The notes under the pieces: model-generated | The model's database searches: none | What the model saw: only the letters and a program-made list of their open reading frames with translations | What the model was told of the DNA's origin: nothing | In this document: piece by piece, positions 1 to 64,000 of the stretch | Numbering within the stretch: position 1 is the stretch's first letter | Layout: every line of letters begins with the position of its first letter | Assembly (NCBI RefSeq): GCF_001644605.1 | Contig: NZ_CP011388.1 | Coordinates: 4,135,501 to 4,199,500 of the forward strand | Source of the DNA: Paenibacillus swuensis | Lineage (GTDB): Bacteria > Bacillota > Bacilli > Paenibacillales > DY6 | DNA: 64,000 nucleotides | Direction: 5' to 3' | Position numbers and translations under genes: made by a program

Positions 1-443
1 TTCAGCTGTTGGCGCTTCGTATCTTCTTCACCCATAAATACCTTGCATTCCAGTCCCAATAATGCAGCGACCGTCGCCGTTGCGACACCATGCTGACCGG
101 CACCGGTTTCGGCAATGACTTTCTTCTTGCCCATTCGTTTGGCCAGAACAGCCTGACCGATAGTGTTATTTATTTTGTGAGCGCCCGTATGGTTCAAATC
201 CTCGCGCTTTAAGTAAATTTTGGCCCCGCCCAATGATTCTGTCAGTCTTTCGGCATAATACAGCGAAGTGGGCCTTCCCGAATATTGCTTAAGTAAGTAG
301 TTTACTTCGTTTATGAAATCGGCGTCTTGGCTGTAATGCTTGTAAGCCTCATCCAGTTCAATTAAAGCGTTCATTAGTGTCTCAGGAACGTAACGGCCAC
401 CGAATTTACCGAATCGTCCGTTCTCATCTGGTACTTGGTTCAT
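1..443 (-). CDS. trpB: Tryptophan synthase beta subunit, N-terminal part (runs off the window)
   Basis: The first 147 codons are present; the rest lies before base 1. TrpB is the PLP enzyme that joins indole (delivered by TrpA) to serine to make tryptophan. The visible part has the family N-terminus with the motif [16 protein letters not shown] near residue 10 and the PLP-lysine segment [10 protein letters not shown], where the lysine forms the Schiff base. The ATG overlaps the trpF stop as ATGA, so the two are translationally coupled in the trpEDCFB(A) operon. trpA is expected just outside the window. Assignment is certain; only the length is unknown. Confidence 0.97.
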
Positions 444-1186
444 CTCGTCTTCACCCTTTCGACAAATGCTTGAATTCTCGCTGGATCCTTCACGCCATTG
501 GTTTCCACACCGCTTGATATATCAACGCCGTACACGTCGTATTTATAAATTAATTCGCTGACGTTCCCTTCATGCAAACCGCCCGCGATTAACAAAGGCA
601 GATTGTGCTCCCTCGCCCATGCGGAGTAAGGAGGTATCGCTTCCCAGCCGAATACTTGGCCGGTGCCGCCTCCTGTAACAGGGTCATACGTATCGATGAG
701 AATGCCGTCCACGTGTCCCGTGTAAGGCTGCAATCGTTCGAGAACATTCACGGGTTCTTCCTTTGCGTCTTTCACGGCAAACGCCTTGTAGACTTGAACA
801 CGAAGCTTCTCACGCACCTCGGAACAAAACTGAGGAGTTTCCTGACCATGCAGTTGTATAATGTCCAACCGAGCAACGGATAGCACCCTCTTCAATTCCG
901 CAAAGTCCGGATTTACGAAGACACCTGCTATAAGAGGTCTTGGATCAACCTCCCATGCTTGCGATGCAAGGATAAGCTGGGCAGCTTGGTTAGCTTCCAC
1001 TTGCCTCCGGCTGGGAGCAAATACGATTCCGATATAATCCACAGGTAAGTTTACGATAGATTTTAACACTTCAACGCTTTGCAGTCCACAAATTTTTACC
1101 TTGGGAACAGAACGTGTTTCAGCCTTGTCGGGTCCCTGTATATTCGTCAAATCGTCGTTAGACCTGCCTGGTTGATTACGGGTCAT
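440..1186 (-). CDS. trpF: Phosphoribosylanthranilate isomerase
   Basis: Third step of tryptophan synthesis: Amadori rearrangement of N-(5-phosphoribosyl)anthranilate. The conserved start of the TIM barrel, VKICGL, comes only at about residue 30, so this protein has a roughly 28-residue N-terminal extension rich in polar residues. I see no better internal start, and the ATG used overlaps the trpC stop (ATGA), which supports it. Other family features are the IQLHG segment, [11 protein letters not shown], the phosphate-binding [12 protein letters not shown] and [10 protein letters not shown] near the C-terminus. The family is usually about 200-220 residues; this one is 248. The extension could be real or could reflect an unrecognised later start. 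Confidence 0.95.
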
Positions 1187-1989
1187 GCTTTAATCCCATG
1201 CCCTGAAGCGGGTCCCATCAAATCTTGAACCGCTCTCTCAATATCCTCTTGACGCATGAAGCTTTCTCCGATCAGAACGGCGTCTGCCCCGATCGAAGCA
1301 AGATATTCAATCTCATCTTTGCTGGAGATGCCGCTTTCGCTCACAATCGTCTTGTCTTTCGGGATCGCTTGCAGCAGTCTTTCCGTTGTGCGGATATCCG
1401 TTTCAAACGTATGCAGGTTCCGGTTATTGATTCCAATCATTGTTGCATCCGTTGCCAACGCGCGCTCCAGTTCCTTCTCGTCGTGCACTTCCATCAGAAC
1501 ATCCATCCCCAGGCCGCGGGCAATGTGATGATATCCTTTTAATTGTTCATTCGTGAGAATGGCGGCTATTAACAGGATCGCGTCCGCCCCCAACAAACGA
1601 GCTTCAAATATTTGAGTATGGTCAATGATAAAGTCTTTCCGCAGAAGGGGTACGTTTACCGTCGTACGTATATCGGTCAAATAATCATTCGAGCCTTTGA
1701 AATAAGTTTCATCCGTCAATACGGAAATACAGTCAGCTCCGGCGTTTTCATAGGATATAGCAATGTCGGTATGATAGAAGGCTCTGCGAATCAGGCCTTT
1801 CGATGGAGAAGCCTTCTTCACCTCCGCAATCAAGCCCATCGACCGGATGCGGCTGTTTTTGAGCGCGTTCTCAAAGCCAAGGCATGGCGGCAGCTCCGCA
1901 ATAACAGCCTCGACTTGGGATTGGTGAAATTGTTCCGTAAGCTTCGCTACTTCTTTCTTCTTCGTTGCTACAATTTGATCAAGAAACAT
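1183..1989 (-). CDS. trpC: Indole-3-glycerol phosphate synthase
   Basis: Fourth step of tryptophan synthesis: ring closure of CdRP to indole-3-glycerol phosphate. It is 268 residues, normal for the family. Typical TIM-barrel signatures are AEVKKASPSKG near residue 56 (catalytic lysine and phosphate binding), LLRKDFIID (catalytic lysine), IGINNRNLHTF, and SESGI followed by AVLIGESFMR at the end. A GGAGAG ribosome site lies 7 bases before the ATG. The start overlaps the end of trpD by 11 bases and the stop overlaps the trpF ATG, so the whole operon is tightly packed. Confidence 0.97.
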   Translation of the reverse strand: MFLDQIVATKKKEVAKLTEQFHQSQVEAVIAELPPCLGFENALKNSRIRSMGLIAEVKKASPSKGLIRRAFYHTDIAISYENAGADCISVLTDETYFKGSNDYLTDIRTTVNVPLLRKDFIIDHTQIFEARLLGADAILLIAAILTNEQLKGYHHIARGLGMDVLMEVHDEKELERALATDATMIGINNRNLHTFETDIRTTERLLQAIPKDKTIVSESGISSKDEIEYLASIGADAVLIGESFMRQEDIERAVQDLMGPASGHGIKA

Positions 1990-3019
1990 GGCTCAACTCT
2001 CCTGTATATTGTATTAGTTGATCTAATTTGGATTTTGCGGCTCCGGAATCAATTGCGGCTCCGGCCAGGACAACTCCCTCGCGCAAACTAGCGCATTGAT
2101 CCGCTAAATAAATACACGCGCCGGCATTCGCAAGGACAATGTCGCGATAAGCGCCTTGCTCTCCGCTGAACACGTTGCGGATAATATTCGCGTTGACTTC
2201 AGGCGTTCCGCCCGCAATCGCCTCCACCGCGTACGAGCGTAAACCTAACGACTCTGGTGTCACCTCATAAGTAGTCATTATACCATGATTGAGCTCTGAA
2301 ATTCGGGTAGGCGCCGAAATGGAGATTTCATCCAAACCATCGTGACTTCCGACTACCAAGGCTCTTTTCACTTGTAATTGTTCCAGCACACGGGCCACCG
2401 TCTCTGTGCGACTTCTGTCAAAAATACCCATGAGTTGACGATCTGCACCCGCCGGATTTGTCAGTGGACCCAGCAGATTAAACACGGTTCTAAACCCCAG
2501 TTCCTTGCGGGGGGCGGCAGCATGCTTCATAGAGGGATGATAGAGCTGGGCAAACAAGAAGCAAAGTCCGATTTCATTCAGGCAACCTGCCGCTTGTTCA
2601 CTGTTAATCCCGATATTTACACCCAAGGCTTCCAGCACATCCGCACTACCGGTACGGCCGGACATGGCGCGGTTGCCGTGTTTAGCCACACGCACGCCTT
2701 GGGATGCGGCTATGATAGCCGAAGCGGTCGAAATATTAAACTTATGCATGCCCGATCCTCCAGTGCCGCATGTATCCAGTAACCCAGCCTGAATTGTATG
2801 CACACGGTTGGATTTCAGTCTCATCGTTTCAGCAAACCCGGTAATCTCATCAATGGTCTCGCCTTTCATACGGAGAGCGGTTAACAAACTGCCGATTTGC
2901 GTGGATGTCGCTTCTCCGTCCATGACCTCGCTCATCACGACCTGAGCTTCTTGCCTGGTTAAGTGCGCTCCGTTGATCATTTTGGCAATAGCTTGCTGGA
3001 TACTAAAGGCTCTTTCCAT
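1979..3019 (-). CDS. trpD: Anthranilate phosphoribosyltransferase
   Basis: Second step of tryptophan synthesis: transfer of phosphoribose from PRPP to anthranilate. It is 346 residues. The N-terminal helical domain is followed by the PRPP-binding motif, here DTCGTGGSGMHKFNIST near residue 80. The usual motif has GTGGD, so an aspartate is replaced by serine. KHGNRAMSGRTGSADVLEAL and KELGFRTVFNLLGPLTNPA are clear. A GGGGAGG ribosome site lies 8 bases before the ATG. There is no separate trpG in this operon, so the glutamine amidotransferase partner of TrpE must be encoded elsewhere, as with pabA in B. subtilis. Confidence 0.97.
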   Translation of the reverse strand: MERAFSIQQAIAKMINGAHLTRQEAQVVMSEVMDGEATSTQIGSLLTALRMKGETIDEITGFAETMRLKSNRVHTIQAGLLDTCGTGGSGMHKFNISTASAIIAASQGVRVAKHGNRAMSGRTGSADVLEALGVNIGINSEQAAGCLNEIGLCFLFAQLYHPSMKHAAAPRKELGFRTVFNLLGPLTNPAGADRQLMGIFDRSRTETVARVLEQLQVKRALVVGSHDGLDEISISAPTRISELNHGIMTTYEVTPESLGLRSYAVEAIAGGTPEVNANIIRNVFSGEQGAYRDIVLANAGACIYLADQCASLREGVVLAGAAIDSGAAKSKLDQLIQYTGELSHVS

Positions 3020-3034
3020 TCTGTTCCCCTCCCC

Positions 3035-4579
3035 CTAAACGTTCATATAGTAATCTTGATTCACTGCCGACACGGTACGCTGCGGCTCTGACACAGCTTC
3101 CGCCATGCGAATCGCTTTCAGCAGAGCCTTGGCTTTGTTCTGTGTTTCCAAAAATTCACTCTCAGGCACCGAATCCCATACGATTCCGGCACCCGCTTGC
3201 ACATAGGCCTTACCGTGCTTAAAGATGATCGTCCGAATCGTAATACACGTATCCATATTTCCCGTAAATCCTAAGTATCCGATTGCCCCGGCATAGGCTC
3301 CTCGAGATTCGTTTTCCATATCCGCAATGATTTCCATAGCTCTGAGTTTCGGAGCACCGGATACAGTACCCGCCGGAAGGCATGACAGAAAAGCATCAAA
3401 GAAATCTTTGTCGTCCCGCAGCTTACCCGACACGTTCGAAACAATATGCATCACATGCGAGTATCGTTCGATTTCCATATAAGCATCACATTTCACAGAG
3501 CCGAATTCAGAAACTCGCCCGATATCGTTGCGCCCCAGATCCACTAGCATTAAATGCTCCGCGCGCTCTTTCTCGTCCGCCAACAATTCATATTCCAGAG
3601 CAAGATCCTCCTCCGGAGTGCGTCCCCGCGGTCTGGTACCGGCAATGGGTCTTGTTTCCACTCTATCGCCGTCAACTTTAACCAGCGCTTCCGGAGAAGT
3701 CCCTACAATAACCTCTTCACCCATCTTAAGATAGTACATGTATGGCGAAGGATTCATCGTTCTTAAAATACGATAGACCAGCAGCGGAGATACTTCGGTT
3801 TCCAGATGAAACCGCTGTGACAGTACCACTTGAAAGATGTCCCCGGCGCGTATATATTCTTTGGCCTGCTCGACATTAGAAATAAACTGGTCTTTCGTAA
3901 CGTTCGAACGCACTTCACCTAACTCCACATCATCAGGCACGGGACGTCCGGTACCATTAAACGAGGAAAGCGGATTTCGAATTTTGTCGATGGTGGATTC
4001 TATTTTGCCGCAGGTGTGGGCATAAGCTTCTGCGATCTCTCGGTCGGTAGCTAAATTGGGCACATGGACGTTCGCAATCACGATTAATTGCTGCTTCATA
4101 TGGTCAAACACTATGATTTGGTCGCAGAACATAAATTGGATGTCGTTCATCTCCAGATCATCAATGCGGTGTGCCGGAAGCTTCTCGTAATATTGCAGCA
4201 GGTCGTACCCAAAAAATCCAATCGCTCCTCCGGTAAATGGCGGCAATTCTGAAAGGGCAGGACTTTTGTAGGAACGCAAGTAGGCTTTGAGAAGTTCAAT
4301 AGGTTTCTCATCCGCTACTTCAGCAACTCCATTCTTGGTGATCTCCATGCGTCCGTTCTTGCCTTGGATCATTAAGAAAGGGTCTGTGCCTATAAAGGAA
4401 TAGCGAGCCCACTGAATGCCCCCCTCAACGCTTTCAAGCAGAAAGGCATAGGGTTCTTCATGTAGATGTTGAAAAATTCGAATCGGCGTTTCCGTATCGG
4501 CCATAAATCTTCGCACAACCGGAATCAGATTGTAACTCTTGGACAACTTCAACACTTCTTGCAATTCAGGGGTATACAT
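3035..4579 (-). CDS. trpE: Anthranilate synthase component I
   Basis: Converts chorismate to anthranilate and is the committed, usually tryptophan-inhibited step. It is 514 residues. The N-terminal regulatory region carries a LLESVEGG motif of the tryptophan-binding type near residue 50. The C-terminal chorismate-binding domain has IQVVLSQRF-like sequence, GTSPEALVKV, ETRPIAGTRPRG, LVDLGRNDIGRV and FDAFLSCLPAGTVSGAPKLR. A GTG three codons upstream would sit on the ribosome site. The ATG at 4579 has GGAG 10 bases upstream, so I chose it. Expression should be set by the TRAP-type leader immediately upstream. Confidence 0.97.
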   Translation of the reverse strand: MYTPELQEVLKLSKSYNLIPVVRRFMADTETPIRIFQHLHEEPYAFLLESVEGGIQWARYSFIGTDPFLMIQGKNGRMEITKNGVAEVADEKPIELLKAYLRSYKSPALSELPPFTGGAIGFFGYDLLQYYEKLPAHRIDDLEMNDIQFMFCDQIIVFDHMKQQLIVIANVHVPNLATDREIAEAYAHTCGKIESTIDKIRNPLSSFNGTGRPVPDDVELGEVRSNVTKDQFISNVEQAKEYIRAGDIFQVVLSQRFHLETEVSPLLVYRILRTMNPSPYMYYLKMGEEVIVGTSPEALVKVDGDRVETRPIAGTRPRGRTPEEDLALEYELLADEKERAEHLMLVDLGRNDIGRVSEFGSVKCDAYMEIERYSHVMHIVSNVSGKLRDDKDFFDAFLSCLPAGTVSGAPKLRAMEIIADMENESRGAYAGAIGYLGFTGNMDTCITIRTIIFKHGKAYVQAGAGIVWDSVPESEFLETQNKAKALLKAIRMAEAVSEPQRTVSAVNQDYYMNV

Positions 4580-4725
4580 TGGACACACTCTCCTTCATCA
4601 TCGGGGAAAATAAAAAGAACCTCTACGCCAAGTAGAGGTTCGTCATCGTTCATATGAGCGTGTTTCCGGTCCGTCAACAACCAAGGGTTGCTGTCAATGT
4701 ATGCTAAATAAGCATGCATCTGCAT
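4549..4725 (-). CDS. Possible 58-codon leader ORF across the trp attenuator
   Basis: An ORF that starts at an ATG 13 bases after the last TRAP-type GAG triplet. It reads straight through the attenuator hairpin and ends 31 bases inside trpE in another frame. It begins MQMHAYLAYIDSNPWLL and has one Trp codon, near codon 15. A second in-frame ATG is two codons downstream. The only Shine-Dalgarno-like sequence is the GAUGAG of the last triplets, 12 bases before the first ATG, so TRAP binding would cover it. Translation is unproven and it may be a chance ORF. If it is translated, ribosomes would disrupt the terminator hairpin. Confidence 0.3.
   Translation of the reverse strand: MQMHAYLAYIDSNPWLLTDRKHAHMNDDEPLLGVEVLFIFPDDEGECVQCIPLNCKKC
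4611..4641 (-). terminator. trp attenuator terminator
   Basis: A perfect 10-bp stem GAACCUCUAC/GUAGAGGUUC with a 5-base loop UUGGC is followed by UUUUUAUUUU. It lies between the TRAP triplet cluster and trpE, exactly where a regulated terminator is expected. Confidence 0.92.
4637..4690 (-). promoter_or_regulatory. Candidate competing hairpins before the trp terminator
   Basis: Three segments can pair alternately. CAACC (4690-4686) can pair with GGUUG (4682-4678). GGUUGUUG (4682-4675) can pair with UGACGAACC (4645-4637) with one bulge. The AACC of that last segment is also the 5-prime arm of the terminator. The middle pairing would therefore block the terminator, and the first pairing would free it. 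This is read by eye and has not been computed. Confidence 0.4.
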
Positions 4726-4737
4726 GAATGAAGGTTA

Positions 4738-4797
4738 CTCATCTCATCTCGGACTTACCGCTCAACTCAACTCTGCTCATCTCTGCTCGGCTCTCTA
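4738..4797 (-). promoter_or_regulatory. TRAP binding site: eleven UAG/GAG triplets in the trpE leader
   Basis: In the RNA sense the segment holds one UAG and ten GAG triplets. Most are separated by two bases (CC, CA, AU, CA, UU, UU, AU, AU). There is one 1-base spacer after the first triplet and one 10-base spacer (CGGUAAGUCC) between the eighth and ninth. Eleven triplets match the eleven-subunit TRAP ring, and the TRAP gene mtrB is present 10 kb away in this window. With tryptophan bound, TRAP should wrap this RNA and favour the terminator. Confidence 0.9.
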
Positions 4798-4865
4798 GCC
4801 TTCAAACCTGTTTATTGCTTCATCTTGCTCTCGTCTGTGGATCCTTCTCAATCTAAACTGACTAT

Positions 4866-4895
4866 ACTATACAACAGCTTCGGCTGCAGGGTCAA
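4866..4895 (-). promoter_or_regulatory. Promoter of the trp operon
   Basis: TTGACC at 4890-4895 and TATAGT at 4866-4871 are separated by 18 bases. The start point would fall near 4858, some 60 bases before the first TRAP triplet. It lies just past the end of aroH, so trpE can be transcribed separately from the aro genes. Confidence 0.8.
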
Positions 4896-4915
4896 CCCCA
4901 TAACAAGAATAAGTC

Positions 4916-5290
4916 TTATTGAGAGGACGGAGCCAAATCAGGACGGAGAATCTGCGCACCGCGCAAATAAACATGAACCATCTGCCGCTGCGCCTTCTCC
5001 GTATTCACCGTTACCATCAGCCGAATGCACTTGGCCAAGCTTCCATGAACCGGAATTTCAACCGAGCACATCAAGGGGACTAAGTCCCAGTCCTCCATCT
5101 GACGAATGGCTCTTGCCGGGAAGGTTGCATCCAAATCCGTGGTCATTGTGACAAATACACTGCAGATGTGTTCGGGATTCACTTCGTTTTCATTCACGAT
5201 CTCGGACAAGAGCTCTGTCGTCGCATCCAATATTTCTTGTTCACTGTTGGAATCAACCGTAATTGCTCCACGTATTCCTCTTACAAACAT
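4916..5290 (-). CDS. aroH: Chorismate mutase, monofunctional AroH type
   Basis: Rearranges chorismate to prephenate for tyrosine and phenylalanine. It is 124 residues, matching the B. subtilis trimeric AroH family. The N-terminus RGIRGAITV carries the active-site arginine 7 equivalent. TFPARAIRQ supplies the second arginine, CSVEIPV the glutamate, KCIRLMVTV a third arginine and VHVYLRGA the tyrosine. A GGAGG site precedes the ATG. It is three bases from the aroB stop, in the order aroC-aroB-aroH-trpE as in B. subtilis. Confidence 0.96.
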   Translation of the reverse strand: MFVRGIRGAITVDSNSEQEILDATTELLSEIVNENEVNPEHICSVFVTMTTDLDATFPARAIRQMEDWDLVPLMCSVEIPVHGSLAKCIRLMVTVNTEKAQRQMVHVYLRGAQILRPDLAPSSQ

Positions 5291-5293
5291 GAA

Positions 5294-6388
5294 TTAACCC
5301 TCCTGTTTCAAAAAATCAACGGTTTCCTTCACCAGGGAAATCGGCACGTCCTTATGGATTTCAACCTTTCCTATCGCTTTAGGAAGGATAAAGACCATGG
5401 TGCCTTCTTTAAATTTCTTATCATGCATCATTGCTGACATGATTGAGTCCGTATCCAGATGTGCAGGAATGGCTGTCCGCAGACCAAATGCGTTGAAGAT
5501 GCGTTCGGTAACGGTCAGCACATCCTGAGGCTGACCCATCTTCACCGAAATCCGCGCCGCTCCGATCATCCCGATGGCTATAGCCTCACCGTGCAGCAAC
5601 TCACCATAACCCGCCACAGCCTCCAATGCGTGGCCGATGGTGTGTCCCAGGTTCAGAATGGCTCGCAAATCATTCTCCCGTTCATCCTGGGAAACAACAA
5701 TCGATTTCACTTTGCATCCTTCATACAGCGCATAGATCAGCGCCTCCGAATCCAGTGCCAGCAGCTTCGATGCATTGGCTTCACACCAGTAAGCAAAGTC
5801 CTCGTTCCAAATTAAGCCGTGCTTAATGACCTCGGACAGTCCGGCTCGAACCTCGCGGATCGGCAAAGTCTTCAACGTGTCGATATCATATAGCACAAAA
5901 TCCGGTTGATGAAACGCGCCTATGATGTTCTTTGCAAGCGGATGATTGACCGCCACCTTGCCGCCGACACTGCTGTCGTGGGCCAGAATGGTGGTCGGTA
6001 TCTGCACGAAGCGGATGCCGCGCATATAGGTCGCGGCTACGAAGCCCGCCAGATCGCCAACCACCCCGCCGCCTAAGGCAATTACGGTGGAGCTGCGATC
6101 CAAACCCGCTTCAAGCGCGACCGTTACCGCGTCTTGCAACAGAGCGAGCGTCTTCGACTGCTCGCCGGCCGGCACCGAGTAAGAGGCGGTGCGGTAACCT
6201 TTCTGCTTCAAGGCGTCTTCGACTCTGCGCAGATACAAACCAGCCGTGTTCTCATCCGAGATGATGAGAACAGGCGATTTGGCGGTGATGCCATGCTTCT
6301 CGAACATCGCGCCGGTTTCGTTCAGCAAGCCTTCTCCGATATAAATCGGATAGGAGCGCTCTTCCAGTTCAACCCGCAGCTCTCTCAT
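5294..6388 (-). CDS. aroB: 3-dehydroquinate synthase
   Basis: Second step of the shikimate pathway: NAD- and metal-dependent cyclisation of DAHP to 3-dehydroquinate in the cytoplasm. It is 364 residues. Rossmann-type N-domain with GGGVVGDLAGF near residue 105, QIPTTILAHDSSVGGKVAVNH, and the metal ligands in EVIKHGLI, NLGHTIGHALE and LLHGEAIAIGM. One base separates it from the aroC stop, so it is co-transcribed with aroC. Confidence 0.97.
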   Translation of the reverse strand: MRELRVELEERSYPIYIGEGLLNETGAMFEKHGITAKSPVLIISDENTAGLYLRRVEDALKQKGYRTASYSVPAGEQSKTLALLQDAVTVALEAGLDRSSTVIALGGGVVGDLAGFVAATYMRGIRFVQIPTTILAHDSSVGGKVAVNHPLAKNIIGAFHQPDFVLYDIDTLKTLPIREVRAGLSEVIKHGLIWNEDFAYWCEANASKLLALDSEALIYALYEGCKVKSIVVSQDERENDLRAILNLGHTIGHALEAVAGYGELLHGEAIAIGMIGAARISVKMGQPQDVLTVTERIFNAFGLRTAIPAHLDTDSIMSAMMHDKKFKEGTMVFILPKAIGKVEIHKDVPISLVKETVDFLKQEG

Positions 6389-6389
6389 A

Positions 6390-7556
6390 TTAATATTGCT
6401 CCACTTGACTAAGATAGCTATTCAAATTCGCGCGGATTTCTTCAATAGAATCACCACCGAATTTCTCAAGGAACGCCCTGGCAACTTCCCAAGCTACAAC
6501 GTTCTCCAGCACTACGCTTGCGGCAGGCACGGCGCAGCTGTCGGAACGTTCCACTTGAGCCGTAAACGGTTCTTTCGTATCGATATCCACGCTTTGCAAT
6601 GGCTTATATAAGGTAGGAATCGGCTTCATCACACCGCGAACCACAATCGGTTCGCCCGTTGTCATACCGCCTTCGAATCCGCCTGCCCGGTTCGATGCCC
6701 GATGATATCCTCGTTCTGCTGTGTACAAGATTTCATCGTGCACCTGGGAGCCCCGCAATTCGGCCGCTTCAAAACCAAGACCGATTTCGCAGCCTTTAAA
6801 AGCATTAATAGAAACCACAGCTCCCGCGATACGGGCATCCAACTTGCGGTCCCATTGCACATAACTTCCTAAACCTACAGGTACGCCTTCAATAATACAT
6901 TCCACAATTCCGCCAATCGAATCGCCTTCAGCTTTCATCTGATCAATATGCGCAATCATTAGTGCTTCAGCTTCCTTATCCACCACACGCACGGGGGACG
7001 CTTCCGTCGCTTGAATAAGCTCATCGATCGGCAGTTCCGTCCTCTTCGCTTGGACTTCGCCGATTCGCAACACCTGACCGGCTACTTTAATGCCGAATTC
7101 AGCCAGAAGCTGGCGCGCAACCGCTCCGCAAGCTACCCTTGCCGCGGTTTCCCGAGCGCTCGAGCGTTCCAGTACGTTACGTAAATCTTTCAGATTATAT
7201 TTCAAACCGCCGTTCAAATCCGCATGACCGGGTCTCGGACGGTGAACTCTGCGCTTCTCTTCATCTGAACCTTCGATCGGTTCAATATTCATCACGGTTG
7301 TCCAGTGCTTCCAATCGTTGTTAGCCACAATCAGGGCTACCGGCGCCCCTGTCGTACGACCGTGTCTTACGCCGCCCACGATGTCCGCGGTATCCTTCTC
7401 AATCTGCATTCTGCGGCCCCGGCCATAACCGAGTTGTCTGCGGTGTAGTTGAAAATTCAACTCCTCGAAATCCACTCTCATATTACTTGGCAAACCTTCA
7501 ATAATTGCTGTTAATTGCGGACCGTGTGTTTCTCCTGCCGTTAAATATCTCAACAT
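6390..7556 (-). CDS. aroC: Chorismate synthase
   Basis: Last shikimate step: FMN-dependent elimination of phosphate from EPSP to chorismate. It is 388 residues. The N-terminal signature [13 protein letters not shown] carries the catalytic histidine. Other family segments are [35 protein letters not shown] and [16 protein letters not shown]. The product feeds trpE, aroH and mqnA in this same cluster. It is the first gene of the aroC-aroB-aroH unit and has its own promoter. Confidence 0.98.
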
Positions 7557-7588
7557 CCGTCTCGTCCCCCTGTAAAATCATTGTGCTA

Positions 7589-7618
7589 ATTATAGTATAG
7601 TTCCGTTTGATTTGACAA
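7589..7618 (-). promoter_or_regulatory. Promoter of aroC
   Basis: TTGTCA (7613-7618), an 18-base spacer and a perfect TATAAT (7589-7594), 33 bases before the aroC start. It is preceded by a terminator, so the aro-trp block starts a new transcript here. Confidence 0.75.
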
Positions 7619-7696
7619 GAAATAAATTTTATCGCTTTAAAGCATAACCGCCCAACTGCGCGAAATTACATGCTTTCCCTATTGATTTCCAGCCAT

Positions 7697-7726
7697 AAAA
7701 AATACACCGGAGACAAGTTCCGGTGC
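7697..7726 (-). terminator. Terminator after the small gene behind cheR
   Basis: Stem CACCGGA/TCCGGTG with a 7-base loop, then UAUUUUUU in the RNA sense. It separates the small gene from the aroC promoter. Confidence 0.85.
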
Positions 7727-7734
7727 ATTGGCAT

Positions 7735-7899
7735 TTAAGTGTTTACCGGCAGCTTGCGGGTCGAAGTTTCTTCCGGCTGAAGCTTGGGATCATTGACCAA
7801 ACCTAGCATCTGCGCCGTATCGACACCCAGAATTTGCGAGCATTCCTGTATTGTTATAAACCCCCGCCGGTAGGCGGCTATTACTTTTCGTTTATCCAC
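7735..7899 (-). CDS. Small protein of 54 residues, unknown function, forespore-type promoter
   Basis: The reading frame is open from 7971, but a strong GGAGG lies 10 bases before a GTG at 7899. The only good promoter lies between 7971 and 7899, so I take the GTG as the start. The protein starts VDKRKVIAAYRRGFITIQEC and continues SQILGVDTAQMLGLV. This looks like a small helix-turn-helix or helical hairpin, followed by a polar tail. I do not recognise a family. It ends at its own terminator. A perfect sigma-G-like promoter suggests production in the developing spore, unlike the neighbouring cheR. The long reading from 7971 has no ribosome site. Confidence 0.65.
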   Translation of the reverse strand: MDKRKVIAAYRRGFITIQECSQILGVDTAQMLGLVNDPKLQPEETSTRKLPVNT

Positions 7900-7936
7900 T
7901 TCGGTTAAACCTCCAGGCCATCGTAGTATGTGCCCA

Positions 7937-7966
7937 TAGTATGGGTAACACTGGAAACGACTATAC
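7937..7966 (-). promoter_or_regulatory. Sigma-G/sigma-F-like promoter before the 54-residue gene
   Basis: GTATA (7962-7966), an 18-base spacer and CATACTA (7937-7943) match the forespore consensus GHATR-N18-CATNHTA fully. The -10 lies within the palindrome CCCATACTATGGG, and a second CATACTA copy follows at 7924-7930. Confidence 0.65.
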
Positions 7967-7974
7967 GCCATAGG

Positions 7975-8751
7975 CTACATTTTGCGATAAAAAAAAGTAT
8001 CCGCCGACTCTAACCCGTATTGCGCAGGTGTGAAGATCTGCTCCGTGCTGCCGACAAATAGAATACCGCCAGGCTTAAGCGCCTCTGCAAATTTATGATA
8101 GAGCAGGTTCTTCGCCTCTTCCGTAAAATAAATCATCACATTTCGACAAATAATCAGGTCAAAATTACGGTCGAACGGATCCGTCAGTAAATTTCCCTTC
8201 TGAAATTGTACCGCCTTCTTCAGTTCATTCGAAACTTGGTACATCTGGCCCTCTTCGCTAAAATAGGTTTTTACGTATTCCGCAGGCACATCGCGTAACG
8301 ATCTGTCCAGATAGCGTCCCGCCTTCGCCTTTTCCAAGGCGTTATCGTCCAGGTCCGTCGCCAACAAGTGTGCTTGAGCGAGCCATTGTCGTTTCGCCAA
8401 TATCATAGCAAGCGAATAAGGTTCTTCTCCTGTAGAGCAGGCCGCGCTCCAGCATTTCAATTTGGCATTTTCTTTGACCATTTCAGGAAGAAACCGTTGC
8501 TGCAGTATTTCCCATCGATTGGGATTGCGCCAAAATTCCGATACATTAATCGTCATTCGATCCAAAAATTCGTGCATGAGCTTCTTGTCTTTCATGATCG
8601 CTTCATAAAAAGAAGCAAAGGTGTCATACCCGTTCTTCATTCTTAATGTCGTCAACCGTCTCTTCATCTGTGCTTCTTTATATTGTGAAAGATCGATCGT
8701 GGTGCTTTCCTTCACTTTACGCACGAAGAAGAGGAAATCCTGATCTTCCAT
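7975..8751 (-). CDS. cheR: Chemotaxis protein methyltransferase
   Basis: Transfers methyl groups from S-adenosylmethionine to glutamates of chemoreceptors for adaptation. It is 258 residues. The N-terminal helical domain is followed by the SAM-binding domain with CWSAACSTGEEPYSLAMIL near residue 100, LLATDLDDNALEKA and FDLIICRNVMIYF, all typical of CheR. The end, GGILFVGSTEQIF, also fits. It lies between ndk and the aro genes as in B. subtilis. A GGGGG site precedes the ATG. Confidence 0.96.
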   Translation of the reverse strand: MEDQDFLFFVRKVKESTTIDLSQYKEAQMKRRLTTLRMKNGYDTFASFYEAIMKDKKLMHEFLDRMTINVSEFWRNPNRWEILQQRFLPEMVKENAKLKCWSAACSTGEEPYSLAMILAKRQWLAQAHLLATDLDDNALEKAKAGRYLDRSLRDVPAEYVKTYFSEEGQMYQVSNELKKAVQFQKGNLLTDPFDRNFDLIICRNVMIYFTEEAKNLLYHKFAEALKPGGILFVGSTEQIFTPAQYGLESADTFFYRKM

Positions 8752-8781
8752 GATGTTAACCCCCGCTACGTTTCTAACCCA

Positions 8782-8820
8782 TAAAAATACCCCTAACTAT
8801 ATTTCTATAGTTAAGGGTAT
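8782..8820 (-). terminator. Terminator between ndk and cheR
   Basis: A 14-bp inverted repeat (ATACCCTTAACTAT / ATAGTTAGGGGTAT in the minus sense, one G-T pair) with a 6-base loop, followed by TTTTTA. It would end the ndk transcript. Confidence 0.8.
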
Positions 8821-8847
8821 TCTCCTTCTTATACCAATATAAATCTA

Positions 8848-9291
8848 TTAAATCCACTGCGCATTTGCTTTATCGTATGAGAACAGCTCATCCGGTCCGA
8901 AGAAATTGCCGATTTCGCGCTCTGCGCTTTCCGGCGCATCGGAGCCGTGAATAATATTTAAGTTTGTATGTACCGCATAATCTCCGCGAATCGTCCCTGG
9001 CTGTGCATCCAACGAATTCGTCTTGCCAATCATCGTACGGGAAAGCGCGATGACGTTATCCCCTTCCCAGACCATACCGAATACCGGACCGGAAGTGATA
9101 AATTCTACAAGGCTGTTAAAGAAAGGCTTACCTTGATGCTCTTCGTAATGAAACTCAGCCTTCTCCTTGGTGATTACCATGAACTTGGCTCCTACCAATT
9201 GAAAACCTTTTTGCTCAAAACGCTTAACAACTTCGCCAATCAGCCCGCGCTGTACACCATCGGGTTTAACCATTAAGAACGTTCTTTCCAT
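8848..9291 (-). CDS. ndk: Nucleoside diphosphate kinase
   Basis: Moves the gamma phosphate between nucleoside triphosphates and diphosphates. It is 147 residues with the ATG at 9291, which has GGAGG 8 bases upstream. A longer TTG reading would begin inside that ribosome site. The N-terminus is [20 protein letters not shown]; the active-site segment [16 protein letters not shown] contains the phosphohistidine. YDKANAQWI closes the protein. Its place between hepT and cheR is the same as in B. subtilis. Confidence 0.97.
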
Positions 9292-9395
9292 TGCAAAGTC
9301 CTCCAATTATTACTCAAGTATGTGTAAATTATGATGTGCGGCATTAATGTAAGCCCATTCATTACAATATCATATCTGAGTTAACTCGTATAGAC

Positions 9396-10370
9396 TTAAT
9401 GTAAACGTTTCCCGATAAAGTGCGCTATATCGACAAAATTCTTCTTGGTTTTGCTTTCTGGCAGAGCATCCAATGCGGCAATCGCTTTATTAATAAACTG
9501 TGTCGCCAACTTGTCCGCTCGTTCCACACCGTCGCTTCGCCGAATGAGCTGAATCACTTTGTATGTATCCGCCTGCCCTTCCGCTTCTCGGATATGACGA
9601 ATTTCCTCCAGCAATGCCGGGGCGAGATCCGGATTTTCCAATGCCAACAGAACCGGCAATGTAATATTACCTTGCCTCATATCGCTTCCTGGCGGTTTGC
9701 CCAACTGCTTCTCCGTTCCGAGCAAGTCTAGGATATCATCGCGAATCTGAAAAGCCATGCCTGCATTATAACCAAATTTATACATAATTCGGGCGGACTC
9801 CTCTGAAGCTTCAGATGCGATCGCTCCTAGTTGACAAGAGACTGCGATTAGCAAAGCCGTCTTGCGCCGAATGCGTAACAGGTAGTTTCGCACCGTTTGG
9901 GAGGTGTTGAAGAAGTCGCGGATTTGCTCCATTTCACCGATACACATATCCAGCATAGCCTTGGATAAAATGCGGTGAATCTGCGGATTGTCCAGTTGGG
10001 TTACAATGGTCAGCGCCTTGGCATAAATGTAATCCCCTGTATACATAGCCACTCGGTTGTCCCACTTTGACTTCACAGTCAATTGACCGCGACGGGTATT
10101 GGCATTGTCAATCACATCATCGTGCACCAACGAAGCCATGTGGATGAGTTCAAGCGGAACCGCCACACGCTGCAGCCGTTCCAAATCATAACGGCCGAGT
10201 TCCCCGGCCAATAAGACAAAAACAGGCCGAATCCGTTTACCGCCAGCTTTCAGAAGATGGAGAGAAGCCTCGTTCAGTACGGCATGCTCCGTATCGATGC
10301 TCCGCTCCAGTTCCTTCTCAATATATTGAATGTCACTTCTTAAACGGGCATAAATATCAATTAATTTCAT
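9396..10370 (-). CDS. hepT: Heptaprenyl diphosphate synthase component II
   Basis: Catalytic subunit that, with HepS, builds the C35 side chain of menaquinone-7. It is 324 residues from the ATG at 10370, which overlaps the mqnA stop (ATGA). A longer frame exists but runs inside mqnA. Both aspartate-rich motifs are present: DDVIDNANTRR near residue 85 and QIRDDILDLLG near residue 215. LLKAGGKRIRP marks the substrate-binding N-terminal region. It belongs to the hepS-menG-ubiA-ubiX-mqnA-hepT operon. Confidence 0.96.
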   Translation of the reverse strand: MKLIDIYARLRSDIQYIEKELERSIDTEHAVLNEASLHLLKAGGKRIRPVFVLLAGELGRYDLERLQRVAVPLELIHMASLVHDDVIDNANTRRGQLTVKSKWDNRVAMYTGDYIYAKALTIVTQLDNPQIHRILSKAMLDMCIGEMEQIRDFFNTSQTVRNYLLRIRRKTALLIAVSCQLGAIASEASEESARIMYKFGYNAGMAFQIRDDILDLLGTEKQLGKPPGSDMRQGNITLPVLLALENPDLAPALLEEIRHIREAEGQADTYKVIQLIRRSDGVERADKLATQFINKAIAALDALPESKTKKNFVDIAHFIGKRLH

Positions 10371-11227
10371 GAGTTCACCTGTACCACCGTATTGTTCGAC
10401 CAGATCCGCAAAGGAATCGTTCTCTGGATCAGGCCCAGTTCTTTGGCATATTCGAAGTATAATTGTAAACCATTCCATTGCGATTGTCCAAAGTCGTAGT
10501 TCAAGCCGCTGAAATACCGATTCCAGAAGTTCTCCGTACCGCCTATACGGAGACAAGCTTCCTTCGTAACAGGGCCCAAATCCGCCATGCTGCGTTGTTT
10601 AGACCGTTGGAAGGCCTCGTAAATGGCGCGGACGGTTTCCGGCCGATCTTCGGCATAAGCGCGGCGCACTGCCCATACCGCGAAAGTCATTCCCAGTCCC
10701 GTATGTTCCTTCCATGCCTGACCTAAATCCATAACTTCGTAAGGATGTTCGGACCACGCCGCTCGGATGGCGTCATCGCCGATTAATAATGCCGCATCCG
10801 CTTCTTTCAACATCGATTCCAGATCGGGTGCCGCCGTTATGTAACGAGGCTTGCCTCCGAGAAATTTCTCCATGATGATTCGAAGCAGATTAACAGACGT
10901 GGCTGATGCGGTAGTAAATGCAATGGAACCGTTACGAACTTCATTCAGGCTTTTCTTCATAAAGAGAAAGATGGAACCTACTTTACCGTTGCTGCTGACA
11001 GATAGATCGGGCAACAAAACGTATCGTTCATCATTTAAACCATAGGCAAACGATGAAATTGCGCTCACATCCAACAATCCCTCCGAAAGCGAATGATTAA
11101 GTTCGGAAGGCACTTTGGAGATCAATTCTATTCGCTCGCCGGAAGTTTCTTGTTGCAGATGATAAAAAATCGGCCAGGCATTGGTATATTGAATGCGGCC
11201 GATTCGAATCGGATCATGTTGTTTCAT
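10367..11227 (-). CDS. mqnA: Chorismate dehydratase of the futalosine menaquinone pathway
   Basis: Removes water from chorismate to give 3-enolpyruvylbenzoate, the first step of the futalosine route to menaquinone. It has the MqnA/MqnD solute-binding fold: IRIGRIQYTNAWPIFY at the start, DVSAISSFAYG near residue 65, and ALLIGDDAIRA about residue 140. I prefer the ATG at 11227, with GGGGAG 9 bases upstream, over an ATG 13 codons earlier. This gives 286 residues and a 14-base overlap with the ubiX-like gene. The other pathway genes (mqnB, C, D, E) are not in the window. Confidence 0.92.
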   Translation of the reverse strand: MKQHDPIRIGRIQYTNAWPIFYHLQQETSGERIELISKVPSELNHSLSEGLLDVSAISSFAYGLNDERYVLLPDLSVSSNGKVGSIFLFMKKSLNEVRNGSIAFTTASATSVNLLRIIMEKFLGGKPRYITAAPDLESMLKEADAALLIGDDAIRAAWSEHPYEVMDLGQAWKEHTGLGMTFAVWAVRRAYAEDRPETVRAIYEAFQRSKQRSMADLGPVTKEACLRIGGTENFWNRYFSGLNYDFGQSQWNGLQLYFEYAKELGLIQRTIPLRIWSNNTVVQVNS

Positions 11228-11891
11228 CTTCGGTTGCTCCCCATCTTCTGTACAGTTCATGCTCAACTCTCATTGCGTCCAACACTTTGCCCGCCATGAA
11301 ATTCACCATGTCCTGAAGCGACTGCGGACCGTGGTAAAACGCAGGCATCGCCGGAATCAACCTGGCCCCGAGCTGCGTCAGCTTCAGCATGTTTTCCAGG
11401 TGAACCGCGTGCAGAGGCGTTTCCCGAGGGACGAGGAGCAACGGACGCGCTTCTTTAAGCATGACATCCGCCGCCCGCTCCAGTAGGTTATCCGACAAAC
11501 CGTTCGCTACAGCGGCCAGCGTCCCCATGGAACAAGGCACAATCACCATGCCCTCGGTTCGGAAAGAACCGCTGGCAATCCCCGCACCGATATCGGACAT
11601 CGGATGATGCTTCAGCTTCCCCGGATAGCCTCCGAAGTGTTCCTCCAAAGTAGCAGGTCTGCGAGTTGCATCCCAGCCCTGCTCTTCCTTGAGCACTCTC
11701 CAGCCCGCCTCTGTAACCAGCAGATGAACAGTAAATCCTTGCGATAGCAAAGACTGTACAATGGTGATTCCGTAAGGTGCCCCGCTGGCCCCGCTCATAC
11801 CGACAATCCAACGCTTACCTGCTCCGGGCAAATCAACCGTCGTTGTTGCCTTTACCTGTTTCGTATAAACTTCAAATGCATTGCCGTCCAT
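11214..11891 (-). CDS. ubiX: UbiX-family flavin prenyltransferase
   Basis: Makes prenylated FMN, the cofactor of UbiD-type decarboxylases; in futalosine gene sets it supports decarboxylation of the prenylated naphthoate. It is 225 residues. The flavin-binding start IVGMSGASGAPYGI is near residue 30, MVIVPCSMGTLAAVANGLSD is the middle signature, and RPLLLVPRETPLHAVHLENM is typical of the family. An N-terminal extension of about 25 residues precedes the fold. It abuts the UbiA-like gene with no gap. The UbiD partner is not in this window. Confidence 0.92.
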   Translation of the reverse strand: MDGNAFEVYTKQVKATTTVDLPGAGKRWIVGMSGASGAPYGITIVQSLLSQGFTVHLLVTEAGWRVLKEEQGWDATRRPATLEEHFGGYPGKLKHHPMSDIGAGIASGSFRTEGMVIVPCSMGTLAAVANGLSDNLLERAADVMLKEARPLLLVPRETPLHAVHLENMLKLTQLGARLIPAMPAFYHGPQSLQDMVNFMAGKVLDAMRVEHELYRRWGATEDETT

Positions 11892-12758
11892 TTAAGCCAC
11901 CGCCAAATCAATGAAGGTGAACACAAACATGACAATGCTAAGCGTACCGTTCAGAGTAAAGAAAGCCATATTTAGTCTGGATAAATTTCCAGGCGTAACG
12001 ATCCGGTGTTCATAGAACAATAGGCCGATGGAAATGACTGCCCCCGCTAAATACCACCAACTCAAATCGGTAATGAAATAAAGTGCCAACAAACCGAATG
12101 CCGGAATCAAATGCAGACAACGCGCAATCAACAAGGCGTTAGCCACACCGAAACGGCTGGGAATCGAATGTAACTTCTCTTCCTTGTCGTAATCCGCGTC
12201 CTGACAGGCATAGATTACATCGAAGCCAGCCGTCCAGAATGCGACGGATACATACAATAGGATGGCCACACCGTTAATCTGACCTGTAACAGCCACCCAA
12301 CCGCCGAGAGGAGCCAGAGCAATCGTGAAGCCAAGAACAACATGGCACCACCATGTAAATCTCTTCGTATACGAATAAATGACAAGCATAAATACGGCAA
12401 TAGGCAACAACGTCACAGACAATGAATTGAGCTGAGACGCTCCGATAAAGAGCAATATGAACGATACAGCGATGAAGACAATAACTTCTTTGGATTCCAG
12501 AAGACCTGCAGGAATGGCTCTCATGGCCGTTCTCGGATTCTTCTTGTCAATCGTCCTGTCAATGAAGCGATTCAATCCCATAGCCGCGCTCCGCGCTCCG
12601 AACATCGCCATAATAATCCAACCGATCTGTGCCCAAGACGGGAGATGGCCGTTAATTACGACGGAGCCCAGCAGAGATCCCATGAAAGCAAACGGGAGCG
12701 CGAAGAGGGTATGTTCGAATTTAATCATTTCCAGGAATATTCCGATTTTGCGAATCAT
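11892..12758 (-). CDS. ubiA: UbiA-family prenyltransferase, probably for menaquinone
   Basis: An integral membrane enzyme of 288 residues with about eight or nine hydrophobic segments. It has the two aspartate motifs of the family: NRFIDRTIDKKNPRT near residue 65 and DVIYACQDADYDKEEKL near residue 185. Next to mqnA, a UbiX-like gene and menG, it most likely attaches the heptaprenyl chain to the futalosine-derived aromatic acid (the MqnP role). The ATG at 12758 overlaps the menG stop (ATGA). A longer frame to 12905 lies inside menG and is not used. Confidence 0.93.
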   Translation of the reverse strand: MIRKIGIFLEMIKFEHTLFALPFAFMGSLLGSVVINGHLPSWAQIGWIIMAMFGARSAAMGLNRFIDRTIDKKNPRTAMRAIPAGLLESKEVIVFIAVSFILLFIGASQLNSLSVTLLPIAVFMLVIYSYTKRFTWWCHVVLGFTIALAPLGGWVAVTGQINGVAILLYVSVAFWTAGFDVIYACQDADYDKEEKLHSIPSRFGVANALLIARCLHLIPAFGLLALYFITDLSWWYLAGAVISIGLLFYEHRIVTPGNLSRLNMAFFTLNGTLSIVMFVFTFIDLAVA

Positions 12759-13486
12759 CGCGCCGCACTCCTCTTCGTACCGATATGAAGCGCAGCAATA
12801 CCAAGAGTTAACGGATACGCCTCGACCTGGGTTAAGCCGATATCCGAAAATTGCTTCTTCAGTTGGACATGATCCGGAAACACGGCAAGGGACTCCGGTA
12901 ACCAACGATATTGTTCATATCGTTTGGCGACCAGCTTGCCAAGAAGAGGCAGAACCTTCTGGAAATAGAAATAATAAGTGCTCTTGAAAGGTTCTTTCGC
13001 CGGCTTGGACAATTCCAGACAAACCACTTTGCCGCCAGGCTTTACAACCCGTTGCATTTCCTTCAATACCTGAACAAGATCAGGCACATTGCGAAGTCCG
13101 AAGCCGATGGTGACGTAGTCAAAGCTGTTGTCTTCGAAAGGCAGTTCCATCGCATTTCCTTGAACCAGAGTAATCTGTTCATCAAGATTAGCTTCCCGTA
13201 CTTTCAACCGGCCGACGTTCAGCATATTGTTGCTAAAGTCGAGCCCTGTCATAGGACCGTTTCGGCTTTCCCGGGCCATCGCGATCGTCCAGTCGCAAGT
13301 GCCGCAGCACAGATCAAGCGCCGTGCTTCCGGGCTTCATCGCCATCTTGTTCATTGTAAACCTTCTCCAAGCCTTATGCCTTCTAAAGCTGATCAAATCA
13401 TTCATCATATCGTACTTGGGCGCGATGCTTTCAAATACCGAATGTACGAACTGTTCCTTCTGTTTCCCTTCCAAGTTGACCTTCAC
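12755..13486 (-). CDS. menG: Demethylmenaquinone methyltransferase
   Basis: SAM-dependent C-methylation, last step of menaquinone synthesis (UbiE/MenG family). I choose a GTG at 13486, because GGAGG lies 9 bases upstream and the hepS stop falls just before it. The ATG at 13504 overlaps hepS and has no good site. This gives 243 residues. Motifs: VFESIAPKYDMMND near the start, ALDLCCGTCDWT (SAM loop), GLDFSNNML, YVTIGFGLRNVPD and VKPGGKVVCLELSKP. Shared with both the classical and futalosine pathways. Confidence 0.95.
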   Translation of the reverse strand: MKVNLEGKQKEQFVHSVFESIAPKYDMMNDLISFRRHKAWRRFTMNKMAMKPGSTALDLCCGTCDWTIAMARESRNGPMTGLDFSNNMLNVGRLKVREANLDEQITLVQGNAMELPFEDNSFDYVTIGFGLRNVPDLVQVLKEMQRVVKPGGKVVCLELSKPAKEPFKSTYYFYFQKVLPLLGKLVAKRYEQYRWLPESLAVFPDHVQLKKQFSDIGLTQVEAYPLTLGIAALHIGTKRSAAR

Positions 13487-13487
13487 C

Positions 13488-14354
13488 TCAAATTTCCTCC
13501 ACAACCAGGGAGGCTGAATAACGTTTATATGAGTCGCCTATTTGCGCCAAGTCTCTGCGGAGTCTATCCGAATCCAATTGGCCCGCAAGCGCGGCGGCTT
13601 GCTGAAGCTGCTGATTTAACATATCCTTCAGAATACCCCGGACATTATACTTCAGGACATATGTGCTCCACTTCGTCTTGTCAACGGCTCCGTCTCTCAG
13701 CAAGCTCTTCTCTCCGTCCGTAGCCTTGTTCCATATATGCCAGAACACCCAGCTGCTCCTCGATGGCTCATGAGATTCGCTGAAATGTAATTCCTCTACA
13801 ATTAACTCGCACTTCGTGACAATACTGAGGAGCTCAGGCCAGGCTTTGGCAGTCACCCCGTCCATAAATTTAGAGAAAATTAGGAACAATTGCGTCTTAA
13901 TACTGACTTTCTGCTGCAGATATTCATCCGCGTTCAGCTTAAGCTGGTTCATTCTAAGGTATAAGTGCATTTTCATGCGATTAATTTCACATATTGCTCC
14001 CGAGAGCAACGTAATCATTTCAATCTGACCGGCTTTAGACAGAATGTGATAGAACCCGCTGCTGAAGTAGTCGCCCGCAAGCACTTTCAGCTGTCTCGAA
14101 CGGTCCGCATTGTTCCTTGCCGCATCCGAATGTTCTTGGTTATCGATCATATCGTGGGTATCCATTCCCAGTTGAACCAGCAGCGTCGCAAGAGACAAGG
14201 CATCGCTGTCATGAGAAGTCCGGGGATGAGTCTCGAGCACGGTATGTAATAATCGAATTCGGGAATCCGGAAGTTCAGGAAGGTCCGTATGCTTCTGGAT
14301 CATATCGTGTTCTGTGTATTTTCTGGCTAATTCCGGAATCCGGTACGTATTCAT
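13488..14354 (-). CDS. hepS: Heptaprenyl diphosphate synthase component I
   Basis: Non-catalytic partner of HepT that sets chain length in the C35 prenyl synthase. It is 288 residues and largely helical, without DDxxD motifs. It has the family segments LATLLVQLGMDTHDMIDN near residue 60 and LAGDYFSSGFYHILSKAGQ near residue 93, which are degenerate relatives of the prenyl synthase core. It is the first gene of the quinone operon, in the same order as the B. subtilis hepS-menG-hepT (gerC) operon. A TATAAT lies about 45 bases upstream at 14399-14404. Confidence 0.92.
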   Translation of the reverse strand: MNTYRIPELARKYTEHDMIQKHTDLPELPDSRIRLLHTVLETHPRTSHDSDALSLATLLVQLGMDTHDMIDNQEHSDAARNNADRSRQLKVLAGDYFSSGFYHILSKAGQIEMITLLSGAICEINRMKMHLYLRMNQLKLNADEYLQQKVSIKTQLFLIFSKFMDGVTAKAWPELLSIVTKCELIVEELHFSESHEPSRSSWVFWHIWNKATDGEKSLLRDGAVDKTKWSTYVLKYNVRGILKDMLNQQLQQAAALAGQLDSDRLRRDLAQIGDSYKRYSASLVVEEI

Positions 14355-14510
14355 TAGAAGCCTCCGACCCTTTCAAGAAATTACAACATATCTAAACAAT
14401 TATAACATAATCAAAACAAACAAGCACAACTTTCAGAGGATACTCCCAACCTTGTTCAGGCGGAACCGCATCATCCTTAATTGTGCCTGAAACGAAGATA
14501 TGGATCACAC

Positions 14511-15074
14511 TTACCTCACGGCAGCTTCATACCATTGGTCGGTAAACACCATTTTGAACTTCTTGATGCTTTGCGGATCCACCTTGCCTTCACTGCGTCT
14601 TAACTGAATAATATCCTCCGCTGTAATCTCGCCCCGCCGCGCATCCACTGCCAGCAATAACTGCTCCTGAGAATGCGTCCTGCTTCCAGCTTCTGCTTGT
14701 TCCATCGGAGCTTCATTGACACGCAACATGACCTCTTTCACATTCTCTGTGCCGAACAGGCTGAATTCCGCAATTTCGTACAGATCATCCAGGATTCGGG
14801 GATGCGGCGCCGGGTCATCCGCACTCATAATCAAATCAATATAAAGGACAGAGTGGTCCCAGTCCACCTTATCCATACGTAAATGCAACGGAATCCGGGA
14901 AAGATAGTCCACTAGGTTTTCATCAGCCAGTACCACTTGTCTCTCCATGCTGAACGTTGTCATAACGCGTTCCTTTAAGGTTTGGGTCAGTTCCAGCGGC
15001 GGCAACATCGAGAGTAACCACGCTACGCCTGCAGATATGATTGTGACTAAGAAGATCCGAACCAGATAGCGCAT
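14511..15074 (-). CDS. Unknown membrane-anchored or exported protein
   Basis: 187 residues. One hydrophobic segment at residues 5-25 (LVRIFLVTIISAGVAWLLSM) acts as a signal anchor. The remainder is hydrophilic, with a region around residues 55-115 that alternates hydrophobic and charged residues like a small alpha/beta domain, and a charged C-terminal part. A GGAG site is 8 bases before the ATG. It lies between mtrB and hepS, where B. subtilis has no gene. I recognise no family and cannot assign a function. Confidence 0.8.
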   Translation of the reverse strand: MRYLVRIFLVTIISAGVAWLLSMLPPLELTQTLKERVMTTFSMERQVVLADENLVDYLSRIPLHLRMDKVDWDHSVLYIDLIMSADDPAPHPRILDDLYEIAEFSLFGTENVKEVMLRVNEAPMEQAEAGSRTHSQEQLLLAVDARRGEITAEDIIQLRRSEGKVDPQSIKKFKMVFTDQWYEAAVR

Positions 15075-15105
15075 CCAGACAACTCCCCCTTTATCACATT
15101 GTACA

Positions 15106-15133
15106 AAATAAAAATGCAGGCTATGCCTGCATC
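15106..15133 (-). terminator. Terminator after mtrB
   Basis: Stem ATGCAGGC/GCCTGCAT with a 3-base loop, then UUUUUAUUUU in the minus sense. Confidence 0.85.
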
Positions 15134-15142
15134 AACAAAAAA

Positions 15143-15364
15143 TTATTCTTCGGTGTCAATCGTACCGTATTTCGTCATAATTACGGCTTTTCCTCTAATT
15201 TTCACGGCGGAAGTATGATCTGTAAACTGAGCGATCAGCACTTCGCCTTTATCCAATTTCTCCGTATGGTGAAACCTGGTGTCCTGCCCCCTAGTCAACC
15301 CGATCACATGCACTCCGTTGTCCTTGGCTTTCACAACAAAATAGTCTCCGTTCTTTTCTTCCAT
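15143..15364 (-). CDS. mtrB: Tryptophan RNA-binding attenuation protein (TRAP)
   Basis: 73 residues, the usual TRAP length. TRAP forms an eleven-subunit ring that binds tryptophan between subunits and wraps (G/U)AG repeats. The RNA-contacting residues of B. subtilis TRAP are all present: Lys36 in TEKLDKGE, and Lys55 and Arg57 in SAVKIRGKA. The tryptophan pocket residues Thr24, Gln46, Thr48, Thr51 and Ser52 (GLTRG and AQFTDHTS) are also kept. folE, its operon partner in B. subtilis, is absent upstream. The target with eleven triplets lies before trpE at 4738-4797. Confidence 0.97.
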
Positions 15365-15400
15365 GCCCCAGCCTCCTCAGGCTAATATTCTAATATTCAT

Positions 15401-15429
15401 ATCATGCTAAAAAAAGAAGTAAGTGTCAA
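15401..15429 (-). promoter_or_regulatory. Probable promoter of mtrB
   Basis: A perfect TTGACA (15424-15429), a 17-base spacer and CATGAT (15401-15406), about 37 bases upstream of the mtrB start. Confidence 0.5.
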
Positions 15430-15587
15430 CCTGGCATCCAAGTCGGACGAACCGGTCCAATATGGACAAAATATGGCGAACCCCGAGGACTATGGTGAAT
15501 TTTTTTTGAATTTTGATGATAAACCGCATGTCCCGTTACATTCTCGATTATAATTGAAGTATATAAACTATATAGGTGGTGTTTCCA

Positions 15588-15878
15588 ATGTCCAATACAT
15601 TTTCACTACGTGCTTTTCGCCAAATTGGCATTTTTGAAGGGATTTCGTTTCTGGTGCTGTTATTTATAGCCATGCCGCTTAAATATTGGGCCGAAATGCC
15701 GCTTGCCGTTACGATTGTGGGAGGACTTCACGGATTTTTGTTTGTTCTATACCTGCTCGCGCTGGCCGTGGTCACGCTTAAATTCCGATGGTCCATCCTG
15801 CGCGTGTTCGGAGCTTTTATAGCCGCTTTTCTTCCTTTCGGAACATTCGTTCTGGAGTCCAGGCTTCGTAAAGAATAA
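15588..15878 (+). CDS. Small membrane protein, DUF3817 (YdzA) type
   Basis: 96 residues with three hydrophobic segments. It opens FSLRAFRQIGIFEGISFLVL and has MPLKYWAEMPLAVTIVGGLHG, which is the pattern of DUF3817 membrane proteins of unknown function. The ATG at 15588 has AGGTGG 8 bases upstream; a GTG four codons earlier would overlap that site. It is a plus-strand single gene inserted between mtrB and hbs, where B. subtilis carries folE. Confidence 0.85.
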   Translation: MSNTFSLRAFRQIGIFEGISFLVLLFIAMPLKYWAEMPLAVTIVGGLHGFLFVLYLLALAVVTLKFRWSILRVFGAFIAAFLPFGTFVLESRLRKE

Positions 15879-15891
15879 ATATCAAACATCC

Positions 15892-15936
15892 AATGCCGTC
15901 TGATCCCGCCCCCGGGTCAGGCGGCATTTGCTTTGG
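15892..15936 (+). terminator. Terminator-like hairpin after the DUF3817 gene
   Basis: Long imperfect stem from AATGCCG (15892) to CGGCATT (15928) with a CCCG/CGGG inner part, then a weak U-rich tail (TTGCTTTGG). Confidence 0.55.
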
Positions 15937-15952
15937 TCGGCTTTGGAGACAA

Positions 15953-15975
15953 CAAAAAAACCGCAAATGCGGTTT
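15953..15975 (-). terminator. Terminator of hbs
   Basis: Stem AACCGCA/TGCGGTT with a 2-base loop centre (bases at the loop edge may open), then seven U in the minus sense. Confidence 0.85.
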
Positions 15976-16010
15976 CCTTGAGTTAAGCCATGTATGATAT
16001 GTACAATGGT

Positions 16011-16283
16011 TTAGTTAATTCCGTCCTTAAGCGCTTTACCTGGTTTGAAAGCAGGTACTTTGCTTGCCGGGATCTCGATTTCTTCACCCGTTTGCGGGTT
16101 GCGTCCCTTACGAGCGGAACGTTCACGAACTTCGAAGTTACCGAAACCTACGAGTTGTACTTTGTCTCCGCCTTGTAATGCTTCGGAAATTGCTTCAAAC
16201 ACAGCATCTACCGCTTTAGTTACGTCCTTCTTGGAGAGTTCAGTTGTTTCAGAAACTTTAGCGACCAATTCAGATTTATTCAT
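16011..16283 (-). CDS. hbs: Histone-like DNA-binding protein HU
   Basis: 90 residues, normal for HU. It begins [20 protein letters not shown] and contains the DNA-binding arm [28 protein letters not shown] strong GGAGGTGA lies 6 bases before the ATG at 16283. The open frame extends further upstream but without a start signal. As in B. subtilis it lies next to spoIVA and the mtrB region. It bends DNA and compacts the nucleoid. Confidence 0.97.
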
Positions 16284-16559
16284 GCCATTCACCTCCCCCC
16301 GTAATGTGATGTCGTTATCATTCTGTGTTGCCGATTTACCCGAAATTATACATTGAAACAGTATATTTTCCTTATATACCGCCATTTTTCCACTTCGGAA
16401 GGAACAGATTTATAGTATAACAGCAGAAAGACAATTTCAAGTGTCTCAGTTGATATTTTACCCTCAATTAACGAAAATGACCTTTTCTTGCCGTTTTCCC
16501 GCCATAATCACAGCCTAAACCATGGAAATATCCCTACTTTTCATTCAAAATAAGGAAAC
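16284..16559 (-). other. Gene-free stretch upstream of hbs
   Basis: AT-rich leader between the spoIVA terminator and hbs. Two promoter-like elements are visible: TTGAAA with TACTAT 17 bases downstream (around 16410-16440), and an isolated TATAAT about 65 bases before the hbs start. I see no gene and no clear riboswitch here. Confidence 0.4.
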
Positions 16560-16599
16560 AAAAAAGACATCCAAATCCTCCATAGGATCTGGATGTCTT
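16560..16599 (-). terminator. Terminator of spoIVA
   Basis: Inverted repeat GAAGACATCCAGATCC / GGATTTGGATGTCTT with a short loop, followed by TTTTTT. Confidence 0.85.
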
Positions 16600-16606
16600 C
16601 ATAAAT

Positions 16607-18085
16607 TTACAGAATAATGGCGATCAAACCGCCGGAGCCTTCATTGATAATACGACCCAACGTCTCCTGAAGTTTATAACGCGCGTTGTCCGGCATAAGG
16701 GCGATTTTGCCTTGGATGCCCTCCCGAACGATGGAGTGCAGCGAGCGTCCGAAGATGTCGGATTCCCAAATCTTGATCGGATCATTCTCGAAGTCCTGCA
16801 TCAGATAGCGCACTAACTCTTCACTTTGCTTCTCGGTTCCGATAATCGGCGCGAACTCCGACTCCACATCAACGCGTATCATGTGAATGGAAGGCGCTGT
16901 GGCCTTCAGCCGCACACCGAACCGGGATCCTTGACGAATCAGTTCCGGCTCGTCTAGAGCCATTTCAGCAAGCGAAGGAGCAGCGATTCCGTAGCCGGTC
17001 GTCTTGACCATCTCCAACGCCTCTGCGAAGCGGTCGTATTCGCGCTTCGCGTGACTGAATTCCTGCATGAGCTGCAGCAGGTGATCTTTGCCGCGAATTT
17101 CAACGCCAACGACTTCCATTAGAATTTGGTCGTAAAGTTCGTCCGGCGCGTACAGGTCGATTTCAGCGACGCCCTGGCCCATGTTCATGCCGCTCAAGCC
17201 GGCTCGTGAAATAAATTCATATTCCGCGAACTGCTCGACGACATGATCCACATCACGCAGACGGCGAATATCTTTCACCGTATCACGTACTGAATCTTCA
17301 AAGTGTGTGCGCAGCCAGTGATTCTCATCCAGCACCATCACCCAGCTAGGCAGATTCACATTGACTTCATGTACCGGGAACTCGTAAAGCACCTCGCGCA
17401 GTACGGATAACCCTTCTTCCTCCGTCATTTGCGCCGCGCTCATCGTCATAACCGGAATATCGTATTTCTCCGCAAGCTCGTTACGTAATTGCAGCGCTTC
17501 TTCGCTGCGAGGTTTGGTAGAGTTGATAATGAGTACGAACGGTTTGCCGACTTCCTTCAACTCGGCAATGACCCTCTCCTCGGATTCAACGTAAGAGTAC
17601 CGAGGAATTTCCGCAATAGTCCCGTCCGTTGTAACGACTACACCCAATGTGGAGTGTTCTTGAATGACTTTGCGCGTGCCGATTTCAGCAGCTTCTTGAA
17701 ACGGAATCGCCTCGTCGAACCACGGCGTGGATATCATCCGGGGACCATTCTCGTCTTCGTACCCTTTAGCGCCATCTACAGCATAACCAACACAATCCAC
17801 AAGGCGCACATTCACTTCCAAGCCTTCAGCTACACGGATTTGCACCGCATTGTTCGGAACGAATTTCGGCTCCGTTGTCATAATCGTACGGCCTGCGGCA
17901 CTTTGCGGAAGCTCGTCGATGGCTCTTACCCGATCCGCCTCGCTTTGTATGCTGGGCAGAACGACCGTTTCCATGAATCTTTTGATAAAGGTCGATTTCC
18001 CTGTACGCACGGCGCCGACGACTCCCAGATATATATCCCCACCAGTGCGTTCTGCGATGTCCTTAAAAATATCCACTTTTTCCAA
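16607..18085 (-). CDS. spoIVA: Stage IV sporulation protein A, spore coat morphogenetic ATPase
   Basis: 492 residues, the family length. SpoIVA polymerises with ATP hydrolysis on the outer forespore membrane to form the coat basement layer. The N-terminus MEKVDIFKDIAERTGGDIYL is nearly invariant; the Walker A loop GAVRTGKST is near residue 24, and VDCVGYAVDGAKGYEDENG gives the Walker B region. The start is TTG at 18085 with GGAGGG upstream. It is preceded by a sigma-E-type promoter and ends at its own terminator, so it is a single-gene unit. Confidence 0.98.
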   Translation of the reverse strand: MEKVDIFKDIAERTGGDIYLGVVGAVRTGKSTFIKRFMETVVLPSIQSEADRVRAIDELPQSAAGRTIMTTEPKFVPNNAVQIRVAEGLEVNVRLVDCVGYAVDGAKGYEDENGPRMISTPWFDEAIPFQEAAEIGTRKVIQEHSTLGVVVTTDGTIAEIPRYSYVESEERVIAELKEVGKPFVLIINSTKPRSEEALQLRNELAEKYDIPVMTMSAAQMTEEEGLSVLREVLYEFPVHEVNVNLPSWVMVLDENHWLRTHFEDSVRDTVKDIRRLRDVDHVVEQFAEYEFISRAGLSGMNMGQGVAEIDLYAPDELYDQILMEVVGVEIRGKDHLLQLMQEFSHAKREYDRFAEALEMVKTTGYGIAAPSLAEMALDEPELIRQGSRFGVRLKATAPSIHMIRVDVESEFAPIIGTEKQSEELVRYLMQDFENDPIKIWESDIFGRSLHSIVREGIQGKIALMPDNARYKLQETLGRIINEGSGGLIAIIL

Positions 18086-18346
18086 TGAGATTCCCTCCTA
18101 AAAGGATTTTGAAATGATGCAGGTGTCGCCATGCTCCCTATGTACAGGGGCAATCGCCATTGACGTTAACCGTCAGTAACGGAACTCGTACATTCATTTG
18201 GACTAGTAAAAGCATATGTATAAAGCCCATGAATATGACTAGTATTTTCTCTCCCTCTCCTAAATTATTGTTTTTGACAAAAGTAGAGATAGAGAACTTA
18301 CCCAAAATGAGTTATATGCCTCCGAAAGGAAGGATATACCCTAAAA
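18086..18346 (-). other. Long untranslated stretch before spoIVA
   Basis: No ORF with a start and ribosome site is visible. It holds the sigma-E-like promoter at 18211-18239, and the terminator of the next upstream gene lies at its far edge. A spoIVA leader of about 120 bases would result. Confidence 0.5.
18211..18239 (-). promoter_or_regulatory. Sigma-E-like promoter of spoIVA
   Basis: GTCATATTC (18231-18239), a 12-base spacer and CATATGCT (18211-18218) resemble the mother-cell sigma-E consensus. spoIVA is sigma-E dependent in B. subtilis. Confidence 0.6.
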
Positions 18347-18381
18347 TAAAAAAATCCCCGCCTGCCCGAAGGCAAGCAAGG
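18347..18381 (-). terminator. Terminator of the YphF-like lipoprotein gene
   Basis: GC-rich stem CCTTGCTTGCC/GGCAGGCGGGG with a TTCG tetraloop, then seven U. Confidence 0.85.
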
Positions 18382-18392
18382 ATGGTTTAGGT

Positions 18393-19130
18393 TTATTTTG
18401 ACGCCACTTTAGGCTCGTTATCCTGCCAATAATAGGGATATGACTTCAGAGGGACGAAAGGGGTCGTCGAAGCAAGTTGCGCACGTAAATCTTCCCCCGC
18501 TGACGGTTTCAAGTTCCCCTTGGTAATAAGTTGCATCAAGTCGGGGGCGTAATCAATAACGACTCTACCGCTCTCATGCATCATTAAGTTTAAAGTTTGA
18601 CCTGTGTACATACTGACGATTTCAGGTGGTTTCCGATCCAGTTTTTTATAATCGATCCAGAAAAAAGAGTTTGCCGCCGCAGCACCTTGGGGGAGCACGC
18701 CGCCATGTTCACCGCGATAAGAATCCACCGCTTTCTGCACCTCGTTGACTTTCTGGAACGAAATCAGATCCATCAATTTTACTTCGGGCTTGGTTTCTTC
18801 GTTAATAATTAAATAATAATAAGTGCCGCCACTCTCAAATGCATTCCCGGGAATGAAGCTGATGTAGCCTCTTTTTTGCAACTGTTTAAAGTCAACCAAG
18901 TATTTCTCATACAGCGGAGTTTCCATTGTACTGTTCTGTAAAGGCAGCAGTCCCGTTTCCTTCTGATAGGTGTCTACCGCGCTCTGTACGACCGTCAAGA
19001 ACTCTTTGGCTGCAGCGGGGTTCCGCTCGGCGCGGCGTTCATCAGGGTACATACAGCCTGACAGAAGTAACGTCAGAATGATTACCATCATCCCCAAGGC
19101 TGTTTTGGACATTTTCTGTGTCATCCACAT
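18393..19130 (-). CDS. Lipoprotein in the position of B. subtilis YphF, unknown function
   Basis: About 245 residues. A signal peptide ends in the lipobox LLLSGC near residue 25, so the mature protein should be anchored by a lipid on the outer face of the membrane. The body is hydrophilic and contains two similar sections (around VVQSAVDTYQKETGLLPLQ and VQKAVDSYRGEHGGVLPQG), suggesting an internal duplication. It stands next to spoIVA like yphF. The start is uncertain: a GTG at 19145 overlaps the AAAGGAA site, so I use the ATG at 19130. Confidence 0.8.
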   Translation of the reverse strand: MWMTQKMSKTALGMMVIILTLLLSGCMYPDERRAERNPAAAKEFLTVVQSAVDTYQKETGLLPLQNSTMETPLYEKYLVDFKQLQKRGYISFIPGNAFESGGTYYYLIINEETKPEVKLMDLISFQKVNEVQKAVDSYRGEHGGVLPQGAAAANSFFWIDYKKLDRKPPEIVSMYTGQTLNLMMHESGRVVIDYAPDLMQLITKGNLKPSAGEDLRAQLASTTPFVPLKSYPYYWQDNEPKVASK

Positions 19131-19176
19131 AAGAACAATTATCACTTCCTTTATTCAATGGCGAATCATAGGTGCC

Positions 19177-19518
19177 TTACCATTCATCCTCTTGTTGTTG
19201 GCGCAACAGTTGCGCTCGGACTGCCGCTTTCAGAGGATCTTCAGGCACGTTGGCCACGCAAGCACCGGTTACTTTGGCCTGACAAGCCAGTCTCTGACCC
19301 GTCTCGGCTAAAGTACCCAGCTTCAGTGCTTCGTTGTGGTTCATACCCGCCACCCCTATACCGTCTTCCACGGTAACTTTACACATCAGACAACCCGCTT
19401 TTCCTCCGCACCGGGTACGAATATTCACCCTGGCTTTGCGGGCCGCATCCAGCAGGGTTGTGCCCGGCCGAACCTGAGCCTTGCGTCCTTCGGGCAGGAA
19501 GGTCACTTCAACAAGCAT
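19177..19518 (-). CDS. 2Fe-2S ferredoxin, C-x5-C-x2-C type
   Basis: 113 residues. Four cysteines at about 37, 43, 46 and 79 (RCGGKAGCLMCKV and RLACQAKV) form the 2Fe-2S site, with the five-residue spacing of adrenodoxin-like ferredoxins. The fold start VEVTFLPEGRKAQVRPGTTL is typical. The ATG at 19518 is preferred over a GTG three codons upstream because GGAG is better placed. It probably carries single electrons to an unknown partner. It is co-directional with a nucleotidyltransferase-like gene and a second ferredoxin. Confidence 0.88.
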   Translation of the reverse strand: MLVEVTFLPEGRKAQVRPGTTLLDAARKARVNIRTRCGGKAGCLMCKVTVEDGIGVAGMNHNEALKLGTLAETGQRLACQAKVTGACVANVPEDPLKAAVRAQLLRQQQEDEW

Positions 19519-19533
19519 GACGTACACCCTCTC

Positions 19534-20139
19534 CTAATCAGGTTGAAGGCCAAGCATGGCATTCAGTTGTTGCACAACCTCCGCGTCAAGTTGGCAGAAT
19601 TCCTTGATAAGTCTTAAAGATTGCAGATGTCGGGACAGATCCTCCTTCATCCGGTTAGCAATAGCAATATAGCGGTCCGGTCGATTCCGCAGTAAATTGA
19701 AAATCAGCTCATGGGAAAGAGGCATCAATGAAACTGGGTAAGCGAATATGCCCGTCTCCACGCCAATCATAGCATGCAGTAAATGCAAATTTACTGTGTA
19801 TATGGAACTGCGGGACCGAACTTCAAAGTCGCCGACCAACTCGACCGTAACCCCTCCCACTATGTAATGACTAAGCTTGGAATAATACATCTCCGTACGA
19901 TCCCAGACGGGAATATCCGTTGCAAAAGGGCTTAATCTATCGTAAGCGATATCCAGTTGTTTCGCATCCATATAGATATCCAGATCCCTGGGCGCCCGTC
20001 CGATGTCCACACCCTGCAACATCAAGTTAGAACTGCCACCAACAAGCCAGGGTACGTCGGCTTCGTGCATTAGTTCCGCAATTCGTTGTAGCGCCTGAAA
20101 AGCGCCCGTCTGTTGAATATCGGAATTAGAATTTTTCAT
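19534..20139 (-). CDS. Nucleotidyltransferase-fold protein, unknown substrate
   Basis: 201 residues. VPWLVGGSSNLMLQGV near residue 29 followed by RAPRDLDIYMD matches the GGS...DxD core of nucleotidyltransferases; the third acidic residue may be in VTVELVGDFEV near residue 98. This resembles the minimal kanamycin-nucleotidyltransferase-like or DUF4111-like proteins. The rest is helical. It sits between two ferredoxin genes with gaps of 10 and 15 bases and is probably co-transcribed. The substrate cannot be told from sequence. Confidence 0.75.
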   Translation of the reverse strand: MKNSNSDIQQTGAFQALQRIAELMHEADVPWLVGGSSNLMLQGVDIGRAPRDLDIYMDAKQLDIAYDRLSPFATDIPVWDRTEMYYSKLSHYIVGGVTVELVGDFEVRSRSSIYTVNLHLLHAMIGVETGIFAYPVSLMPLSHELIFNLLRNRPDRYIAIANRMKEDLSRHLQSLRLIKEFCQLDAEVVQQLNAMLGLQPD

Positions 20140-20149
20140 GGTTGCCTCT

Positions 20150-20443
20150 TTAAAAGTAGGTTTTATTTACGGCTTGAATAATTCCGCTCGCTTTAACAAC
20201 AGCTTGGCAACCCAAACGGTAGCCTTCATTCAGCTCATCTTCGTCCAATCGGTTCCATTCCTCATCGGTGACCTCATTTAGAAGCTCCATTCCTTCCGAG
20301 ACGCGGCACCGGCATCGTGCACAGGTTCCTCGGGTACAGGAGAACCCCCAATCGATGTCATGTTTCATCGCCAAATCCAGCAGGCTTAAGCCCAGCTCTT
20401 CTTCAACATCTTTAGTAACCGTCTTGCCTGTTAAGGTAATCAT
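20150..20443 (-). CDS. 2Fe-2S ferredoxin, C-x4-C-x2-C type
   Basis: 97 residues. Cysteines at about 36, 41, 44 and 79 (FSCTRGTCARCRC and YRLGCQAVV) form a plant-type 2Fe-2S centre. The acidic stretch TDEEWNRLDEDELNEG is likely a docking surface. A GGAGG site precedes the ATG by 10 bases. It differs from the ferredoxin at 19177-19518 in cysteine spacing and sequence, so the two are not recent duplicates. Confidence 0.88.
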   Translation of the reverse strand: MITLTGKTVTKDVEEELGLSLLDLAMKHDIDWGFSCTRGTCARCRCRVSEGMELLNEVTDEEWNRLDEDELNEGYRLGCQAVVKASGIIQAVNKTYF

Positions 20444-20458
20444 CGTTATGCCTTCCTC

Positions 20459-20644
20459 CTACAAAATCGCGAGTATACCGTAGAAAAATCCAAATAATAA
20501 CATCACGAAGGCGATCACTGACAAAATAAGCTTAATTAAACCTTTCGTTTTCACTCTGGCGAAAGTGACAATGACCGAGGCCAGTAACATCAGTCCTATC
20601 CCTAGAAAGGACATGATTTCTTTATCTGCGGAGCTCATTTCCAT
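20459..20644 (-). CDS. Small membrane protein of the YphE (DUF2768) type
   Basis: 61 residues with two hydrophobic segments (residues 11-30 and 37-58) separated by a basic loop ARVKTKGLIK. The position between gpsA and the spoIVA/yphF pair is that of yphE in B. subtilis. Function unknown. The ribosome site is weak, so the start could be at the second ATG, two codons later. Confidence 0.75.
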   Translation of the reverse strand: MEMSSADKEIMSFLGIGLMLLASVIVTFARVKTKGLIKLILSVIAFVMLLFGFFYGILAIL

Positions 20645-20711
20645 GTGAGGCAGCCATCCATTCCTAAAAAAGATTATAAAAAAGCCTAATCTTGATTATA
20701 GCATCCCCAAA

Positions 20712-20744
20712 TAAAAAGAACAAAAGCCAATGGCCTTTGTTCTT
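20712..20744 (-). terminator. Terminator of spoVIF
   Basis: Stem AAGAACAAAGGCC/GGCTTTTGTTCTT with a short loop, then TTTATT. Confidence 0.8.
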
Positions 20745-20751
20745 GAAATTG

Positions 20752-21030
20752 TTACTTTTTCATCATCATCTTCATTAACGTTTCCATATTGTTCGGGTTC
20801 ATCCCGCTGCTTTTCACCGCTTTGACGATTTCATTGATTGTGCTTTCCGAAACAGGCACTTTAGCCATAGCGGATACTTGCTTAATCAATTGACGCAACT
20901 GAGCTTCGTTGGATACGGTTGAAGGGCTGACACCGCTAGCCAATTTATTCACTTGGTTCGGGGAAATCGTCTTGCCGGTTTTATTTTTAATGGAATTCAG
21001 GACGTCTTTGGACATATCTTTTTTGGACAA
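20752..21030 (-). CDS. spoVIF: Stage VI sporulation protein F
   Basis: 92 residues, close to the usual size of SpoVIF (YjcC), which is needed for late coat assembly. The start is TTG at 21030, with GAGGAGGG 7 bases upstream; the frame extends further but without a start signal. Family signs are DVLNSIKNKTGKTISPNQV near the start, SPSTVSNEAQLRQLIKQVS and the methionine-rich end. A sigma-K-like promoter directly upstream supports late mother-cell expression. Confidence 0.88.
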   Translation of the reverse strand: MSKKDMSKDVLNSIKNKTGKTISPNQVNKLASGVSPSTVSNEAQLRQLIKQVSAMAKVPVSESTINEIVKAVKSSGMNPNNMETLMKMMMKK

Positions 21031-21060
21031 ACTACATCCCTCCTCATTAGCGTACTCCGA

Positions 21061-21089
21061 TATCTTATGAGGGAGGGACAAATTTGGTG
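21061..21089 (-). promoter_or_regulatory. Sigma-K-like promoter of spoVIF
   Basis: CACC (21086-21089), a 16-base spacer and CATAAGATA (21061-21069) fit the sigma-K pattern mACm-N16-CATAnnnTA. The start point would be about 20 bases before the TTG. It lies just before the gpsA stop. Confidence 0.6.
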
Positions 21090-21093
21090 TAGG

Positions 21094-22149
21094 CTAACGC
21101 AGCCAGTTTTCTTTCGTCGCTCTGGCAATTTCTTCGATTTCATGGGTACGACCGCGGCCCATCAGGTCTTCAACCGCTAACTTGGGTGACTTACCCTTGA
21201 ACAATACTTGGTAAAGCTGTTCTGTAATCGGCATCTCCACATCGTATTGCTCAGCAAGGGTATGCGCTGATTGGGTGGTTCGAACACCTTCTACAACCAT
21301 CCCCATCGTCTTTAATACCTCTGCCACAGGCATGCCTTGCGCAAGCATCGAACCCGCTCTCCAGTTGCGGCTGTGTGTGCTGGTGCACGTGACAACCAGA
21401 TCTCCGACTCCGGCAAGCCCCGCAAACGTTAGCGGATTGGCGCCCATAGCGGCGCCAAGACGGGCAATTTCAGCCAATCCCCGTGTAATCAACGCCGCCT
21501 TCGCATTATCGCCGAACTTCAATCCATCTGACAGACCGGCGCCTAAAGCGATAATATTTTTAAGAGCGCCGCTGACCTCCACTCCTGTAGCATCGGGATT
21601 TGTATACACCCTGAAATAAGGAGAAATAAACAAATCCTGCGCACGTTCGGCCGCTTCTTCGTTCCTGCAAGCGACCACTACGGTGGTCGGACGTTTGTTT
21701 ACTACTTCTTCCGCGTGGCTGGGTCCGGACAGAACGACGATATCCTCTTCATTCCGGTTAAGTTCTTCAGCGATCACGGTACTCATCCGTTTCAGAGTAT
21801 CGGTCTCAAACCCCTTGGTCGCATGAATGATTAACGTATCCTCACTCACATAGGGTTTAGCTTGGGCCGCAACTTCACGAATAACGGAAGAAGGGGCTAC
21901 CAGCAGCACTGCCGTCGCTCCGGTCACGGCTTCCTCCATCGAAGTTGTGGCTCGCAAGTTCACGGGCAGCTGTGCATCCGGCAGATACTTATGATTGGTG
22001 TGTCTGGTATTAATTTCATTCACTTGTTCCGCATTCCGTGACCAGAGCGATACGTTCATGCTGTTATCAGCCAACACGGATGCAAGGGCTGTGCCCCAGC
22101 TGCCCGCAACCAATACGGCTACTTTGTGAGGTGTTGTCGTCATCATCAT
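21094..22149 (-). CDS. gpsA: Glycerol-3-phosphate dehydrogenase [NAD(P)+], with altered nucleotide loop
   Basis: 351 residues. Reduces dihydroxyacetone phosphate to sn-glycerol 3-phosphate for phospholipid synthesis. Family motifs: LSGPSHAEEVV near residue 145, the catalytic lysine in GALKNIIALGAGLSDGL, GLAGVGDLVVTCTS and NWRAGSMLAQG. The N-terminal nucleotide loop reads VLVAGSWGTALA instead of the usual VLGAGSWGTALA: valine 14 (GTT) replaces the first glycine of GxGxxG. plsY, the next enzyme, is immediately upstream on the same strand. GGAGG lies 8 bases before the first of three ATG codons. Confidence 0.95.
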   Translation of the reverse strand: MMMTTTPHKVAVLVAGSWGTALASVLADNSMNVSLWSRNAEQVNEINTRHTNHKYLPDAQLPVNLRATTSMEEAVTGATAVLLVAPSSVIREVAAQAKPYVSEDTLIIHATKGFETDTLKRMSTVIAEELNRNEEDIVVLSGPSHAEEVVNKRPTTVVVACRNEEAAERAQDLFISPYFRVYTNPDATGVEVSGALKNIIALGAGLSDGLKFGDNAKAALITRGLAEIARLGAAMGANPLTFAGLAGVGDLVVTCTSTHSRNWRAGSMLAQGMPVAEVLKTMGMVVEGVRTTQSAHTLAEQYDVEMPITEQLYQVLFKGKSPKLAVEDLMGRGRTHEIEEIARATKENWLR

Positions 22150-22166
22150 CTTATGTACCTCCTGTA

Positions 22167-22763
22167 TTACTTGTTGGAAGCGCCAAGCTTATTTTCTTTG
22201 CCCTGCAACAGCTTTGAGATATTGGTCCGGTGTTTATAGAATGCGAACACACCGATAACGATACTTGCAATCAAGATTTCCATCGGCCGGCCTAATAAAA
22301 TAATAAATAATGGAAGAAGGGCGGCGAACACGAGCGAGCCTAAGGAAACGTAACGAGTAAGAGCAATAAGCGACAAAGCAATAATACCGGCGAATAAGCT
22401 TGGCATAAAGCATAATGTAGCCATGACACCAATCGTCGTGGCTATCCCTTTACCTCCGCGAAATCCGAAAAAAACCGGCCAGTTATGGCCGATAATGACT
22501 GCTAGACCGCAAAGAACGTGAATCGAGATGACATCAGGCTCTACAGCCCTCGCTATCCAAATCGCGCCGATCCCTTTCAGAATATCCAGGGCCAATACGA
22601 GAATCGCAGGCCCTTTTCCCAGAACCCGCAACGTATTGGTAGCACCGGCGTTACCGCTGCCGTGCTGTCTGATGTCAATTCCCTTAAACGCTTTGGCAAA
22701 AATAAAACTAAAACTTACCGAACCCAGCAAATAGCATGCAACGATCAAAAGCAAGTTCAGCAA
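22167..22763 (-). CDS. plsY: Glycerol-3-phosphate acyltransferase PlsY
   Basis: 198-residue membrane enzyme that acylates glycerol 3-phosphate from acyl phosphate, the first step of phosphatidic acid synthesis. About five membrane segments; conserved motifs GSGNAGATNTLRVLGKG near residue 36 and PVFFGFRGGKGIATTIG near residue 97, with the third motif region near the C-terminus. The start is a TTG at 22763 with GGGGAG upstream. It lies between der and gpsA, so two consecutive steps of lipid synthesis are adjacent. Confidence 0.95.
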   Translation of the reverse strand: MLNLLLIVACYLLGSVSFSFIFAKAFKGIDIRQHGSGNAGATNTLRVLGKGPAILVLALDILKGIGAIWIARAVEPDVISIHVLCGLAVIIGHNWPVFFGFRGGKGIATTIGVMATLCFMPSLFAGIIALSLIALTRYVSLGSLVFAALLPLFIILLGRPMEILIASIVIGVFAFYKHRTNISKLLQGKENKLGASNK

Positions 22764-22774
22764 TTCCTTCTCCC

Positions 22775-24097
22775 CTATTCACTCTCGGATTTCCGGCGTG
22801 TAAGCAGACGCACCGGGGTTCCTTCAAAGTCGAATGCCGCGCGGATCTTGTTCTCCAGATAACGTTCATATGAGAAGTGCATGAGCTCCGGCTCATTGAC
22901 GAAGAAGATAAATGTCGGCGGCTTAACGGATACTTGGGTCGCGTAGCTGATTTTTAGACGCTTACCTTTATCCGACGGCGGCGGATTAATCGCTACAGCG
23001 TCCAGTATAACGTCATTAAGCACATGGGTTTGAATGCGAAGCGCGTGTTGTTCCGATACATGATTAACGACCGGAAGCAACTTCTGCAGACGATGTTTGG
23101 TCAGGGCAGACAAGAACACAATCGGTGCGTAGGTCATATACAAGAAATGATCCCGAATCTTCTGTGTGAAGTTCTGCATCGTCTTCTCGTCCTTCTCAAC
23201 CGCATCCCATTTGTTAATGACAAATACGGAAGCTTTACCCGCTTCATGCGCGTACCCCGCAATATGCTTATCCTGCTCGATGATTCCTTCTTCCCCATTG
23301 ATGAGGACCAGTACCACATCCGCTCGCTCAATCGCTTTCATGGAACGCATAACGCTGTACTTCTCCGTGGTTTCATATACTTTGCCGCGTTTACGTATTC
23401 CCGCCGTATCAATCAACACATACTTCTGACCGTCTTTCTCAAAAGGGGTGTCAATCGCATCACGAGTAGTACCCGCAACATCGCTGACGATTACGCGTTC
23501 CTCACCCAGAATCGCATTGACTAATGATGATTTGCCCACATTCGGACGCCCGATCAAGGCGACGCGAATAACGTCTTCTCCATAATCATCGTCTTCCTTC
23601 TCGGGAAGGAGCTCCACGGCGGTATCCAATAGATCACCTATGCCGAGTCCGTGAGATCCGGAAATGCCCATCGGCGTACCGAATCCTAAGGAATAAAACT
23701 CATAAATATCTTCCTGCCGCTGAATGTTATCTACTTTATTAACAGCGACAACTACAGGTTTGCGAGAACGGAAAAGAATTTCAGCGACTTCCTGATCCGC
23801 AGGAGTTAAGCCTGCTTTGGCATCAACCATAAAGATGATAACGTCAGACTCTTCAATAGCCAGCTCTGCTTGTACACGAATCGATTTGAGAATGAAATCC
23901 TCTTCATCTATTTCAATACCGCCTGTATCTATAATACTGAACGGAGTCCCGTTCCATTCCGCTGTTCCGTAGATGCGGTCACGGGTTATTCCTGGTTTAT
24001 CCTCTACGATAGCCATGCGGTCACCGATGACACGGTTGAAAATCGTTGATTTCCCCACGTTCGGACGGCCGACAATCGCGATAATCGGTCTTGCCAT
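22775..24097 (-). CDS. der: Ribosome biogenesis GTPase Der (EngA)
   Basis: 440 residues with two GTPase domains and a C-terminal KH-like domain, needed for 50S subunit maturation. First domain: [14 protein letters not shown] at residues 9-22, DTGGIE and NKVD. Second domain: [14 protein letters not shown] near residue 183, [11 protein letters not shown] and NKWD. The KH-like end contains [26 protein letters not shown] precedes the ATG. Its place next to plsY and gpsA follows the B. subtilis order. Confidence 0.98.
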
Positions 24098-24166
24098 AAT
24101 TTCACTCCTCTTCTTGGTTCACGTTTACCATCATAGCAAAAATCAGCGTCCTTGGCTAATTGTTTG

Positions 24167-24343
24167 TTACCGTTGCACCAGAATCATCGTGCCGTTTTTT
24201 AGATCATGCGCCATCGCATCCAATATTTTCTCTAACAAATGACTGGTTTGTTGAAATTCCTCTTCATCCCGGGCATAGAATATCGGAACGCCGCCGCCTG
24301 CCTTCTTTTCTTCCTTCGTGACAATGGCCAAAATCTCACTCAT
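24167..24343 (-). CDS. Small capping-complex-type protein paired with YIEGIA
   Basis: 58 residues from the ATG at 24343, which has GGAGG 7 bases upstream. A longer frame starts inside the upstream gene without a site. It opens MSEILAIVTKEEKKAGGGVP and has IFYARDEEEFQQTSHLLEKI. It overlaps the YIEGIA gene by 8 bases, and the pairing is the reason small proteins of this type are named capping complex subunit for YIEGIA. I assign it by that pairing and by sequence feel; the biochemical role is unknown, probably in sporulation. Confidence 0.75.
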   Translation of the reverse strand: MSEILAIVTKEEKKAGGGVPIFYARDEEEFQQTSHLLEKILDAMAHDLKNGTMILVQR

Positions 24344-25256
24344 TTGCATCCCTCCGCATTTTTTGTTTGGCTTTCGACGGTAACCGTACCGCGCTCTCAA
24401 GCATCGGGACCTTCTTCGCGACTTCCAGAACCGTGTCGGGATCGTTATCCAGCGGAAGAATTAACACCCCTAAACGGCCATCCTTCTTATCTAACTTAAT
24501 CATAGGAATAAGTGAAGGCTCGCCGGAGTCCCGAAATACGCCAAGCATGGTCGACAAATCATGCAGAATGGCTTGTCTTTGCCCAAGATGAGCAAGAGTC
24601 ACTCTGGCGTTTCTGGTCTTCGGCCGGATGATGATTCCGAGACCATGTTCTCTGAACATACGCTGACTTTCGGCCAAGCCTACATTCATAATATAAATAT
24701 CATCCACATAGAGATCCGGCCCATCCACAGTAACTGTTGAGATTGAAATGTCCGAAATATCGTTGATGGATTTTCCTGATTTATAATATTCAACAACAAA
24801 CCAAGTCAGCATTCCTGCGGCTATACCAAAATACCACTGTGCAAGAATGGTGGTTAACGTCGTGATAAAGGCACAAAAAATAACCAGATAGTTTCGACCC
24901 TCAAATACCATCGCAATGCCTTCGATGTATGAATCCCCTCGTTTAACGAGTTCACTGCTATCCACTTTGGATAAAGTTTGACGTTCCATATTCCGAACAT
25001 CCCGAAATTGCTGGGCGGCAAGAGTTAGAAAAGTAACCGCCGTGTAATCCTTGTTTAAAAAAGACGGTACCGCTACAGCACCCAAGCTTGCGGCAATCAA
25101 ACCCAGAGAGAGATGAATAATACGCCCGTGGGGATAGGTCGGATACTGCCGATAATCCGTGCGCATCATCATCATCCTTGAAGCGAAGCCAAACAGAATT
25201 CCTATCGTTATCCCCATCGTGTATCTTGTTTCATAGAAATAATCCAGATGTATCAT
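24336..25256 (-). CDS. YIEGIA-domain membrane protein (position of B. subtilis YphB/SeaA)
   Basis: 306 residues. Membrane segments lie near residues 12-27, 45-65 and 125-160, and the name-giving motif DSYIEGIAMVFEGRNY is near residue 105. The C-terminal half is soluble (VDGPDLYVDDIYIMNVGLAE onward). The start at 25256 overlaps the stop of the upstream gene (ATGA). The order yphA-YIEGIA-der equals that of B. subtilis, where the homolog is tied to spore envelope assembly. It is probably made with the small 24167-24343 protein. Confidence 0.85.
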   Translation of the reverse strand: MIHLDYFYETRYTMGITIGILFGFASRMMMMRTDYRQYPTYPHGRIIHLSLGLIAASLGAVAVPSFLNKDYTAVTFLTLAAQQFRDVRNMERQTLSKVDSSELVKRGDSYIEGIAMVFEGRNYLVIFCAFITTLTTILAQWYFGIAAGMLTWFVVEYYKSGKSINDISDISISTVTVDGPDLYVDDIYIMNVGLAESQRMFREHGLGIIIRPKTRNARVTLAHLGQRQAILHDLSTMLGVFRDSGEPSLIPMIKLDKKDGRLGVLILPLDNDPDTVLEVAKKVPMLESAVRLPSKAKQKMRRDANE

Positions 25257-25879
25257 TTCTTCCAACCTTTCCACCGGCCAGGCAGAGCGGGCAAGCGTTT
25301 AAACCATTTCTCCACACCCTCGGTAGTTACTGACAACACTCGTGCGCTCACGATCAACACCCACCATGCGTCATAAAATTCAGGCTTACCCATATATATG
25401 GTTTCATTACCGGGCAGCCCCCAACCGTGCGCGGAAGCGGCAAAAAGGAGGGCGAACGTAATAACAGTTACCTGCTCCCCGGGCTTGCGCACCGTGATGC
25501 CTACAATGCTCCCAAGGATCAAAATTTGTTCCCAACGCGGCATGTAAATCGTCAGCACAGGACTTACATCATCCAGCCGATTCATAAATAAATAGATCGA
25601 CCCTACCAATAAAGCGACCGAGAGACATTGAAGCACAAGAAGTTTGTCTTTCTGTCTGTACATAGGTCTGATCGATGCCAACAATAGAACAAGTGCGCCC
25701 CCGTTCAACTTCACACCCGGAGTAAGGGGGATCCAAAACCATGTGGCTGTAAACACAGCAATAAAAAAAAGAAGCACCGCCCTGTGGGATATTCCCGGGA
25801 GCAGCACCTCCTTCCATCCGCTTGCCAAAAGGATCAACGCGCTGCTGCTTAACAATAATGACAAGTAACCGGCATTCAT
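25253..25879 (-). CDS. YphA-like integral membrane protein, unknown function
   Basis: 208 residues with about six hydrophobic segments and short loops; the C-terminus is basic (WFKRLPALPGRWKGWKK). It has no catalytic motif that I recognise. The position upstream of the YIEGIA gene, with an ATGA overlap, equals that of yphA in B. subtilis. GAGGTG precedes the ATG at 25879. A weak sigma-E-like promoter lies upstream. Confidence 0.8.
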   Translation of the reverse strand: MNAGYLSLLLSSSALILLASGWKEVLLPGISHRAVLLFFIAVFTATWFWIPLTPGVKLNGGALVLLLASIRPMYRQKDKLLVLQCLSVALLVGSIYLFMNRLDDVSPVLTIYMPRWEQILILGSIVGITVRKPGEQVTVITFALLFAASAHGWGLPGNETIYMGKPEFYDAWWVLIVSARVLSVTTEGVEKWFKRLPALPGRWKGWKK

Positions 25880-25909
25880 TAGATCACCTCGTTACTTCAT
25901 ATTATTGCT

Positions 25910-25937
25910 AATGAATGCAGGAATTAACCAAATGAAC
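25910..25937 (-). promoter_or_regulatory. Weak sigma-E-like promoter before the yphA-like gene
   Basis: GTTCATTT (25930-25937), 12 bases, CATTCATT (25910-25917). It matches sigma-E loosely; the operon it would drive has sporulation-type genes. Confidence 0.35.
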
Positions 25938-25960
25938 GGGACAGACTCGTCGACCGAAAA

Positions 25961-25997
25961 ATAAAAAGAACGGCAGTCCAGATGGACTGCCGTTCTT
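25961..25997 (-). terminator. Terminator of the S1-like gene
   Basis: A 15-bp perfect stem AAGAACGGCAGTCCA with a 2-base centre, then TTTTTATT in the minus sense. Confidence 0.9.
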
Positions 25998-26009
25998 TAA
26001 AAAGTGCTA

Positions 26010-27311
26010 TTATTTCTTGAATTTATCCAACTTGTCCCCGAAACGCTCTGCAAGGGTAAAGCTTAGTCCTTCGTTGCTTAGAGAAACGTTAGGGTTATCA
26101 ATCTTGTCGACTTTAGGACCTCTGTCGAACTTATCTCTGGATCTAGCCGGTCTAGGCGCTTTATCTTCAGAAGCCGATTGTGCCGGAGCTTCTTCCGTCT
26201 CCTTGATGCTTAAAGAAATGCGCTTCTCGTCCAAGTTCTTGTCCAGAATCTTCACCTGAACTTCTTGACCTTCTTTAAGCACTTCTTGCGGTGTGCCGAT
26301 ATGCTTGTGGGAAATCTGTGAAATATGCACAAGACCTTCTACGCCAGGAGCTACTTCAACGAATGCTCCGAATCCTGCAAGACGCTTCACAGTACCTGTA
26401 ACGATATCGCCAATGTTGAAATCGTTCGCGGACGTTTCCCATGGTCCCGGCTGGGCAGCCTTGATGCTTAGGGAAATTTTGCCTGCGGAAGGATCAACTT
26501 TAAGTACTTTCACGTTGACTTTGTCGCCTTCTTTAACCACGTCGGAAGCCTTCTCCACATGGGTCCAGGAAAGCTCGGAAATATGAACAAGACCGTCTAC
26601 GCCGCCGATATCAACGAAAGCGCCGAATTGCGTCAGGCGTTGAATTGTACCTTCCAGCACTTGACCCACTTGAAGGTTCTCCATTGCTTGTTTCTTGTTC
26701 GTTTCGAATTCGCGATCCAGTACATCTTTCTGGGAAAGAATAACCTTCTTATTCTCGCGATCCAGCTCTTTCACAACGACACGCAATGTGCGTCCCTTGT
26801 AATCGCTGAAATCTTCGACGAAACGACGTTCAACCATGGAAGCCGGTACGAATGCACGTGTACCCAAGTCCACAACCAATCCGCCCTTAACAACGTCAGC
26901 TACAGTGACTTCAAGAACCTCTTGAGAATCGAGCTTCGCTTGCAAGTCTTCCCATGCGTTCTCGCTGTCTACAGCGCGCTTGGAAAGTATCAATTGTTCT
27001 TTGTTGTCGTTGATGCTGACAACTCTGCACTCTACTTCCTGACCGATTTCCACGTGGTCAGCAGCGTTATCGCCACCAAGGGAAGTCAGTTCTTTCACAG
27101 GGATAACACCGTCGTATTTGTAGCTTATATCAACATACGCCTGATTATCCTCGATTTTAACGATCGTCCCTTTAACGGTGTCACCCTTCTTCAGGGAAAC
27201 CATATCCGTCATTTGTTGCTCTGTCATTTCCGTAGCTTCCTCGGTTGTGTTTTCAACCGCTTGAGTTTCGGTTTCTGCCCCGGTTTCTGGCACTTTTGTT
27301 TCTTCTGTCAT
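26010..27311 (-). CDS. rpsA: Ribosomal protein S1 homolog (YpfD) with four S1 domains
   Basis: 433 residues. An acidic N-terminal tail of about 38 residues, then four S1 RNA-binding repeats starting near residues 42, 130, 215 and 300. The last two are the most typical (TQFGAFVDIGGVDGLVHISE and LAGFGAFVEVAPGVEGLVHI). The C-terminal 70 residues are charged and low-complexity. Bacillus homologs bind RNA but are not essential ribosomal components. A promoter with TTGTAG/TATAGT is upstream. It neighbours plsC and cmk as in other Bacillales. Confidence 0.95.
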   Translation of the reverse strand: MTEETKVPETGAETETQAVENTTEEATEMTEQQMTDMVSLKKGDTVKGTIVKIEDNQAYVDISYKYDGVIPVKELTSLGGDNAADHVEIGQEVECRVVSINDNKEQLILSKRAVDSENAWEDLQAKLDSQEVLEVTVADVVKGGLVVDLGTRAFVPASMVERRFVEDFSDYKGRTLRVVVKELDRENKKVILSQKDVLDREFETNKKQAMENLQVGQVLEGTIQRLTQFGAFVDIGGVDGLVHISELSWTHVEKASDVVKEGDKVNVKVLKVDPSAGKISLSIKAAQPGPWETSANDFNIGDIVTGTVKRLAGFGAFVEVAPGVEGLVHISQISHKHIGTPQEVLKEGQEVQVKILDKNLDEKRISLSIKETEEAPAQSASEDKAPRPARSRDKFDRGPKVDKIDNPNVSLSNEGLSFTLAERFGDKLDKFKK

Positions 27312-27370
27312 TTGTAAATTACCTCCTTCAATTCGCTACCCATAACATATATAAGGGCTTCATGTGTTTA

Positions 27371-27399
27371 ACTATAATGTATTTAACCCGCGCCTACAA
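27371..27399 (-). promoter_or_regulatory. Promoter of the S1-like gene
   Basis: TTGTAG (27394-27399), 17 bases, TATAGT (27371-27376), 60 bases before the start codon. Confidence 0.65.
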
Positions 27400-27476
27400 G
27401 GACGCAGAGGGTAAATCAGATCTAAAAGTAGTATCTTTCCAAGAATTGTTTTCCATACATCTGCATGCCAAAAGCT

Positions 27477-28052
27477 TTATTGGTGTTCCTTCACCATCTC
27501 ACGAATACGATTCATGATGGCGTCCGTTGCCTCTTCCAGCACCTCGGAGCCTCCGGACTTAAAGCTGGAGAGATCCATAGGTTCGCCATAGACGATCTTC
27601 ATCTTCTCGAAAAGTTTGTATCGACCTACGATTGCAACCGGTACAACTGCCGCTTCTGTTCGCAATGCGAACATTGCCGCACCCTTCTTCGCCGCCGAGC
27701 TGTCGGAATTGCGGGTCCCTTCAGGAAAGATCCCCATGACTTTGCCGTCCTTGAACAATTGAAACCCTGCGCGAATCGCATCTTTACTTACGCCGCCCCG
27801 TTTTACGGGAATAGCGCCGAGCTTGGGTATAGCCCAGCCGATTACGGGTTTGTTGAACAATTCCTCTTTGGCAAGATAATGAACCTTGCGCCGAAGCGCT
27901 GTGCCGACAAGAGGCGGATCCATGTTACTGATATGATTGGCGCACAGAATGACAGGTCCTTCCGCAGGCACATGGTGCTTACCTACGACTTCCAAACGGT
28001 AGAATAGTTTAAAAAGAAAGTAAAATATGTTCTTCAACACCGTATATAACAT
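27477..28052 (-). CDS. plsC: 1-acyl-sn-glycerol-3-phosphate acyltransferase
   Basis: 191 residues. Converts lysophosphatidic acid to phosphatidic acid at the membrane. It has an N-terminal hydrophobic helix (YTVLKNIFYFLFKLFYRL) and the acyltransferase motifs CANHISNMDPP (catalytic His and Asp) near residue 37 and GIFPEGTRNSD near residue 108. Its start directly follows the cmk stop with no gap, and GGTAAGGAGA precedes the ATG inside the end of cmk. Confidence 0.95.
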   Translation of the reverse strand: MLYTVLKNIFYFLFKLFYRLEVVGKHHVPAEGPVILCANHISNMDPPLVGTALRRKVHYLAKEELFNKPVIGWAIPKLGAIPVKRGGVSKDAIRAGFQLFKDGKVMGIFPEGTRNSDSSAAKKGAAMFALRTEAAVVPVAIVGRYKLFEKMKIVYGEPMDLSSFKSGGSEVLEEATDAIMNRIREMVKEHQ

Positions 28053-28751
28053 CTATACAATCTCCTTACCGAATCGCGCTTGGCACAAGTCAATAATATA
28101 CTCCACAACCTGGGGGATCGTCAAAGATGTACTGTCAATCAGCGTAGCGTCAACTGCTTGTTTCAACGGTGAAATTTCACGTTCCGCATCCATTCGGTCT
28201 CTGCGTTCGATATCTGCTTCCAGCTCATCCAATGTCATGGAATCCTCGTCCATCTCATTAAACCTGCGCTCCGCGCGTTTGCGAGCGCTGGCGGTGAGAA
28301 ACACCTTGACCTCGGCCTCAGGCAAGACGTGAGTTCCGATATCCCGTCCGTCCATCACCACGCCCTTGGCGGAAGCCAGCTGTTGTTGCTTCAGAACCAA
28401 CAATGAGCGAACCTCTTCAATCCGAGCAACCATCGAGACATGACGGTTTACTTCCAAGGTCCTGATATATTCCGTTACATCTTCACCGTTCACGGAAATT
28501 CTCTGGCCTTCCGGAGACAACTTGAGTTGCAATGAAAGTTTGTGTGCCAATGCGGCAATCGACGCCGGATTGTTCCCGTCGGTTAAGCCGGCTTCAATGA
28601 CTTTCAGCGTAACAGCTCGGTACATGGCGCCTGTATCTACATAAATATATCCCATCTTCTCGGCGACCAGTCGAGCAACGGTGCTCTTACCCGCTCCTGC
28701 CGGTCCATCAATGGCGATGTTAATTTTGGGAATTCCTTGTTGCGTTTCCAA
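28053..28751 (-). CDS. cmk: Cytidylate kinase
   Basis: Phosphorylates CMP and dCMP with ATP. It has 232 residues from a TTG at 28751, which has GGGAGG 10 bases upstream; the frame six codons longer begins inside that site. Motifs: INIAIDGPAGAGKSTVARLV (P-loop) near the start, YVDTGAMYRAVTL, VMDGRDIGTHVLPEAEVKVF and the RRDRMDAEREISPLKQA lid-type segment. It stands with plsC and the S1 homolog, the usual Bacillales arrangement. Confidence 0.96.
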   Translation of the reverse strand: METQQGIPKINIAIDGPAGAGKSTVARLVAEKMGYIYVDTGAMYRAVTLKVIEAGLTDGNNPASIAALAHKLSLQLKLSPEGQRISVNGEDVTEYIRTLEVNRHVSMVARIEEVRSLLVLKQQQLASAKGVVMDGRDIGTHVLPEAEVKVFLTASARKRAERRFNEMDEDSMTLDELEADIERRDRMDAEREISPLKQAVDATLIDSTSLTIPQVVEYIIDLCQARFGKEIV

Positions 28752-28859
28752 GCCTTCGTTTCCTCCCAATACTCACTTATGAATGAAGTAATCATGAAAA
28801 AAGCAGGCGCCGCCTGCAAGCGAAGAAAATTATACCACACCTGCGACCTGTTGCATAGT

Positions 28860-29087
28860 TTACGGCAACCGGATTTGTTCCGCAGTCCCAGGCAGGTACG
28901 GCTCTCCTTCCAATTGTTCCACTTCGGATAGCAACTTGCGAATGGATGGAACCTGCAATAATCCTTGAGACAGAATTAACAGCGTCAGAAAGAGGAAAAG
29001 CACTCGTTTAAGCCACTTCTCCACTTGAACTGAAAACTCAACAAACACGTGTTCATATGTACTTAATTGTTGCTTTCGGTGACCCAA
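28860..29087 (-). CDS. ypfB: Small membrane protein of the YpfB (DUF5359) type
   Basis: 75 residues with one hydrophobic segment (RVLFLFLTLLILSQGLLQ) in the middle and a short C-terminal outside part. The TTG at 29087 has AGGAGG 7 bases upstream; a TTG six codons earlier would overlap it. It lies between ypfA and cmk like ypfB of B. subtilis. Function unknown. Confidence 0.75.
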   Translation of the reverse strand: MGHRKQQLSTYEHVFVEFSVQVEKWLKRVLFLFLTLLILSQGLLQVPSIRKLLSEVEQLEGEPYLPGTAEQIRLP

Positions 29088-29147
29088 GAATATCCCTCCT
29101 GCCAATGATTGTCAGGTAGTATTCCCAGCTTCCGGATGTTCATTCAT

Positions 29148-29798
29148 TTATTTTTTGCGAAAATCAATCTGCCTTTCGAAGCAATAACGGATAATTCGCT
29201 GTCTGTCCATTTCAGCAATCTCTATAAACTTCAACATCACCAGTTGACGTCCTGTTTCAAGGGTCTTAATCCGGACCACTTCAGATATAAAATTAGCGTG
29301 TTCCGCCGTGTTGCTCTTATATGGCACAAGAAGCCAGCATTGAAGCCGATCTCCGAACTTAAGGGGCCATTGGGGATCACATATAAATGAAATGCCTCCG
29401 CCTCCCACATCATCCGTTAGTGCAACAAAACGAACCTGCTCGGATAAGCGCACCGCTATTTCAAGCTGAGCTGTAATTCGCAGGAATGTCCTGCGTTGAA
29501 TTTGGGTAATAGATTCCAATTCAGGCTTCTTAATGATGACCTGACGTATCGTATCTTCACGGAAACCCAGCACATAAGAATTAAAGTAATGCTTGATTCC
29601 GCCGTCAGTAATAAATACGATCGACAATTCATCCCCGACATAAAGCTTCTTCAACCGGCCTGTGCCCTCGTGGATCGGGACTTCAATGGAAATATGATGT
29701 TCTTGCAAATCTGAAACCCGAGTTTTATATTCCTGCCTGGCCTCGTCTTCATCCACAGAAGCGACCTGAATATGCAGAATTTGATTAATTTTGGGCAA
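29148..29798 (-). CDS. ypfA: PilZ-domain c-di-GMP receptor, YpfA type flagellar brake
   Basis: 216 residues with an N-terminal YcgR-like barrel and a C-terminal PilZ domain. The c-di-GMP motifs are QRRTFLR near residue 102 and TDDVGGGGISF near residue 128. In B. subtilis the homolog binds c-di-GMP and slows the flagellar motor. The frame is open back to 29885, but a sigma-A promoter at 29854-29881 puts transcription start inside that extension. I therefore place the start at a TTG (29798); a GTG one codon upstream is equally possible. Confidence 0.88.
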   Translation of the reverse strand: MPKINQILHIQVASVDEDEARQEYKTRVSDLQEHHISIEVPIHEGTGRLKKLYVGDELSIVFITDGGIKHYFNSYVLGFREDTIRQVIIKKPELESITQIQRRTFLRITAQLEIAVRLSEQVRFVALTDDVGGGGISFICDPQWPLKFGDRLQCWLLVPYKSNTAEHANFISEVVRIKTLETGRQLVMLKFIEIAEMDRQRIIRYCFERQIDFRKK

Positions 29799-29853
29799 CA
29801 CCCGATTCACCGCCTGGTTCTTAAGTCTCATTAGCATGGAAAGCACATTTTTG

Positions 29854-29881
29854 ATTATACCATGGACACCTGATTTCGTAA
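29854..29881 (-). promoter_or_regulatory. Promoter of ypfA
   Basis: TTACGA (29876-29881), 16 bases, perfect TATAAT (29854-29859). Confidence 0.5.
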
Positions 29882-29914
29882 GCAAAATATTCCTGCGGAA
29901 CTACATCATTCAAC

Positions 29915-29952
29915 GCAAAAAACAGGCACGAATAATAACTCGTACCTGCTTT
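29915..29952 (-). terminator. Terminator of ypeB
   Basis: Stem AGCAGGTACGA/TCGTGCCTGTT (one mismatch), loop of about 8 bases, then TTTTTT. Confidence 0.8.
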
Positions 29953-29961
29953 AACCATAAA

Positions 29962-31317
29962 CTATTCGGTTACATCGATATCCTTATCCGAAATTAAATC
30001 AACCTTCTCTTCGTTCCCGCTGTCGGCATTAATATAAATCCGATAAGTGTGTCCGTTAATCCGACCGGTAAATTCGTAAGTCAACACTTCCTGATCCAGT
30101 TCATTTTCAATTAAGGCCAGATCCGTGTTACTTACTTTAAAGTCACGGTTTAAAGCTTTACGGGCTTCACTTTCTGAAATGTTGGCTTTAGGGAGCTTCC
30201 GTTCCTTATGATTGTAAATGTAATCTGTTGCTTGCAATCCCATAATTTCACCATTATCCATAGCTGTCATAACAGACAGTTTCTCGGGGAAAAGGAGTAC
30301 TTTTCCTTGCTTACCGACAAACGTGAAATGGGCTACATTATCGTAAATATCGTAGGATACGGGCACCATTTCCTTATATTCGTGCTTCTTCAGAAAGGCT
30401 GCGGAAGCATCCACGGCTTGATCCATTGTCAGGTTCTTCTTATTAACTTCACGGGTGTTCATGAAATATACAAGATGTCCGCCTTTCTTGGTAAAATCCG
30501 CCTGAAGTCGATGGCCGCCTTGCGGATTCGTGGCTGAGACGCTGTAAGAGCTGTATTCCGTACCGTTACCGTTCTCCACAACCTTGAGTTCCGCATTGTT
30601 CGTTAACCCGAAGTATTTGCGTGCCTTGGCTTTAACCGCATCACCGCTGATCTGTTTACCGCCTAAAGCGCTTAAAGTGCGTTTATTATCAATTCCGGCA
30701 GCCGTAGGTCCCCAATTGATTTCATCATATTCGCTGACTTTCTTATCTACCGTTTTGAAGCCGTCGATAATCGTATTGTCATATGTAGTATCCTCTGTAG
30801 CCAGCGCAAGCTCGACGTCCATCCACCTTAAATTATCCTGTATGGTCTTCGTCTGTACCGTGCGCAGTTCCTTGGAAATATCCTCAGACCTTGCGTATAA
30901 GGTCTTCAGGGTTTTGTATTCACCCTCGGATAGCGGTTCTTTGGTAAGGTCCCTGACAGCCGTACGATATGAGAAATTAGCAATGTTCGCTAAAAACTCC
31001 TCTGTTTTATTAAAAGGTAATAAGCTTAGCGGCAATTGATTAATTTCACTTTGGGCTTGAGAGGTAATTCTCCAGGCATTGACTAAGCCCTTGCGCTGAA
31101 ACCCCTGAGAACTTGGATTGACGGCAAGCGTATTGCCAAGCTCGGTGTGGAGCTTATCTACATGGTAGGATAGATCGTGGAAGGCTCTCTGATACTGATT
31201 CTCGGCCTTAATTAAAATGGAGTTCTTCTCTTGATTTTCATTATAGCCCCATAGGACTGCCCCGATCAACAGAACGGCTAATACAGGAAACATAACAGCG
31301 CTCAATCTCTTATACAT
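29962..31317 (-). CDS. ypeB: Germination protein YpeB
   Basis: 451 residues. The N-terminus has one membrane segment (VMFPVLAVLLIGAVLWGY), followed by a long helical region to about residue 200 and three PepSY-like repeats in the C-terminal half. YpeB is made in the forespore and is needed to keep the cortex-lytic enzyme SleB stable. In B. subtilis sleB is the gene just upstream; here a 52-codon gene and prsW are there instead. GAAGGGAG precedes the ATG and a sigma-G-like promoter lies at 31349-31378. Confidence 0.95.
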   Translation of the reverse strand: MYKRLSAVMFPVLAVLLIGAVLWGYNENQEKNSILIKAENQYQRAFHDLSYHVDKLHTELGNTLAVNPSSQGFQRKGLVNAWRITSQAQSEINQLPLSLLPFNKTEEFLANIANFSYRTAVRDLTKEPLSEGEYKTLKTLYARSEDISKELRTVQTKTIQDNLRWMDVELALATEDTTYDNTIIDGFKTVDKKVSEYDEINWGPTAAGIDNKRTLSALGGKQISGDAVKAKARKYFGLTNNAELKVVENGNGTEYSSYSVSATNPQGGHRLQADFTKKGGHLVYFMNTREVNKKNLTMDQAVDASAAFLKKHEYKEMVPVSYDIYDNVAHFTFVGKQGKVLLFPEKLSVMTAMDNGEIMGLQATDYIYNHKERKLPKANISESEARKALNRDFKVSNTDLALIENELDQEVLTYEFTGRINGHTYRIYINADSGNEEKVDLISDKDIDVTE

Positions 31318-31348
31318 AACGTGCTCCCTTCTGAAACAAACTTAGGCG

Positions 31349-31378
31349 TAGTTTGCTTAGCAGAAAGGAGAATTATGC
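31349..31378 (-). promoter_or_regulatory. Sigma-G-like promoter of ypeB
   Basis: GCATA (31374-31378), 18 bases, CAAACTA (31349-31355): one mismatch from the forespore consensus GHATR-N18-CATNHTA, 31 bases before the ATG. Confidence 0.6.
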
Positions 31379-31393
31379 ACATGACCCTTGAAT

Positions 31394-31552
31394 TCAGAAC
31401 AATTCTTCCTCAATATCAAAGTCTCTGGCGTTGTTACACAAGCATTGCTTGAACCCCGTGTCAATCCGGCCTTTATCCCGTCGTCCGCGCAGCGTAAATT
31501 TCTCGCCGCATTGCTTACAACGAATCGTTACCTTCACTCGCTCATTTAACAT
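31394..31552 (-). CDS. 52-residue protein with a possible zinc site
   Basis: A short gene with GGAGG 5 bases before its ATG. The protein begins MLNERVKVTIRCKQCGEKFT. Cysteines occur as CKQC and, further on, as CLC (KQCLCNNARDFD), enough to bind one metal, probably zinc. The rest is basic with an acidic tail (DFDIEEELF). It lies between prsW and ypeB, the place of sleB in B. subtilis. I do not know the family, though similar small zinc-ribbon-like proteins occur in Bacillales. Confidence 0.75.
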   Translation of the reverse strand: MLNERVKVTIRCKQCGEKFTLRGRRDKGRIDTGFKQCLCNNARDFDIEEELF

Positions 31553-31608
31553 GGAAACCTCCGCCGGGCCGGATGGTATCTGATGTGCTCCTGCCCTCTA
31601 TAGCCATA

Positions 31609-32313
31609 TTATGAACGGATTTCTTCCAATTTAATCTCTTCTTCCCGCTTCAGCCAGCGAAACGGGGAGCGCGCGTTGGCCGTATTCACATTGCGCATAC
31701 TTCGAATCCATAGGATCAACATGAACGGAAAGATGAACCAAGCCCAATATTGCTCAGAGGAAAGGAGGATATAATCGAATAAACCGTGCCATATCACTGG
31801 CAATAGCAAAGAATAAGCTATAAATTTGTTGCGCTGTCCCGTAAATTTGGCTTTACCCAAGTAGTAGCCCATGACCACACCAAAGAGGGCATGGCCGGAT
31901 ACAGGCAGGAACGCACGATACAATAAGGCCGAAAATGAATTAGGTGAAAACCACGCGTACATAATATTCTCAACAGTCGCGAATCCCAGAGAAACCGCAA
32001 CCGCATAAACAATGCCGTCATAAGGTTCATCAAACACTTTATGGTTAAAGATGACCAGCATTAGGACCAGCCACTTCAATGATTCTTCCAAGCCTGCCGT
32101 TACCACGAAGGAATAAATAAACGGATGTCCGCCCGCGAGTGGTTCTATGCCATGTTGCAGTATAATTGCAGGAATCACGGTAAACACGCCTAACATGAAC
32201 ATAAGGACCACTTTAGGAAAGGGTTCCGCGTCATACCGGTCTTTCAAATAGAAATAGGCTAACAACGTTAATCCAGGTGCAATGGCAGCGCTCAGCAATG
32301 AAATTACGGCCAC
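31609..32313 (-). CDS. prsW: Intramembrane/site-1 protease PrsW
   Basis: 234 residues with about eight membrane segments. PrsW cuts anti-sigma factors such as RsiW in B. subtilis after envelope stress. The catalytic glutamate pair lies in TAGLEESLKWLVL near residue 75; further motifs are FATVENIMYAW and PVSGHALFGVVMGYYLG with the conserved histidine. I start at GTG (32313), which has GGGGGGAG upstream, not at the end of the long open frame at 32412. It neighbours ypeB as in B. subtilis. Confidence 0.93.
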   Translation of the reverse strand: MAVISLLSAAIAPGLTLLAYFYLKDRYDAEPFPKVVLMFMLGVFTVIPAIILQHGIEPLAGGHPFIYSFVVTAGLEESLKWLVLMLVIFNHKVFDEPYDGIVYAVAVSLGFATVENIMYAWFSPNSFSALLYRAFLPVSGHALFGVVMGYYLGKAKFTGQRNKFIAYSLLLPVIWHGLFDYILLSSEQYWAWFIFPFMLILWIRSMRNVNTANARSPFRWLKREEEIKLEEIRS

Positions 32314-32401
32314 TCGGCTCCCCCCTTTCCAAGTAAGTATAGCACAAATCTCATCAGCCGAACACGATAAATGAGGCCTCCGGTGCAGTGGAGAACACAA
32401 C

Positions 32402-32442
32402 AAAAAAAGCATTCAACAAAAACTTACGTTCTTGAGATGCTT
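32402..32442 (-). terminator. Terminator of mecA
   Basis: Outer stem AAAGCAT/ATGCTTT with an inner CAAGAAC/GTTTTTG stem, then a run of U. Confidence 0.7.
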
Positions 32443-32457
32443 TCTTCAATAAATCCA

Positions 32458-33066
32458 TTATGAGAAATGAGAGCTGAGTACCTGAACAGCGTCCTCCTTG
32501 ATGATGACTTTGCCGTATTCCTCAAGCACGGCGGCCGTAACTGAGGTCGCATCGCCAAATTCGGAAAGAACGGCAATGAGCGAGTTGTAAGCCTTATCTT
32601 CCATTTCGGAATTTTCGATATGAAGAATCCACTTTCCTTTGTAGGAAAACAGCGTTCCTTCGTTAACCCCTTGGGCATGTACCAGTTTAATGACTCTTAC
32701 GAGATGTTCGAAATCGTGAAACGCATAGGAAATCAAATCGCTTTGTTCCAATGTTACTTCCATTTCGTACATATCTTCGTCTTCATCTTCTTCATCTATT
32801 AAACTTCCATGTTTAGCGGAATCGACTTTGCCACGGGTAACGATAACGACCATCCCTTGGGCGGGCATGGAGAATACTTCAACAGCAAGAGGTCCGGTAG
32901 CGTCAAAACCGAGTTCGGAATACGCCTGATCCATCATCTCGCTAAACAGCTCATGAACCTTCGGAATCTCTCTCCACATGTCTTCTTTCTGTATGCCTCG
33001 CTCTATAAGATCGTCGAATGTCAGGAAAATCCTTATCTTGTCTTGGCTTAAGCGTTCTATCTTCAT
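32458..33066 (-). CDS. mecA: MecA/YpbH-family adaptor protein for ClpC
   Basis: 202 residues. MecA-family adaptors deliver substrates such as ComK to the ClpCP protease. The N-terminal substrate domain begins MKIERLSQDKIRIFLTFDDL and contains WREIPKVHELFSEMMDQAY; an acidic linker IDEEDEDEDMYEMEV follows; and the C-terminal ClpC-binding domain starts about residue 105 (FHDFEHLVRVIKLV). GGAGG is 8 bases upstream. MecA and its paralog YpbH cannot be told apart from this alone. Confidence 0.93.
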   Translation of the reverse strand: MKIERLSQDKIRIFLTFDDLIERGIQKEDMWREIPKVHELFSEMMDQAYSELGFDATGPLAVEVFSMPAQGMVVIVTRGKVDSAKHGSLIDEEDEDEDMYEMEVTLEQSDLISYAFHDFEHLVRVIKLVHAQGVNEGTLFSYKGKWILHIENSEMEDKAYNSLIAVLSEFGDATSVTAAVLEEYGKVIIKEDAVQVLSSHFS

Positions 33067-33089
33067 GAAAGGATCCTCCTTTGCAACAT

Positions 33090-33101
33090 CTGTTATAACA
33101 G
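33090..33101. repeat. Perfect 12-base palindrome upstream of mecA
   Basis: CTGTTATAACAG is its own reverse complement and contains a TATAAC box, 24 bases before the mecA start. It could be an operator over a -10 element or chance. Confidence 0.4.
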
Positions 33102-33248
33102 AGTATGAATAAAACCCTGATGTGTGATCATAAAACGGGTATTAATATCATGTTATCACTAAATTCAAGCGAATGCACTACTAAATAATAGTTATAAACC
33201 ATCTAATCTTCTAGTTGAATCACCTATTTTATCCAACTCGATAAACGC

Positions 33249-33277
33249 AAAAAAGAGAGCCCGGAGGCTCTCCTTTT
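33249..33277 (-). terminator. Terminator of the 33300-33611 gene
   Basis: Stem GAGAGCC/GGCTCTC with a 4-base loop, then TTTTTT. Confidence 0.85.
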
Positions 33278-33299
33278 CAAAAGCGGCAGATGAGGTTAA

Positions 33300-33611
33300 T
33301 TATGCTTGGTAACGGTCTTCTTCCATGATTTCGTCTACTTCTTTTTGCAGGTGCGGTTCATTGTTGACGATGGCTTCCACTCGATCCAATCCGCCCGCAT
33401 GGTTGTGCGAATTGTTTCCCGCACCCATACCCATGCCGAACTGTGAACTCATTGCCGCATCCATGACTTTATCCTTGGCATCATGCATTACATTGCCTAC
33501 GGAGTGGCCGAAAGAGTTGGCAGAAGAGTACACCACTTGTTTATTGTTCAGAAAGTATACGGTTGCCGCTGCGCCCACTGCTGCACCAATTAAAAATCCG
33601 CCTGATTTCAT
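33300..33611 (-). CDS. Small YtxH-like protein, unknown function
   Basis: 103 residues. A glycine/alanine-rich membrane segment at residues 3-21 (GGFLIGAAVGAAATVYFL) resembles the N-terminus of YtxH-type proteins. It is followed by a helical region (HDAKDKVMDAAMSSQFG), a glycine/asparagine/histidine-rich linker (MGAGNNSHNHAGG) and an acidic end. GGAGG lies 10 bases before the ATG. Single gene with its own terminator. A CATACATTA element upstream looks like a sigma-E/K -10 box but has no matching -35. Confidence 0.8.
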   Translation of the reverse strand: MKSGGFLIGAAVGAAATVYFLNNKQVVYSSANSFGHSVGNVMHDAKDKVMDAAMSSQFGMGMGAGNNSHNHAGGLDRVEAIVNNEPHLQKEVDEIMEEDRYQA

Positions 33612-33789
33612 CGCTGACCTACCTCCATTCGCTTTTGAAATTGGTGTTACCGTAATGTATGTTTCTCTAAAGTGGCCTTTTACATTCTAAATAAATTCAG
33701 GAAATTGCCGCCGTGCACCGTGTTTCCACATATGGTACAATGTATGCCGTATCATTATACATAAATACGAACAACAGGAGAACAATATA

Positions 33790-34677
33790 ATGACAATGAC
33801 AATATACCGCTGGACCGGCCTGGCAGCCGCAGCTTTGCTGACAATTACCGTAGGGTGTTCTTCAAACGCAAACATTCAGGCCGTTAAAACTGAAGAAACG
33901 CCTCAACAAACGGCGAAGCCGCCCACGACAACCAAACCGGCTCCCGTAACAACCGTTAACCCGACACCGCAGCCAAAACCCGACACAAAGCCTTCTAAAC
34001 CCGTTCCAGAGCCTGTGCAGGAGCCGAAACAACCTGTTATGAAACAATATTATATGAACAAGAACTACTTTTTTAAACCTATATCCCCTGATATTAACAA
34101 GAAAGCCGTTCTGCTCACATTCGACGACGGACCCAAAGATAAAGCCATTATTGAGAGCATGCTGAATACACTTGATAAGCATAAAGCTAAAGCGATCTTT
34201 TTCGTTAACGGCTACCGCGTCAAACAACATCCTGAATTACTGAAATTGATTGCGGACCGTAAACAAACCATAGGTAACCATTCCTGGGATCATATCGACT
34301 TGAAAAAACAAAGCGCGGCCGAGGTCAGTAAACAGCTCGGAGATGTCCAGGCGATTGTTAAGAAAATTACCGGAATATCACCTAAGTATTTCAGGCCTCC
34401 ATTCGGCTCAGGCGGGGATGCCGTGAAGAAAGAAGCTTTACGTCAAGGCATGCTCTTTATGACATGGTCGAACGGTTCGGAGGATTGGCTCGGCAAAAAC
34501 AAGAATAAGCCGGATCAAGTCATCAATAATGTGATGAAGCAATTGGCACCCGGAAGCAATATTCTGATGCATGAGTTGCCTTGGACCGCTGAAGCGCTGG
34601 ATATTTTGCTAACAAAGATGACTAGTCAAGGGTACGTATTTATAAATCCCGACACCATCGACATAACTAAAAAATAA
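33790..34677 (+). CDS. Polysaccharide deacetylase lipoprotein (NodB domain)
   Basis: 295 residues. A signal peptide with lipobox TITVGC near residue 23, then a Pro/Thr/Lys-rich linker to about residue 80, then the NodB-homology domain. Metal and catalytic motifs: LLTFDDGPKD (catalytic Asp and metal Asp) near residue 108, GNHSWDH (two metal histidines), YFRPPFGSGG, and the last motif LMHEL. It probably removes acetyl groups from peptidoglycan or another cell-wall glycan outside the cell. AGGAGA is 8 bases before the ATG. Single-gene unit. Confidence 0.93.
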   Translation: MTMTIYRWTGLAAAALLTITVGCSSNANIQAVKTEETPQQTAKPPTTTKPAPVTTVNPTPQPKPDTKPSKPVPEPVQEPKQPVMKQYYMNKNYFFKPISPDINKKAVLLTFDDGPKDKAIIESMLNTLDKHKAKAIFFVNGYRVKQHPELLKLIADRKQTIGNHSWDHIDLKKQSAAEVSKQLGDVQAIVKKITGISPKYFRPPFGSGGDAVKKEALRQGMLFMTWSNGSEDWLGKNKNKPDQVINNVMKQLAPGSNILMHELPWTAEALDILLTKMTSQGYVFINPDTIDITKK

Positions 34678-34680
34678 AAA

Positions 34681-34737
34681 ACACCCCTTAACCCAAGATG
34701 CAGAAATGAAATGCATCTGGGTAATAAGGGGTGTTTC
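34681..34737. terminator. Shared bidirectional terminator
   Basis: ACACCCCTTAnCCCAAGATGCA-type inverted repeat (about 20 pairs, some unpaired) between two convergent genes; U runs follow in both directions. Confidence 0.85.
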
Positions 34738-34739
34738 TA

Positions 34740-34946
34740 TTATCGGCTATATTCCCAAAAAATCAGACCGCCGGTCAAAATAATGAACAATACGATAAGC
34801 GTATTATAGTATAGATTAGCCATCCTGACCTTGTTCGACGGATGTTTCTTGTGCCGGGGCTCAATGCTGTGTTCGTCTTGATCCCGCTTCCGTTCCGTTT
34901 CGGAACGATTCTGACTGTGTTTGATGCTGCGAGGTTCAAAGCTCAT
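34740..34946 (-). CDS. 68-residue membrane-anchored protein
   Basis: A basic, hydrophilic N-terminal half (SFEPRSIKHSQNRSETERKR) and one C-terminal membrane segment (TLIVLFIILTGGLIFW): a tail-anchored layout. Its ATG overlaps the stop of the CPBP protease gene (ATGA), so the two are co-translated. A longer frame upstream overlaps the protease and is only a shadow. I recognise no family. Confidence 0.75.
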   Translation of the reverse strand: MSFEPRSIKHSQNRSETERKRDQDEHSIEPRHKKHPSNKVRMANLYYNTLIVLFIILTGGLIFWEYSR

Positions 34947-35533
34947 GATTCCCTCCGATAACGTATAATTAAACCCATCACCAAATCGATTATAAAATGA
35001 GCAATAATAGGTGTCCATAGGGACCCGGTCTGAATATATACCCACCCCATCGCATAACTGATGCTGAAAACCAATCCAGTCGGGATCCAGTGCTTCAGGT
35101 ACCTCACGTGAATCGCCGCAAACAGAATACTCGTCCAATAAGGACCAAATGCATGTTGAATCGCGCCTCTGAACAGAATCTCTTCGCAAACGGCCACGAC
35201 AAATGAAATGACAACAATGTGCCACACGGGCCGGTTTTTGAAAATGCGCTCATTAATGCCTCCGTCATCCGATGCCTCTTCGGGAATCCAGCGTGAAATC
35301 AACACATCAACGCCAATGACCGCCGCCGCAAGACCTAAGCCCCAAAGTACCGCTGTATACTCTTTTGGGAAAAATAATAACGAAATAGGACTTTGGTTCT
35401 GAAAAAACAGGATGACCAAACCGATAATAAGAGAAAGGGCCTGTGTCAGATATAAATTAGCCAGTAACATCTTATCGTTCAGGTCATGTACGGATACTTT
35501 GCGGAATTTAAGTTTGAACTTGAAATTTTTCAT
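34943..35533 (-). CDS. CPBP-family intramembrane glutamic endopeptidase
   Basis: 196 residues with about five membrane segments. The three motifs of CPBP (Abi, CAAX-like) proteases are present: AVCEEILFRGAIQ near residue 117, FAAIHVRYL near residue 138, and AHFIIDL near residue 178. Known relatives process membrane peptides, bacteriocin precursors or regulators; the substrate here is unknown. The tail-anchored protein encoded in the same unit is a natural candidate partner. Confidence 0.9.
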   Translation of the reverse strand: MKNFKFKLKFRKVSVHDLNDKMLLANLYLTQALSLIIGLVILFFQNQSPISLLFFPKEYTAVLWGLGLAAAVIGVDVLISRWIPEEASDDGGINERIFKNRPVWHIVVISFVVAVCEEILFRGAIQHAFGPYWTSILFAAIHVRYLKHWIPTGLVFSISYAMGWVYIQTGSLWTPIIAHFIIDLVMGLIIRYRRES

Positions 35534-35614
35534 GAGTTACCTGCCTGTCTACGTTGTTGTTCCCGCTTGTAATGATAAGCGCTTTTCATTCTATGATAAC
35601 AAGGAGTTTTCGTT

Positions 35615-36526
35615 ATGAACAAAAGATTAACCCGTTCCGAGTACATATTTTCTCTATTCTTCATCTTCATGCTGATTTGCGCGCTGGCCGCATTCTTCTA
35701 CGGCGTACAGATCGGCACGCAGAGAGCGGAAGCAAAGCACGCTTTATCGGTGAAGAAGCCGGACCAGACGAAAGTGACCGCTTATAATCAACAGTACCTG
35801 GTTTCATTCTATCATACCATTTTCTCGCCTTATCGTGAGTTCCAAAATACCTGGTTCGAGCAGATTGAAGCTATTGAAAACCGGCATCACTCCGCGGCCC
35901 CAGCCTCCCAGTTGGAAGAATTAGAGATTATGGCCAAAGAACAATACTCCAAAATCAGCCGAACCGGTATGCCTGCCGCTTCGCCTCTGTTACAGGATGC
36001 ACAAACGAATTACTTGAAGAGTTTAAAATTATTCACATCGGCTGCCGCCCGGCTAAAGAACAGCAGGGATCACGTAGTGGGAGAGGCATTGGCTGAGCGT
36101 ATATACGCAGATCCCTATGTTCAGGAAGCTGTCAATTTCGCGTTGCAGGCCCAATCTCAATTCTACGACTCTATCGTGAAATGGAATGTGACTGTGGATC
36201 CCGCATTCAAGCCGCTCAAGCATTCATCCGGTGGATTGAAGCTCGCTGAATGGAACAAGCTGAATTTAAATCAGAAAAATGCTTATATTGCAGCCATGCT
36301 AAGTAAGGAGGGCCGCTTTGAAGCCTTTGCTCCCCAAGATTTGACCTTACGGATTGATCAAATGCAAAGCTCAGGCAACCTCAAGAGACTTAAACTTGCG
36401 AATATCGGACAAGCGGCTTCCGTCTTAATCGACACCGGCGCTGTGCGTCCAGGTGACTATATGAAGAACAAGAACAGATTCTACAAGAACGAACGGTTAC
36501 CGCTTATTCCTTTGCTAACCAGTTGA
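35615..36526 (+). CDS. Unknown single-pass membrane protein
   Basis: 303 residues. One membrane segment at residues 11-32 (IFSLFFIFMLICALAAFFYG) and a long helical, probably extracytoplasmic body with no cysteine. The section around residues 45-190 is coiled-coil-like. The section 200-260 contains NLNQKNAYIAAMLSKEGRFEAF. GGAG precedes the ATG by 9 bases. It is divergent from the CPBP gene and stands alone. I cannot name a family. Confidence 0.82.
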   Translation: MNKRLTRSEYIFSLFFIFMLICALAAFFYGVQIGTQRAEAKHALSVKKPDQTKVTAYNQQYLVSFYHTIFSPYREFQNTWFEQIEAIENRHHSAAPASQLEELEIMAKEQYSKISRTGMPAASPLLQDAQTNYLKSLKLFTSAAARLKNSRDHVVGEALAERIYADPYVQEAVNFALQAQSQFYDSIVKWNVTVDPAFKPLKHSSGGLKLAEWNKLNLNQKNAYIAAMLSKEGRFEAFAPQDLTLRIDQMQSSGNLKRLKLANIGQAASVLIDTGAVRPGDYMKNKNRFYKNERLPLIPLLTS

Positions 36527-36534
36527 CGCATGCG

Positions 36535-36861
36535 TTAATCGTATTGAAACCCTTTAAGTTCCGCTACAGCAGCCATCCCGCCGTCGACATTAACAAGACG
36601 GTTAAAACCTGCTCGGCTTAAATACTGACATACATGTCTGGAACGGACGCCGTGCGCGCAGATGACGTACAGCGTCTTTTCTTTGGGCAGATTCTCCAGA
36701 TTCTCGGGTATGGTATTCATAGGCAGTAACTCCGATCGCTCCAAATGATAATAATCCCATTCCGCCGGTTCCCGCACATCAATAACTAATTCTGTTTCCG
36801 TGGCGCCTTTCTCGTAAATCTTCAAAAAATCGGCAGGTTGTATGGAATTATATATATCCAT
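36535..36861 (-). CDS. Rhodanese-domain protein
   Basis: 108 residues, a single rhodanese domain. The active-site loop is VICAHGVRSRHV, with Cys near residue 67 and the usual C-x-x-G-x-R pattern; ELVIDVREPAEWDYYHL is the first conserved motif. Such proteins move or release persulfide sulfur in the cytoplasm; the partner is unknown. The ATG at 36861 has GGAG 9 bases upstream, so I use it instead of the GTG/ATG five codons earlier. Confidence 0.9.
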   Translation of the reverse strand: MDIYNSIQPADFLKIYEKGATETELVIDVREPAEWDYYHLERSELLPMNTIPENLENLPKEKTLYVICAHGVRSRHVCQYLSRAGFNRLVNVDGGMAAVAELKGFQYD

Positions 36862-37088
36862 TGAAATCATCTCCATTAACGTTTATGTATTGCATGATAA
36901 CCATTTTTTTAAGCTCGTTCAACCCGAAGCCATTGCCAATCAATGCGTTTATCCTTTAAAATGATAAAGTATAGCAAGTTTTATTCTATACGATTCCGTT
37001 GAATGAAAAGTTACAATATCGTGCTGGATGAGCACCCTATGTGAAATATGTAAGTTTGGTGAACGTTCGTAAATAGTCGCCTGCCATA
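36862..37088. other. Gene-free stretch between the rhodanese gene and serA promoter
   Basis: AT-rich, divergent promoter area. No ORF with a start signal and no clear structure other than scattered TATAAT-like boxes. Confidence 0.4.
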
Positions 37089-37117
37089 TTGACACCTCTT
37101 CCACCTCATGTTACATT
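37089..37117 (+). promoter_or_regulatory. Promoter of serA
   Basis: Perfect TTGACA (37089-37094), 17 bases, TACATT (37112-37117). Transcription would start near 37124, at the head of the T-box leader. Confidence 0.7.
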
Positions 37118-37123
37118 ATGAAA

Positions 37124-37410
37124 AAAACAGAACGTTAAACACAATGAAGGAAAGAAACATACGGATGTCCTCAGAGAGTCGGTGGGTGGTGCGAACCGAT
37201 GGTCTAAACTGTGTTTCAGCATTCCTGAGTCATTGCATTGAAGCGCAAGCCGTAGGTGCAATCGGTGGAAACCGTTATTTTTCCGGTCTGCAGACCAATG
37301 AGGCTGTCCGTGCGAGCGGGCGGTGAATTAGGGTGGTACCACGAAGCTAAACTCTCGTCCCTTATATACGCTAGTCGTATGTATGTATGGATTCGAAGAG
37401 TTTTTTTTGT
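37124..37410 (+). promoter_or_regulatory. T-box riboswitch before serA, probable Ser(AGC) specifier
   Basis: Contains the T-box core AGGGTGGTACCACG (37330-37343), which pairs with the uncharged tRNA end. Stem I is recognisable: CCTCAG (37169-37174) pairs with CTGAGT (from 37225), AGAGAG follows the first strand, and GGTGCGAACC (37187-37196) is the apical part. The bases AGC at 37218-37220 sit where a specifier codon is expected, so the leader should sense tRNA-Ser(GCU). The terminator arm AAACTCT (37349) pairs with AAGAGTTT near 37396, followed by a run of eight T. Confidence 0.9.
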
Positions 37411-37490
37411 ATCGTTTTATGATGTGAGTTTGCTTAGCAAATTTGCAATAATTCCATAAATGATTCACCACATTCACGGGAGGTATGATG

Positions 37491-39080
37491 ATGTACAAAG
37501 TATTAGTTTCCGATCCAATCAGCGATATGGGTATCCAGCTTCTATATGATGCCGAGGACGTTCTTGTAGACAAGAAGCCGGGCCTTACCGAAGATGAGTT
37601 AGTGGCCATCATCGGCGACTACGACGCCCTGCTTGTTCGCAGCCAGACACGGGTGACCGACCGTGTGATGGAAGCGGGCAAGAAACTTAAAGTTGTCGGA
37701 CGCGCCGGTGTCGGCGTCGACAATATTGATTTGCCCTCGGCCACGAAACGCGGCATCATCGTCATCAACGCGCCGGATGGCAACACCATCACCACTTGCG
37801 AACATACGTTTGCCATGATGATGGCGTTGGCCCGCCATATTCCGCAAGCTTACATGAAGACGGTCGGCGGCGAATGGGACCGTAAATCGTTCCTTGGCGT
37901 TGAACTCCGGAACAAAGTGCTCGGCGTGCTCGGCATGGGTCGCATCGGCAGCGAAGTGGCGGCGCGCGCGAAAGCGTTCGGCATGAAAATTCATGCCTAC
38001 GACCCGTTCCTCACGGAAGAGCGCGCGGAGAAGCTTGGCGTACAGCTGGGCACCGTGAATGAAATCGTCGCGAATGCGGATTTCATTACAGTGCACACCC
38101 CGCTGACGCCGGAAACCCGCCACATGATCTCGAGCCACCAGTTCGAGATCATGAAGAAAGGCATGCGCATCGTCAACTGTGCGCGCGGCGGTATTATCGA
38201 TGAGATGGCGCTCATCGAGGCTATTGACTCGGACATCGTCGCCGGCGCCGCCTTCGACGTGTTCGAAGAGGAGCCGCCTCGCGCCGATCACCCGTTCCTG
38301 AAGCACCCGAAAGTTATCGTCACCCCTCACTTGGGCGCATCCACCGTGGAAGCGCAAGAGAACGTGGCGATTGACGTATCGGAGCAGGTGCTTCTCATCC
38401 TGCGCGGCGAGGCGTTCAAGAACGCGGTCAACATGCCGCCGGTTCCGGCAGACGTGTTGAACAAGCTGGCGCCGTACTTCACGCTCGGCGAGAAGCTCGG
38501 CAACTTCCTGGCGCAGCTGACCATCGGCGCTGTGCGGGAAATCCACGTGAACTATTCGGGCGATTTATCCGAAGTGGACACGACGCCTTTGACGCGCTAC
38601 ATCGTGCGCGGCGTGCTTTCTCACCACCTAGGCACCGAAGTGGTTAATGTGGTGAACTCCATGCATCTCGCCAAGGAGCGCGATGTGCAGGTTGTGATCC
38701 AGAAGACCGCTTCGACGAAGGGATTCACGAATCTCATCACCGTTACGCTGAAATCCGACAAGGTGGACCGCAGTATTGCCGGTACTTTACTTACGGGTTA
38801 TGGTCCGCGGTTCGTGCAGATCGACAAGTTCCCTGTTGATGTGGCGCCTGAAGGCAACCTGCTGATCATCTCGCATAACGACAAACCCGGTATCATCGGA
38901 CGTGTCGGCACATTGCTCGGCGTGAACGACGTAAACATCGCTACGATGCAAGTGGGTCGGGATAATGTCGGCGGAGCGGCGATCATGGTCCTCACGGTCG
39001 ATAAACCGATTCCGAAAGAAGTATTGGAACAGCTAGGGGAACTGCCTGAAATTATTAAGCTTAAGGCAATTGTTCTATAA
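37491..39080 (+). CDS. serA: D-3-phosphoglycerate dehydrogenase
   Basis: 529 residues. First step of serine synthesis: NAD-dependent oxidation of 3-phosphoglycerate. Substrate domain, then the NAD domain with VLGMGRIGSEVAARAKAFGM near residue 147, catalytic Arg in NCARGGIIDE near 230 and His in VTPHLGAST near 280. The allosteric-substrate-binding domain follows, and a C-terminal ACT domain starts at about residue 455 (NLLIISHNDKPGIIG). GGAGG lies 7 bases before the third of three ATGs, which I use. The middle of the gene is visibly more GC-rich than its flanks. A T-box controls it. Confidence 0.97.
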   Translation: MYKVLVSDPISDMGIQLLYDAEDVLVDKKPGLTEDELVAIIGDYDALLVRSQTRVTDRVMEAGKKLKVVGRAGVGVDNIDLPSATKRGIIVINAPDGNTITTCEHTFAMMMALARHIPQAYMKTVGGEWDRKSFLGVELRNKVLGVLGMGRIGSEVAARAKAFGMKIHAYDPFLTEERAEKLGVQLGTVNEIVANADFITVHTPLTPETRHMISSHQFEIMKKGMRIVNCARGGIIDEMALIEAIDSDIVAGAAFDVFEEEPPRADHPFLKHPKVIVTPHLGASTVEAQENVAIDVSEQVLLILRGEAFKNAVNMPPVPADVLNKLAPYFTLGEKLGNFLAQLTIGAVREIHVNYSGDLSEVDTTPLTRYIVRGVLSHHLGTEVVNVVNSMHLAKERDVQVVIQKTASTKGFTNLITVTLKSDKVDRSIAGTLLTGYGPRFVQIDKFPVDVAPEGNLLIISHNDKPGIIGRVGTLLGVNDVNIATMQVGRDNVGGAAIMVLTVDKPIPKEVLEQLGELPEIIKLKAIVL

Positions 39081-39105
39081 AATAGGTTTTAACCCGTTCA
39101 GAAAG

Positions 39106-39150
39106 TTAAAGCCCTGTGAGCATCTATCCTGCTCACAGGGCTTTATTTGA
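39106..39150 (+). terminator. Terminator of serA
   Basis: 14-bp perfect stem AAAGCCCTGTGAGC/GCTCACAGGGCTTT with a 9-base loop, then ATTTG. It may also serve the converging transporter operon. Confidence 0.85.
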
Positions 39151-39168
39151 TACCTGTACATGTATTCT

Positions 39169-40515
39169 TTAAATATCACGACGCAATGCTTTAAGCACAT
39201 CCACTTGAGTTGCCCGTCGAGCCGGGCGCGCTCCAGAAAGAATGGCCACACCGATGGAGAGGCCAATACAAACGAGGGCCAACCAGGCAGGGATATAGGA
39301 GAACTGTATTCCGGGGGGAGCTTCTTCGTTGAATACACCCGACAGGATTACAGGCAACGCCAAGTTTACAACGATACTAATGGCGTATGCCACTGCCGTA
39401 CCGATCAAAGCTCCAAGAAGTCCGATATAAGAGCTCTCTATTCGGAATATGGATCGAATTGTAGACGGATGCGCTCCAATTGCCTTCATGATCCCAATAT
39501 CCTGCGCGCGCTCGGTTACGGCCATCGTCATGGTGTTATAGATTCCGATGGAAGCAATCAACAGCGCGATCGTCCCAATAAACATCAAACCGATTTTCAT
39601 CACGGCGAACAAGACATTGACTTGCTTCAATTCATCTGCGATGGAATGGGTTACATACCCTTTCACCTTCAGAGAGTCGGAAATCTCTTTCACCTGCGAA
39701 GCGTCTGCTGCAAATACGGATACGGAATCCAGTTCACGGGTTCCGCTAGCCTCGACAGGCGTTTCCTTCGTGATATTTCCCTTACCTCCAGCGGGCGAAT
39801 CCCCAATCTCACCGTTAGGCGATCCAGTGTAGGCCTCAACTTTGGCTAAAGTTCCCAAGTCAATATAGATGTCCGTTTCCCTCATGAGTTCTCGCGTAGG
39901 CTGCTTTCGTATACCCACCACTTTAACAGGGAAGGTTTCACTTTCTTTCTCGGTCCCTTTCCATCGACTGACTTGGAATTGAATCGTCTGGCCAAGCAAT
40001 TGATTATTCCATGTCTTAAATGATTCCGGCGTGGCTTTCTCACCCTCCATAAGCATAGAAGCCAAATGATAACCAACCACGACCTCACCTGTCGTCACCG
40101 GCATAGTCCCGCTTTCCAATTCAAGTCCCGCTTTCACTTCTTCTTCCATGTCAACCGCAATGGTCGTAAGGTCCAGTGATTTGTCCTTCCATGTGATCGG
40201 TGTCATTTGTCTGAGGTATTGCTTAAATGTGACGGCTTTCACATGATTCATCTTACGGATGAGTTCTATATCACTAATTGCAGGGGGCTTGTGTCCCTCA
40301 TCGTTATCAACTTTCTTCGCTTGCAACGTTATTTCGGTCATCAATCGACCTTCCGTTATTTCTTTCACTACGGAACGCTGCAAGCCGAACCCTACGGAAG
40401 CCAGCACAATCAGGAAGGCGCAACCCATGGCTGTCGCCAAAACGGTCATAAACACGCGGGATTTGTTCTTCTTCATATTTGACCGGACAAACCGGAATCT
40501 GTCTTTCCACTTCAT
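39169..40515 (-). CDS. ytrF: MacB/FtsX-type ABC transporter permease, YtrF-like
   Basis: 448 residues. One N-terminal membrane segment (VFMTVLATAMGCAFLIVLAS), a large extracytoplasmic domain to about residue 290, then three membrane segments in the FtsX domain (ending ARPARRATQVDVLKALRRDI). This is the MacB layout, which works mechanically with an ATPase rather than by import. The start at 40515 has GAGGAG upstream. Last gene of a ytrA-B-C/D-E-F-like operon with the ATPase gene 19 bases upstream. Confidence 0.88.
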   Translation of the reverse strand: MKWKDRFRFVRSNMKKNKSRVFMTVLATAMGCAFLIVLASVGFGLQRSVVKEITEGRLMTEITLQAKKVDNDEGHKPPAISDIELIRKMNHVKAVTFKQYLRQMTPITWKDKSLDLTTIAVDMEEEVKAGLELESGTMPVTTGEVVVGYHLASMLMEGEKATPESFKTWNNQLLGQTIQFQVSRWKGTEKESETFPVKVVGIRKQPTRELMRETDIYIDLGTLAKVEAYTGSPNGEIGDSPAGGKGNITKETPVEASGTRELDSVSVFAADASQVKEISDSLKVKGYVTHSIADELKQVNVLFAVMKIGLMFIGTIALLIASIGIYNTMTMAVTERAQDIGIMKAIGAHPSTIRSIFRIESSYIGLLGALIGTAVAYAISIVVNLALPVILSGVFNEEAPPGIQFSYIPAWLALVCIGLSIGVAILSGARPARRATQVDVLKALRRDI

Positions 40516-40534
40516 ATCTTTCCATGCTCCTCTT

Positions 40535-41227
40535 TCAGGCAATGACGCCATCTTTTAATGTGATCGTATGGTCGGCTATGGAGGCTACTCTGTCGTCATG
40601 AGTGATGATCAAGAAGGTAATCCCGGATTCCCGGTTCAATTCCTTAATAAAGGTTAACAGAGATTCCTCATTTTCACTGTCCAAGCTTCCTGTAGGCTCA
40701 TCCGCAAGAATGATCGGAGGATTGACAACCAGCGCGCGCGCAATACTTACCCGCTGCTGTTGCCCGCCTGACAACTCGCTGGGATAATGTCCCGCGTATT
40801 CTTCCAGTCCTACTTTCTTCAAGATCGATAGCGTCTGAACTCTGCGTTCCACTTCCCCCATGCCCTTTAGAATAAGCGGTAACTCCACGTTAGCATAGGC
40901 GGTCATGCTGGGAATGAGCTGGAAGCTTTGAAATATAAAACCGAAGTTTCCGAGTCTGAAATCAGCCCATTCCCCTTCTGTCAACCGGCTTACTTTGCGA
41001 CCGGAAACGGTAATTTCCCCTTCCGTTGGGCGAATATATCCGCTAATCAGATTAAGGAGTGTCGATTTACCCGAGCCGCTCCGGCCCACAATCGCTACGA
41101 TGTCGCCGCGTCGTACGTTCAGATTTACATTGTGAAGTACCGGCACGATGCGTTCCTTACCTTTTTGGCCTATACGAAAGGAATGGTTAATTGCCTCTAA
41201 TTGAATGATTGTTGCTCTCTTCTCCAT
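40535..41227 (-). CDS. ytrE: ABC transporter ATPase of LolD/MacB type, YtrE-like
   Basis: 230 residues. Walker A GRSGSGKST near residue 48, Q-loop FIFQSFQLIPSMTAYANVEL, signature ELSGGQQQRVSIARAL, Walker B IILADEPTGSLD and H-loop THDD. This subtype pairs with FtsX-domain permeases such as the next gene. GGGAG lies before the ATG. Fourth in the GntR-regulated operon. Confidence 0.93.
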   Translation of the reverse strand: MEKRATIIQLEAINHSFRIGQKGKERIVPVLHNVNLNVRRGDIVAIVGRSGSGKSTLLNLISGYIRPTEGEITVSGRKVSRLTEGEWADFRLGNFGFIFQSFQLIPSMTAYANVELPLILKGMGEVERRVQTLSILKKVGLEEYAGHYPSELSGGQQQRVSIARALVVNPPIILADEPTGSLDSENEESLLTFIKELNRESGITFLIITHDDRVASIADHTITLKDGVIA

Positions 41228-41248
41228 TACATTTACTCCCTTTATTCT

Positions 41249-42256
41249 TTATTTCCGTTCCCTGAAACGTCTACGCATAAGAAATCGCAGAACCAGATAA
41301 GATATGACCCCGCCGGACACAAATCCAATATAATATAACGTCAGATTAAGATCTCCTTCACCTGCAGCATCCATTAACAAACCGCCGAACAACGCGAAGC
41401 AGAACACCACACCCGCTTGAAAAATCCATGCCGTCCGGGGAAAAATCAGGAGTTTACCATTGTTTTCAACTTTGTTGGTAATGTACAGACTGGTCCCCAA
41501 TGGAAGGAATATAATCGTGTACAGGATCACAGGCCATATGCTCAGATTAACTAATTGAAATCCAAACACTTGCATGGCTAAGCTTAAACTGGAGAACAAA
41601 TCCAACATCCCTTCCCCGGAACCGAAACCGGGAACGTCCGGTGAATGAACAGCTACACCGTATAAGAAAAGGAAATAAAAACCGATTGGAAACAAACTGA
41701 AAATGACTGTTAAAATAAATTGTGTAATTGCGCCGCCGGTTAGGGTGCCGATAAACAACGCGAATGTATATACGGCCAACATGACTAGAGCTATTGTAAC
41801 TGTTTCACCCCTGTAGTAACTCCAATCCAGATATTCGGCAAAAGGAGAGGATGCAATCACAGCAATTTCGAGTAATGTATTAACTACAAGTCCTCCAAGG
41901 AGGAAAGATGCTCCGATTAGCCATTTCGTAACATAAATTTGCTTTCTGGAAAATGGCAAGGAGAATGTGAAATCATTCAACGTATTCTTGCGTTCGACCC
42001 CAATCAGAACGACCGCCGCTATGATGACACTGAGCGCTAAGGAAAACCGTAAAAATAAAGGATTGGAGACATATTCATGTAACGTAAAGCTACCTTCTCT
42101 AAATTGATTCATCCTATGCGACAAAGTCAGCTTATCCAGCAAGTGGGTTTTACTAAAGGCCTGCAGACCCATGAAGACGAAGGTAATGAGCGGTATTAAC
42201 CACAGAATAAACTTGGCTTGCTTATAATCTTTCATCCATAACGCTTTACTCCACAT
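41249..42256 (-). CDS. ABC-2-type permease, YtrC/YtrD-like
   Basis: 335 residues with about seven membrane segments, the first at residues 16-34 (FILWLIPLITFVFMGLQAF). The VGVERKNTLNDFTFSLPFSRKQIYVTK-type stretch near residue 86 is typical of ABC-2 permeases. The C-terminus is basic (RFLMRRRFRERK). It overlaps the upstream ATPase gene by 11 bases and should work with it. B. subtilis has two smaller permeases, YtrC and YtrD, in this place; here there is one. Confidence 0.85.
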   Translation of the reverse strand: MWSKALWMKDYKQAKFILWLIPLITFVFMGLQAFSKTHLLDKLTLSHRMNQFREGSFTLHEYVSNPLFLRFSLALSVIIAAVVLIGVERKNTLNDFTFSLPFSRKQIYVTKWLIGASFLLGGLVVNTLLEIAVIASSPFAEYLDWSYYRGETVTIALVMLAVYTFALFIGTLTGGAITQFILTVIFSLFPIGFYFLFLYGVAVHSPDVPGFGSGEGMLDLFSSLSLAMQVFGFQLVNLSIWPVILYTIIFLPLGTSLYITNKVENNGKLLIFPRTAWIFQAGVVFCFALFGGLLMDAAGEGDLNLTLYYIGFVSGGVISYLVLRFLMRRRFRERK

Positions 42257-43133
42257 GACTGTGCTCGCCCCCCAGCTTGAACATGAACAAATCTTCCAAC
42301 CGGACCGGTAAACGATCCAATACCAGAGGCTTCAATTGCTCTAGTTGTAACACTGTCTCCTCGGTCTCATCCTCAATGAGAAGCGTATAAACTCGGCCTA
42401 CCCGGGATAAAACATGTACTGTCGGCAAGCTTAGCAAACCTTCCGCATCATCGTCCTTAAATACAACTTGCATCTTGTGATAGCGATTGTCCTCGCCGTC
42501 ATGACCGGGCATCGCCTCCACACGGGCTTCCTTGAACATCAGAATCGTATCCGCTACCCGTTCAAGTTCCTCCAGATGGTGCGTGGAAATGATGACAGAC
42601 ACGCCCGATTCCGCGACTTCCTCCACCAAATAAGAAAGAACTTGCTTCTTGATTACGGCGTCGATTCCGTTTGTGGGTTCGTCCAGAAGAATGCAGGAAG
42701 CCTTAGTTGAGAACGCCATAATGATAATCACCAAAGCCTTCATCCCTTTGGAAAAATGTCTGATTTTCTTTCGTAGAGGGAGTTGAAAACGGTCCATCAA
42801 TTCCAAAAAATGCATACGGTCGAACTTCTTATAAATACTTTGGAACAGATCCGCCAGTTCCATCGGCGTGAAGCCGTTGAAAGCCTCGGTGGAATCCGGA
42901 ACATAGATCATGTCCTGTTTCAATTCAGGGTGATGATGAACGGACTTTCCGTCCCACTCCACAACGCCGCTGTCCGGATCGAGGATTCCGATTAATGTCC
43001 GGAGCAACGTAGTCTTGCCGGCACCATTACGCCCAACTAAACCGGTAATGGATCCCGGGTTCATATAGAAGGAGACATCCTCAAGTACGGAGCGTCCGTC
43101 GATTACTTTACTGATGTGCTTCACGTTAAGCAT
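42246..43133 (-). CDS. ytrB: ABC transporter ATPase, YtrB-like
   Basis: 295 residues. Walker A VGRNGAGKTTLLRTL near residue 36, Walker B CILLDEPTNGID and H-loop STHHLEEL. The signature motif is degenerate (FSKGMKALV instead of LSGGQ), as in many ABC-2 ATPases of the YtrB group. The ATG at 43133 has GGAG 8 bases upstream; a GTG three codons earlier overlaps it. It overlaps the GntR gene by 8 bases. Confidence 0.9.
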   Translation of the reverse strand: MLNVKHISKVIDGRSVLEDVSFYMNPGSITGLVGRNGAGKTTLLRTLIGILDPDSGVVEWDGKSVHHHPELKQDMIYVPDSTEAFNGFTPMELADLFQSIYKKFDRMHFLELMDRFQLPLRKKIRHFSKGMKALVIIIMAFSTKASCILLDEPTNGIDAVIKKQVLSYLVEEVAESGVSVIISTHHLEELERVADTILMFKEARVEAMPGHDGEDNRYHKMQVVFKDDDAEGLLSLPTVHVLSRVGRVYTLLIEDETEETVLQLEQLKPLVLDRLPVRLEDLFMFKLGGEHSHVE

Positions 43134-43515
43134 TTGTTCCACTCCTTAATTCCTTTAAATACGAATCAATCCATTGTTTCAATTGCTCAGCCGAAACGCC
43201 CGCATAAGAGGCATCCAGAACAACTTGCTTCAGGGAGGATTTGAGCCTGTGCAGAGTTTCATCCGACAGGACCGGGGCGCCTCCTGTGCATACGAATGTC
43301 CCTTTCCCCCGCAATGTTTCAATAACACCTTGTCTCTCAAGCTCCTGATAAGCCTTCGAGACGGTATTGGGATTCACAAGGAGGGTAGATGACATCTCGC
43401 GCACGGAAGGAAGTTTCTCCCCATTCTGCAGTACACCCTTCAATACAAGTTCTTTCATCCCTTGGATGATCTGCTCATAGATCGGCGAACTGCTTCTTTC
43501 ATTAATGTTGATCAT
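43126..43515 (-). CDS. ytrA: GntR-family repressor of the YtrA subfamily
   Basis: 129 residues. Winged helix in the N-terminal half: SSPIYEQIIQGMKELVLKG, then the recognition region PSVREMSSTLLVNPNTVSKA, then the wing ETLRGKGTFVC. The short C-terminal domain (two helices, about 50 residues) is that of YtrA-type regulators, which usually control their own ABC transporter operon. Directly upstream lies AGTGTA-N13-TACACG, one base off the known YtrA operator. In B. subtilis the operon responds to cell-wall antibiotics. Confidence 0.92.
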   Translation of the reverse strand: MININERSSSPIYEQIIQGMKELVLKGVLQNGEKLPSVREMSSTLLVNPNTVSKAYQELERQGVIETLRGKGTFVCTGGAPVLSDETLHRLKSSLKQVVLDASYAGVSAEQLKQWIDSYLKELRSGTNA

Positions 43516-43543
43516 AGGGTCAACTCCAGCTATTCATTTCGTG

Positions 43544-43572
43544 ATTATAACCACGTGTACTATATCACGTAA
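43544..43572 (-). promoter_or_regulatory. Promoter of the ytr-like operon
   Basis: TTACGT (43567-43572), 17 bases, TATAAT (43544-43549). Confidence 0.65.
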
Positions 43573-43578
43573 TACACT
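43554..43578 (-). promoter_or_regulatory. YtrA-type operator
   Basis: AGTGTA (43573-43578) and TACACG (43554-43559) with 13 bases between, on the minus strand. The B. subtilis YtrA site is AGTGTA-N13-TACACT. The site covers the -35 box and much of the spacer, so binding would repress. Confidence 0.75.
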
Positions 43579-43673
43579 TAATACAGTACAGTCTCCTTTA
43601 AATCTTGTCAAGCCTAAATCCCGTTTATATTACATATGTTTCACGAACAACAAGATTTTCTTCTTTTTTTCAA

Positions 43674-43714
43674 CAAAAAAGACACTTTTCAAGGGGTGAC
43701 CCCTGAAAAGCGTC
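43674..43714 (-). terminator. Terminator of the res operon
   Basis: Stem GACGCTTTTCAGGGG/CCCCTTGAAAAGTGTC with a TCA loop, then TTTTTT. Confidence 0.9.
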
Positions 43715-43721
43715 CTAGGTA

Positions 43722-45182
43722 TTAATATCCATTTCGGCAAGGTAATGTGATGGAGAATGTTGTTCCTTGACCAAACACACTATGAACCTTCACGGTACCT
43801 CGATGGGCATCGATGATGTTCTTTACAATGGAAAGTCCGAGTCCCGTACCCCCGCTGTTACCGCGAGTACGCGCTTTATCGGCTTTATAGAACCGTTCAA
43901 ACACGTAAGGCAAGTCCTCGGCCGGAATGCCGCGACCCTCGTCTTCGATTTCCAACAACAAGCGCGGTTCCCCGCTCGTGCTGCTTGTCGTATACCGGGC
44001 GCGTATATGAATACTTGCCCCCTCGTTCGTGTGGCGAAGTCCGTTATCCAGCAGGTTCGTCAGCACCTGCTCCAAACGGTCTTCATCCGCTGCGTCCACG
44101 AAAAGTTCTTCCCGCGCAAGATCCAGCTGCAGACCGATTCCACGATCCTTCGCAACACCCTGAAACTTGCGGTGCACCCGACGGGCGAGCTCCGCGATGT
44201 TCACCCGGCTCCACTGCATTTCCATGTGGCCGGCTTCCATCCTCGCCAAGTCCAACAGGTCCTTGACCAGCCTGCCCATCCGGAGCGACTCGTCATGGAT
44301 AACTTGCACAAGTTCCCTTCGCTCTTCCGGCGTGGCTGCGATTTCATCCAGCAAGGCTTCGCTGTAACCCTGAAGCATCGAGATCGGGGTTCGCAATTCA
44401 TGGGACACATTCGCCACAAAGTCCTTGCGCAGTTTATCGGAGCGATATTCCTCCGTCACGTCCCGCAGCACGGCTACCGCCCCGCGAATGGCACCTTCGG
44501 TGTATAGCGGTGCCAGAACTACGGACCACACCTCCTGCTGTACATGCAGCTTGGTGGTCACTTCGTTCTGCATCTCAACCACACTGCTGAAGAGCTTGCG
44601 CAACGGGTCTGGTAAAGAACCGTCAAGCAATGAAGGCGCTTGCGCCTCCTGGGCAGGGAGGTCTGAACCGTTCTCCTCCCACGCAATCTGATTCCAATCT
44701 TGCAGAATCAATTCACCTTGAGGATTGGCCAATATGACTTTACCTTCGGCATCAAAGGTAATTACCGCATCGCCCATGCTTCGGAGTATGCTGGATAGCT
44801 GTTCTTTCTCATGATTCAGGTCACGGATCGTGTCTTCCAGCTCGATAGCCATGTAATTGAAGGCATTGGCTAATTGTCCGATTTCATCCGAGGAGCGCAC
44901 GGACACACGCGTTTTGTAATCCCCTCGCGTAATCTGAACCGCCGCGTTCTTCAGTTGAACGAGCGGTTGTGTTATTTTTGTCGAGAGAAAGAAGGCAAAG
45001 ATGGTTGTCAATGAGAATCCGATGATACATGTATACACAAACAGATGCTTGACGGCGGAGGAGTTGGCGAAATTCTGATCGATATAATCCAGCAGGAACA
45101 ATCCCAGCATACCCAGTACGAAGAGAACCAGTATGATGATCGTGCCCCAAAGTTTACCGACAATGCTCTTCCACAGCCACAT
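43722..45182 (-). CDS. resE: Sensor histidine kinase ResE
   Basis: 486 residues. Two N-terminal membrane segments (residues 13-32 and 47-66) with a very short outside loop of about 15 residues, then HAMP (about 66-120), PAS-like domain (about 130-240), HisKA with phospho-His in NVSHELRTPISML near 262, and HATPase with N-box DNGLRHTN and G-boxes DEGRGIPAED and GGTGLGLSIV. B. subtilis ResE has a much larger extracytoplasmic loop, so sensing here probably relies on the membrane or PAS part. One base after the resD stop. Confidence 0.93.
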   Translation of the reverse strand: MWLWKSIVGKLWGTIIILVLFVLGMLGLFLLDYIDQNFANSSAVKHLFVYTCIIGFSLTTIFAFFLSTKITQPLVQLKNAAVQITRGDYKTRVSVRSSDEIGQLANAFNYMAIELEDTIRDLNHEKEQLSSILRSMGDAVITFDAEGKVILANPQGELILQDWNQIAWEENGSDLPAQEAQAPSLLDGSLPDPLRKLFSSVVEMQNEVTTKLHVQQEVWSVVLAPLYTEGAIRGAVAVLRDVTEEYRSDKLRKDFVANVSHELRTPISMLQGYSEALLDEIAATPEERRELVQVIHDESLRMGRLVKDLLDLARMEAGHMEMQWSRVNIAELARRVHRKFQGVAKDRGIGLQLDLAREELFVDAADEDRLEQVLTNLLDNGLRHTNEGASIHIRARYTTSSTSGEPRLLLEIEDEGRGIPAEDLPYVFERFYKADKARTRGNSGGTGLGLSIVKNIIDAHRGTVKVHSVFGQGTTFSITLPCRNGY

Positions 45183-45183
45183 G

Positions 45184-45903
45184 TTACTTCGGAACCTCTA
45201 ACTTATAGCCGACGCCCCACACGGTCGTAATCATGGATGCTGCCTCAGGAGAGACTTTATTCAGCTTCTCTCGCAGACGCTTCACATGAGTATCCACCGT
45301 CCGAAGATCACCGAAGAATTCATAATTCCACACATCCTTCAACAGATCTTCACGCGAGAACACTTTATCCGGCGACGTTGCCAGATAGTGAAGCAATTCG
45401 TATTCTTTGGGAGTCAGGCTGACTTCCTGCCCGCCAGCGGTTACCCGATGCGCATCATGTTCGATAATCAAGTGCGGAAATACAATATTGTTGCTCGTGT
45501 TGGCTTCCTTCGTTAAATAAGCCGTAGCCGAGGAACGGCGAAGAATCGCCTTTACCCGATATATGACTTCACGCGGAGAGAAAGGTTTAACAACGTAATC
45601 ATCCGCACCCACTTCAAACCCTTGAACCCGATTGACTTCTTCCCCTTTGGCCGTAAGCATAATAACCGGTGTGGACTTCACTTGACGCAAACGGCTGCAC
45701 ACTTCCACACCGTCGATTCCAGGCAGCATGACATCCAGCAGAATGAGATCGTAATCCTTCTCTGTTGCTTTCTGCAATGCCGATTCGCCGTCCTCAGCCT
45801 CGTCGATCGTATAGCCTTCTTTCTCCAGATACATACGCAACAATCTGCGAATGCGCTCTTCATCATCCACAACCAGAATTTCGTTAAACTCAAGTTCGTT
45901 CAA
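45184..45903 (-). CDS. resD: Response regulator ResD
   Basis: 239 residues. Receiver domain with ILVVDDEERIRRLL, phosphoacceptor Asp in LILLDVMLPGID, and the TAKG and VVKPFSPRE switch residues; OmpR-type winged helix in the C-terminal half (SLTPKEYELLHYL, RTVDTHVKRLREKL, VWGVGYKL). The TTG start at 45903 has GGGAGG 8 bases upstream; a GTG three codons earlier lies inside the site. ResD controls respiration, cytochrome assembly and fermentative genes in response to oxygen and nitric oxide in B. subtilis. Confidence 0.95.
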   Translation of the reverse strand: MNELEFNEILVVDDEERIRRLLRMYLEKEGYTIDEAEDGESALQKATEKDYDLILLDVMLPGIDGVEVCSRLRQVKSTPVIMLTAKGEEVNRVQGFEVGADDYVVKPFSPREVIYRVKAILRRSSATAYLTKEANTSNNIVFPHLIIEHDAHRVTAGGQEVSLTPKEYELLHYLATSPDKVFSREDLLKDVWNYEFFGDLRTVDTHVKRLREKLNKVSPEAASMITTVWGVGYKLEVPK

Positions 45904-45935
45904 GGACCGCACCTCCCTTAGCTTCTGTTACATGA

Positions 45936-47198
45936 TTAAACGCCGGAATACGAGTGTAAACCCGCAATGACGAGATTTACGCCTACCAAGGTAAACATAA
46001 CTACAATAAAACCAATGACGGCCAGCCATGAAGATTTGCTGCCCTGCCATCCTTTGGACAAACGCAAGTGCAGATACGCGGTGTAGAATAACCAGGTAAT
46101 CAATGCCCAAACTTCCTTCGGGTCCCAGCCCCAGAAGCGGGACCAAGCTTGGTGTGCCCAGATCATCGCAAAGATGAGAGCGCCTAAGGTGAAAATCGGG
46201 AACCCGATGGCGTTGGCCCGATAGCTGATTTCGTCCAGATCCTCGGGATCGATCCCGTCCAGCAACGGATGAATCGCGCGGCCTAGCGGTTTACGGGCAA
46301 TCAATCTCAGGATGCCATAGAGCAATAGTCCAAGAATTAAGGACCAAATAACCGTGTTCAGCTTTCTTCCGGCATTGACGCCTTTCATCCAGGAAGGGGC
46401 TTCAAACAAAGGCTCCTTCATGCCCAAGAAAGGCTCGACCGAGATCACCTCTCCCTTATAGGGTTTGACAATGGGCGGTAAAATATAGCGAACCGTTTCT
46501 TTCGTTACCACTTCTTCTTTGGTATCTTTATTGACGGTGATATTTTGCTTCGAGAATTCCGCATGATAACCTGCCGCCTTAAAGCCGAATACTCCGCTGA
46601 TAAAAGCAATTACGATGATCACGATTAACAGTACCAGTTCAATGCCGCGTTGTGCTTTGCGAGCCTGCTTGGTCTTGCTCATGAAATCCGTTGCGCGGAG
46701 CAAATACATCAGTCCGGCGGCAAAGCCTACGGCGAAAAAGGCTTCACCCAGCGCTGCCGTTGTAACATGGATTTTGAGCCAGTAGGAATCCAGAGCCGGA
46801 ATCAGCGGCTGCACTTCCTGAGGAAAGACAGAAGCGTAAGCGACCAGAATAACGGCAACCGGCAGGGCAAAAATACCCAATGCCGGCGTTCGGTAGATGA
46901 GGTAAACGACCACAAATGCTACGATCACCATCATCCCCAGAAAAGTCATGAACTCATACATGTTACTCACGGGTATATGTCCGCCGCCCGCCCAGCGGGT
47001 AAAGAAGTAGACCATATGCGATGCTAACCCGACCGTTGTCAGTCCGAAGCTCATCTTTCCCCAACGGCTCGTATGACCTTTAGGATCACGGTTACTCCAT
47101 TTGCGTCCGGCAATCGACAGAACATACCCTAAGAAAGCAAAACAATAAGCAAATAGTGCAATTAACAGCGCGACTGCGCTCACATCCAGCAAACTCAA
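45936..47198 (-). CDS. resC: Cytochrome c assembly protein ResC (CcsA family)
   Basis: 420 residues, about eight to ten membrane segments. The haem-handling tryptophan-rich motif is AWSRFWGWDPKEVWALITWL near residue 355, with conserved histidines in YWLKIHVTTAALG, MIWAHQAWS and LVIAGLHSYSGV. With ResB it exports and attaches haem to c-type cytochromes. The start is TTG with GGAGG 9 bases upstream and overlaps the resB stop by 4 bases. A soluble loop of about 80 residues lies at 215-290. Confidence 0.95.
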   Translation of the reverse strand: MSLLDVSAVALLIALFAYCFAFLGYVLSIAGRKWSNRDPKGHTSRWGKMSFGLTTVGLASHMVYFFTRWAGGGHIPVSNMYEFMTFLGMMVIVAFVVVYLIYRTPALGIFALPVAVILVAYASVFPQEVQPLIPALDSYWLKIHVTTAALGEAFFAVGFAAGLMYLLRATDFMSKTKQARKAQRGIELVLLIVIIVIAFISGVFGFKAAGYHAEFSKQNITVNKDTKEEVVTKETVRYILPPIVKPYKGEVISVEPFLGMKEPLFEAPSWMKGVNAGRKLNTVIWSLILGLLLYGILRLIARKPLGRAIHPLLDGIDPEDLDEISYRANAIGFPIFTLGALIFAMIWAHQAWSRFWGWDPKEVWALITWLFYTAYLHLRLSKGWQGSKSSWLAVIGFIVVMFTLVGVNLVIAGLHSYSGV

Positions 47199-48871
47199 GT
47201 TTCCTTACCTCCTTGCTCCAATTGTTTCGGTTCCACTTCGATCCCCATCTTCATTAAGGCATGGGCTACATCATTACGCATCCCGAACCAGTTCTTGTTC
47301 GTATGCGCGCCTACCGTGAGCTGATTACCGTCAATGCGCAACCAAATCCGTCGATGTTGCCAGTATAAGCCCATAATAACACCGATCATAAAGATGACCG
47401 CTCCTGTCCAGATGTAGGGCATCGCCTTATCGACACGTAAGTTCAAATAACTGGTGTAATTGGAAAACTGAACATCCTGCATCGAATCAACTGAAATGGA
47501 AAATTGTTCAGAGACAGCCCCGTTAATTCGGTCTTGTCCGAACCGTTGCTTGTCCACCTGCTTCGGGAAATACATATAAGGAAGTCCTTCCGCAGGGAGG
47601 TCGGGACCCTTGATAAAGAAGATGAATGCCGGAGCGTTCGCTTCACGGCCTTTCGTCGCCGGTTCCCCGTTCTCATTAATGGTGAAATCGAGGAAACGAT
47701 TTTCCAATTGCAATGTATAAGGACCCGCTTTATATTCCGATTCAGGGTTATTCATGGAAATCAGGAAAGGACCGTACTTCTGGCCGGTTTTCTTGTTCTC
47801 CAGCTTGGCGTTGACAGCCTGTAACTTAGGCTTGGCGTCAAAGTCGAATTGATAAGCCATGAAGCCCTTATATTCGAGCGCATTGTTCACAATAATATCG
47901 TGTCGTTCTACTTCCTTCAAGACAGGCTTCTTCGTCGGCGAATCACAATCGGCAGTACACTCGTACAAGACGGCTTTAGTCTCATACAGCTTGGCCACAA
48001 CCTTGTTCATCCCTTGAAACTCTTTAGGCAGTTCCGACTCCTGATAGAAATCCACTGTAAACTGCTCGTTCTTCAGATAATAATGCGTTTCAGGAACCTT
48101 TAGGGTTTCCCCCTCCGGAAAACCCATATAATGATCCATGTGCCAACCCGGAATCGATCGCGCCAATACCGCCAATAAGAAGATAATGAGTCCTATGTGA
48201 TTGATATACGGTCCCCATCGGCTAAACCGATGTTTTTCGGCAAGTAGAGCCGTCCCGTCGGTATGAACATGGTAGCGTTTCTTCTTGAGATGCGCGGCTA
48301 TTTCCCCCACCCACTCGCGATGTCCCTTTTCTTCCGTGGCAGATAGCGGGAGTGTACCGGAATATGTCACTTTCTGACGGGTCAAAAATTGGAGATGCTT
48401 CCGGATCTGTTGTTTGTTCAGCGCCTTATACAATGGCAATACGCGGTCCAAGGAGCAGATGACAAGCGATGTGCCGATCATGACCAGTAACCCTTTGAAC
48501 CACCAGGATTCGTACGTGTGGGACAAGCCGAGGAAATAATAGATCTTGCCGAGTGTACCGTAATTATCGGTATAGAAATTGACCGGAACATCGTTAATGA
48601 ATGTATTCTCTTGCGGATAGATTGTCCCTAATGTAGCACCCAAAAAAGTAAAGACAATGAGATACACCGCAATCTTGACTGACGAAAAGAAGTTCCATAT
48701 TCGGTCAATCCACGAAGGATTGACCCGTTGAGAACGGCGGGCCGCACCGTCATATCGCATTTCCAGAAGCTCCGTACCGGCATCCTCCAACAGGGGTTTA
48801 CCGCAAGACTCACAGAGTACTGTACCGGTCGGGTTCTGGTGGCCGCATTCGCATTTGGTGTTCTGAAACAC
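47195..48871 (-). CDS. resB: Cytochrome c biogenesis protein ResB with N-terminal zinc ribbon
   Basis: 558 residues. ResB-family features: membrane segments near residues 65-85, 125-145, 215-235 and a last one near 505, with a large outside domain between. The start NTKCECGHQNPTGTVLCESC is a four-cysteine zinc-ribbon of about 25 residues in front of the first membrane segment, so on the cytoplasmic side. WGPYINHIGLIIFLLAV contains the conserved histidine. Start is GTG with GGGAGG upstream. Partner of ResC. Confidence 0.94.
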   Translation of the reverse strand: MFQNTKCECGHQNPTGTVLCESCGKPLLEDAGTELLEMRYDGAARRSQRVNPSWIDRIWNFFSSVKIAVYLIVFTFLGATLGTIYPQENTFINDVPVNFYTDNYGTLGKIYYFLGLSHTYESWWFKGLLVMIGTSLVICSLDRVLPLYKALNKQQIRKHLQFLTRQKVTYSGTLPLSATEEKGHREWVGEIAAHLKKKRYHVHTDGTALLAEKHRFSRWGPYINHIGLIIFLLAVLARSIPGWHMDHYMGFPEGETLKVPETHYYLKNEQFTVDFYQESELPKEFQGMNKVVAKLYETKAVLYECTADCDSPTKKPVLKEVERHDIIVNNALEYKGFMAYQFDFDAKPKLQAVNAKLENKKTGQKYGPFLISMNNPESEYKAGPYTLQLENRFLDFTINENGEPATKGREANAPAFIFFIKGPDLPAEGLPYMYFPKQVDKQRFGQDRINGAVSEQFSISVDSMQDVQFSNYTSYLNLRVDKAMPYIWTGAVIFMIGVIMGLYWQHRRIWLRIDGNQLTVGAHTNKNWFGMRNDVAHALMKMGIEVEPKQLEQGGKET

Positions 48872-48893
48872 GGATGTTGTCCTCCCAGGCCCG

Positions 48894-49430
48894 TTAAGAG
48901 CTAATTTTCAACATATGTTCAATCTTGGCTTGCAGCTTCGGCTCTGTGATGCCCCCAACATAAATCTCAACAATTCGTCCGTCGGGATCAATAAAGAATG
49001 TAGTGGGATAGTTCTGCAAAGCATATTTCTTCTCCGTAGCCCGGTTAGCATCCAATACAATCGGGAAAACCAGCTTGTTGCGTTTGATGAAAGATTGCAC
49101 GGTATAGGCGTCTTCACTTAGGTTCACACCTAATACCTCCAGCGGATAATCCTTAGACCATTTGGCATGCTGTCTTTGGATGGCCGGCATCTCCTCAACA
49201 CACGGAGGGCAGAACGTACCCCAGAAGTTAAGTATGACATACTTGCCTTTATAGTCTGACAGACTGCGCTCCTGACCGTCCATTCCCTGCAAAGAAAATG
49301 AAGGTGCTTTGTCACCGACTTTAAGCACCTTCGTACGGTCAGTAAACAGAGCGCTTCCAATGGTATAACCCCCGATCAGAACGACCGCGGTTAAGATAAC
49401 CAATTGAACCCATCGTTTGTTCTTACCCAT
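48894..49430 (-). CDS. resA: Thiol-disulfide oxidoreductase ResA
   Basis: 178 residues: membrane anchor at residues 9-27 and an outside thioredoxin-like domain that reduces the haem-binding cysteines of apocytochrome c. The active site is FWGTFCPPCVEEMP. B. subtilis ResA has CEPC; the downstream glutamate used for recognition is kept (VEEMP). The cis-proline loop is NYPTTFFIDPDG. First gene of resABCDE. The fourth codon of the open frame (ATG at 49430) is used, with AGGTGA before it. Confidence 0.93.
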   Translation of the reverse strand: MGKNKRWVQLVILTAVVLIGGYTIGSALFTDRTKVLKVGDKAPSFSLQGMDGQERSLSDYKGKYVILNFWGTFCPPCVEEMPAIQRQHAKWSKDYPLEVLGVNLSEDAYTVQSFIKRNKLVFPIVLDANRATEKKYALQNYPTTFFIDPDGRIVEIYVGGITEPKLQAKIEHMLKISS

Positions 49431-49503
49431 ATTCATCACCTGTAGTTCTCTTAAGTTTGTATGCTAGTCACTATCTTAATTATAGCGAAACAAACCCGTG
49501 ACA

Positions 49504-50250
49504 CTACGGCTTATTTTGAATTTTATGTGTCTTTAAAGCGCTGTCCATCAGCTCCTGAACTTCCCCCGGAGTCAAGTGGCGGTAAGTCCCGCGCTTCAGG
49601 TTGGACAGCAGAATCGGCCCGAACTGAACCCGCTTCAGCTTTTCCACCGGATGGTGGATCGCATCAAACATTCTGCGAACCTGGCGGTTACGTCCTTCAT
49701 AGATCGTAATCGAGATTGTCGCCTGTTTGCGCTCCTCATCAATATCGTGGTACTCCAGTTCCGCCGGCGCCGTCATACCGTCCTCGAGCTTGATACCTAC
49801 GCGCAGCTTCTCAAGCTTGTCCCCGTGCGGGATTCCTCTAACTGTGGCGCGATAGGTTTTCGGCACATGGTGCTTGGGATGCGTCAGCAAATTGGCAAAT
49901 TCGCCGTCGTTTGTCATGATCAGCAATCCTTCGGTATCGTAATCCAGCCTTCCGACCGGGTAAACCCGCTCCTGAATGCCTTTCAGATAATCCTTAATAA
50001 CTTTGCGACCTTCCGGGTCCGAAGCGCTGGTGATAACCCCCTTGGGCTTATTGAAGATAATATAAATCTTCTTCTCAGACGTGATGGACTTTCCGTCCAC
50101 TTTAATCTCATCCGTACTCGGGTCGGCTTTGGCACCTAATTGGTTTACAACTTCACCATTAACCGTGACACGTCCCGCAAGGATAATCTCTTCGCATTTT
50201 CTTCGGGATGCTATGCCCGCTTGCGCTAAAACTTTCTGTAGTCTTTCCAT
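49504..50250 (-). CDS. rluB: 23S rRNA pseudouridine synthase RluB family
   Basis: 248 residues. N-terminal S4 domain (MERLQKVLAQAGIASRRKCE) and RsuA-type catalytic domain with the aspartate motif VGRLDYDTEGLLIMTNDGEF near residue 98, and GRNRQVRRMFDAIHHPVEKL near residue 185. It converts a uridine of 23S rRNA to pseudouridine. It follows spmB and precedes resA as in many Bacillales. Confidence 0.95.
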   Translation of the reverse strand: MERLQKVLAQAGIASRRKCEEIILAGRVTVNGEVVNQLGAKADPSTDEIKVDGKSITSEKKIYIIFNKPKGVITSASDPEGRKVIKDYLKGIQERVYPVGRLDYDTEGLLIMTNDGEFANLLTHPKHHVPKTYRATVRGIPHGDKLEKLRVGIKLEDGMTAPAELEYHDIDEERKQATISITIYEGRNRQVRRMFDAIHHPVEKLKRVQFGPILLSNLKRGTYRHLTPGEVQELMDSALKTHKIQNKP

Positions 50251-50316
50251 ATTCTATCTTTCACCTCAACCCTAATGATAACCATCCTGAATGGAAATCA
50301 CAAGTTCGTCCCAAGG

Positions 50317-50344
50317 CAAAAAAACGCCCCGGGCAAGCGGCGTT
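50317..50344 (-). terminator. Terminator of the dacB-spmA-spmB operon
   Basis: Stem AACGCC/GGCGTT with GC-rich inner pairs, then TTTTTTTG. Confidence 0.8.
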
Positions 50345-50373
50345 GAGAGAAAATGAGATTATCCGTCTTTATC

Positions 50374-50907
50374 CTAGCCGAATACAAGTACACATACCGC
50401 AATAGCGGCCACGAAACCGACCAAATCCGAAATCAAGCCCACCTTTAACGCATATCCAGCTTTACGGATCCCCACCGCCCCGAAATAGACAGTAAGCACA
50501 TACAAGGTTGTATCTGTGCTTCCCTGAATGGTGGAAGCAATCCGACCAATCATGGAGTCAGGCCCGTGTTCCTTAATTAGGTCGGTTGTGAAGGCGAGAG
50601 AACCCGCTCCTGTAATGGGGCGAAGAATCGCCAGGGGAAATACTTCGCTCGGAACGCCAAGATAATCCAGCAGGGGTTTAAGCATGCCAATAAAGAAATC
50701 CATGGCCCCTGACGCCCGAAAAATACTGATGGCCACCATCATACCTACCAGATGAGGAATAATCTTTACAGCTGTATCAAATCCGTCTTTAGCTCCGTCT
50801 GTGAAAGACTCGTAAACCGGCACTTTGCGGAACACCGCATATAGCGGAATGAAAACCAACAAAATAGGTATCGTCCATGCCGATATTAGACTGACGAGGG
50901 AATACAT
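50374..50907 (-). CDS. spmB: Spore maturation protein B
   Basis: 177 residues, nucleoside-transporter gate-type membrane protein with about four hydrophobic segments. Typical parts are LVGMMVAISIFRASGAMDFF and RPITGAGSLAFTTDLIKEHG; IQGSTDTTLYVLTVYFGAVG is the second conserved stretch. Needed with SpmA for spore core dehydration and heat resistance. Seven bases after spmA. Membrane of the developing spore or mother cell. Confidence 0.95.
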   Translation of the reverse strand: MYSLVSLISAWTIPILLVFIPLYAVFRKVPVYESFTDGAKDGFDTAVKIIPHLVGMMVAISIFRASGAMDFFIGMLKPLLDYLGVPSEVFPLAILRPITGAGSLAFTTDLIKEHGPDSMIGRIASTIQGSTDTTLYVLTVYFGAVGIRKAGYALKVGLISDLVGFVAAIAVCVLVFG

Positions 50908-50914
50908 TCATCCT

Positions 50915-51514
50915 TCACCCTTTCGTGTAGTGAATCGGTGGTTGCCGTTTCCGATACCAGCGATCCACCATGATGGCGGCAGCGGTCGAGATGAAGGTGG
51001 CAATTAACGTTGTGCCTACAATATCAGTGGGTGTCAGAGAGTTGAAGTTCATGCGGATAGCAATCAGTGTTGTAGGTACCAGCGTAAGACTGGAGGTGTT
51101 CAGCGCTAACAGGGTACACATTTCCGGAGAAGCATGTTCCTTGTTCGGATTCAACTTCTGCAATTCCTGCATCGCCTTGATTCCCATAGGTGTCGCGGCA
51201 TTGCCAAGACCCAGAATATTAGCGCTCATGTTCGACATAATGTAGCCAATGGCAGGATGATTGCGCGGGATACCCGGAAAGAGAAATCTCACCAAGGGCT
51301 GAAGCAGCTTCGCCATTTTGGAAAGCAAACCCGCATCTTCCGCGATCCGCATCATCCCAAGCCAAAACACCAAAATGGATATTAAACCGAAGCAGACTGT
51401 CACCCCTGTCTTAGCTCCTTCAAACGCCGCCTCGGTCACAACTTCGATACGGCCGTTGATCGCTGCCACAATGAATCCAACCAAGATGAAGAATAGCCAT
51501 ATAAAATTCACCAT
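50915..51514 (-). CDS. spmA: Spore maturation protein A
   Basis: 199 residues with several membrane segments. LFFILVGFIVAAINGRIEVV at the start, GLISILVFWLGMMRIAEDAG near residue 43 and NMSANILGLGNAATPMGIKA near residue 93 are family signatures. Acts with SpmB. GGAGG lies upstream of the ATG; 24 bases separate it from dacB. Confidence 0.95.
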   Translation of the reverse strand: MVNFIWLFFILVGFIVAAINGRIEVVTEAAFEGAKTGVTVCFGLISILVFWLGMMRIAEDAGLLSKMAKLLQPLVRFLFPGIPRNHPAIGYIMSNMSANILGLGNAATPMGIKAMQELQKLNPNKEHASPEMCTLLALNTSSLTLVPTTLIAIRMNFNSLTPTDIVGTTLIATFISTAAAIMVDRWYRKRQPPIHYTKG

Positions 51515-51538
51515 GATGATAAAACCCTCCCATCACCT

Positions 51539-52747
51539 TCAATCTTGGGTGTTCCCCGTAAAAACGACACGCAGCACATCCATAACATGTTTGGTAAAGG
51601 GAACCGCACCAGGAGAAGCCTCGTGGGCAAATGCTCCTACATCCGAAAGCGGACTGTTCTTTTCAACAACTGGAATGGTGCCAATCGATTGTCCCTTAAG
51701 CTGGATTGTGATTTTGCCCCGATATCCAAGGATATAGTCCGGGGTTTCCGGAGGGACGAATTCAACAGATTTTGTCAAGCCTGAAACCTCCTCATCCCCG
51801 AGAGGATAAAGAAAGTCCCGTCCGGTTACAAATGCGGTATTCTCAACAGGATCGCCAGCTTTAGCAATTTCTCTCAGCGGATACTTTGCGAAGCCGTAAT
51901 CAAACAATTGTCTGTGATCAGACCAGTCGCTTGGCGCATTCAGCGTAACGACCGCCAGTTGCTGGGTACCTCTTGTCGCTGAGGATATAAGCGTTCTGCC
52001 AGACAATTTGGTATAGCCCGTTTTTCCTCCGTCTGCCCCTTCATACAGGAAAAGCATCTTATTCTTGTTGCGCCAGACATAGTCCCAGCTTTCATTGGGA
52101 TTGGGCGCCTTGCGCAGCTTCGTACCCGAAATTTGGCGGAATACAGGATTGTGCAAAGCATAAGCCGTCAGCTTGGCCATATCATTCGCTGATGAGAAAT
52201 GGGTGTCCGTATCTAAACCGTGCGGATTGTCAAAATGGGTATTACTCATACCAATTTCTTCTGCCTTAGCATTCATCATGTAGACGAAGCCTTCCAGCGA
52301 CTGACCAACATGTTCGGCTATGGCTACTGCCGCATCGTTACCCGATCGCAGCATTAAGCCATATAAAAGATTCTCCAGGCTCATTTCTTCGCCAAGCTTT
52401 AAATATAATGAAGAGCCTTCCTTGGCATAGGCGTTACGACTTACTTTAACTAAATCTGAAAGCTTTCCGTGCTCAATCGCTACGATGGCTGTCATGACCT
52501 TAGTTAAAGAAGCGATGCGCATACGCTCGTCCCCTTTGCGACCGGACAGAATCCGGCCGGAAGTAACGTCAATCAGAGCGTATCCCTGAGCACTGACCCC
52601 TACACTTCTCTGATTTGCGATAGTCATCGTATCAGCCTTATACCCGGCAGGCGCCTCGGGTTCCACAGCCGATACAGACCCGGGTATCACTGAAGCGGAT
52701 AACACTGTTAACAGCATCACCCTGCGTAACGGATGCAACTTCTTCAT
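51539..52747 (-). CDS. dacB: D-alanyl-D-alanine carboxypeptidase DacB (sporulation PBP5*)
   Basis: 402 residues. A signal peptide (VMLLTVLSASVIPGSVSA), then the serine peptidase domain: active-site SLTKVMTAIVAIE (SxxK) near residue 80, SGND near residue 133 and KTGYT near residue 240. The C-terminal part carries the beta-rich domain of PBP5-like enzymes. It trims cortex peptide side chains during sporulation, and its linkage to spmA-spmB identifies it as dacB rather than dacA or dacF. A sigma-E-like promoter lies upstream. Confidence 0.94.
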   Translation of the reverse strand: MKKLHPLRRVMLLTVLSASVIPGSVSAVEPEAPAGYKADTMTIANQRSVGVSAQGYALIDVTSGRILSGRKGDERMRIASLTKVMTAIVAIEHGKLSDLVKVSRNAYAKEGSSLYLKLGEEMSLENLLYGLMLRSGNDAAVAIAEHVGQSLEGFVYMMNAKAEEIGMSNTHFDNPHGLDTDTHFSSANDMAKLTAYALHNPVFRQISGTKLRKAPNPNESWDYVWRNKNKMLFLYEGADGGKTGYTKLSGRTLISSATRGTQQLAVVTLNAPSDWSDHRQLFDYGFAKYPLREIAKAGDPVENTAFVTGRDFLYPLGDEEVSGLTKSVEFVPPETPDYILGYRGKITIQLKGQSIGTIPVVEKNSPLSDVGAFAHEASPGAVPFTKHVMDVLRVVFTGNTQD

Positions 52748-52804
52748 GAGATCCTCCCTATTAGCCGAGCTCTGAGCTTACCGGCGCATCAACATACTTG
52801 TACA

Positions 52805-52833
52805 TATATATGCCGGACAAGTCAGGATATAAC
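52805..52833 (-). promoter_or_regulatory. Sigma-E-like promoter of dacB-spmA-spmB
   Basis: GTTATATC (52826-52833), 13 bases, CATATATA (52805-52812) on the minus strand. The B. subtilis operon is sigma-E dependent. Confidence 0.55.
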
Positions 52834-52847
52834 CCCCTGCCCAACGA

Positions 52848-52880
52848 CAAAAATGCTCCCAAGGGTTACCTTGGGAGCAT
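52848..52880 (-). terminator. Terminator of ytfJ
   Basis: Stem ATGCTCCCAAGG/CCTTGGGAGCAT with a short loop, then TTTTG. Confidence 0.85.
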
Positions 52881-52909
52881 AGTTGCAATACCATTTCAAA
52901 AAAAGAACT

Positions 52910-53362
52910 TTAAACAATAATGTTTGTTGTGTTTCCTTCGTCAGTCGTATCCGAGTTGTTACCGGTATTTCCCTTCATCATCCCTTGAATCTTCTCCACT
53001 ACACTTGGAGCCGAATCAATAAGCCGTTCCAGGATGTGCGTCTGGTTATCCAACGATACGACTTTAATGCCGGTTGGCCCTACAACCAGGAAAGCAATCG
53101 GGGTAATGGATATCCCGCCGCCGCTGCCGCCGCCGAACGGCATAGCTACCTTGGCATGATCATGCAGACCATGACCGTGACCTTCTTCCGCAGCAAATTC
53201 ACTACCGCCGGCAGCGAAACCAAAGCCCACTTTACTAATAGGCAAAATCACAGTTCCGTCCACCGTTTCAACCGGATCCCCGACAATTGTATTTACGTCC
53301 ACCATATCTTTAATATTTTCCATTGCGGTTTGCATCAAGCCTTGTATCGGATGTTCTGTCAT
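52910..53362 (-). CDS. ytfJ: Sporulation protein YtfJ (GerW family)
   Basis: 150 residues from an ATG at 53362 with GGAGG 10 bases upstream. HPIQGLMQTAMENIKDMVDV opens the protein. VGDPVETVDGTVILPISKVG follows, and the glycine-rich GGGSGGGISITPIAFLVVG lies in the middle: all typical of the GerW/YtfJ family. It is a forespore protein linked to germination. The last 30 residues are a polar, asparagine/threonine-rich tail. A perfect sigma-G-like promoter is upstream. In B. subtilis ytfI and ytfJ are adjacent; here a plus-strand gene separates them. Confidence 0.93.
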   Translation of the reverse strand: MTEHPIQGLMQTAMENIKDMVDVNTIVGDPVETVDGTVILPISKVGFGFAAGGSEFAAEEGHGHGLHDHAKVAMPFGGGSGGGISITPIAFLVVGPTGIKVVSLDNQTHILERLIDSAPSVVEKIQGMMKGNTGNNSDTTDEGNTTNIIV

Positions 53363-53411
53363 GTCATGTAATCCTCCTTGGAATGGGTTTGTGAAGCATG
53401 GCAAGTACTTA

Positions 53412-53441
53412 TAGTATGAGCCAACAAGGTATGACCTATGC
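53412..53441 (-). promoter_or_regulatory. Sigma-G-like promoter of ytfJ
   Basis: GCATA (53437-53441), 18 bases, CATACTA (53412-53418): full match to GHATR-N18-CATNHTA, 50 bases before the start codon. Confidence 0.7.
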
Positions 53442-53549
53442 CATCCGGCACGAAATATAACAACAGAAATTGCACTTGTCCATGCCAAGTTGTACTACCT
53501 CTGCATATACTGTTCCATTCCAATTTACAATTCAATGAGGTGTGAAGAC

Positions 53550-54005
53550 ATGCAGGCTACTTTATATGATTATGTTGCAAGTGTACCCAGCACATTTACA
53601 GGTTTCGGCGTATTGCCCGGGGGAATTCCCATTCCCGCCAACATCCCCACGGGTCCGTTAGTCTTGGCTGATCTTGGCATCAGCGTGGGACCCGGCAGCT
53701 CTAATCGCGTGGAATTGAACTTCAATGCGCAGTTTAATCAACTGTCAGCGGTTGTGAAAACAGCATTCTTCTTTCAGTTCCTAAGGGATGGTTTGGTCAT
53801 ATGGAGCGGGTTTCATCAATTGATGGCTGCGGACTCGCCTTTGGCTTCCGGCCTTCAGCTTGTATCCTTTTCAACAGTTGACTTTAATTTGGTCCCGGGT
53901 TTTCACACGTATACTGTGCAGGTTTATTCATCCATCAATCCCAATACCTCTGCCGTTGCCGGTCCGGTTGTCTTTAGCGGTGCCTCATACACGTTGAGCA
54001 ACTAA
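53550..54005 (+). CDS. Probable exosporium protein (ExsC-like beta protein)
   Basis: 151 residues from an ATG at 53550 with GAGGTG upstream. No signal peptide and no cysteine. It opens MQATLYDYVASVPSTFTGFG and has NRVELNFNAQFNQL, FFFQFLRDGLVIWSG and PGFHTYTVQVYSS, alternating strand-like segments, ending in GPVVFSGASYTLS. This pattern resembles proteins annotated exosporium protein C in Brevibacillus and Paenibacillus. It lies between the sporulation genes ytfJ and ytfI on the opposite strand, and its stop overlaps that of the ytfI gene. A CATATACTG box upstream is close to a sigma-K -10. Confidence 0.6.
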   Translation: MQATLYDYVASVPSTFTGFGVLPGGIPIPANIPTGPLVLADLGISVGPGSSNRVELNFNAQFNQLSAVVKTAFFFQFLRDGLVIWSGFHQLMAADSPLASGLQLVSFSTVDFNLVPGFHTYTVQVYSSINPNTSAVAGPVVFSGASYTLSN

Positions 54006-54679
54006 GCTTCTGAAACGCGGTCTTCCCAACCGGGTTGACCCTGTTTAGCTTTTCGTTCTTTCGTAATTCGAGTCAACAGAATGACACCGTAATACATCAT
54101 CACTCCTATTCGCACCTGGGCTCTGCATTCCAACTCCGATGTGAAATGAGGTTTGTTATACACCGGCCAAACGGATAGTTCAGGACGTTTGATCAACCTT
54201 ACATATTTTAAGGCAAAACCGCTTAACGTCCCTTTTAAGGCCCACACCAGCCCTGTTGTCATCGCGGTCTCTACTGCATCGCCCAATCCTACTGTAGTTC
54301 TCCAACGAAACTCCGTTACACGAACTCTCGCTAATATTTTGCGGCCCAACCCAAATAAATCCGTTATATGCTGTAACATAATCTTGAATTTATCATAGTA
54401 TTTCTTCACCAAATCTTTATCGACTTTACCGCCGCTTTCTTTTCCTTTCTTCAAAGGATTTTGTTGTTCCTGTTTAACTTGAATGCCTTTCTTAAAACCT
54501 TTAAAATCCATATTCTTCACTTCATAACGATATGTAATCAGCCCGAACAACGCTCTGGCATCCGCGACAATCCGGTCATCATTCAGGATTCGGGAGACCC
54601 TCAGGTGAATATGAACGGAGCTCATAAGAACAATCACAAACAATAATGCAACAATAGAGAGAATAATTAGCAGCGTCAT
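54002..54679 (-). CDS. DUF2953 membrane protein (YtfI type)
   Basis: 225 residues. One N-terminal membrane segment (LLIILSIVALLFVIVLMSSV), then a soluble region with a lysine-rich section at residues 60-95. The DUF2953 core follows: FRWRTTVGLGDAVETAMTTG near residue 125, and HFTSELECRAQVRIGVMMYY near 180. It is paired with ytfJ in B. subtilis. Function unknown, linked to sporulation by context. Confidence 0.88.
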   Translation of the reverse strand: MTLLIILSIVALLFVIVLMSSVHIHLRVSRILNDDRIVADARALFGLITYRYEVKNMDFKGFKKGIQVKQEQQNPLKKGKESGGKVDKDLVKKYYDKFKIMLQHITDLFGLGRKILARVRVTEFRWRTTVGLGDAVETAMTTGLVWALKGTLSGFALKYVRLIKRPELSVWPVYNKPHFTSELECRAQVRIGVMMYYGVILLTRITKERKAKQGQPGWEDRVSEA

Positions 54680-54748
54680 CAGCTTTCCCCTTCCTGACTT
54701 TCTTCTGGCTCACATACTGTCAGTATTTCCCGAACTGGTTTATTTAAC

Positions 54749-54808
54749 AAAAAAACACCAAAAGCCCGAATCTGGAAACTCTCAATACGAAAGTTGCACA
54801 GATTCGGG
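54749..54808 (-). terminator. Terminator of the scpA-scpB unit
   Basis: 10-bp stem CCCGAATCTG/CAGATTCGGG around a 24-base loop, then CTTTTGGTGTTTTTTT. Confidence 0.75.
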
Positions 54809-54823
54809 CGGGTTATGCTTTAT

Positions 54824-55435
54824 TTATTTATCCACATCATCAATCGTCAACTGCCGTGTATCCAAGCGGTCAAACAGCATGCGGGTTTCTTCTTCCAGAT
54901 CATGATCATTGTCAAAAGCGGCTGTTTCCGGCAACTCTGAAAGACTGGGCAATCCAAAGTAATCCAGGAAAGACTTGGTCGTTCCGTACAAAATGGGCCG
55001 ACCTACGGCTTCGGCGCGCCCTACCTCGTGGATCAGGTCCTTAGCATTCAGCGTCTGTAGCGCACGATCCGATTTCACTCCGCGAATCTCTTCAATTTCA
55101 ACTCGGGTAATCGGTTGTTTGTAGGCAACAATAGCTAACGTTTCCAAGGAGGCTTGCGATAATGTGCCCCGTTGCGGTTGAAAAGCCAACCGCTCGAAAT
55201 AAGGAGCATGCGCCGGTAAGGTGGTCAGTTGAAACGCTCCCGCAATTTCAATGATCTGCATTCCCCTCTGCTCTTTAGCAAAGTCCGTTTTCATATCTTG
55301 CACAATATCTGTTATTACGTTAATGTCTTGCTCCGTTACTTCAGCAATCTGCTTGGCATCGATACCTTCGTCACCGGAGACGAACAACAGCCCCTCAATA
55401 ATCGATTTCAGCTGTTGATAATTCATCGATTCCAT
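54824..55435 (-). CDS. scpB: Segregation and condensation protein B
   Basis: 203 residues from an ATG at 55435 with GGAGG 6 bases upstream. Two winged-helix domains: IEGLLFVSGDEGIDAKQIAE at the start and ETLAIVAYKQPITRVEIEEI near residue 98, then GRPILYGTTKSFLDYFGL. It joins ScpA and Smc in the condensin complex that organises and segregates the chromosome. It overlaps scpA by 41 bases, and the last 30 residues are acidic. Confidence 0.95.
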   Translation of the reverse strand: MESMNYQQLKSIIEGLLFVSGDEGIDAKQIAEVTEQDINVITDIVQDMKTDFAKEQRGMQIIEIAGAFQLTTLPAHAPYFERLAFQPQRGTLSQASLETLAIVAYKQPITRVEIEEIRGVKSDRALQTLNAKDLIHEVGRAEAVGRPILYGTTKSFLDYFGLPSLSELPETAAFDNDHDLEEETRMLFDRLDTRQLTIDDVDK

Positions 55436-56198
55436 CCAGGTCCTCCGTTTCTTCACGATTCGCTTTCGAATGGATCACGATGTCGTCGAATAATTTGTTC
55501 TGATAACAAGAAATTTGCTTCATCTTCATAAGCTCAAGCAGAGCCAGAAAGGTAACAACAATTTCTTCGCGTCCCATCTCTCTTGCGAACAGCTTCGAAA
55601 ACAACAGCTTTCCCCCACGCTCGCGCAGCCAATTAACAACATCCTTCATCCGGTCTTTCACCGATATTTCATCTCTTCGGATTCGGGCAACGGAATGCTG
55701 CGCCGCAGCTTTCTTCAACGCGCGCTGAAAGGCAATCATGAGATCCGTAACATGAAGCCCCTTAACCGGGTTCTCTTTAATGTCGGGAATAAAGGGAGAG
55801 AGATCCTCCGGTTCCCGGGAATAAATCAAGCTGCGCTCCAATTCCTTTTCTCGCAAATGCTCTGCTATACCCTTATATTTACGATATTCTACCAGCTTCT
55901 GAACAAGCTCAGCACGAGGATCGTAGTCATCGTCGAAGTACTCATCCATTTCATAATCCATAACAGGCGGTTTCGGAAGCAGCAATTTACTCTTAATTGA
56001 CAACAACGTTGCGGCCATGACGAGAAATTCGCTTGTTACATCCAGTTCCAGCTCCTGCATGGAATGCAGATAGCTTAAATATTGTTCCGTGATTTCGGCG
56101 ATAGGTATGTTGTATATATCAATTTCGGATTTATCGATCAGATGCAACAGCAAATCCAGCGGACCTTCAAACGATTGCAATTTATAGAGCATTGACAT
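55395..56198 (-). CDS. scpA: Segregation and condensation protein A (kleisin)
   Basis: 267 residues. N-terminal Smc-neck binding region LQSFEGPLDLLLHLIDKSEI followed by ITEQYLSYLHSMQELELDVT and the long helical section EFLVMAATLLSIKSKLLLP. The acidic linker MDEYFDDDYDPRAEL and the C-terminal winged helix (VVTFLALLELMKMKQISCYQ) are typical. GGAGG precedes the ATG by 7 bases. Kleisin bridging the two Smc heads. Confidence 0.96.
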   Translation of the reverse strand: MSMLYKLQSFEGPLDLLLHLIDKSEIDIYNIPIAEITEQYLSYLHSMQELELDVTSEFLVMAATLLSIKSKLLLPKPPVMDYEMDEYFDDDYDPRAELVQKLVEYRKYKGIAEHLREKELERSLIYSREPEDLSPFIPDIKENPVKGLHVTDLMIAFQRALKKAAAQHSVARIRRDEISVKDRMKDVVNWLRERGGKLLFSKLFAREMGREEIVVTFLALLELMKMKQISCYQNKLFDDIVIHSKANREETEDLDGIDELSTAEIDY

Positions 56199-56236
56199 CC
56201 TGTTTCCTCCTTTCGCCCGTGCTGGATAAGTTGGAA

Positions 56237-56704
56237 TTATTGAAAGGACTTTGTCAAATTGGCCATTTCAATAGCTGTCGCGGCGGCTTCCCAACCTTTG
56301 TTACCGGCTTTGGTGCCTGCTCGCTCGATAGCTTGCTCGATGGAATCTGTAGTCAACACACCGAAAATGGTAGGTACGCCGGTTTTCAACGAGATTGCAG
56401 ATACGCCTTTAGCCACTTCATTACATACGTAGTCAAAATGAGGTGTGGACCCCCGAATTACGGCGCCCAACGTAATAACGGCATCATACTTACCGCTCTC
56501 AGCCATTTTCTGAGCAATGAAGGGGATTTCAAATGCGCCCGGTACCCACGCGATTTCAACTTCCTCATCTTTGGCTCCGTGACGTTTAAAGGCATCTATA
56601 GCTCCGGAAAGCAATTTGCCTGTAATGAACTCGTTAAACCGTCCTACGACGATCCCGTAACGTAAACCTTCTGAAATTAAATGTCCCTCATAAACTTTAT
56701 TCAT
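56237..56704 (-). CDS. ribH: 6,7-dimethyl-8-ribityllumazine synthase
   Basis: 155 residues. Condenses the ribityl-pyrimidine with dihydroxybutanone phosphate to give lumazine; forms 60-subunit capsids in Bacillus. [33 protein letters not shown] and [20 protein letters not shown] (with the active-site histidine) are clear. The ATG at 56704 overlaps the end of ribBA by 8 bases; earlier ATGs in the frame lie inside ribBA. Last gene of the rib operon. Confidence 0.97.
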
Positions 56705-57929
56705 TGTCCTCATCCTTTGCGTCAAAGTTTAATAAATGGCCAAGCTTCGATTTCTTGGTGTGCAAATAGCCTGTGTTGCTTTCATTCGCAATCATCTGGA
56801 TTGGCACGCGTTCCACCACTTCAAGTCCGTAGCCTTCCAGCCCGCGAATTTTCTTCGGATTATTCGTCAACAATTTAATCTGGCTTACGCCCAAATCCTT
56901 GAGGATTTGCGCTCCGATTCCATAATCCCTTAAATCCGGCGCGAAGCCCAGCTTCTGATTCGCTTCTACCGTGTCCAAGCCTTCTTCCTGAAGCTTATAG
57001 GCTTTCAGTTTATTAATCAAGCCTATTCCTCTTCCCTCTTGACGCATATAAAGCAGGACGCCTGAGCCTTCACTATCGATTTGTCTCAACGCCGCTTCCA
57101 ATTGGGGTCCGCAATCACAACGATGGGAGTGAAATACATCCCCTGTCAGGCATTCGGAATGCACCCTGACCAATGTCGGTTGTGAAGAATCGATCTCGCC
57201 TTTCACAAGGGCAACATGCTCCTTATTGTCCACATCGTTGGTGTATGCTACCGCCTTGAACACGCCAAACTCCGTCGGCATCTTCACTTCCACTTCACGC
57301 TGAACCAAGTTCTCTTGTTGATTTCGGTAACGTATGAGATCTTCAATAGAAATCAGCTTTAAGTTATGCTTAAGCGCAATCTGTTGAAGATCCGGGAGCC
57401 GAGCCATTGTACCATCTTCCTTTATGACTTCGCAGATAACTCCCGCGGGATAGGAACCGCAAAGTTTAGCTAAATCTACGGCAGCTTCCGTATGTCCCGC
57501 CCTGCGCAGAACACCGCCTTTCTTAGCGACCAAAGGAAAGATGTGGCCGGGTCTGCGGAAATCCATAGCCTTCGTCTCCAAATCAATTAACGCTTGAATC
57601 GTTCGGGAACGTTCGTGTGCGGAAATACCCGTTGTCGTGTCCATATGATCTACAGAAACGGTAAAAGCTGTACCGTGATAGTCCGTGTTTCGCGCGACCA
57701 TGGGAGGTAATTCCAACGCTCTGGCCCGCTCCTCTTCAATAGGAACACACACTAAGCCCCTGCCTTCCGTAATCATGAAATTAATGACCTCAGGCGTCGC
57801 TTTATCGGCCAGTGCGATAAAGTCGCCTTCATTCTCGCGGTCTTCATCATCCACAACGATTACGGTCTTTCCCAACTTCAAATCGGCAAGCGCATCCTCA
57901 ATGTGATCTAGCTTAATTTCGATAGACAT
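56697..57929 (-). CDS. ribBA: Bifunctional DHBP synthase / GTP cyclohydrolase II
   Basis: 410 residues. The N-terminal RibB half has [18 protein letters not shown] near residue 25 and the acid/cysteine-rich active site ([13 protein letters not shown]); the C-terminal RibA half has the zinc cysteines in [20 protein letters not shown] near 255 and [20 protein letters not shown]. It makes both riboflavin precursors, from ribulose 5-phosphate and from GTP. GGAGG precedes the ATG. Confidence 0.97.
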
Positions 57930-57956
57930 GTTCTGTTCCCTCCTCTTTCCTTGAAA

Positions 57957-58634
57957 TCATAGGAACCCGTTATCAGCCAGAAAAGCTGTAGTCAGGTTGC
58001 TTTGAGCTTTAGCTTTACGGTCAACCGGCATGTTTTTGGCACGGCCAAAGTGTAATAAATGCTCAACATATTTGCCTAACAAATCACATTCGATATTGAC
58101 CGTTTCCCCCGGCCGTTTATCCTGAAGCACGGTTTCCGCTAACGTATGAGGAATAATCGAAACCGCGAAAGTATCTTGATTGGCCGTTGTAACTGTGAGG
58201 GAAATACCGTCCACCGTGATGCTTCCCCTTGGAATAATGTATTTGAAAACGTCCGAATCCTCTGGGCGAATTGTAAACACAACGGCATTCGCGTTATGGA
58301 TTCTTTCGGTTATGGTGCCGTACGTATCCACATGACCTTGCACAATATGACCGCCGAAGCGCCCGTCCGCTTTCATCGCCCTCTCCAGATTCACCTTGCT
58401 GCCTGAAGCCAGTAAGCTTAGGTTCGTATGCTTGAAGGTTTCCGGCATGACGTCCACGCTAAATTCGTTGGAACGGAAGGAGGTGACGGTCAGACAAACC
58501 CCGTTAACCGCGATACTGTCGCCCAGCGCAACTTTTTCCAATACTTTGTTTGCGCCAATTGAGATTACCATCGCCTCTCCTTTGCGGGAGATGCCTTTCA
58601 AATGCCCCATCTCTTCAACCAAGCCTGTAAACAA
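57957..58634 (-). CDS. ribE: Riboflavin synthase alpha chain
   Basis: 225 residues: two lumazine-binding barrels, MFTGLVEEMG at the start of the first and GGHIVQGHVDTYGTITERI opening the second near residue 94. DSIAVNGVCLTVTSF and GSITVDGISLTVTTA are the paired loops of the two halves, showing the internal duplication. Dismutates two lumazines to riboflavin. Start is TTG with GGAGG upstream; it follows the ribD stop with no gap. Confidence 0.96.
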   Translation of the reverse strand: MFTGLVEEMGHLKGISRKGEAMVISIGANKVLEKVALGDSIAVNGVCLTVTSFRSNEFSVDVMPETFKHTNLSLLASGSKVNLERAMKADGRFGGHIVQGHVDTYGTITERIHNANAVVFTIRPEDSDVFKYIIPRGSITVDGISLTVTTANQDTFAVSIIPHTLAETVLQDKRPGETVNIECDLLGKYVEHLLHFGRAKNMPVDRKAKAQSNLTTAFLADNGFL

Positions 58635-59777
58635 TCACTCCACCTCCTTCGATGTTACGGATGCCCGTTCAGCGTACCGGGGATATCCGGATAAACACAG
58701 ATCCTCCCCGTACGGTTTCATGGCGACGCGGTCCAGAACGACCGCCTCGTCCATGGAATCATAGCCCTCGAAGGAGAAACTGCCGGGCGCGGAAGCGCCG
58801 CCGACGATCTTCGGGGCTATGAACATGACGATCTTGTCGACCAGCCGGGCTGACAACATCGCGCCGTTCAACTGTCCTCCGCCTTCCAGGAGGACAGACC
58901 CGATCTCGCGCTCGCTTAAGGCTCGCATCGCGAGCGCGAGATCCACCCGCGGGGCGTCGCCGCAGCGAAGCACGGTGACGCCCCGCGCGGCAAGGGCAGC
59001 GGCCTTCGCAGGGGCTGCCCGTTCCGTGGTGAGCACGATCGTCGGCGCCAGGCCGTCGGTCACCACCCTCGCATCCAACGGGATGCGAAGGGTGGAGTCG
59101 ACGACGACGCGGATCGGGTGCAGCCCCGGAACGGGCAGGCGGGTCGTCAGCTGCGGATCGTCAAGGGCCACCGTGGTCGCTCCGACCATGATGGCCTGAT
59201 GACGATGACGCAGCGTGTGAACCGCCTCCCGGCTGGCTTCGCCGCTGATCCATTTGCTCTGCCCGGTGCGCGTGGCGATCTTGCCGTCCAGCGTGGACGC
59301 GGTCTTCAGCGTGACGAACGGCATGCGCGTCACGATGTACTTGTTGAACGCTTCGTTCAACTCGCGCGCCTCCGCTTCCATAACGCCTACATCCACTTGC
59401 ACGCCATGCGCTCTAAGCAGCTCCACACCGCGTCCGGCAACGAGCGGATTCGGATCCGTTGTGGCGATGACGACCCGCTTGACACGATCCGCGATCAGGC
59501 GCTCCGCACACGGCGGGGTGCGGCCGTGGTGGCTGCACGGCTCCAGTGTTACATACGCTGTGGCCCCCTCGGCCAGCGCGCCGGCCATATCCAAAGCATG
59601 CACTTCCGCGTGCGCGGTACCCATCTGAAGATGGGCGCCCATCCCGACTACTCGGCCATCCTTAACAAGGACGCAGCCGACTACGGGATTGACTCCCGTT
59701 TGGCCTTGAGCGGACGCCGCCATCTGCACAGCCAGCTTCATATAGAATTCATCATTTAAAGTATCCATATGCGCCAT
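58635..59777 (-). CDS. ribD: Riboflavin deaminase/reductase RibD
   Basis: 380 residues. Deaminase domain: zinc site HAEVHALDMAG and EPCSHHGRTPPCAERLIA near residue 75. Reductase domain: ASTLDGKIATRTGQSKWIS near 150, GSVLLEGGGQLNGAML near 285. It catalyses the second and third steps after GTP opening. ATG at 59777 with GAGGAG upstream; a longer frame back to 59849 lies in the riboswitch leader. The gene is strikingly richer in G and C than the other rib genes. First gene of ribD-ribE-ribBA-ribH. Confidence 0.95.
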   Translation of the reverse strand: MAHMDTLNDEFYMKLAVQMAASAQGQTGVNPVVGCVLVKDGRVVGMGAHLQMGTAHAEVHALDMAGALAEGATAYVTLEPCSHHGRTPPCAERLIADRVKRVVIATTDPNPLVAGRGVELLRAHGVQVDVGVMEAEARELNEAFNKYIVTRMPFVTLKTASTLDGKIATRTGQSKWISGEASREAVHTLRHRHQAIMVGATTVALDDPQLTTRLPVPGLHPIRVVVDSTLRIPLDARVVTDGLAPTIVLTTERAAPAKAAALAARGVTVLRCGDAPRVDLALAMRALSEREIGSVLLEGGGQLNGAMLSARLVDKIVMFIAPKIVGGASAPGSFSFEGYDSMDEAVVLDRVAMKPYGEDLCLSGYPRYAERASVTSKEVE

Positions 59778-59825
59778 GTTGTTACCGCTCCTCTCTGTGA
59801 ATAAGACATGCCATTTCTTCCTGAC

Positions 59826-59865
59826 AAAACAAAAACCCCTTGGAGACATTCATCCCGAAGAGGTT
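59826..59865 (-). terminator. Riboswitch-linked terminator before ribD
   Basis: AACCTCTT/AAGGGGTT stem (one G-U pair) with an A/U-rich loop, then TTTTGTTTTG, 50 bases before ribD. Probably formed when FMN is bound. Confidence 0.75.
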
Positions 59866-60105
59866 TATTCATGACAAGAGAAAACAACGCAAAGACGAAA
59901 TGGAAAGACCTCCGCAACATCACTTTCAGGACACGGTTCACAAATTAAAAAATTATGACTTGGTGTCGTAGAATCACGGTTGCAACGGTTCTTACACTTA
60001 TGACGGTACCTGATGAATCCGAATTCATGCTCACAAAAAACAGGTGTCCCCGTTCAGATGTGAAAAAAAGCACAATCCATCATTAGATGTTCGTTTGTCT
60101 GCGTT

Positions 60106-60272
60106 TTCCTTCTCCCATCCAGACTGTACTGTCGGTCTCGGATTCACACCGAGTCCACCGCTACACCGAACAGAAACACTCGGCATATCGGGTCACGGAC
60201 TTAGCTTGCCTCGGCAGTTCAGCCGCTTCAAGCATCACCGCCGGTTGGGAATTTCACCCGACCCCGAAGGAA
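60106..60272 (-). promoter_or_regulatory. FMN riboswitch (RFN element)
   Basis: On the minus strand the element starts with CTTCGGGGTCGGGTGAAATT, followed by CCCAACCGGCGGTGATGC, then GGTGTAGCGGTGGACTCGGT with GAATCCGAGACCGACAG, and ends AGTCTGGATGGGAGAAGG. These are the conserved strands of the six-stem FMN aptamer. It controls ribD-ribE-ribBA-ribH. Another 240 bases of leader, including a terminator, separate it from ribD. Confidence 0.96.
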
Positions 60273-60301
60273 ATGCGAATATGAAATTGTAGAATGGACT
60301 T

Positions 60302-60330
60302 ATTATACCGTTTTTCGTGTGGGATGGGAA
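60302..60330 (-). promoter_or_regulatory. Promoter of the rib operon
   Basis: TTCCCA (60325-60330), 17 bases, TATAAT (60302-60307), 30 bases upstream of the aptamer. Confidence 0.6.
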
Positions 60331-60350
60331 GCCGCAACTTCGGAACACAT

Positions 60351-60390
60351 AAGAAAAAGCCCGGATCCAGCGAATGCTGTCCCGGGACTT
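60351..60390 (-). terminator. Terminator of ppiB
   Basis: AGTCCCGGGA/TCCGGGCT stem with a loop of about 14 bases, then TTTTTCTT. Confidence 0.75.
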
Positions 60391-60412
60391 TCAACAATCA
60401 CATGAGCTTGTC

Positions 60413-60856
60413 TTACTCTTCTTCGTTCCAAACTTTAACTTCTTCCATGATGTCGCCTTGTTTAGCCGCATCAATAAGCTCCATGCCGCTGATTACTTTA
60501 CCGAAAACGGTGTGGTTCCCGTCCAAGTGAGGTTGAGGCTCGTAGCAGATAAAGAACTGGCTTCCGCCTGTATCGCGTCCCGCATGCGCCATGGAGAGCG
60601 TACCGCGCTCATGCTTGCTAGTGTTTGTTTTCACTTCACATTTGATCGTGTATCCGGGGCCGCCGGCGCCTGTACCGTTCGGGCAACCGCCCTGAGCTAC
60701 GAATCCTTTGATCACACGGTGAAAAGTTAGACCGTTGTAAAAACCGCTGTTGGCAAGCGTTTCGAAGTTATTCACCGTGTTTGGCGCTTCTTCCGGATAA
60801 AACTCGATAACGACTTCGCCGCCGTTTTTTAATTTAATGGATCCTTTTTTCTTCAT
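60413..60856 (-). CDS. ppiB: Peptidyl-prolyl cis-trans isomerase, cyclophilin type
   Basis: 147 residues, cytoplasmic (no signal peptide). The cyclophilin core has [19 protein letters not shown] with the catalytic arginine, [20 protein letters not shown] and [19 protein letters not shown]. The ATG at 60856 is used; an ATG six codons upstream is itself part of the GGAGG site. Helps protein folding by isomerising proline bonds. Confidence 0.96.
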
Positions 60857-60941
60857 AAGTATATGTACCTCCATAGTTTGAAATCGCTGCGGATTTCCGA
60901 TTGAACTGCCAAACCTATCATACTATATAAACCTTGGCGGC

Positions 60942-61853
60942 TCAAATCCGCATTCGTTTTATGACACTGACCAGATACTGATCCAGCCTCTCCGCCATGA
61001 GTTGATTGCTGAGTCCCGTCAATCCCAAGTCCGTCCAACCCTTATAAACCTGCGGAGGTCCCTCTACCCCATCACCCAATGAGACCAGATCCCAATAAGG
61101 GTGATAGGGGTCATCCTTTCCCATGAATTCCCTGTAATAGTGTAGAAATCGATCCGCCTCTTTCACGCCGTATAACAATGCCAGATTAATGCGGCAATGC
61201 CCGGTGTCGGCAGCCAGAGGTCCGTTGCAGGCATTGACCCAATCAACTACCCCTGTGACTTGTCCATTGTGCCATAGCACATTGTTCGGGTGATAATCCC
61301 TATGAATAAATCCTGTTCGGGTAGGCGGTGGAGGCAACTGAATCCTCGCTAGAGCCTGAGTCCATATATCCGGTACGGAGGACCAGCTCCAGTCGGGTTC
61401 AATCCCAGTCCCCTTCCGATAGCGATAGTAGGTCCAATCCGTCGTAACCTCCGTGCTGCTGTGCAGCTTCGCTAACGTGTCAGCCAGTCCCTGCAACCAA
61501 GATTCCATATTCTGCGGATGTAGCTCAACCTTACCTGAAAGATGCGTCATAGCCACTGTCGGCAAGCCGCATGCGGTGCCGTCTCCGTCATATGCAATGA
61601 TTGCGGGTGCCGTAATCTTGCTTCTGGCGGCACTTCTAAGGCTGTCTGCTTCATGTCTCGCCAGTTCCGGCTCCTCTTCCAACCAAGCCTTATTCGTAAA
61701 CTGACGGATAACGATCGGTGCTCCTTCAGACAAGTCCAATTGATACATCGCTGTAGATATACCGCCAAGCAACGGGGTAACCTGAACTATAGATCGTTGT
61801 AAGCCAGTTGAATTTGAAAGCCATGTTTCTACTTTTGTTACGTCCAGAGTCAA
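60942..61853 (-). CDS. Aminoglycoside-phosphotransferase-fold kinase, substrate unknown
   Basis: 303 residues. The APH kinase core is clear: FIHRDYHPNNVLW near residue 190 (catalytic HxDxxxxN) and VVDWVNACNGPLAADTGHC (metal-binding D). A lysine is not obvious in the ATP site; VIRQFTN has arginine there. Family members phosphorylate small molecules such as antibiotics, homoserine or choline. An ATG at 61862 abuts GAGGAG; a TTG three codons later (61853) has better spacing, so I use it. Confidence 0.85.
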   Translation of the reverse strand: MTLDVTKVETWLSNSTGLQRSIVQVTPLLGGISTAMYQLDLSEGAPIVIRQFTNKAWLEEEPELARHEADSLRSAARSKITAPAIIAYDGDGTACGLPTVAMTHLSGKVELHPQNMESWLQGLADTLAKLHSSTEVTTDWTYYRYRKGTGIEPDWSWSSVPDIWTQALARIQLPPPPTRTGFIHRDYHPNNVLWHNGQVTGVVDWVNACNGPLAADTGHCRINLALLYGVKEADRFLHYYREFMGKDDPYHPYWDLVSLGDGVEGPPQVYKGWTDLGLTGLSNQLMAERLDQYLVSVIKRMRI

Positions 61854-61892
61854 CTTCCTCATCTCCTCAGCCTTTAGTTATCGTGGCGATGA

Positions 61893-61928
61893 TGAATAAA
61901 GAACGGCTAAGCCTCAGCTTAGCCGTTC
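61893..61928 (-). terminator. Terminator of lysA
   Basis: 12-bp stem GAACGGCTAAGC/GCTTAGCCGTTC with a 4-base loop, then TTTATTC. Confidence 0.85.
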
Positions 61929-61947
61929 CTAATCACATATTATAAAA

Positions 61948-63279
61948 TTATAATGTAACAGCTTGTTTCTTCATCCGTTCGGGAATAACGTCCAGTCCTA
62001 CGATGTTGTCCAGAGACTCCCGTTTCACGACTACATCCGACGCTCCGTCCTTAACAAACACGACCGCCGGCTTACGGATCCGGTTGTAGTTGCTCGCCAT
62101 CGCGTAGTTATATGCCCCTGTGCAAGAAACAGCGAGCAAATCGCCGGTCTTCGCCTCAGGCAACTCCAAATCAATAATAAGTTTATCTCCGCTCTCACAG
62201 CATTTGCCCGCTACAGTTACCGTTTCCGTAGCTTTCTCGTTAGCGCGGTTCGCCAACATCGCTTCGTACTTGGATTCGTATAGAGCGAATCTCGGGTTGT
62301 CGGTCATGCCGCCGTCCACCGCGATATATTTACGCACACCCGGGATGTGCTTGGATGTGCCAACCGTGTAAAGCGTCGTACCTGCTTCACCTACAATGCT
62401 GCGGCCCGGCTCTACCCAAATTTCAGGAATCGGATAGCTTGCTTCTCCGAAGTACGATTTGATGCCGTCTGTAATCGCCTTAACATACTGAGCGACTAAC
62501 AGAGGTGTATCACCCTCCGTGTAACGAATACCGAAGCCGCCCCCGAGGTTGATTACTTTGAAAGTGACATTCAGCTCTTGACGAATCTGTACAGCGAATG
62601 CGGACACTTTCTCTACCGCCATTGTGAAGCCTTCCACTTCGAAGATCTGTGAACCGATATGAGAGTGAACGCCCAGCAGCTCAATGTGGCTTAGGGAAGA
62701 AGCTTGTTGAATAGCTGTGTAAGCCGATCCGTTCCCCAAGTCGAAACCGAATTTCGAATCTGTCTGACCGGTGGAGATATACTCATGCGTATGCGCCTCA
62801 ACGCCGGGGGTAATCCGAAGAAGAACTTTCACCGTTTCCCCCTTGTCAGCGGCAATGGCATTCAGCATATGTAGTTCAATCAGATTATCAACTACAAAAC
62901 AACCGATCTTCGCGTCAATCGCCATCTCCATTTCCTCAGGCGTCTTGTTGTTGCCGTGAAAATGGATTCGGGCCGCGGGAAATCCGGCTTGTAAAGCCGT
63001 AAACAGTTCACCGTCGGAAACGACGTCGAGCGACATGTCTTCCTCTTCCGCAATCCGGCACATGGCCATCACGCAGAACGCTTTGCTCGCATAGGCGACC
63101 TGGAATTGCAATCCCGAGGCACGGAACGCTTCCACATACTCGCGGCATCTTTGGCGTACCAACTGCTCATCTACAATATAAAGAGGTGTACCGTGTGTTT
63201 CAGCAAGCTGCTGAACATCGCAGCCGCCGATTTCAAGGTGTCCTTTGTCGTTAATAGTGCTGGTTCCGTGTAAAAACAT
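61948..63279 (-). CDS. lysA: Diaminopimelate decarboxylase
   Basis: 443 residues from an ATG at 63279 (TAGGAGT upstream); the open frame continues to 63432 without a start signal. PLP lysine in VAYASKAFCVMAM near residue 60, phosphate-binding GGGFGIRYTEGD, EPGRSIVGEAG, the active-site CCESGD near residue 350 and CTGAYNYAMASNYNR. Last step of lysine synthesis. In B. subtilis the spoVA operon lies upstream with spoVAC-AF in between; here spoVAB is next. Confidence 0.96.
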   Translation of the reverse strand: MFLHGTSTINDKGHLEIGGCDVQQLAETHGTPLYIVDEQLVRQRCREYVEAFRASGLQFQVAYASKAFCVMAMCRIAEEEDMSLDVVSDGELFTALQAGFPAARIHFHGNNKTPEEMEMAIDAKIGCFVVDNLIELHMLNAIAADKGETVKVLLRITPGVEAHTHEYISTGQTDSKFGFDLGNGSAYTAIQQASSLSHIELLGVHSHIGSQIFEVEGFTMAVEKVSAFAVQIRQELNVTFKVINLGGGFGIRYTEGDTPLLVAQYVKAITDGIKSYFGEASYPIPEIWVEPGRSIVGEAGTTLYTVGTSKHIPGVRKYIAVDGGMTDNPRFALYESKYEAMLANRANEKATETVTVAGKCCESGDKLIIDLELPEAKTGDLLAVSCTGAYNYAMASNYNRIRKPAVVFVKDGASDVVVKRESLDNIVGLDVIPERMKKQAVTL

Positions 63280-63428
63280 AAGTCCCACTCCTATTCGAAA
63301 TTCAATATATGATCCGTTTGCATTATTTTCTACCTTACATTGTTCAGTATAGGGATGAATACTTAAGATTGGTATGGATTTAATCACATATCTTTTGCAC
63401 TCTTTGTATAGCCGAACAACCAGCTTTG

Positions 63429-63860
63429 TCATTGGTGATAGATGAGCCAGTCAAACAGCGAGCCGAAGATTTTGCCGAAAACCATCGCCATCAACAACCA
63501 GACCATATAGTGCATCATTCGAAGCCTTTTCGCCAAAATCGGCAACACATTCAGCACTTCCGTCAATGCCGCCGCCAAGAGCCCGACAAATACCCCTGTA
63601 AACAATCCGACGACCGTTAACAGCAAAGGCGAGGCTCCCAGTTTCCAGTCAAAAAAATCCGCAAAACTCCACAACACCGACCCGCTGATAACGGCCGCTT
63701 CCATCCATTGCGATTGATGATAGGAACGGGTAAGCTGCGCCAGCCGTGGAATAATATCGAGCACGATAAGAAAGGCTACTGTGCCGCTTCCCACCGCGAT
63801 TCCCCCCGCCAATCCCAGGAGGATGACAAACAGGGACCTTCCCAGTTCAACCAACGTCAT
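63429..63860 (-). CDS. spoVAB: Stage V sporulation protein AB
   Basis: 143 residues with four hydrophobic segments, [21 protein letters not shown] first, then [18 protein letters not shown] near residue 58, and [20 protein letters not shown]. These are the family features of SpoVAB, part of the inner-membrane channel group that takes up dipicolinic acid. The ATG overlaps the spoVAA stop (ATGA). The next downstream gene is lysA, so spoVAC, AD and AE are not in this operon. Confidence 0.92.
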
Positions 63861-64000
63861 GGCGAATCCTCCGGCGGATTCATCTTCCGGTATTCCTCGG
63901 TTACCACGAATTGGTGAATACTTTCTTGATAAGAGAACATCTCCACTTCCAACGGATTGGGTTCTTCATTGAGCTTTCTTTTGAACAGATGGTTAAAGAA
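63857..64000 (-). CDS. spoVAA: Stage V sporulation protein AA, C-terminal end (partial)
   Basis: Only the last 47 residues are in the window. The sequence [20 protein letters not shown] is typical of the SpoVAA C-terminus, and the overlap with spoVAB (ATGA) supports it. The rest of the gene lies beyond base 64000. Confidence 0.85.

Follow-up and report, generated by a model that had tools for sequence, protein, structure and literature searches.

Between cheR and aroC of Paenibacillus swuensis lies a 54-codon reading frame, here called gene X, which the original prediction had described as a complete small transcription unit with a forespore promoter. The question that the locus raises is whether X is a real gene, whether it is read in the forespore, and what its product might do there. 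The window, by which we mean the whole stretch of 64,000 nucleotides that was analysed, does hold a GTG-started gene of that length on the minus strand between the two neighbours, and GTATA-N18-CATACTA, GGAGG and GTG follow one another upstream of it as predicted. Listed in the direction of transcription, the features of the locus are these:

7975..8751, minus strand: cheR, the upstream neighbour of X (product matches CheR)
7962..7966, minus strand: -35 element GTATA
7944..7956, minus strand: conserved spacer region, with TTCCA at 7952-7956 and CC at 7944-7945, abutting the -10 element
7937..7943, minus strand: -10 element CATACTA, in which ATACT is conserved and the first base is free
7910..7914, minus strand: GGAGG ribosome-binding site of X, 10 nt before GTG
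7735..7899, minus strand: gene X, 54 codons, GTG start (codon at 7897-7899) and stop at 7735, encoding the conserved small HTH-like protein VDKRKVIAAYRRGFITIQECSQILGVDTAQMLGLVNDPKLQPEETSTRKLPVNT
7701..7729, minus strand: intrinsic terminator 3' of X, an 11-pair stem and then a T run, common to the upstream cheR transcript
7589..7618, minus strand: sigma-A type promoter of aroC, TTGTCA-N18-TATAAT (11/12 consensus matches), separate from X
6390..7556, minus strand: aroC, chorismate synthase, the downstream neighbour of X (product matches chorismate synthase)

Other sporulation genes within the window are spoIVA (16607-18085), ypeB (29962-31317) and ytfJ (52910-53391).

The frame of X stays open further upstream to an ATG at 7971, which would give a 78-aa form whose extension overlaps the promoter. 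This longer form is excluded, as the extension is not conserved; conservation among relatives begins exactly at the GTG or ATG of the short form, and because of this the GTG start is taken as correct. Pooled over 89 close pairs, pN/pS of X is 0.105, and comparison with relatives in the order gives pN of 0.11-0.22 with pS of at least 0.69, while an alignment of 63 diverse sequences shows K3, A9, Y10, G13, C20 and G25 to be invariant. X is under purifying selection, and both the gene and its start are real.

Promoter and transcription of X

Evaluating the upstream regions of 145 distinct homologues revealed GHATR-N18-NATACT within 140 nt upstream in 114 of them (110/126 in the order and 4/19 outside it). 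Markov-randomised upstream sequences held the motif in a mean of 0.12 of 145 (maximum 1), and the adjacent stretch from -260 to -140 held it in 0/144 homologues, such that the forespore-type promoter claimed for X is borne out. The spacer in X promoters is always 18 nt long, and the -35 element among 110 scored X promoters is GTATA in 87 and GAATA in 20. The sigma-G/sigma-F consensus pairs a GHATR -35 with a CATWHTA-like -10 at a distance of 17-18 nt; its strict form, GHATR-N17/18-CATWHTA, is matched exactly at X in the window but is rare at X homologues (26/145) because the first -10 base varies in X promoters. In two families beyond the order (f32 and f37, loci L177-L190), the -35 GTATA is kept and the -10 is like CAAAAATA after TTCC, differing from the window's order.

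Searched across the genome, GHATR-N17/18-CATACTA gave 15 matches against 10 for a reversed control pattern, and the count within the window at up to 3 mismatches was 39 against 32.6, near chance. Taken alone within the window, the motif is weak evidence; what makes it significant at X is its conservation upstream of homologues, which also rules out a chance promoter match there. The 15 genome matches nevertheless include gpr, sleB and ytfJ, forespore genes established from B. subtilis, as well as a spore germination permease, so that in the P. swuensis genome the consensus does pick out genes of the forespore. The prediction had also named ytfJ and ypeB as carrying promoters of the same type, which stood for ytfJ (an exact GCATA-N18-CATACTA at 53412-53441) but not fully for ypeB, whose gene identity was confirmed and whose site, GCATA-N18-CAAACTA at 31349-31378, does not keep to the -10 consensus. 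A chance frame behind a chance promoter match could draw on the near-chance frequency of the motif alone across the genome, but frame, start and promoter are conserved across hundreds of genomes, which already refutes this explanation and leaves it with virtually no probability. That X is a conserved gene with a forespore-type promoter we state, as a claim by itself, with high confidence.

The X promoter is also a variant of its kind. It has GHATR-N17/18-CATACTA in common with known sigma-G/sigma-F forespore genes (gpr, sleB, ytfJ/gerW and the SASP genes), with gpr, sleB and ytfJ matching exactly here, but differs from them in its additional TTCCA and CC, its unvarying N18 and its acceptance of any first -10 base. 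CC stands directly before the -10 in 91/110 X promoters versus 2/25 spoIIR and 0/8 SASP promoters scored, the SASP side of this comparison being weak as the pattern gave a scorable promoter at 8/29 loci. TTCCA is conserved mid-spacer in X promoters, and neither it nor CC is typical of the spoIIR and SASP promoters of the same genomes. Within the window, the motif extended by TTCCA and CC occurs at the X site alone.

The promoters of spoIIR, the paradigm of sigma-F control, in the same order (L257-L286) are very uniform, with a GTTTA -35 and a CATACTG/A -10, and make a usable sigma-F reference for the order. Among 25 scored, 22 have GTTTA, often with GG or GA before CATACTG. The criterion for a sigma-F subset was a GYWTA -35 and a GG ahead of the -10, spoIIR being the example. 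Set against it, X promoters have GTATA or GAATA with CC, whereas spoIIR has mostly GTTTA, often with GG or GA, and this favours sigma-G; GAATA also fits the sigma-G consensus better. Because sigma-F transcribes csfB of B. subtilis from a promoter with a GTATA -35 (PMC4383634) and an overlap of the sigma-F and sigma-G regulons has been proposed in C. difficile (PMC7438776), sigma-G is held likelier than sigma-F for X, not proven. Both the forespore expression of X and the identity of its sigma factor are inferred.

One part of the proposed transcription unit did not survive the comparison, namely that X would be an isolated unit with a terminator of its own. Across 129 loci the interval from cheR to X yielded no terminator, and one stands 3' of X in 113 of the 129, so the terminator is shared with cheR, whose transcripts can run into X. 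Because no terminator separates the two genes, X is probably also read with cheR in vegetative cells, with the forespore-type promoter adding to this read-through; no sigma-A-like promoter was found in front of X.

Distribution and relation to sporulation

Homologues of X, in single copy, were found by protein search in 42/60 relatives and in 175/246 genomes of the order (one copy each), with named hosts that are mostly Paenibacillus species. Beyond the order, X is present in the class Bacilli families f17, f30, f32, f33, f34 and f37. Outside the class, two marginal matches among 249 genomes of the phylum (E ~5e-4), both without cheR and aroC, look chance-like and were rejected as members. Relatives retain both the promoter and the frame.

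The surroundings of X are largely constant, with cheR upstream and aroC downstream in 75/80 named loci. Families outside the Paenibacillales keep this arrangement, in most cases together with ndk and aroB. The five exceptions are three short contig ends, one locus without aroC alone, and one (L070) without either neighbour, such that the expectation that homologues always follow cheR holds nearly always but not at L070. This last is a short MAG contig with X and its promoter that adjoins neither cheR nor aroC, a possible relocation or misassembly. Where X is absent, the space between cheR and aroC contains no X-like ORF; by eye, it holds a terminator-like element and the aroC promoter. Two genomes from f24, a further Bacilli family, have a gap of 78-83 nt, leaving X no room, and in one small X-less genome it measures 37 nt.

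To connect these distributions to sporulation, we evaluated a class sample of 348 genomes, 236 of them SpoIVA-positive and 112 SpoIVA-negative. All 53 X carriers (53/53) have SpoIVA and X occurs in 0/112 SpoIVA-negative genomes, though the genomes are phylogenetically non-independent, so no significance is claimed for this co-occurrence. A Fisher value for the order was set aside, since SpoIVA had been scored in part of its genomes. Absence of X from non-sporulating relatives, another expectation, agrees with the sampled SpoIVA-lacking genomes, including those of genus g18 (family f10), where 12/12 tested genomes are without SpoIVA and without X. The absence of SpoIVA from the tested genomes of this genus (4-6 Mb; G021, G068, G106, G114 and others) suggests a non-sporulating genus nested among sporulators.

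The reverse does not hold. Because X is missing from 183/236 SpoIVA-positive genomes of the class sample, it cannot be counted among the core sporulation genes, and it is likewise missing from the greater part of genus g15 and from several others, though these are sporulating Paenibacillaceae. The idea that X is tied to sporulating Paenibacillaceae thus stands for relatives without SpoIVA, which are without X, but not for g15 and those others. X is lineage-restricted, repeatedly lost and not generally essential to sporulation.

The open-access papers searched gave no description of X, which probably represents a spore-development gene not described before. X constitutes a new protein family in a system of known kind, the forespore regulon, with a variant promoter, and although nameless in Pfam and NCBIfam it is present in most sampled Paenibacillales and in several other Bacilli families. 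What is known of sporulation comes mainly from Bacillus subtilis, and X is a candidate for a forespore function that this model organism would be without.

Predicted product and possible roles

AlphaFold modelling with 63 sequences gave helices at residues 3-12, 17-24 and 28-35, with a mean pLDDT of ~90 over residues 1-30 and a low-confidence tail, and so predicts a single three-helix HTH; the generic HTH fold is a three-helix core in which helices 2 and 3 stand in HTH arrangement. The top structural matches are nearly all to DNA-binding or sigma-4 HTH domains (DeoR, sigma region 4, PhyR, GerE), with Z of 3.6-4.7 (all <5), and a Foldseek search with the X model returned nothing significant (E >0.5); a specific fold assignment was rejected, as the matches are those of a generic HTH and none is significant. 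X is thus modelled as a stand-alone HTH of ~54 residues with an unstructured tail, in keeping with the earlier expectation of a small, helical product that might bind DNA or protein.

The same prediction had recognised no family, and the searches concur, with no model above cut-off for X in Pfam, NCBIfam or PHROGs and assignment to a known family rejected on that ground. Weak similarity over the HTH core was seen to HTH_28 (PF13518; 29/63 members, best 2e-4), where the window protein is unmatched and no match reaches the gathering cut-off, and to UPF0175 (PF03683; 46/63 members, best 1.9e-5), where the window protein reaches 15.2 bits and the cut-off lies at 27.9. A PDB sequence search brought up only the repeat protein 8vd6 (E ~1e-3), with no significant single stretch, and was set aside.

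Several residue patterns bear on function. Helix 1 is basic and hardly varies, and helix 3 has few charges and few basic residues, which is unusual for a DNA-recognition helix. Cys20, the sole conserved cysteine, lies in the HTH core and is invariant in all 145 distinct homologues, at a position usually occupied by I or V in ordinary HTHs. Many C-termini close with short motifs particular to a clade (PVNG/SVNS-like in roughly half the members from the order and VADHL-like in f32), and the median pI of 9.1 in the order versus 6.5 outside it speaks against a simple DNA-coating role.

In the reading we favour, X would be transcribed in the forespore by sigma-G, and possibly also by sigma-F, from its own promoter, with vegetative read-through from cheR probably contributing at some level. 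Its product, a predicted three-helix mini-HTH, would most likely be a small regulator of forespore transcription that either binds DNA itself or acts through contact with RNA polymerase or with a DNA-binding protein; the role in transcription is proposed with less confidence than forespore expression. A proposed role in forespore transcription is also what likens X to SpoVT and RsfA, the B. subtilis forespore transcription regulators, but SpoVT is AbrB-like and RsfA a larger protein, whereas X is a single 54-aa HTH that no NCBIfam or Pfam model matches above cut-off. The whole statement, that X is a developmental gene of basal spore-forming Bacilli, expressed in the forespore through sigma-G or possibly sigma-F and coding for a mini-HTH transcription regulator, we regard as evenly poised. 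Against it stand the SpoIVA-positive genomes without X (183/236), the few basic residues of the predicted helix 3, the free first -10 base with TTCCA and CC atypical of spoIIR and SASP promoters, and structural searches with no significant Foldseek match and Z <5.

In the main rival reading, X is a forespore protein that uses its HTH to bind other proteins. It would be a small anti-sigma factor or adaptor that, like CsfB/Gin or Fin, acts by binding a sigma factor or some other forespore protein; CsfB/Gin and Fin are likewise small and have forespore-type promoters. The weakly charged helix 3, the invariant Cys20 where I or V is usual, structural matches with sigma region 4, PhyR and anti-sigma complexes among them, and clade-specific ends (PVNG, VADHL) that suggest peptide contact all speak for it. 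CsfB/Gin and Fin are, however, zinc-binding proteins with several cysteines, while X has one conserved Cys (C20) and a predicted HTH, lacks the zinc Cys pairs of Gin and so would form no zinc finger of that kind, and shows no similarity to a named anti-sigma family in Pfam or NCBIfam. Even with the GTATA -35 that X has in common with the anti-sigma gene csfB (PMC4383634), we consider this role possible but on balance unlikely. The missing terminator between cheR and X, together with conserved promoter elements atypical of sigma-G/sigma-F, would also suit a vegetative gene of an ndk-cheR operon whose motif is read by another factor, for instance one needing TTCCA-N6-CC; yet carriers are always SpoIVA-positive, the -35, -10 and spacing are the same as at gpr, sleB and ytfJ, and no sigma-A-like promoter was found before X, which makes this improbable. 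The PF03683 matches, below cut-off for the window protein, might instead mark X as an antitoxin-like HTH of UPF0175 type, the remnant of a toxin-antitoxin module, but with cheR and aroC as flanks and no toxin in all families examined, a single copy at a fixed locus and a forespore-type promoter, we see very little chance of this.

Returning to X as a regulator of forespore transcription, a bolder form, which we hold to be doubtful, is that X founds a family of forespore regulators of basal Bacilli. Such a mini-HTH with its obligatory Cys would govern some of the late forespore programme and might sense the thiol/redox state of the maturing spore, and its own promoter would carry a putative TTCCA-N6-CC site for X or a second regulator. 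B. subtilis may lack X and, if this founding role were true, that layer of control as well. The promoter elements conserved with X form a directly testable candidate regulatory site.
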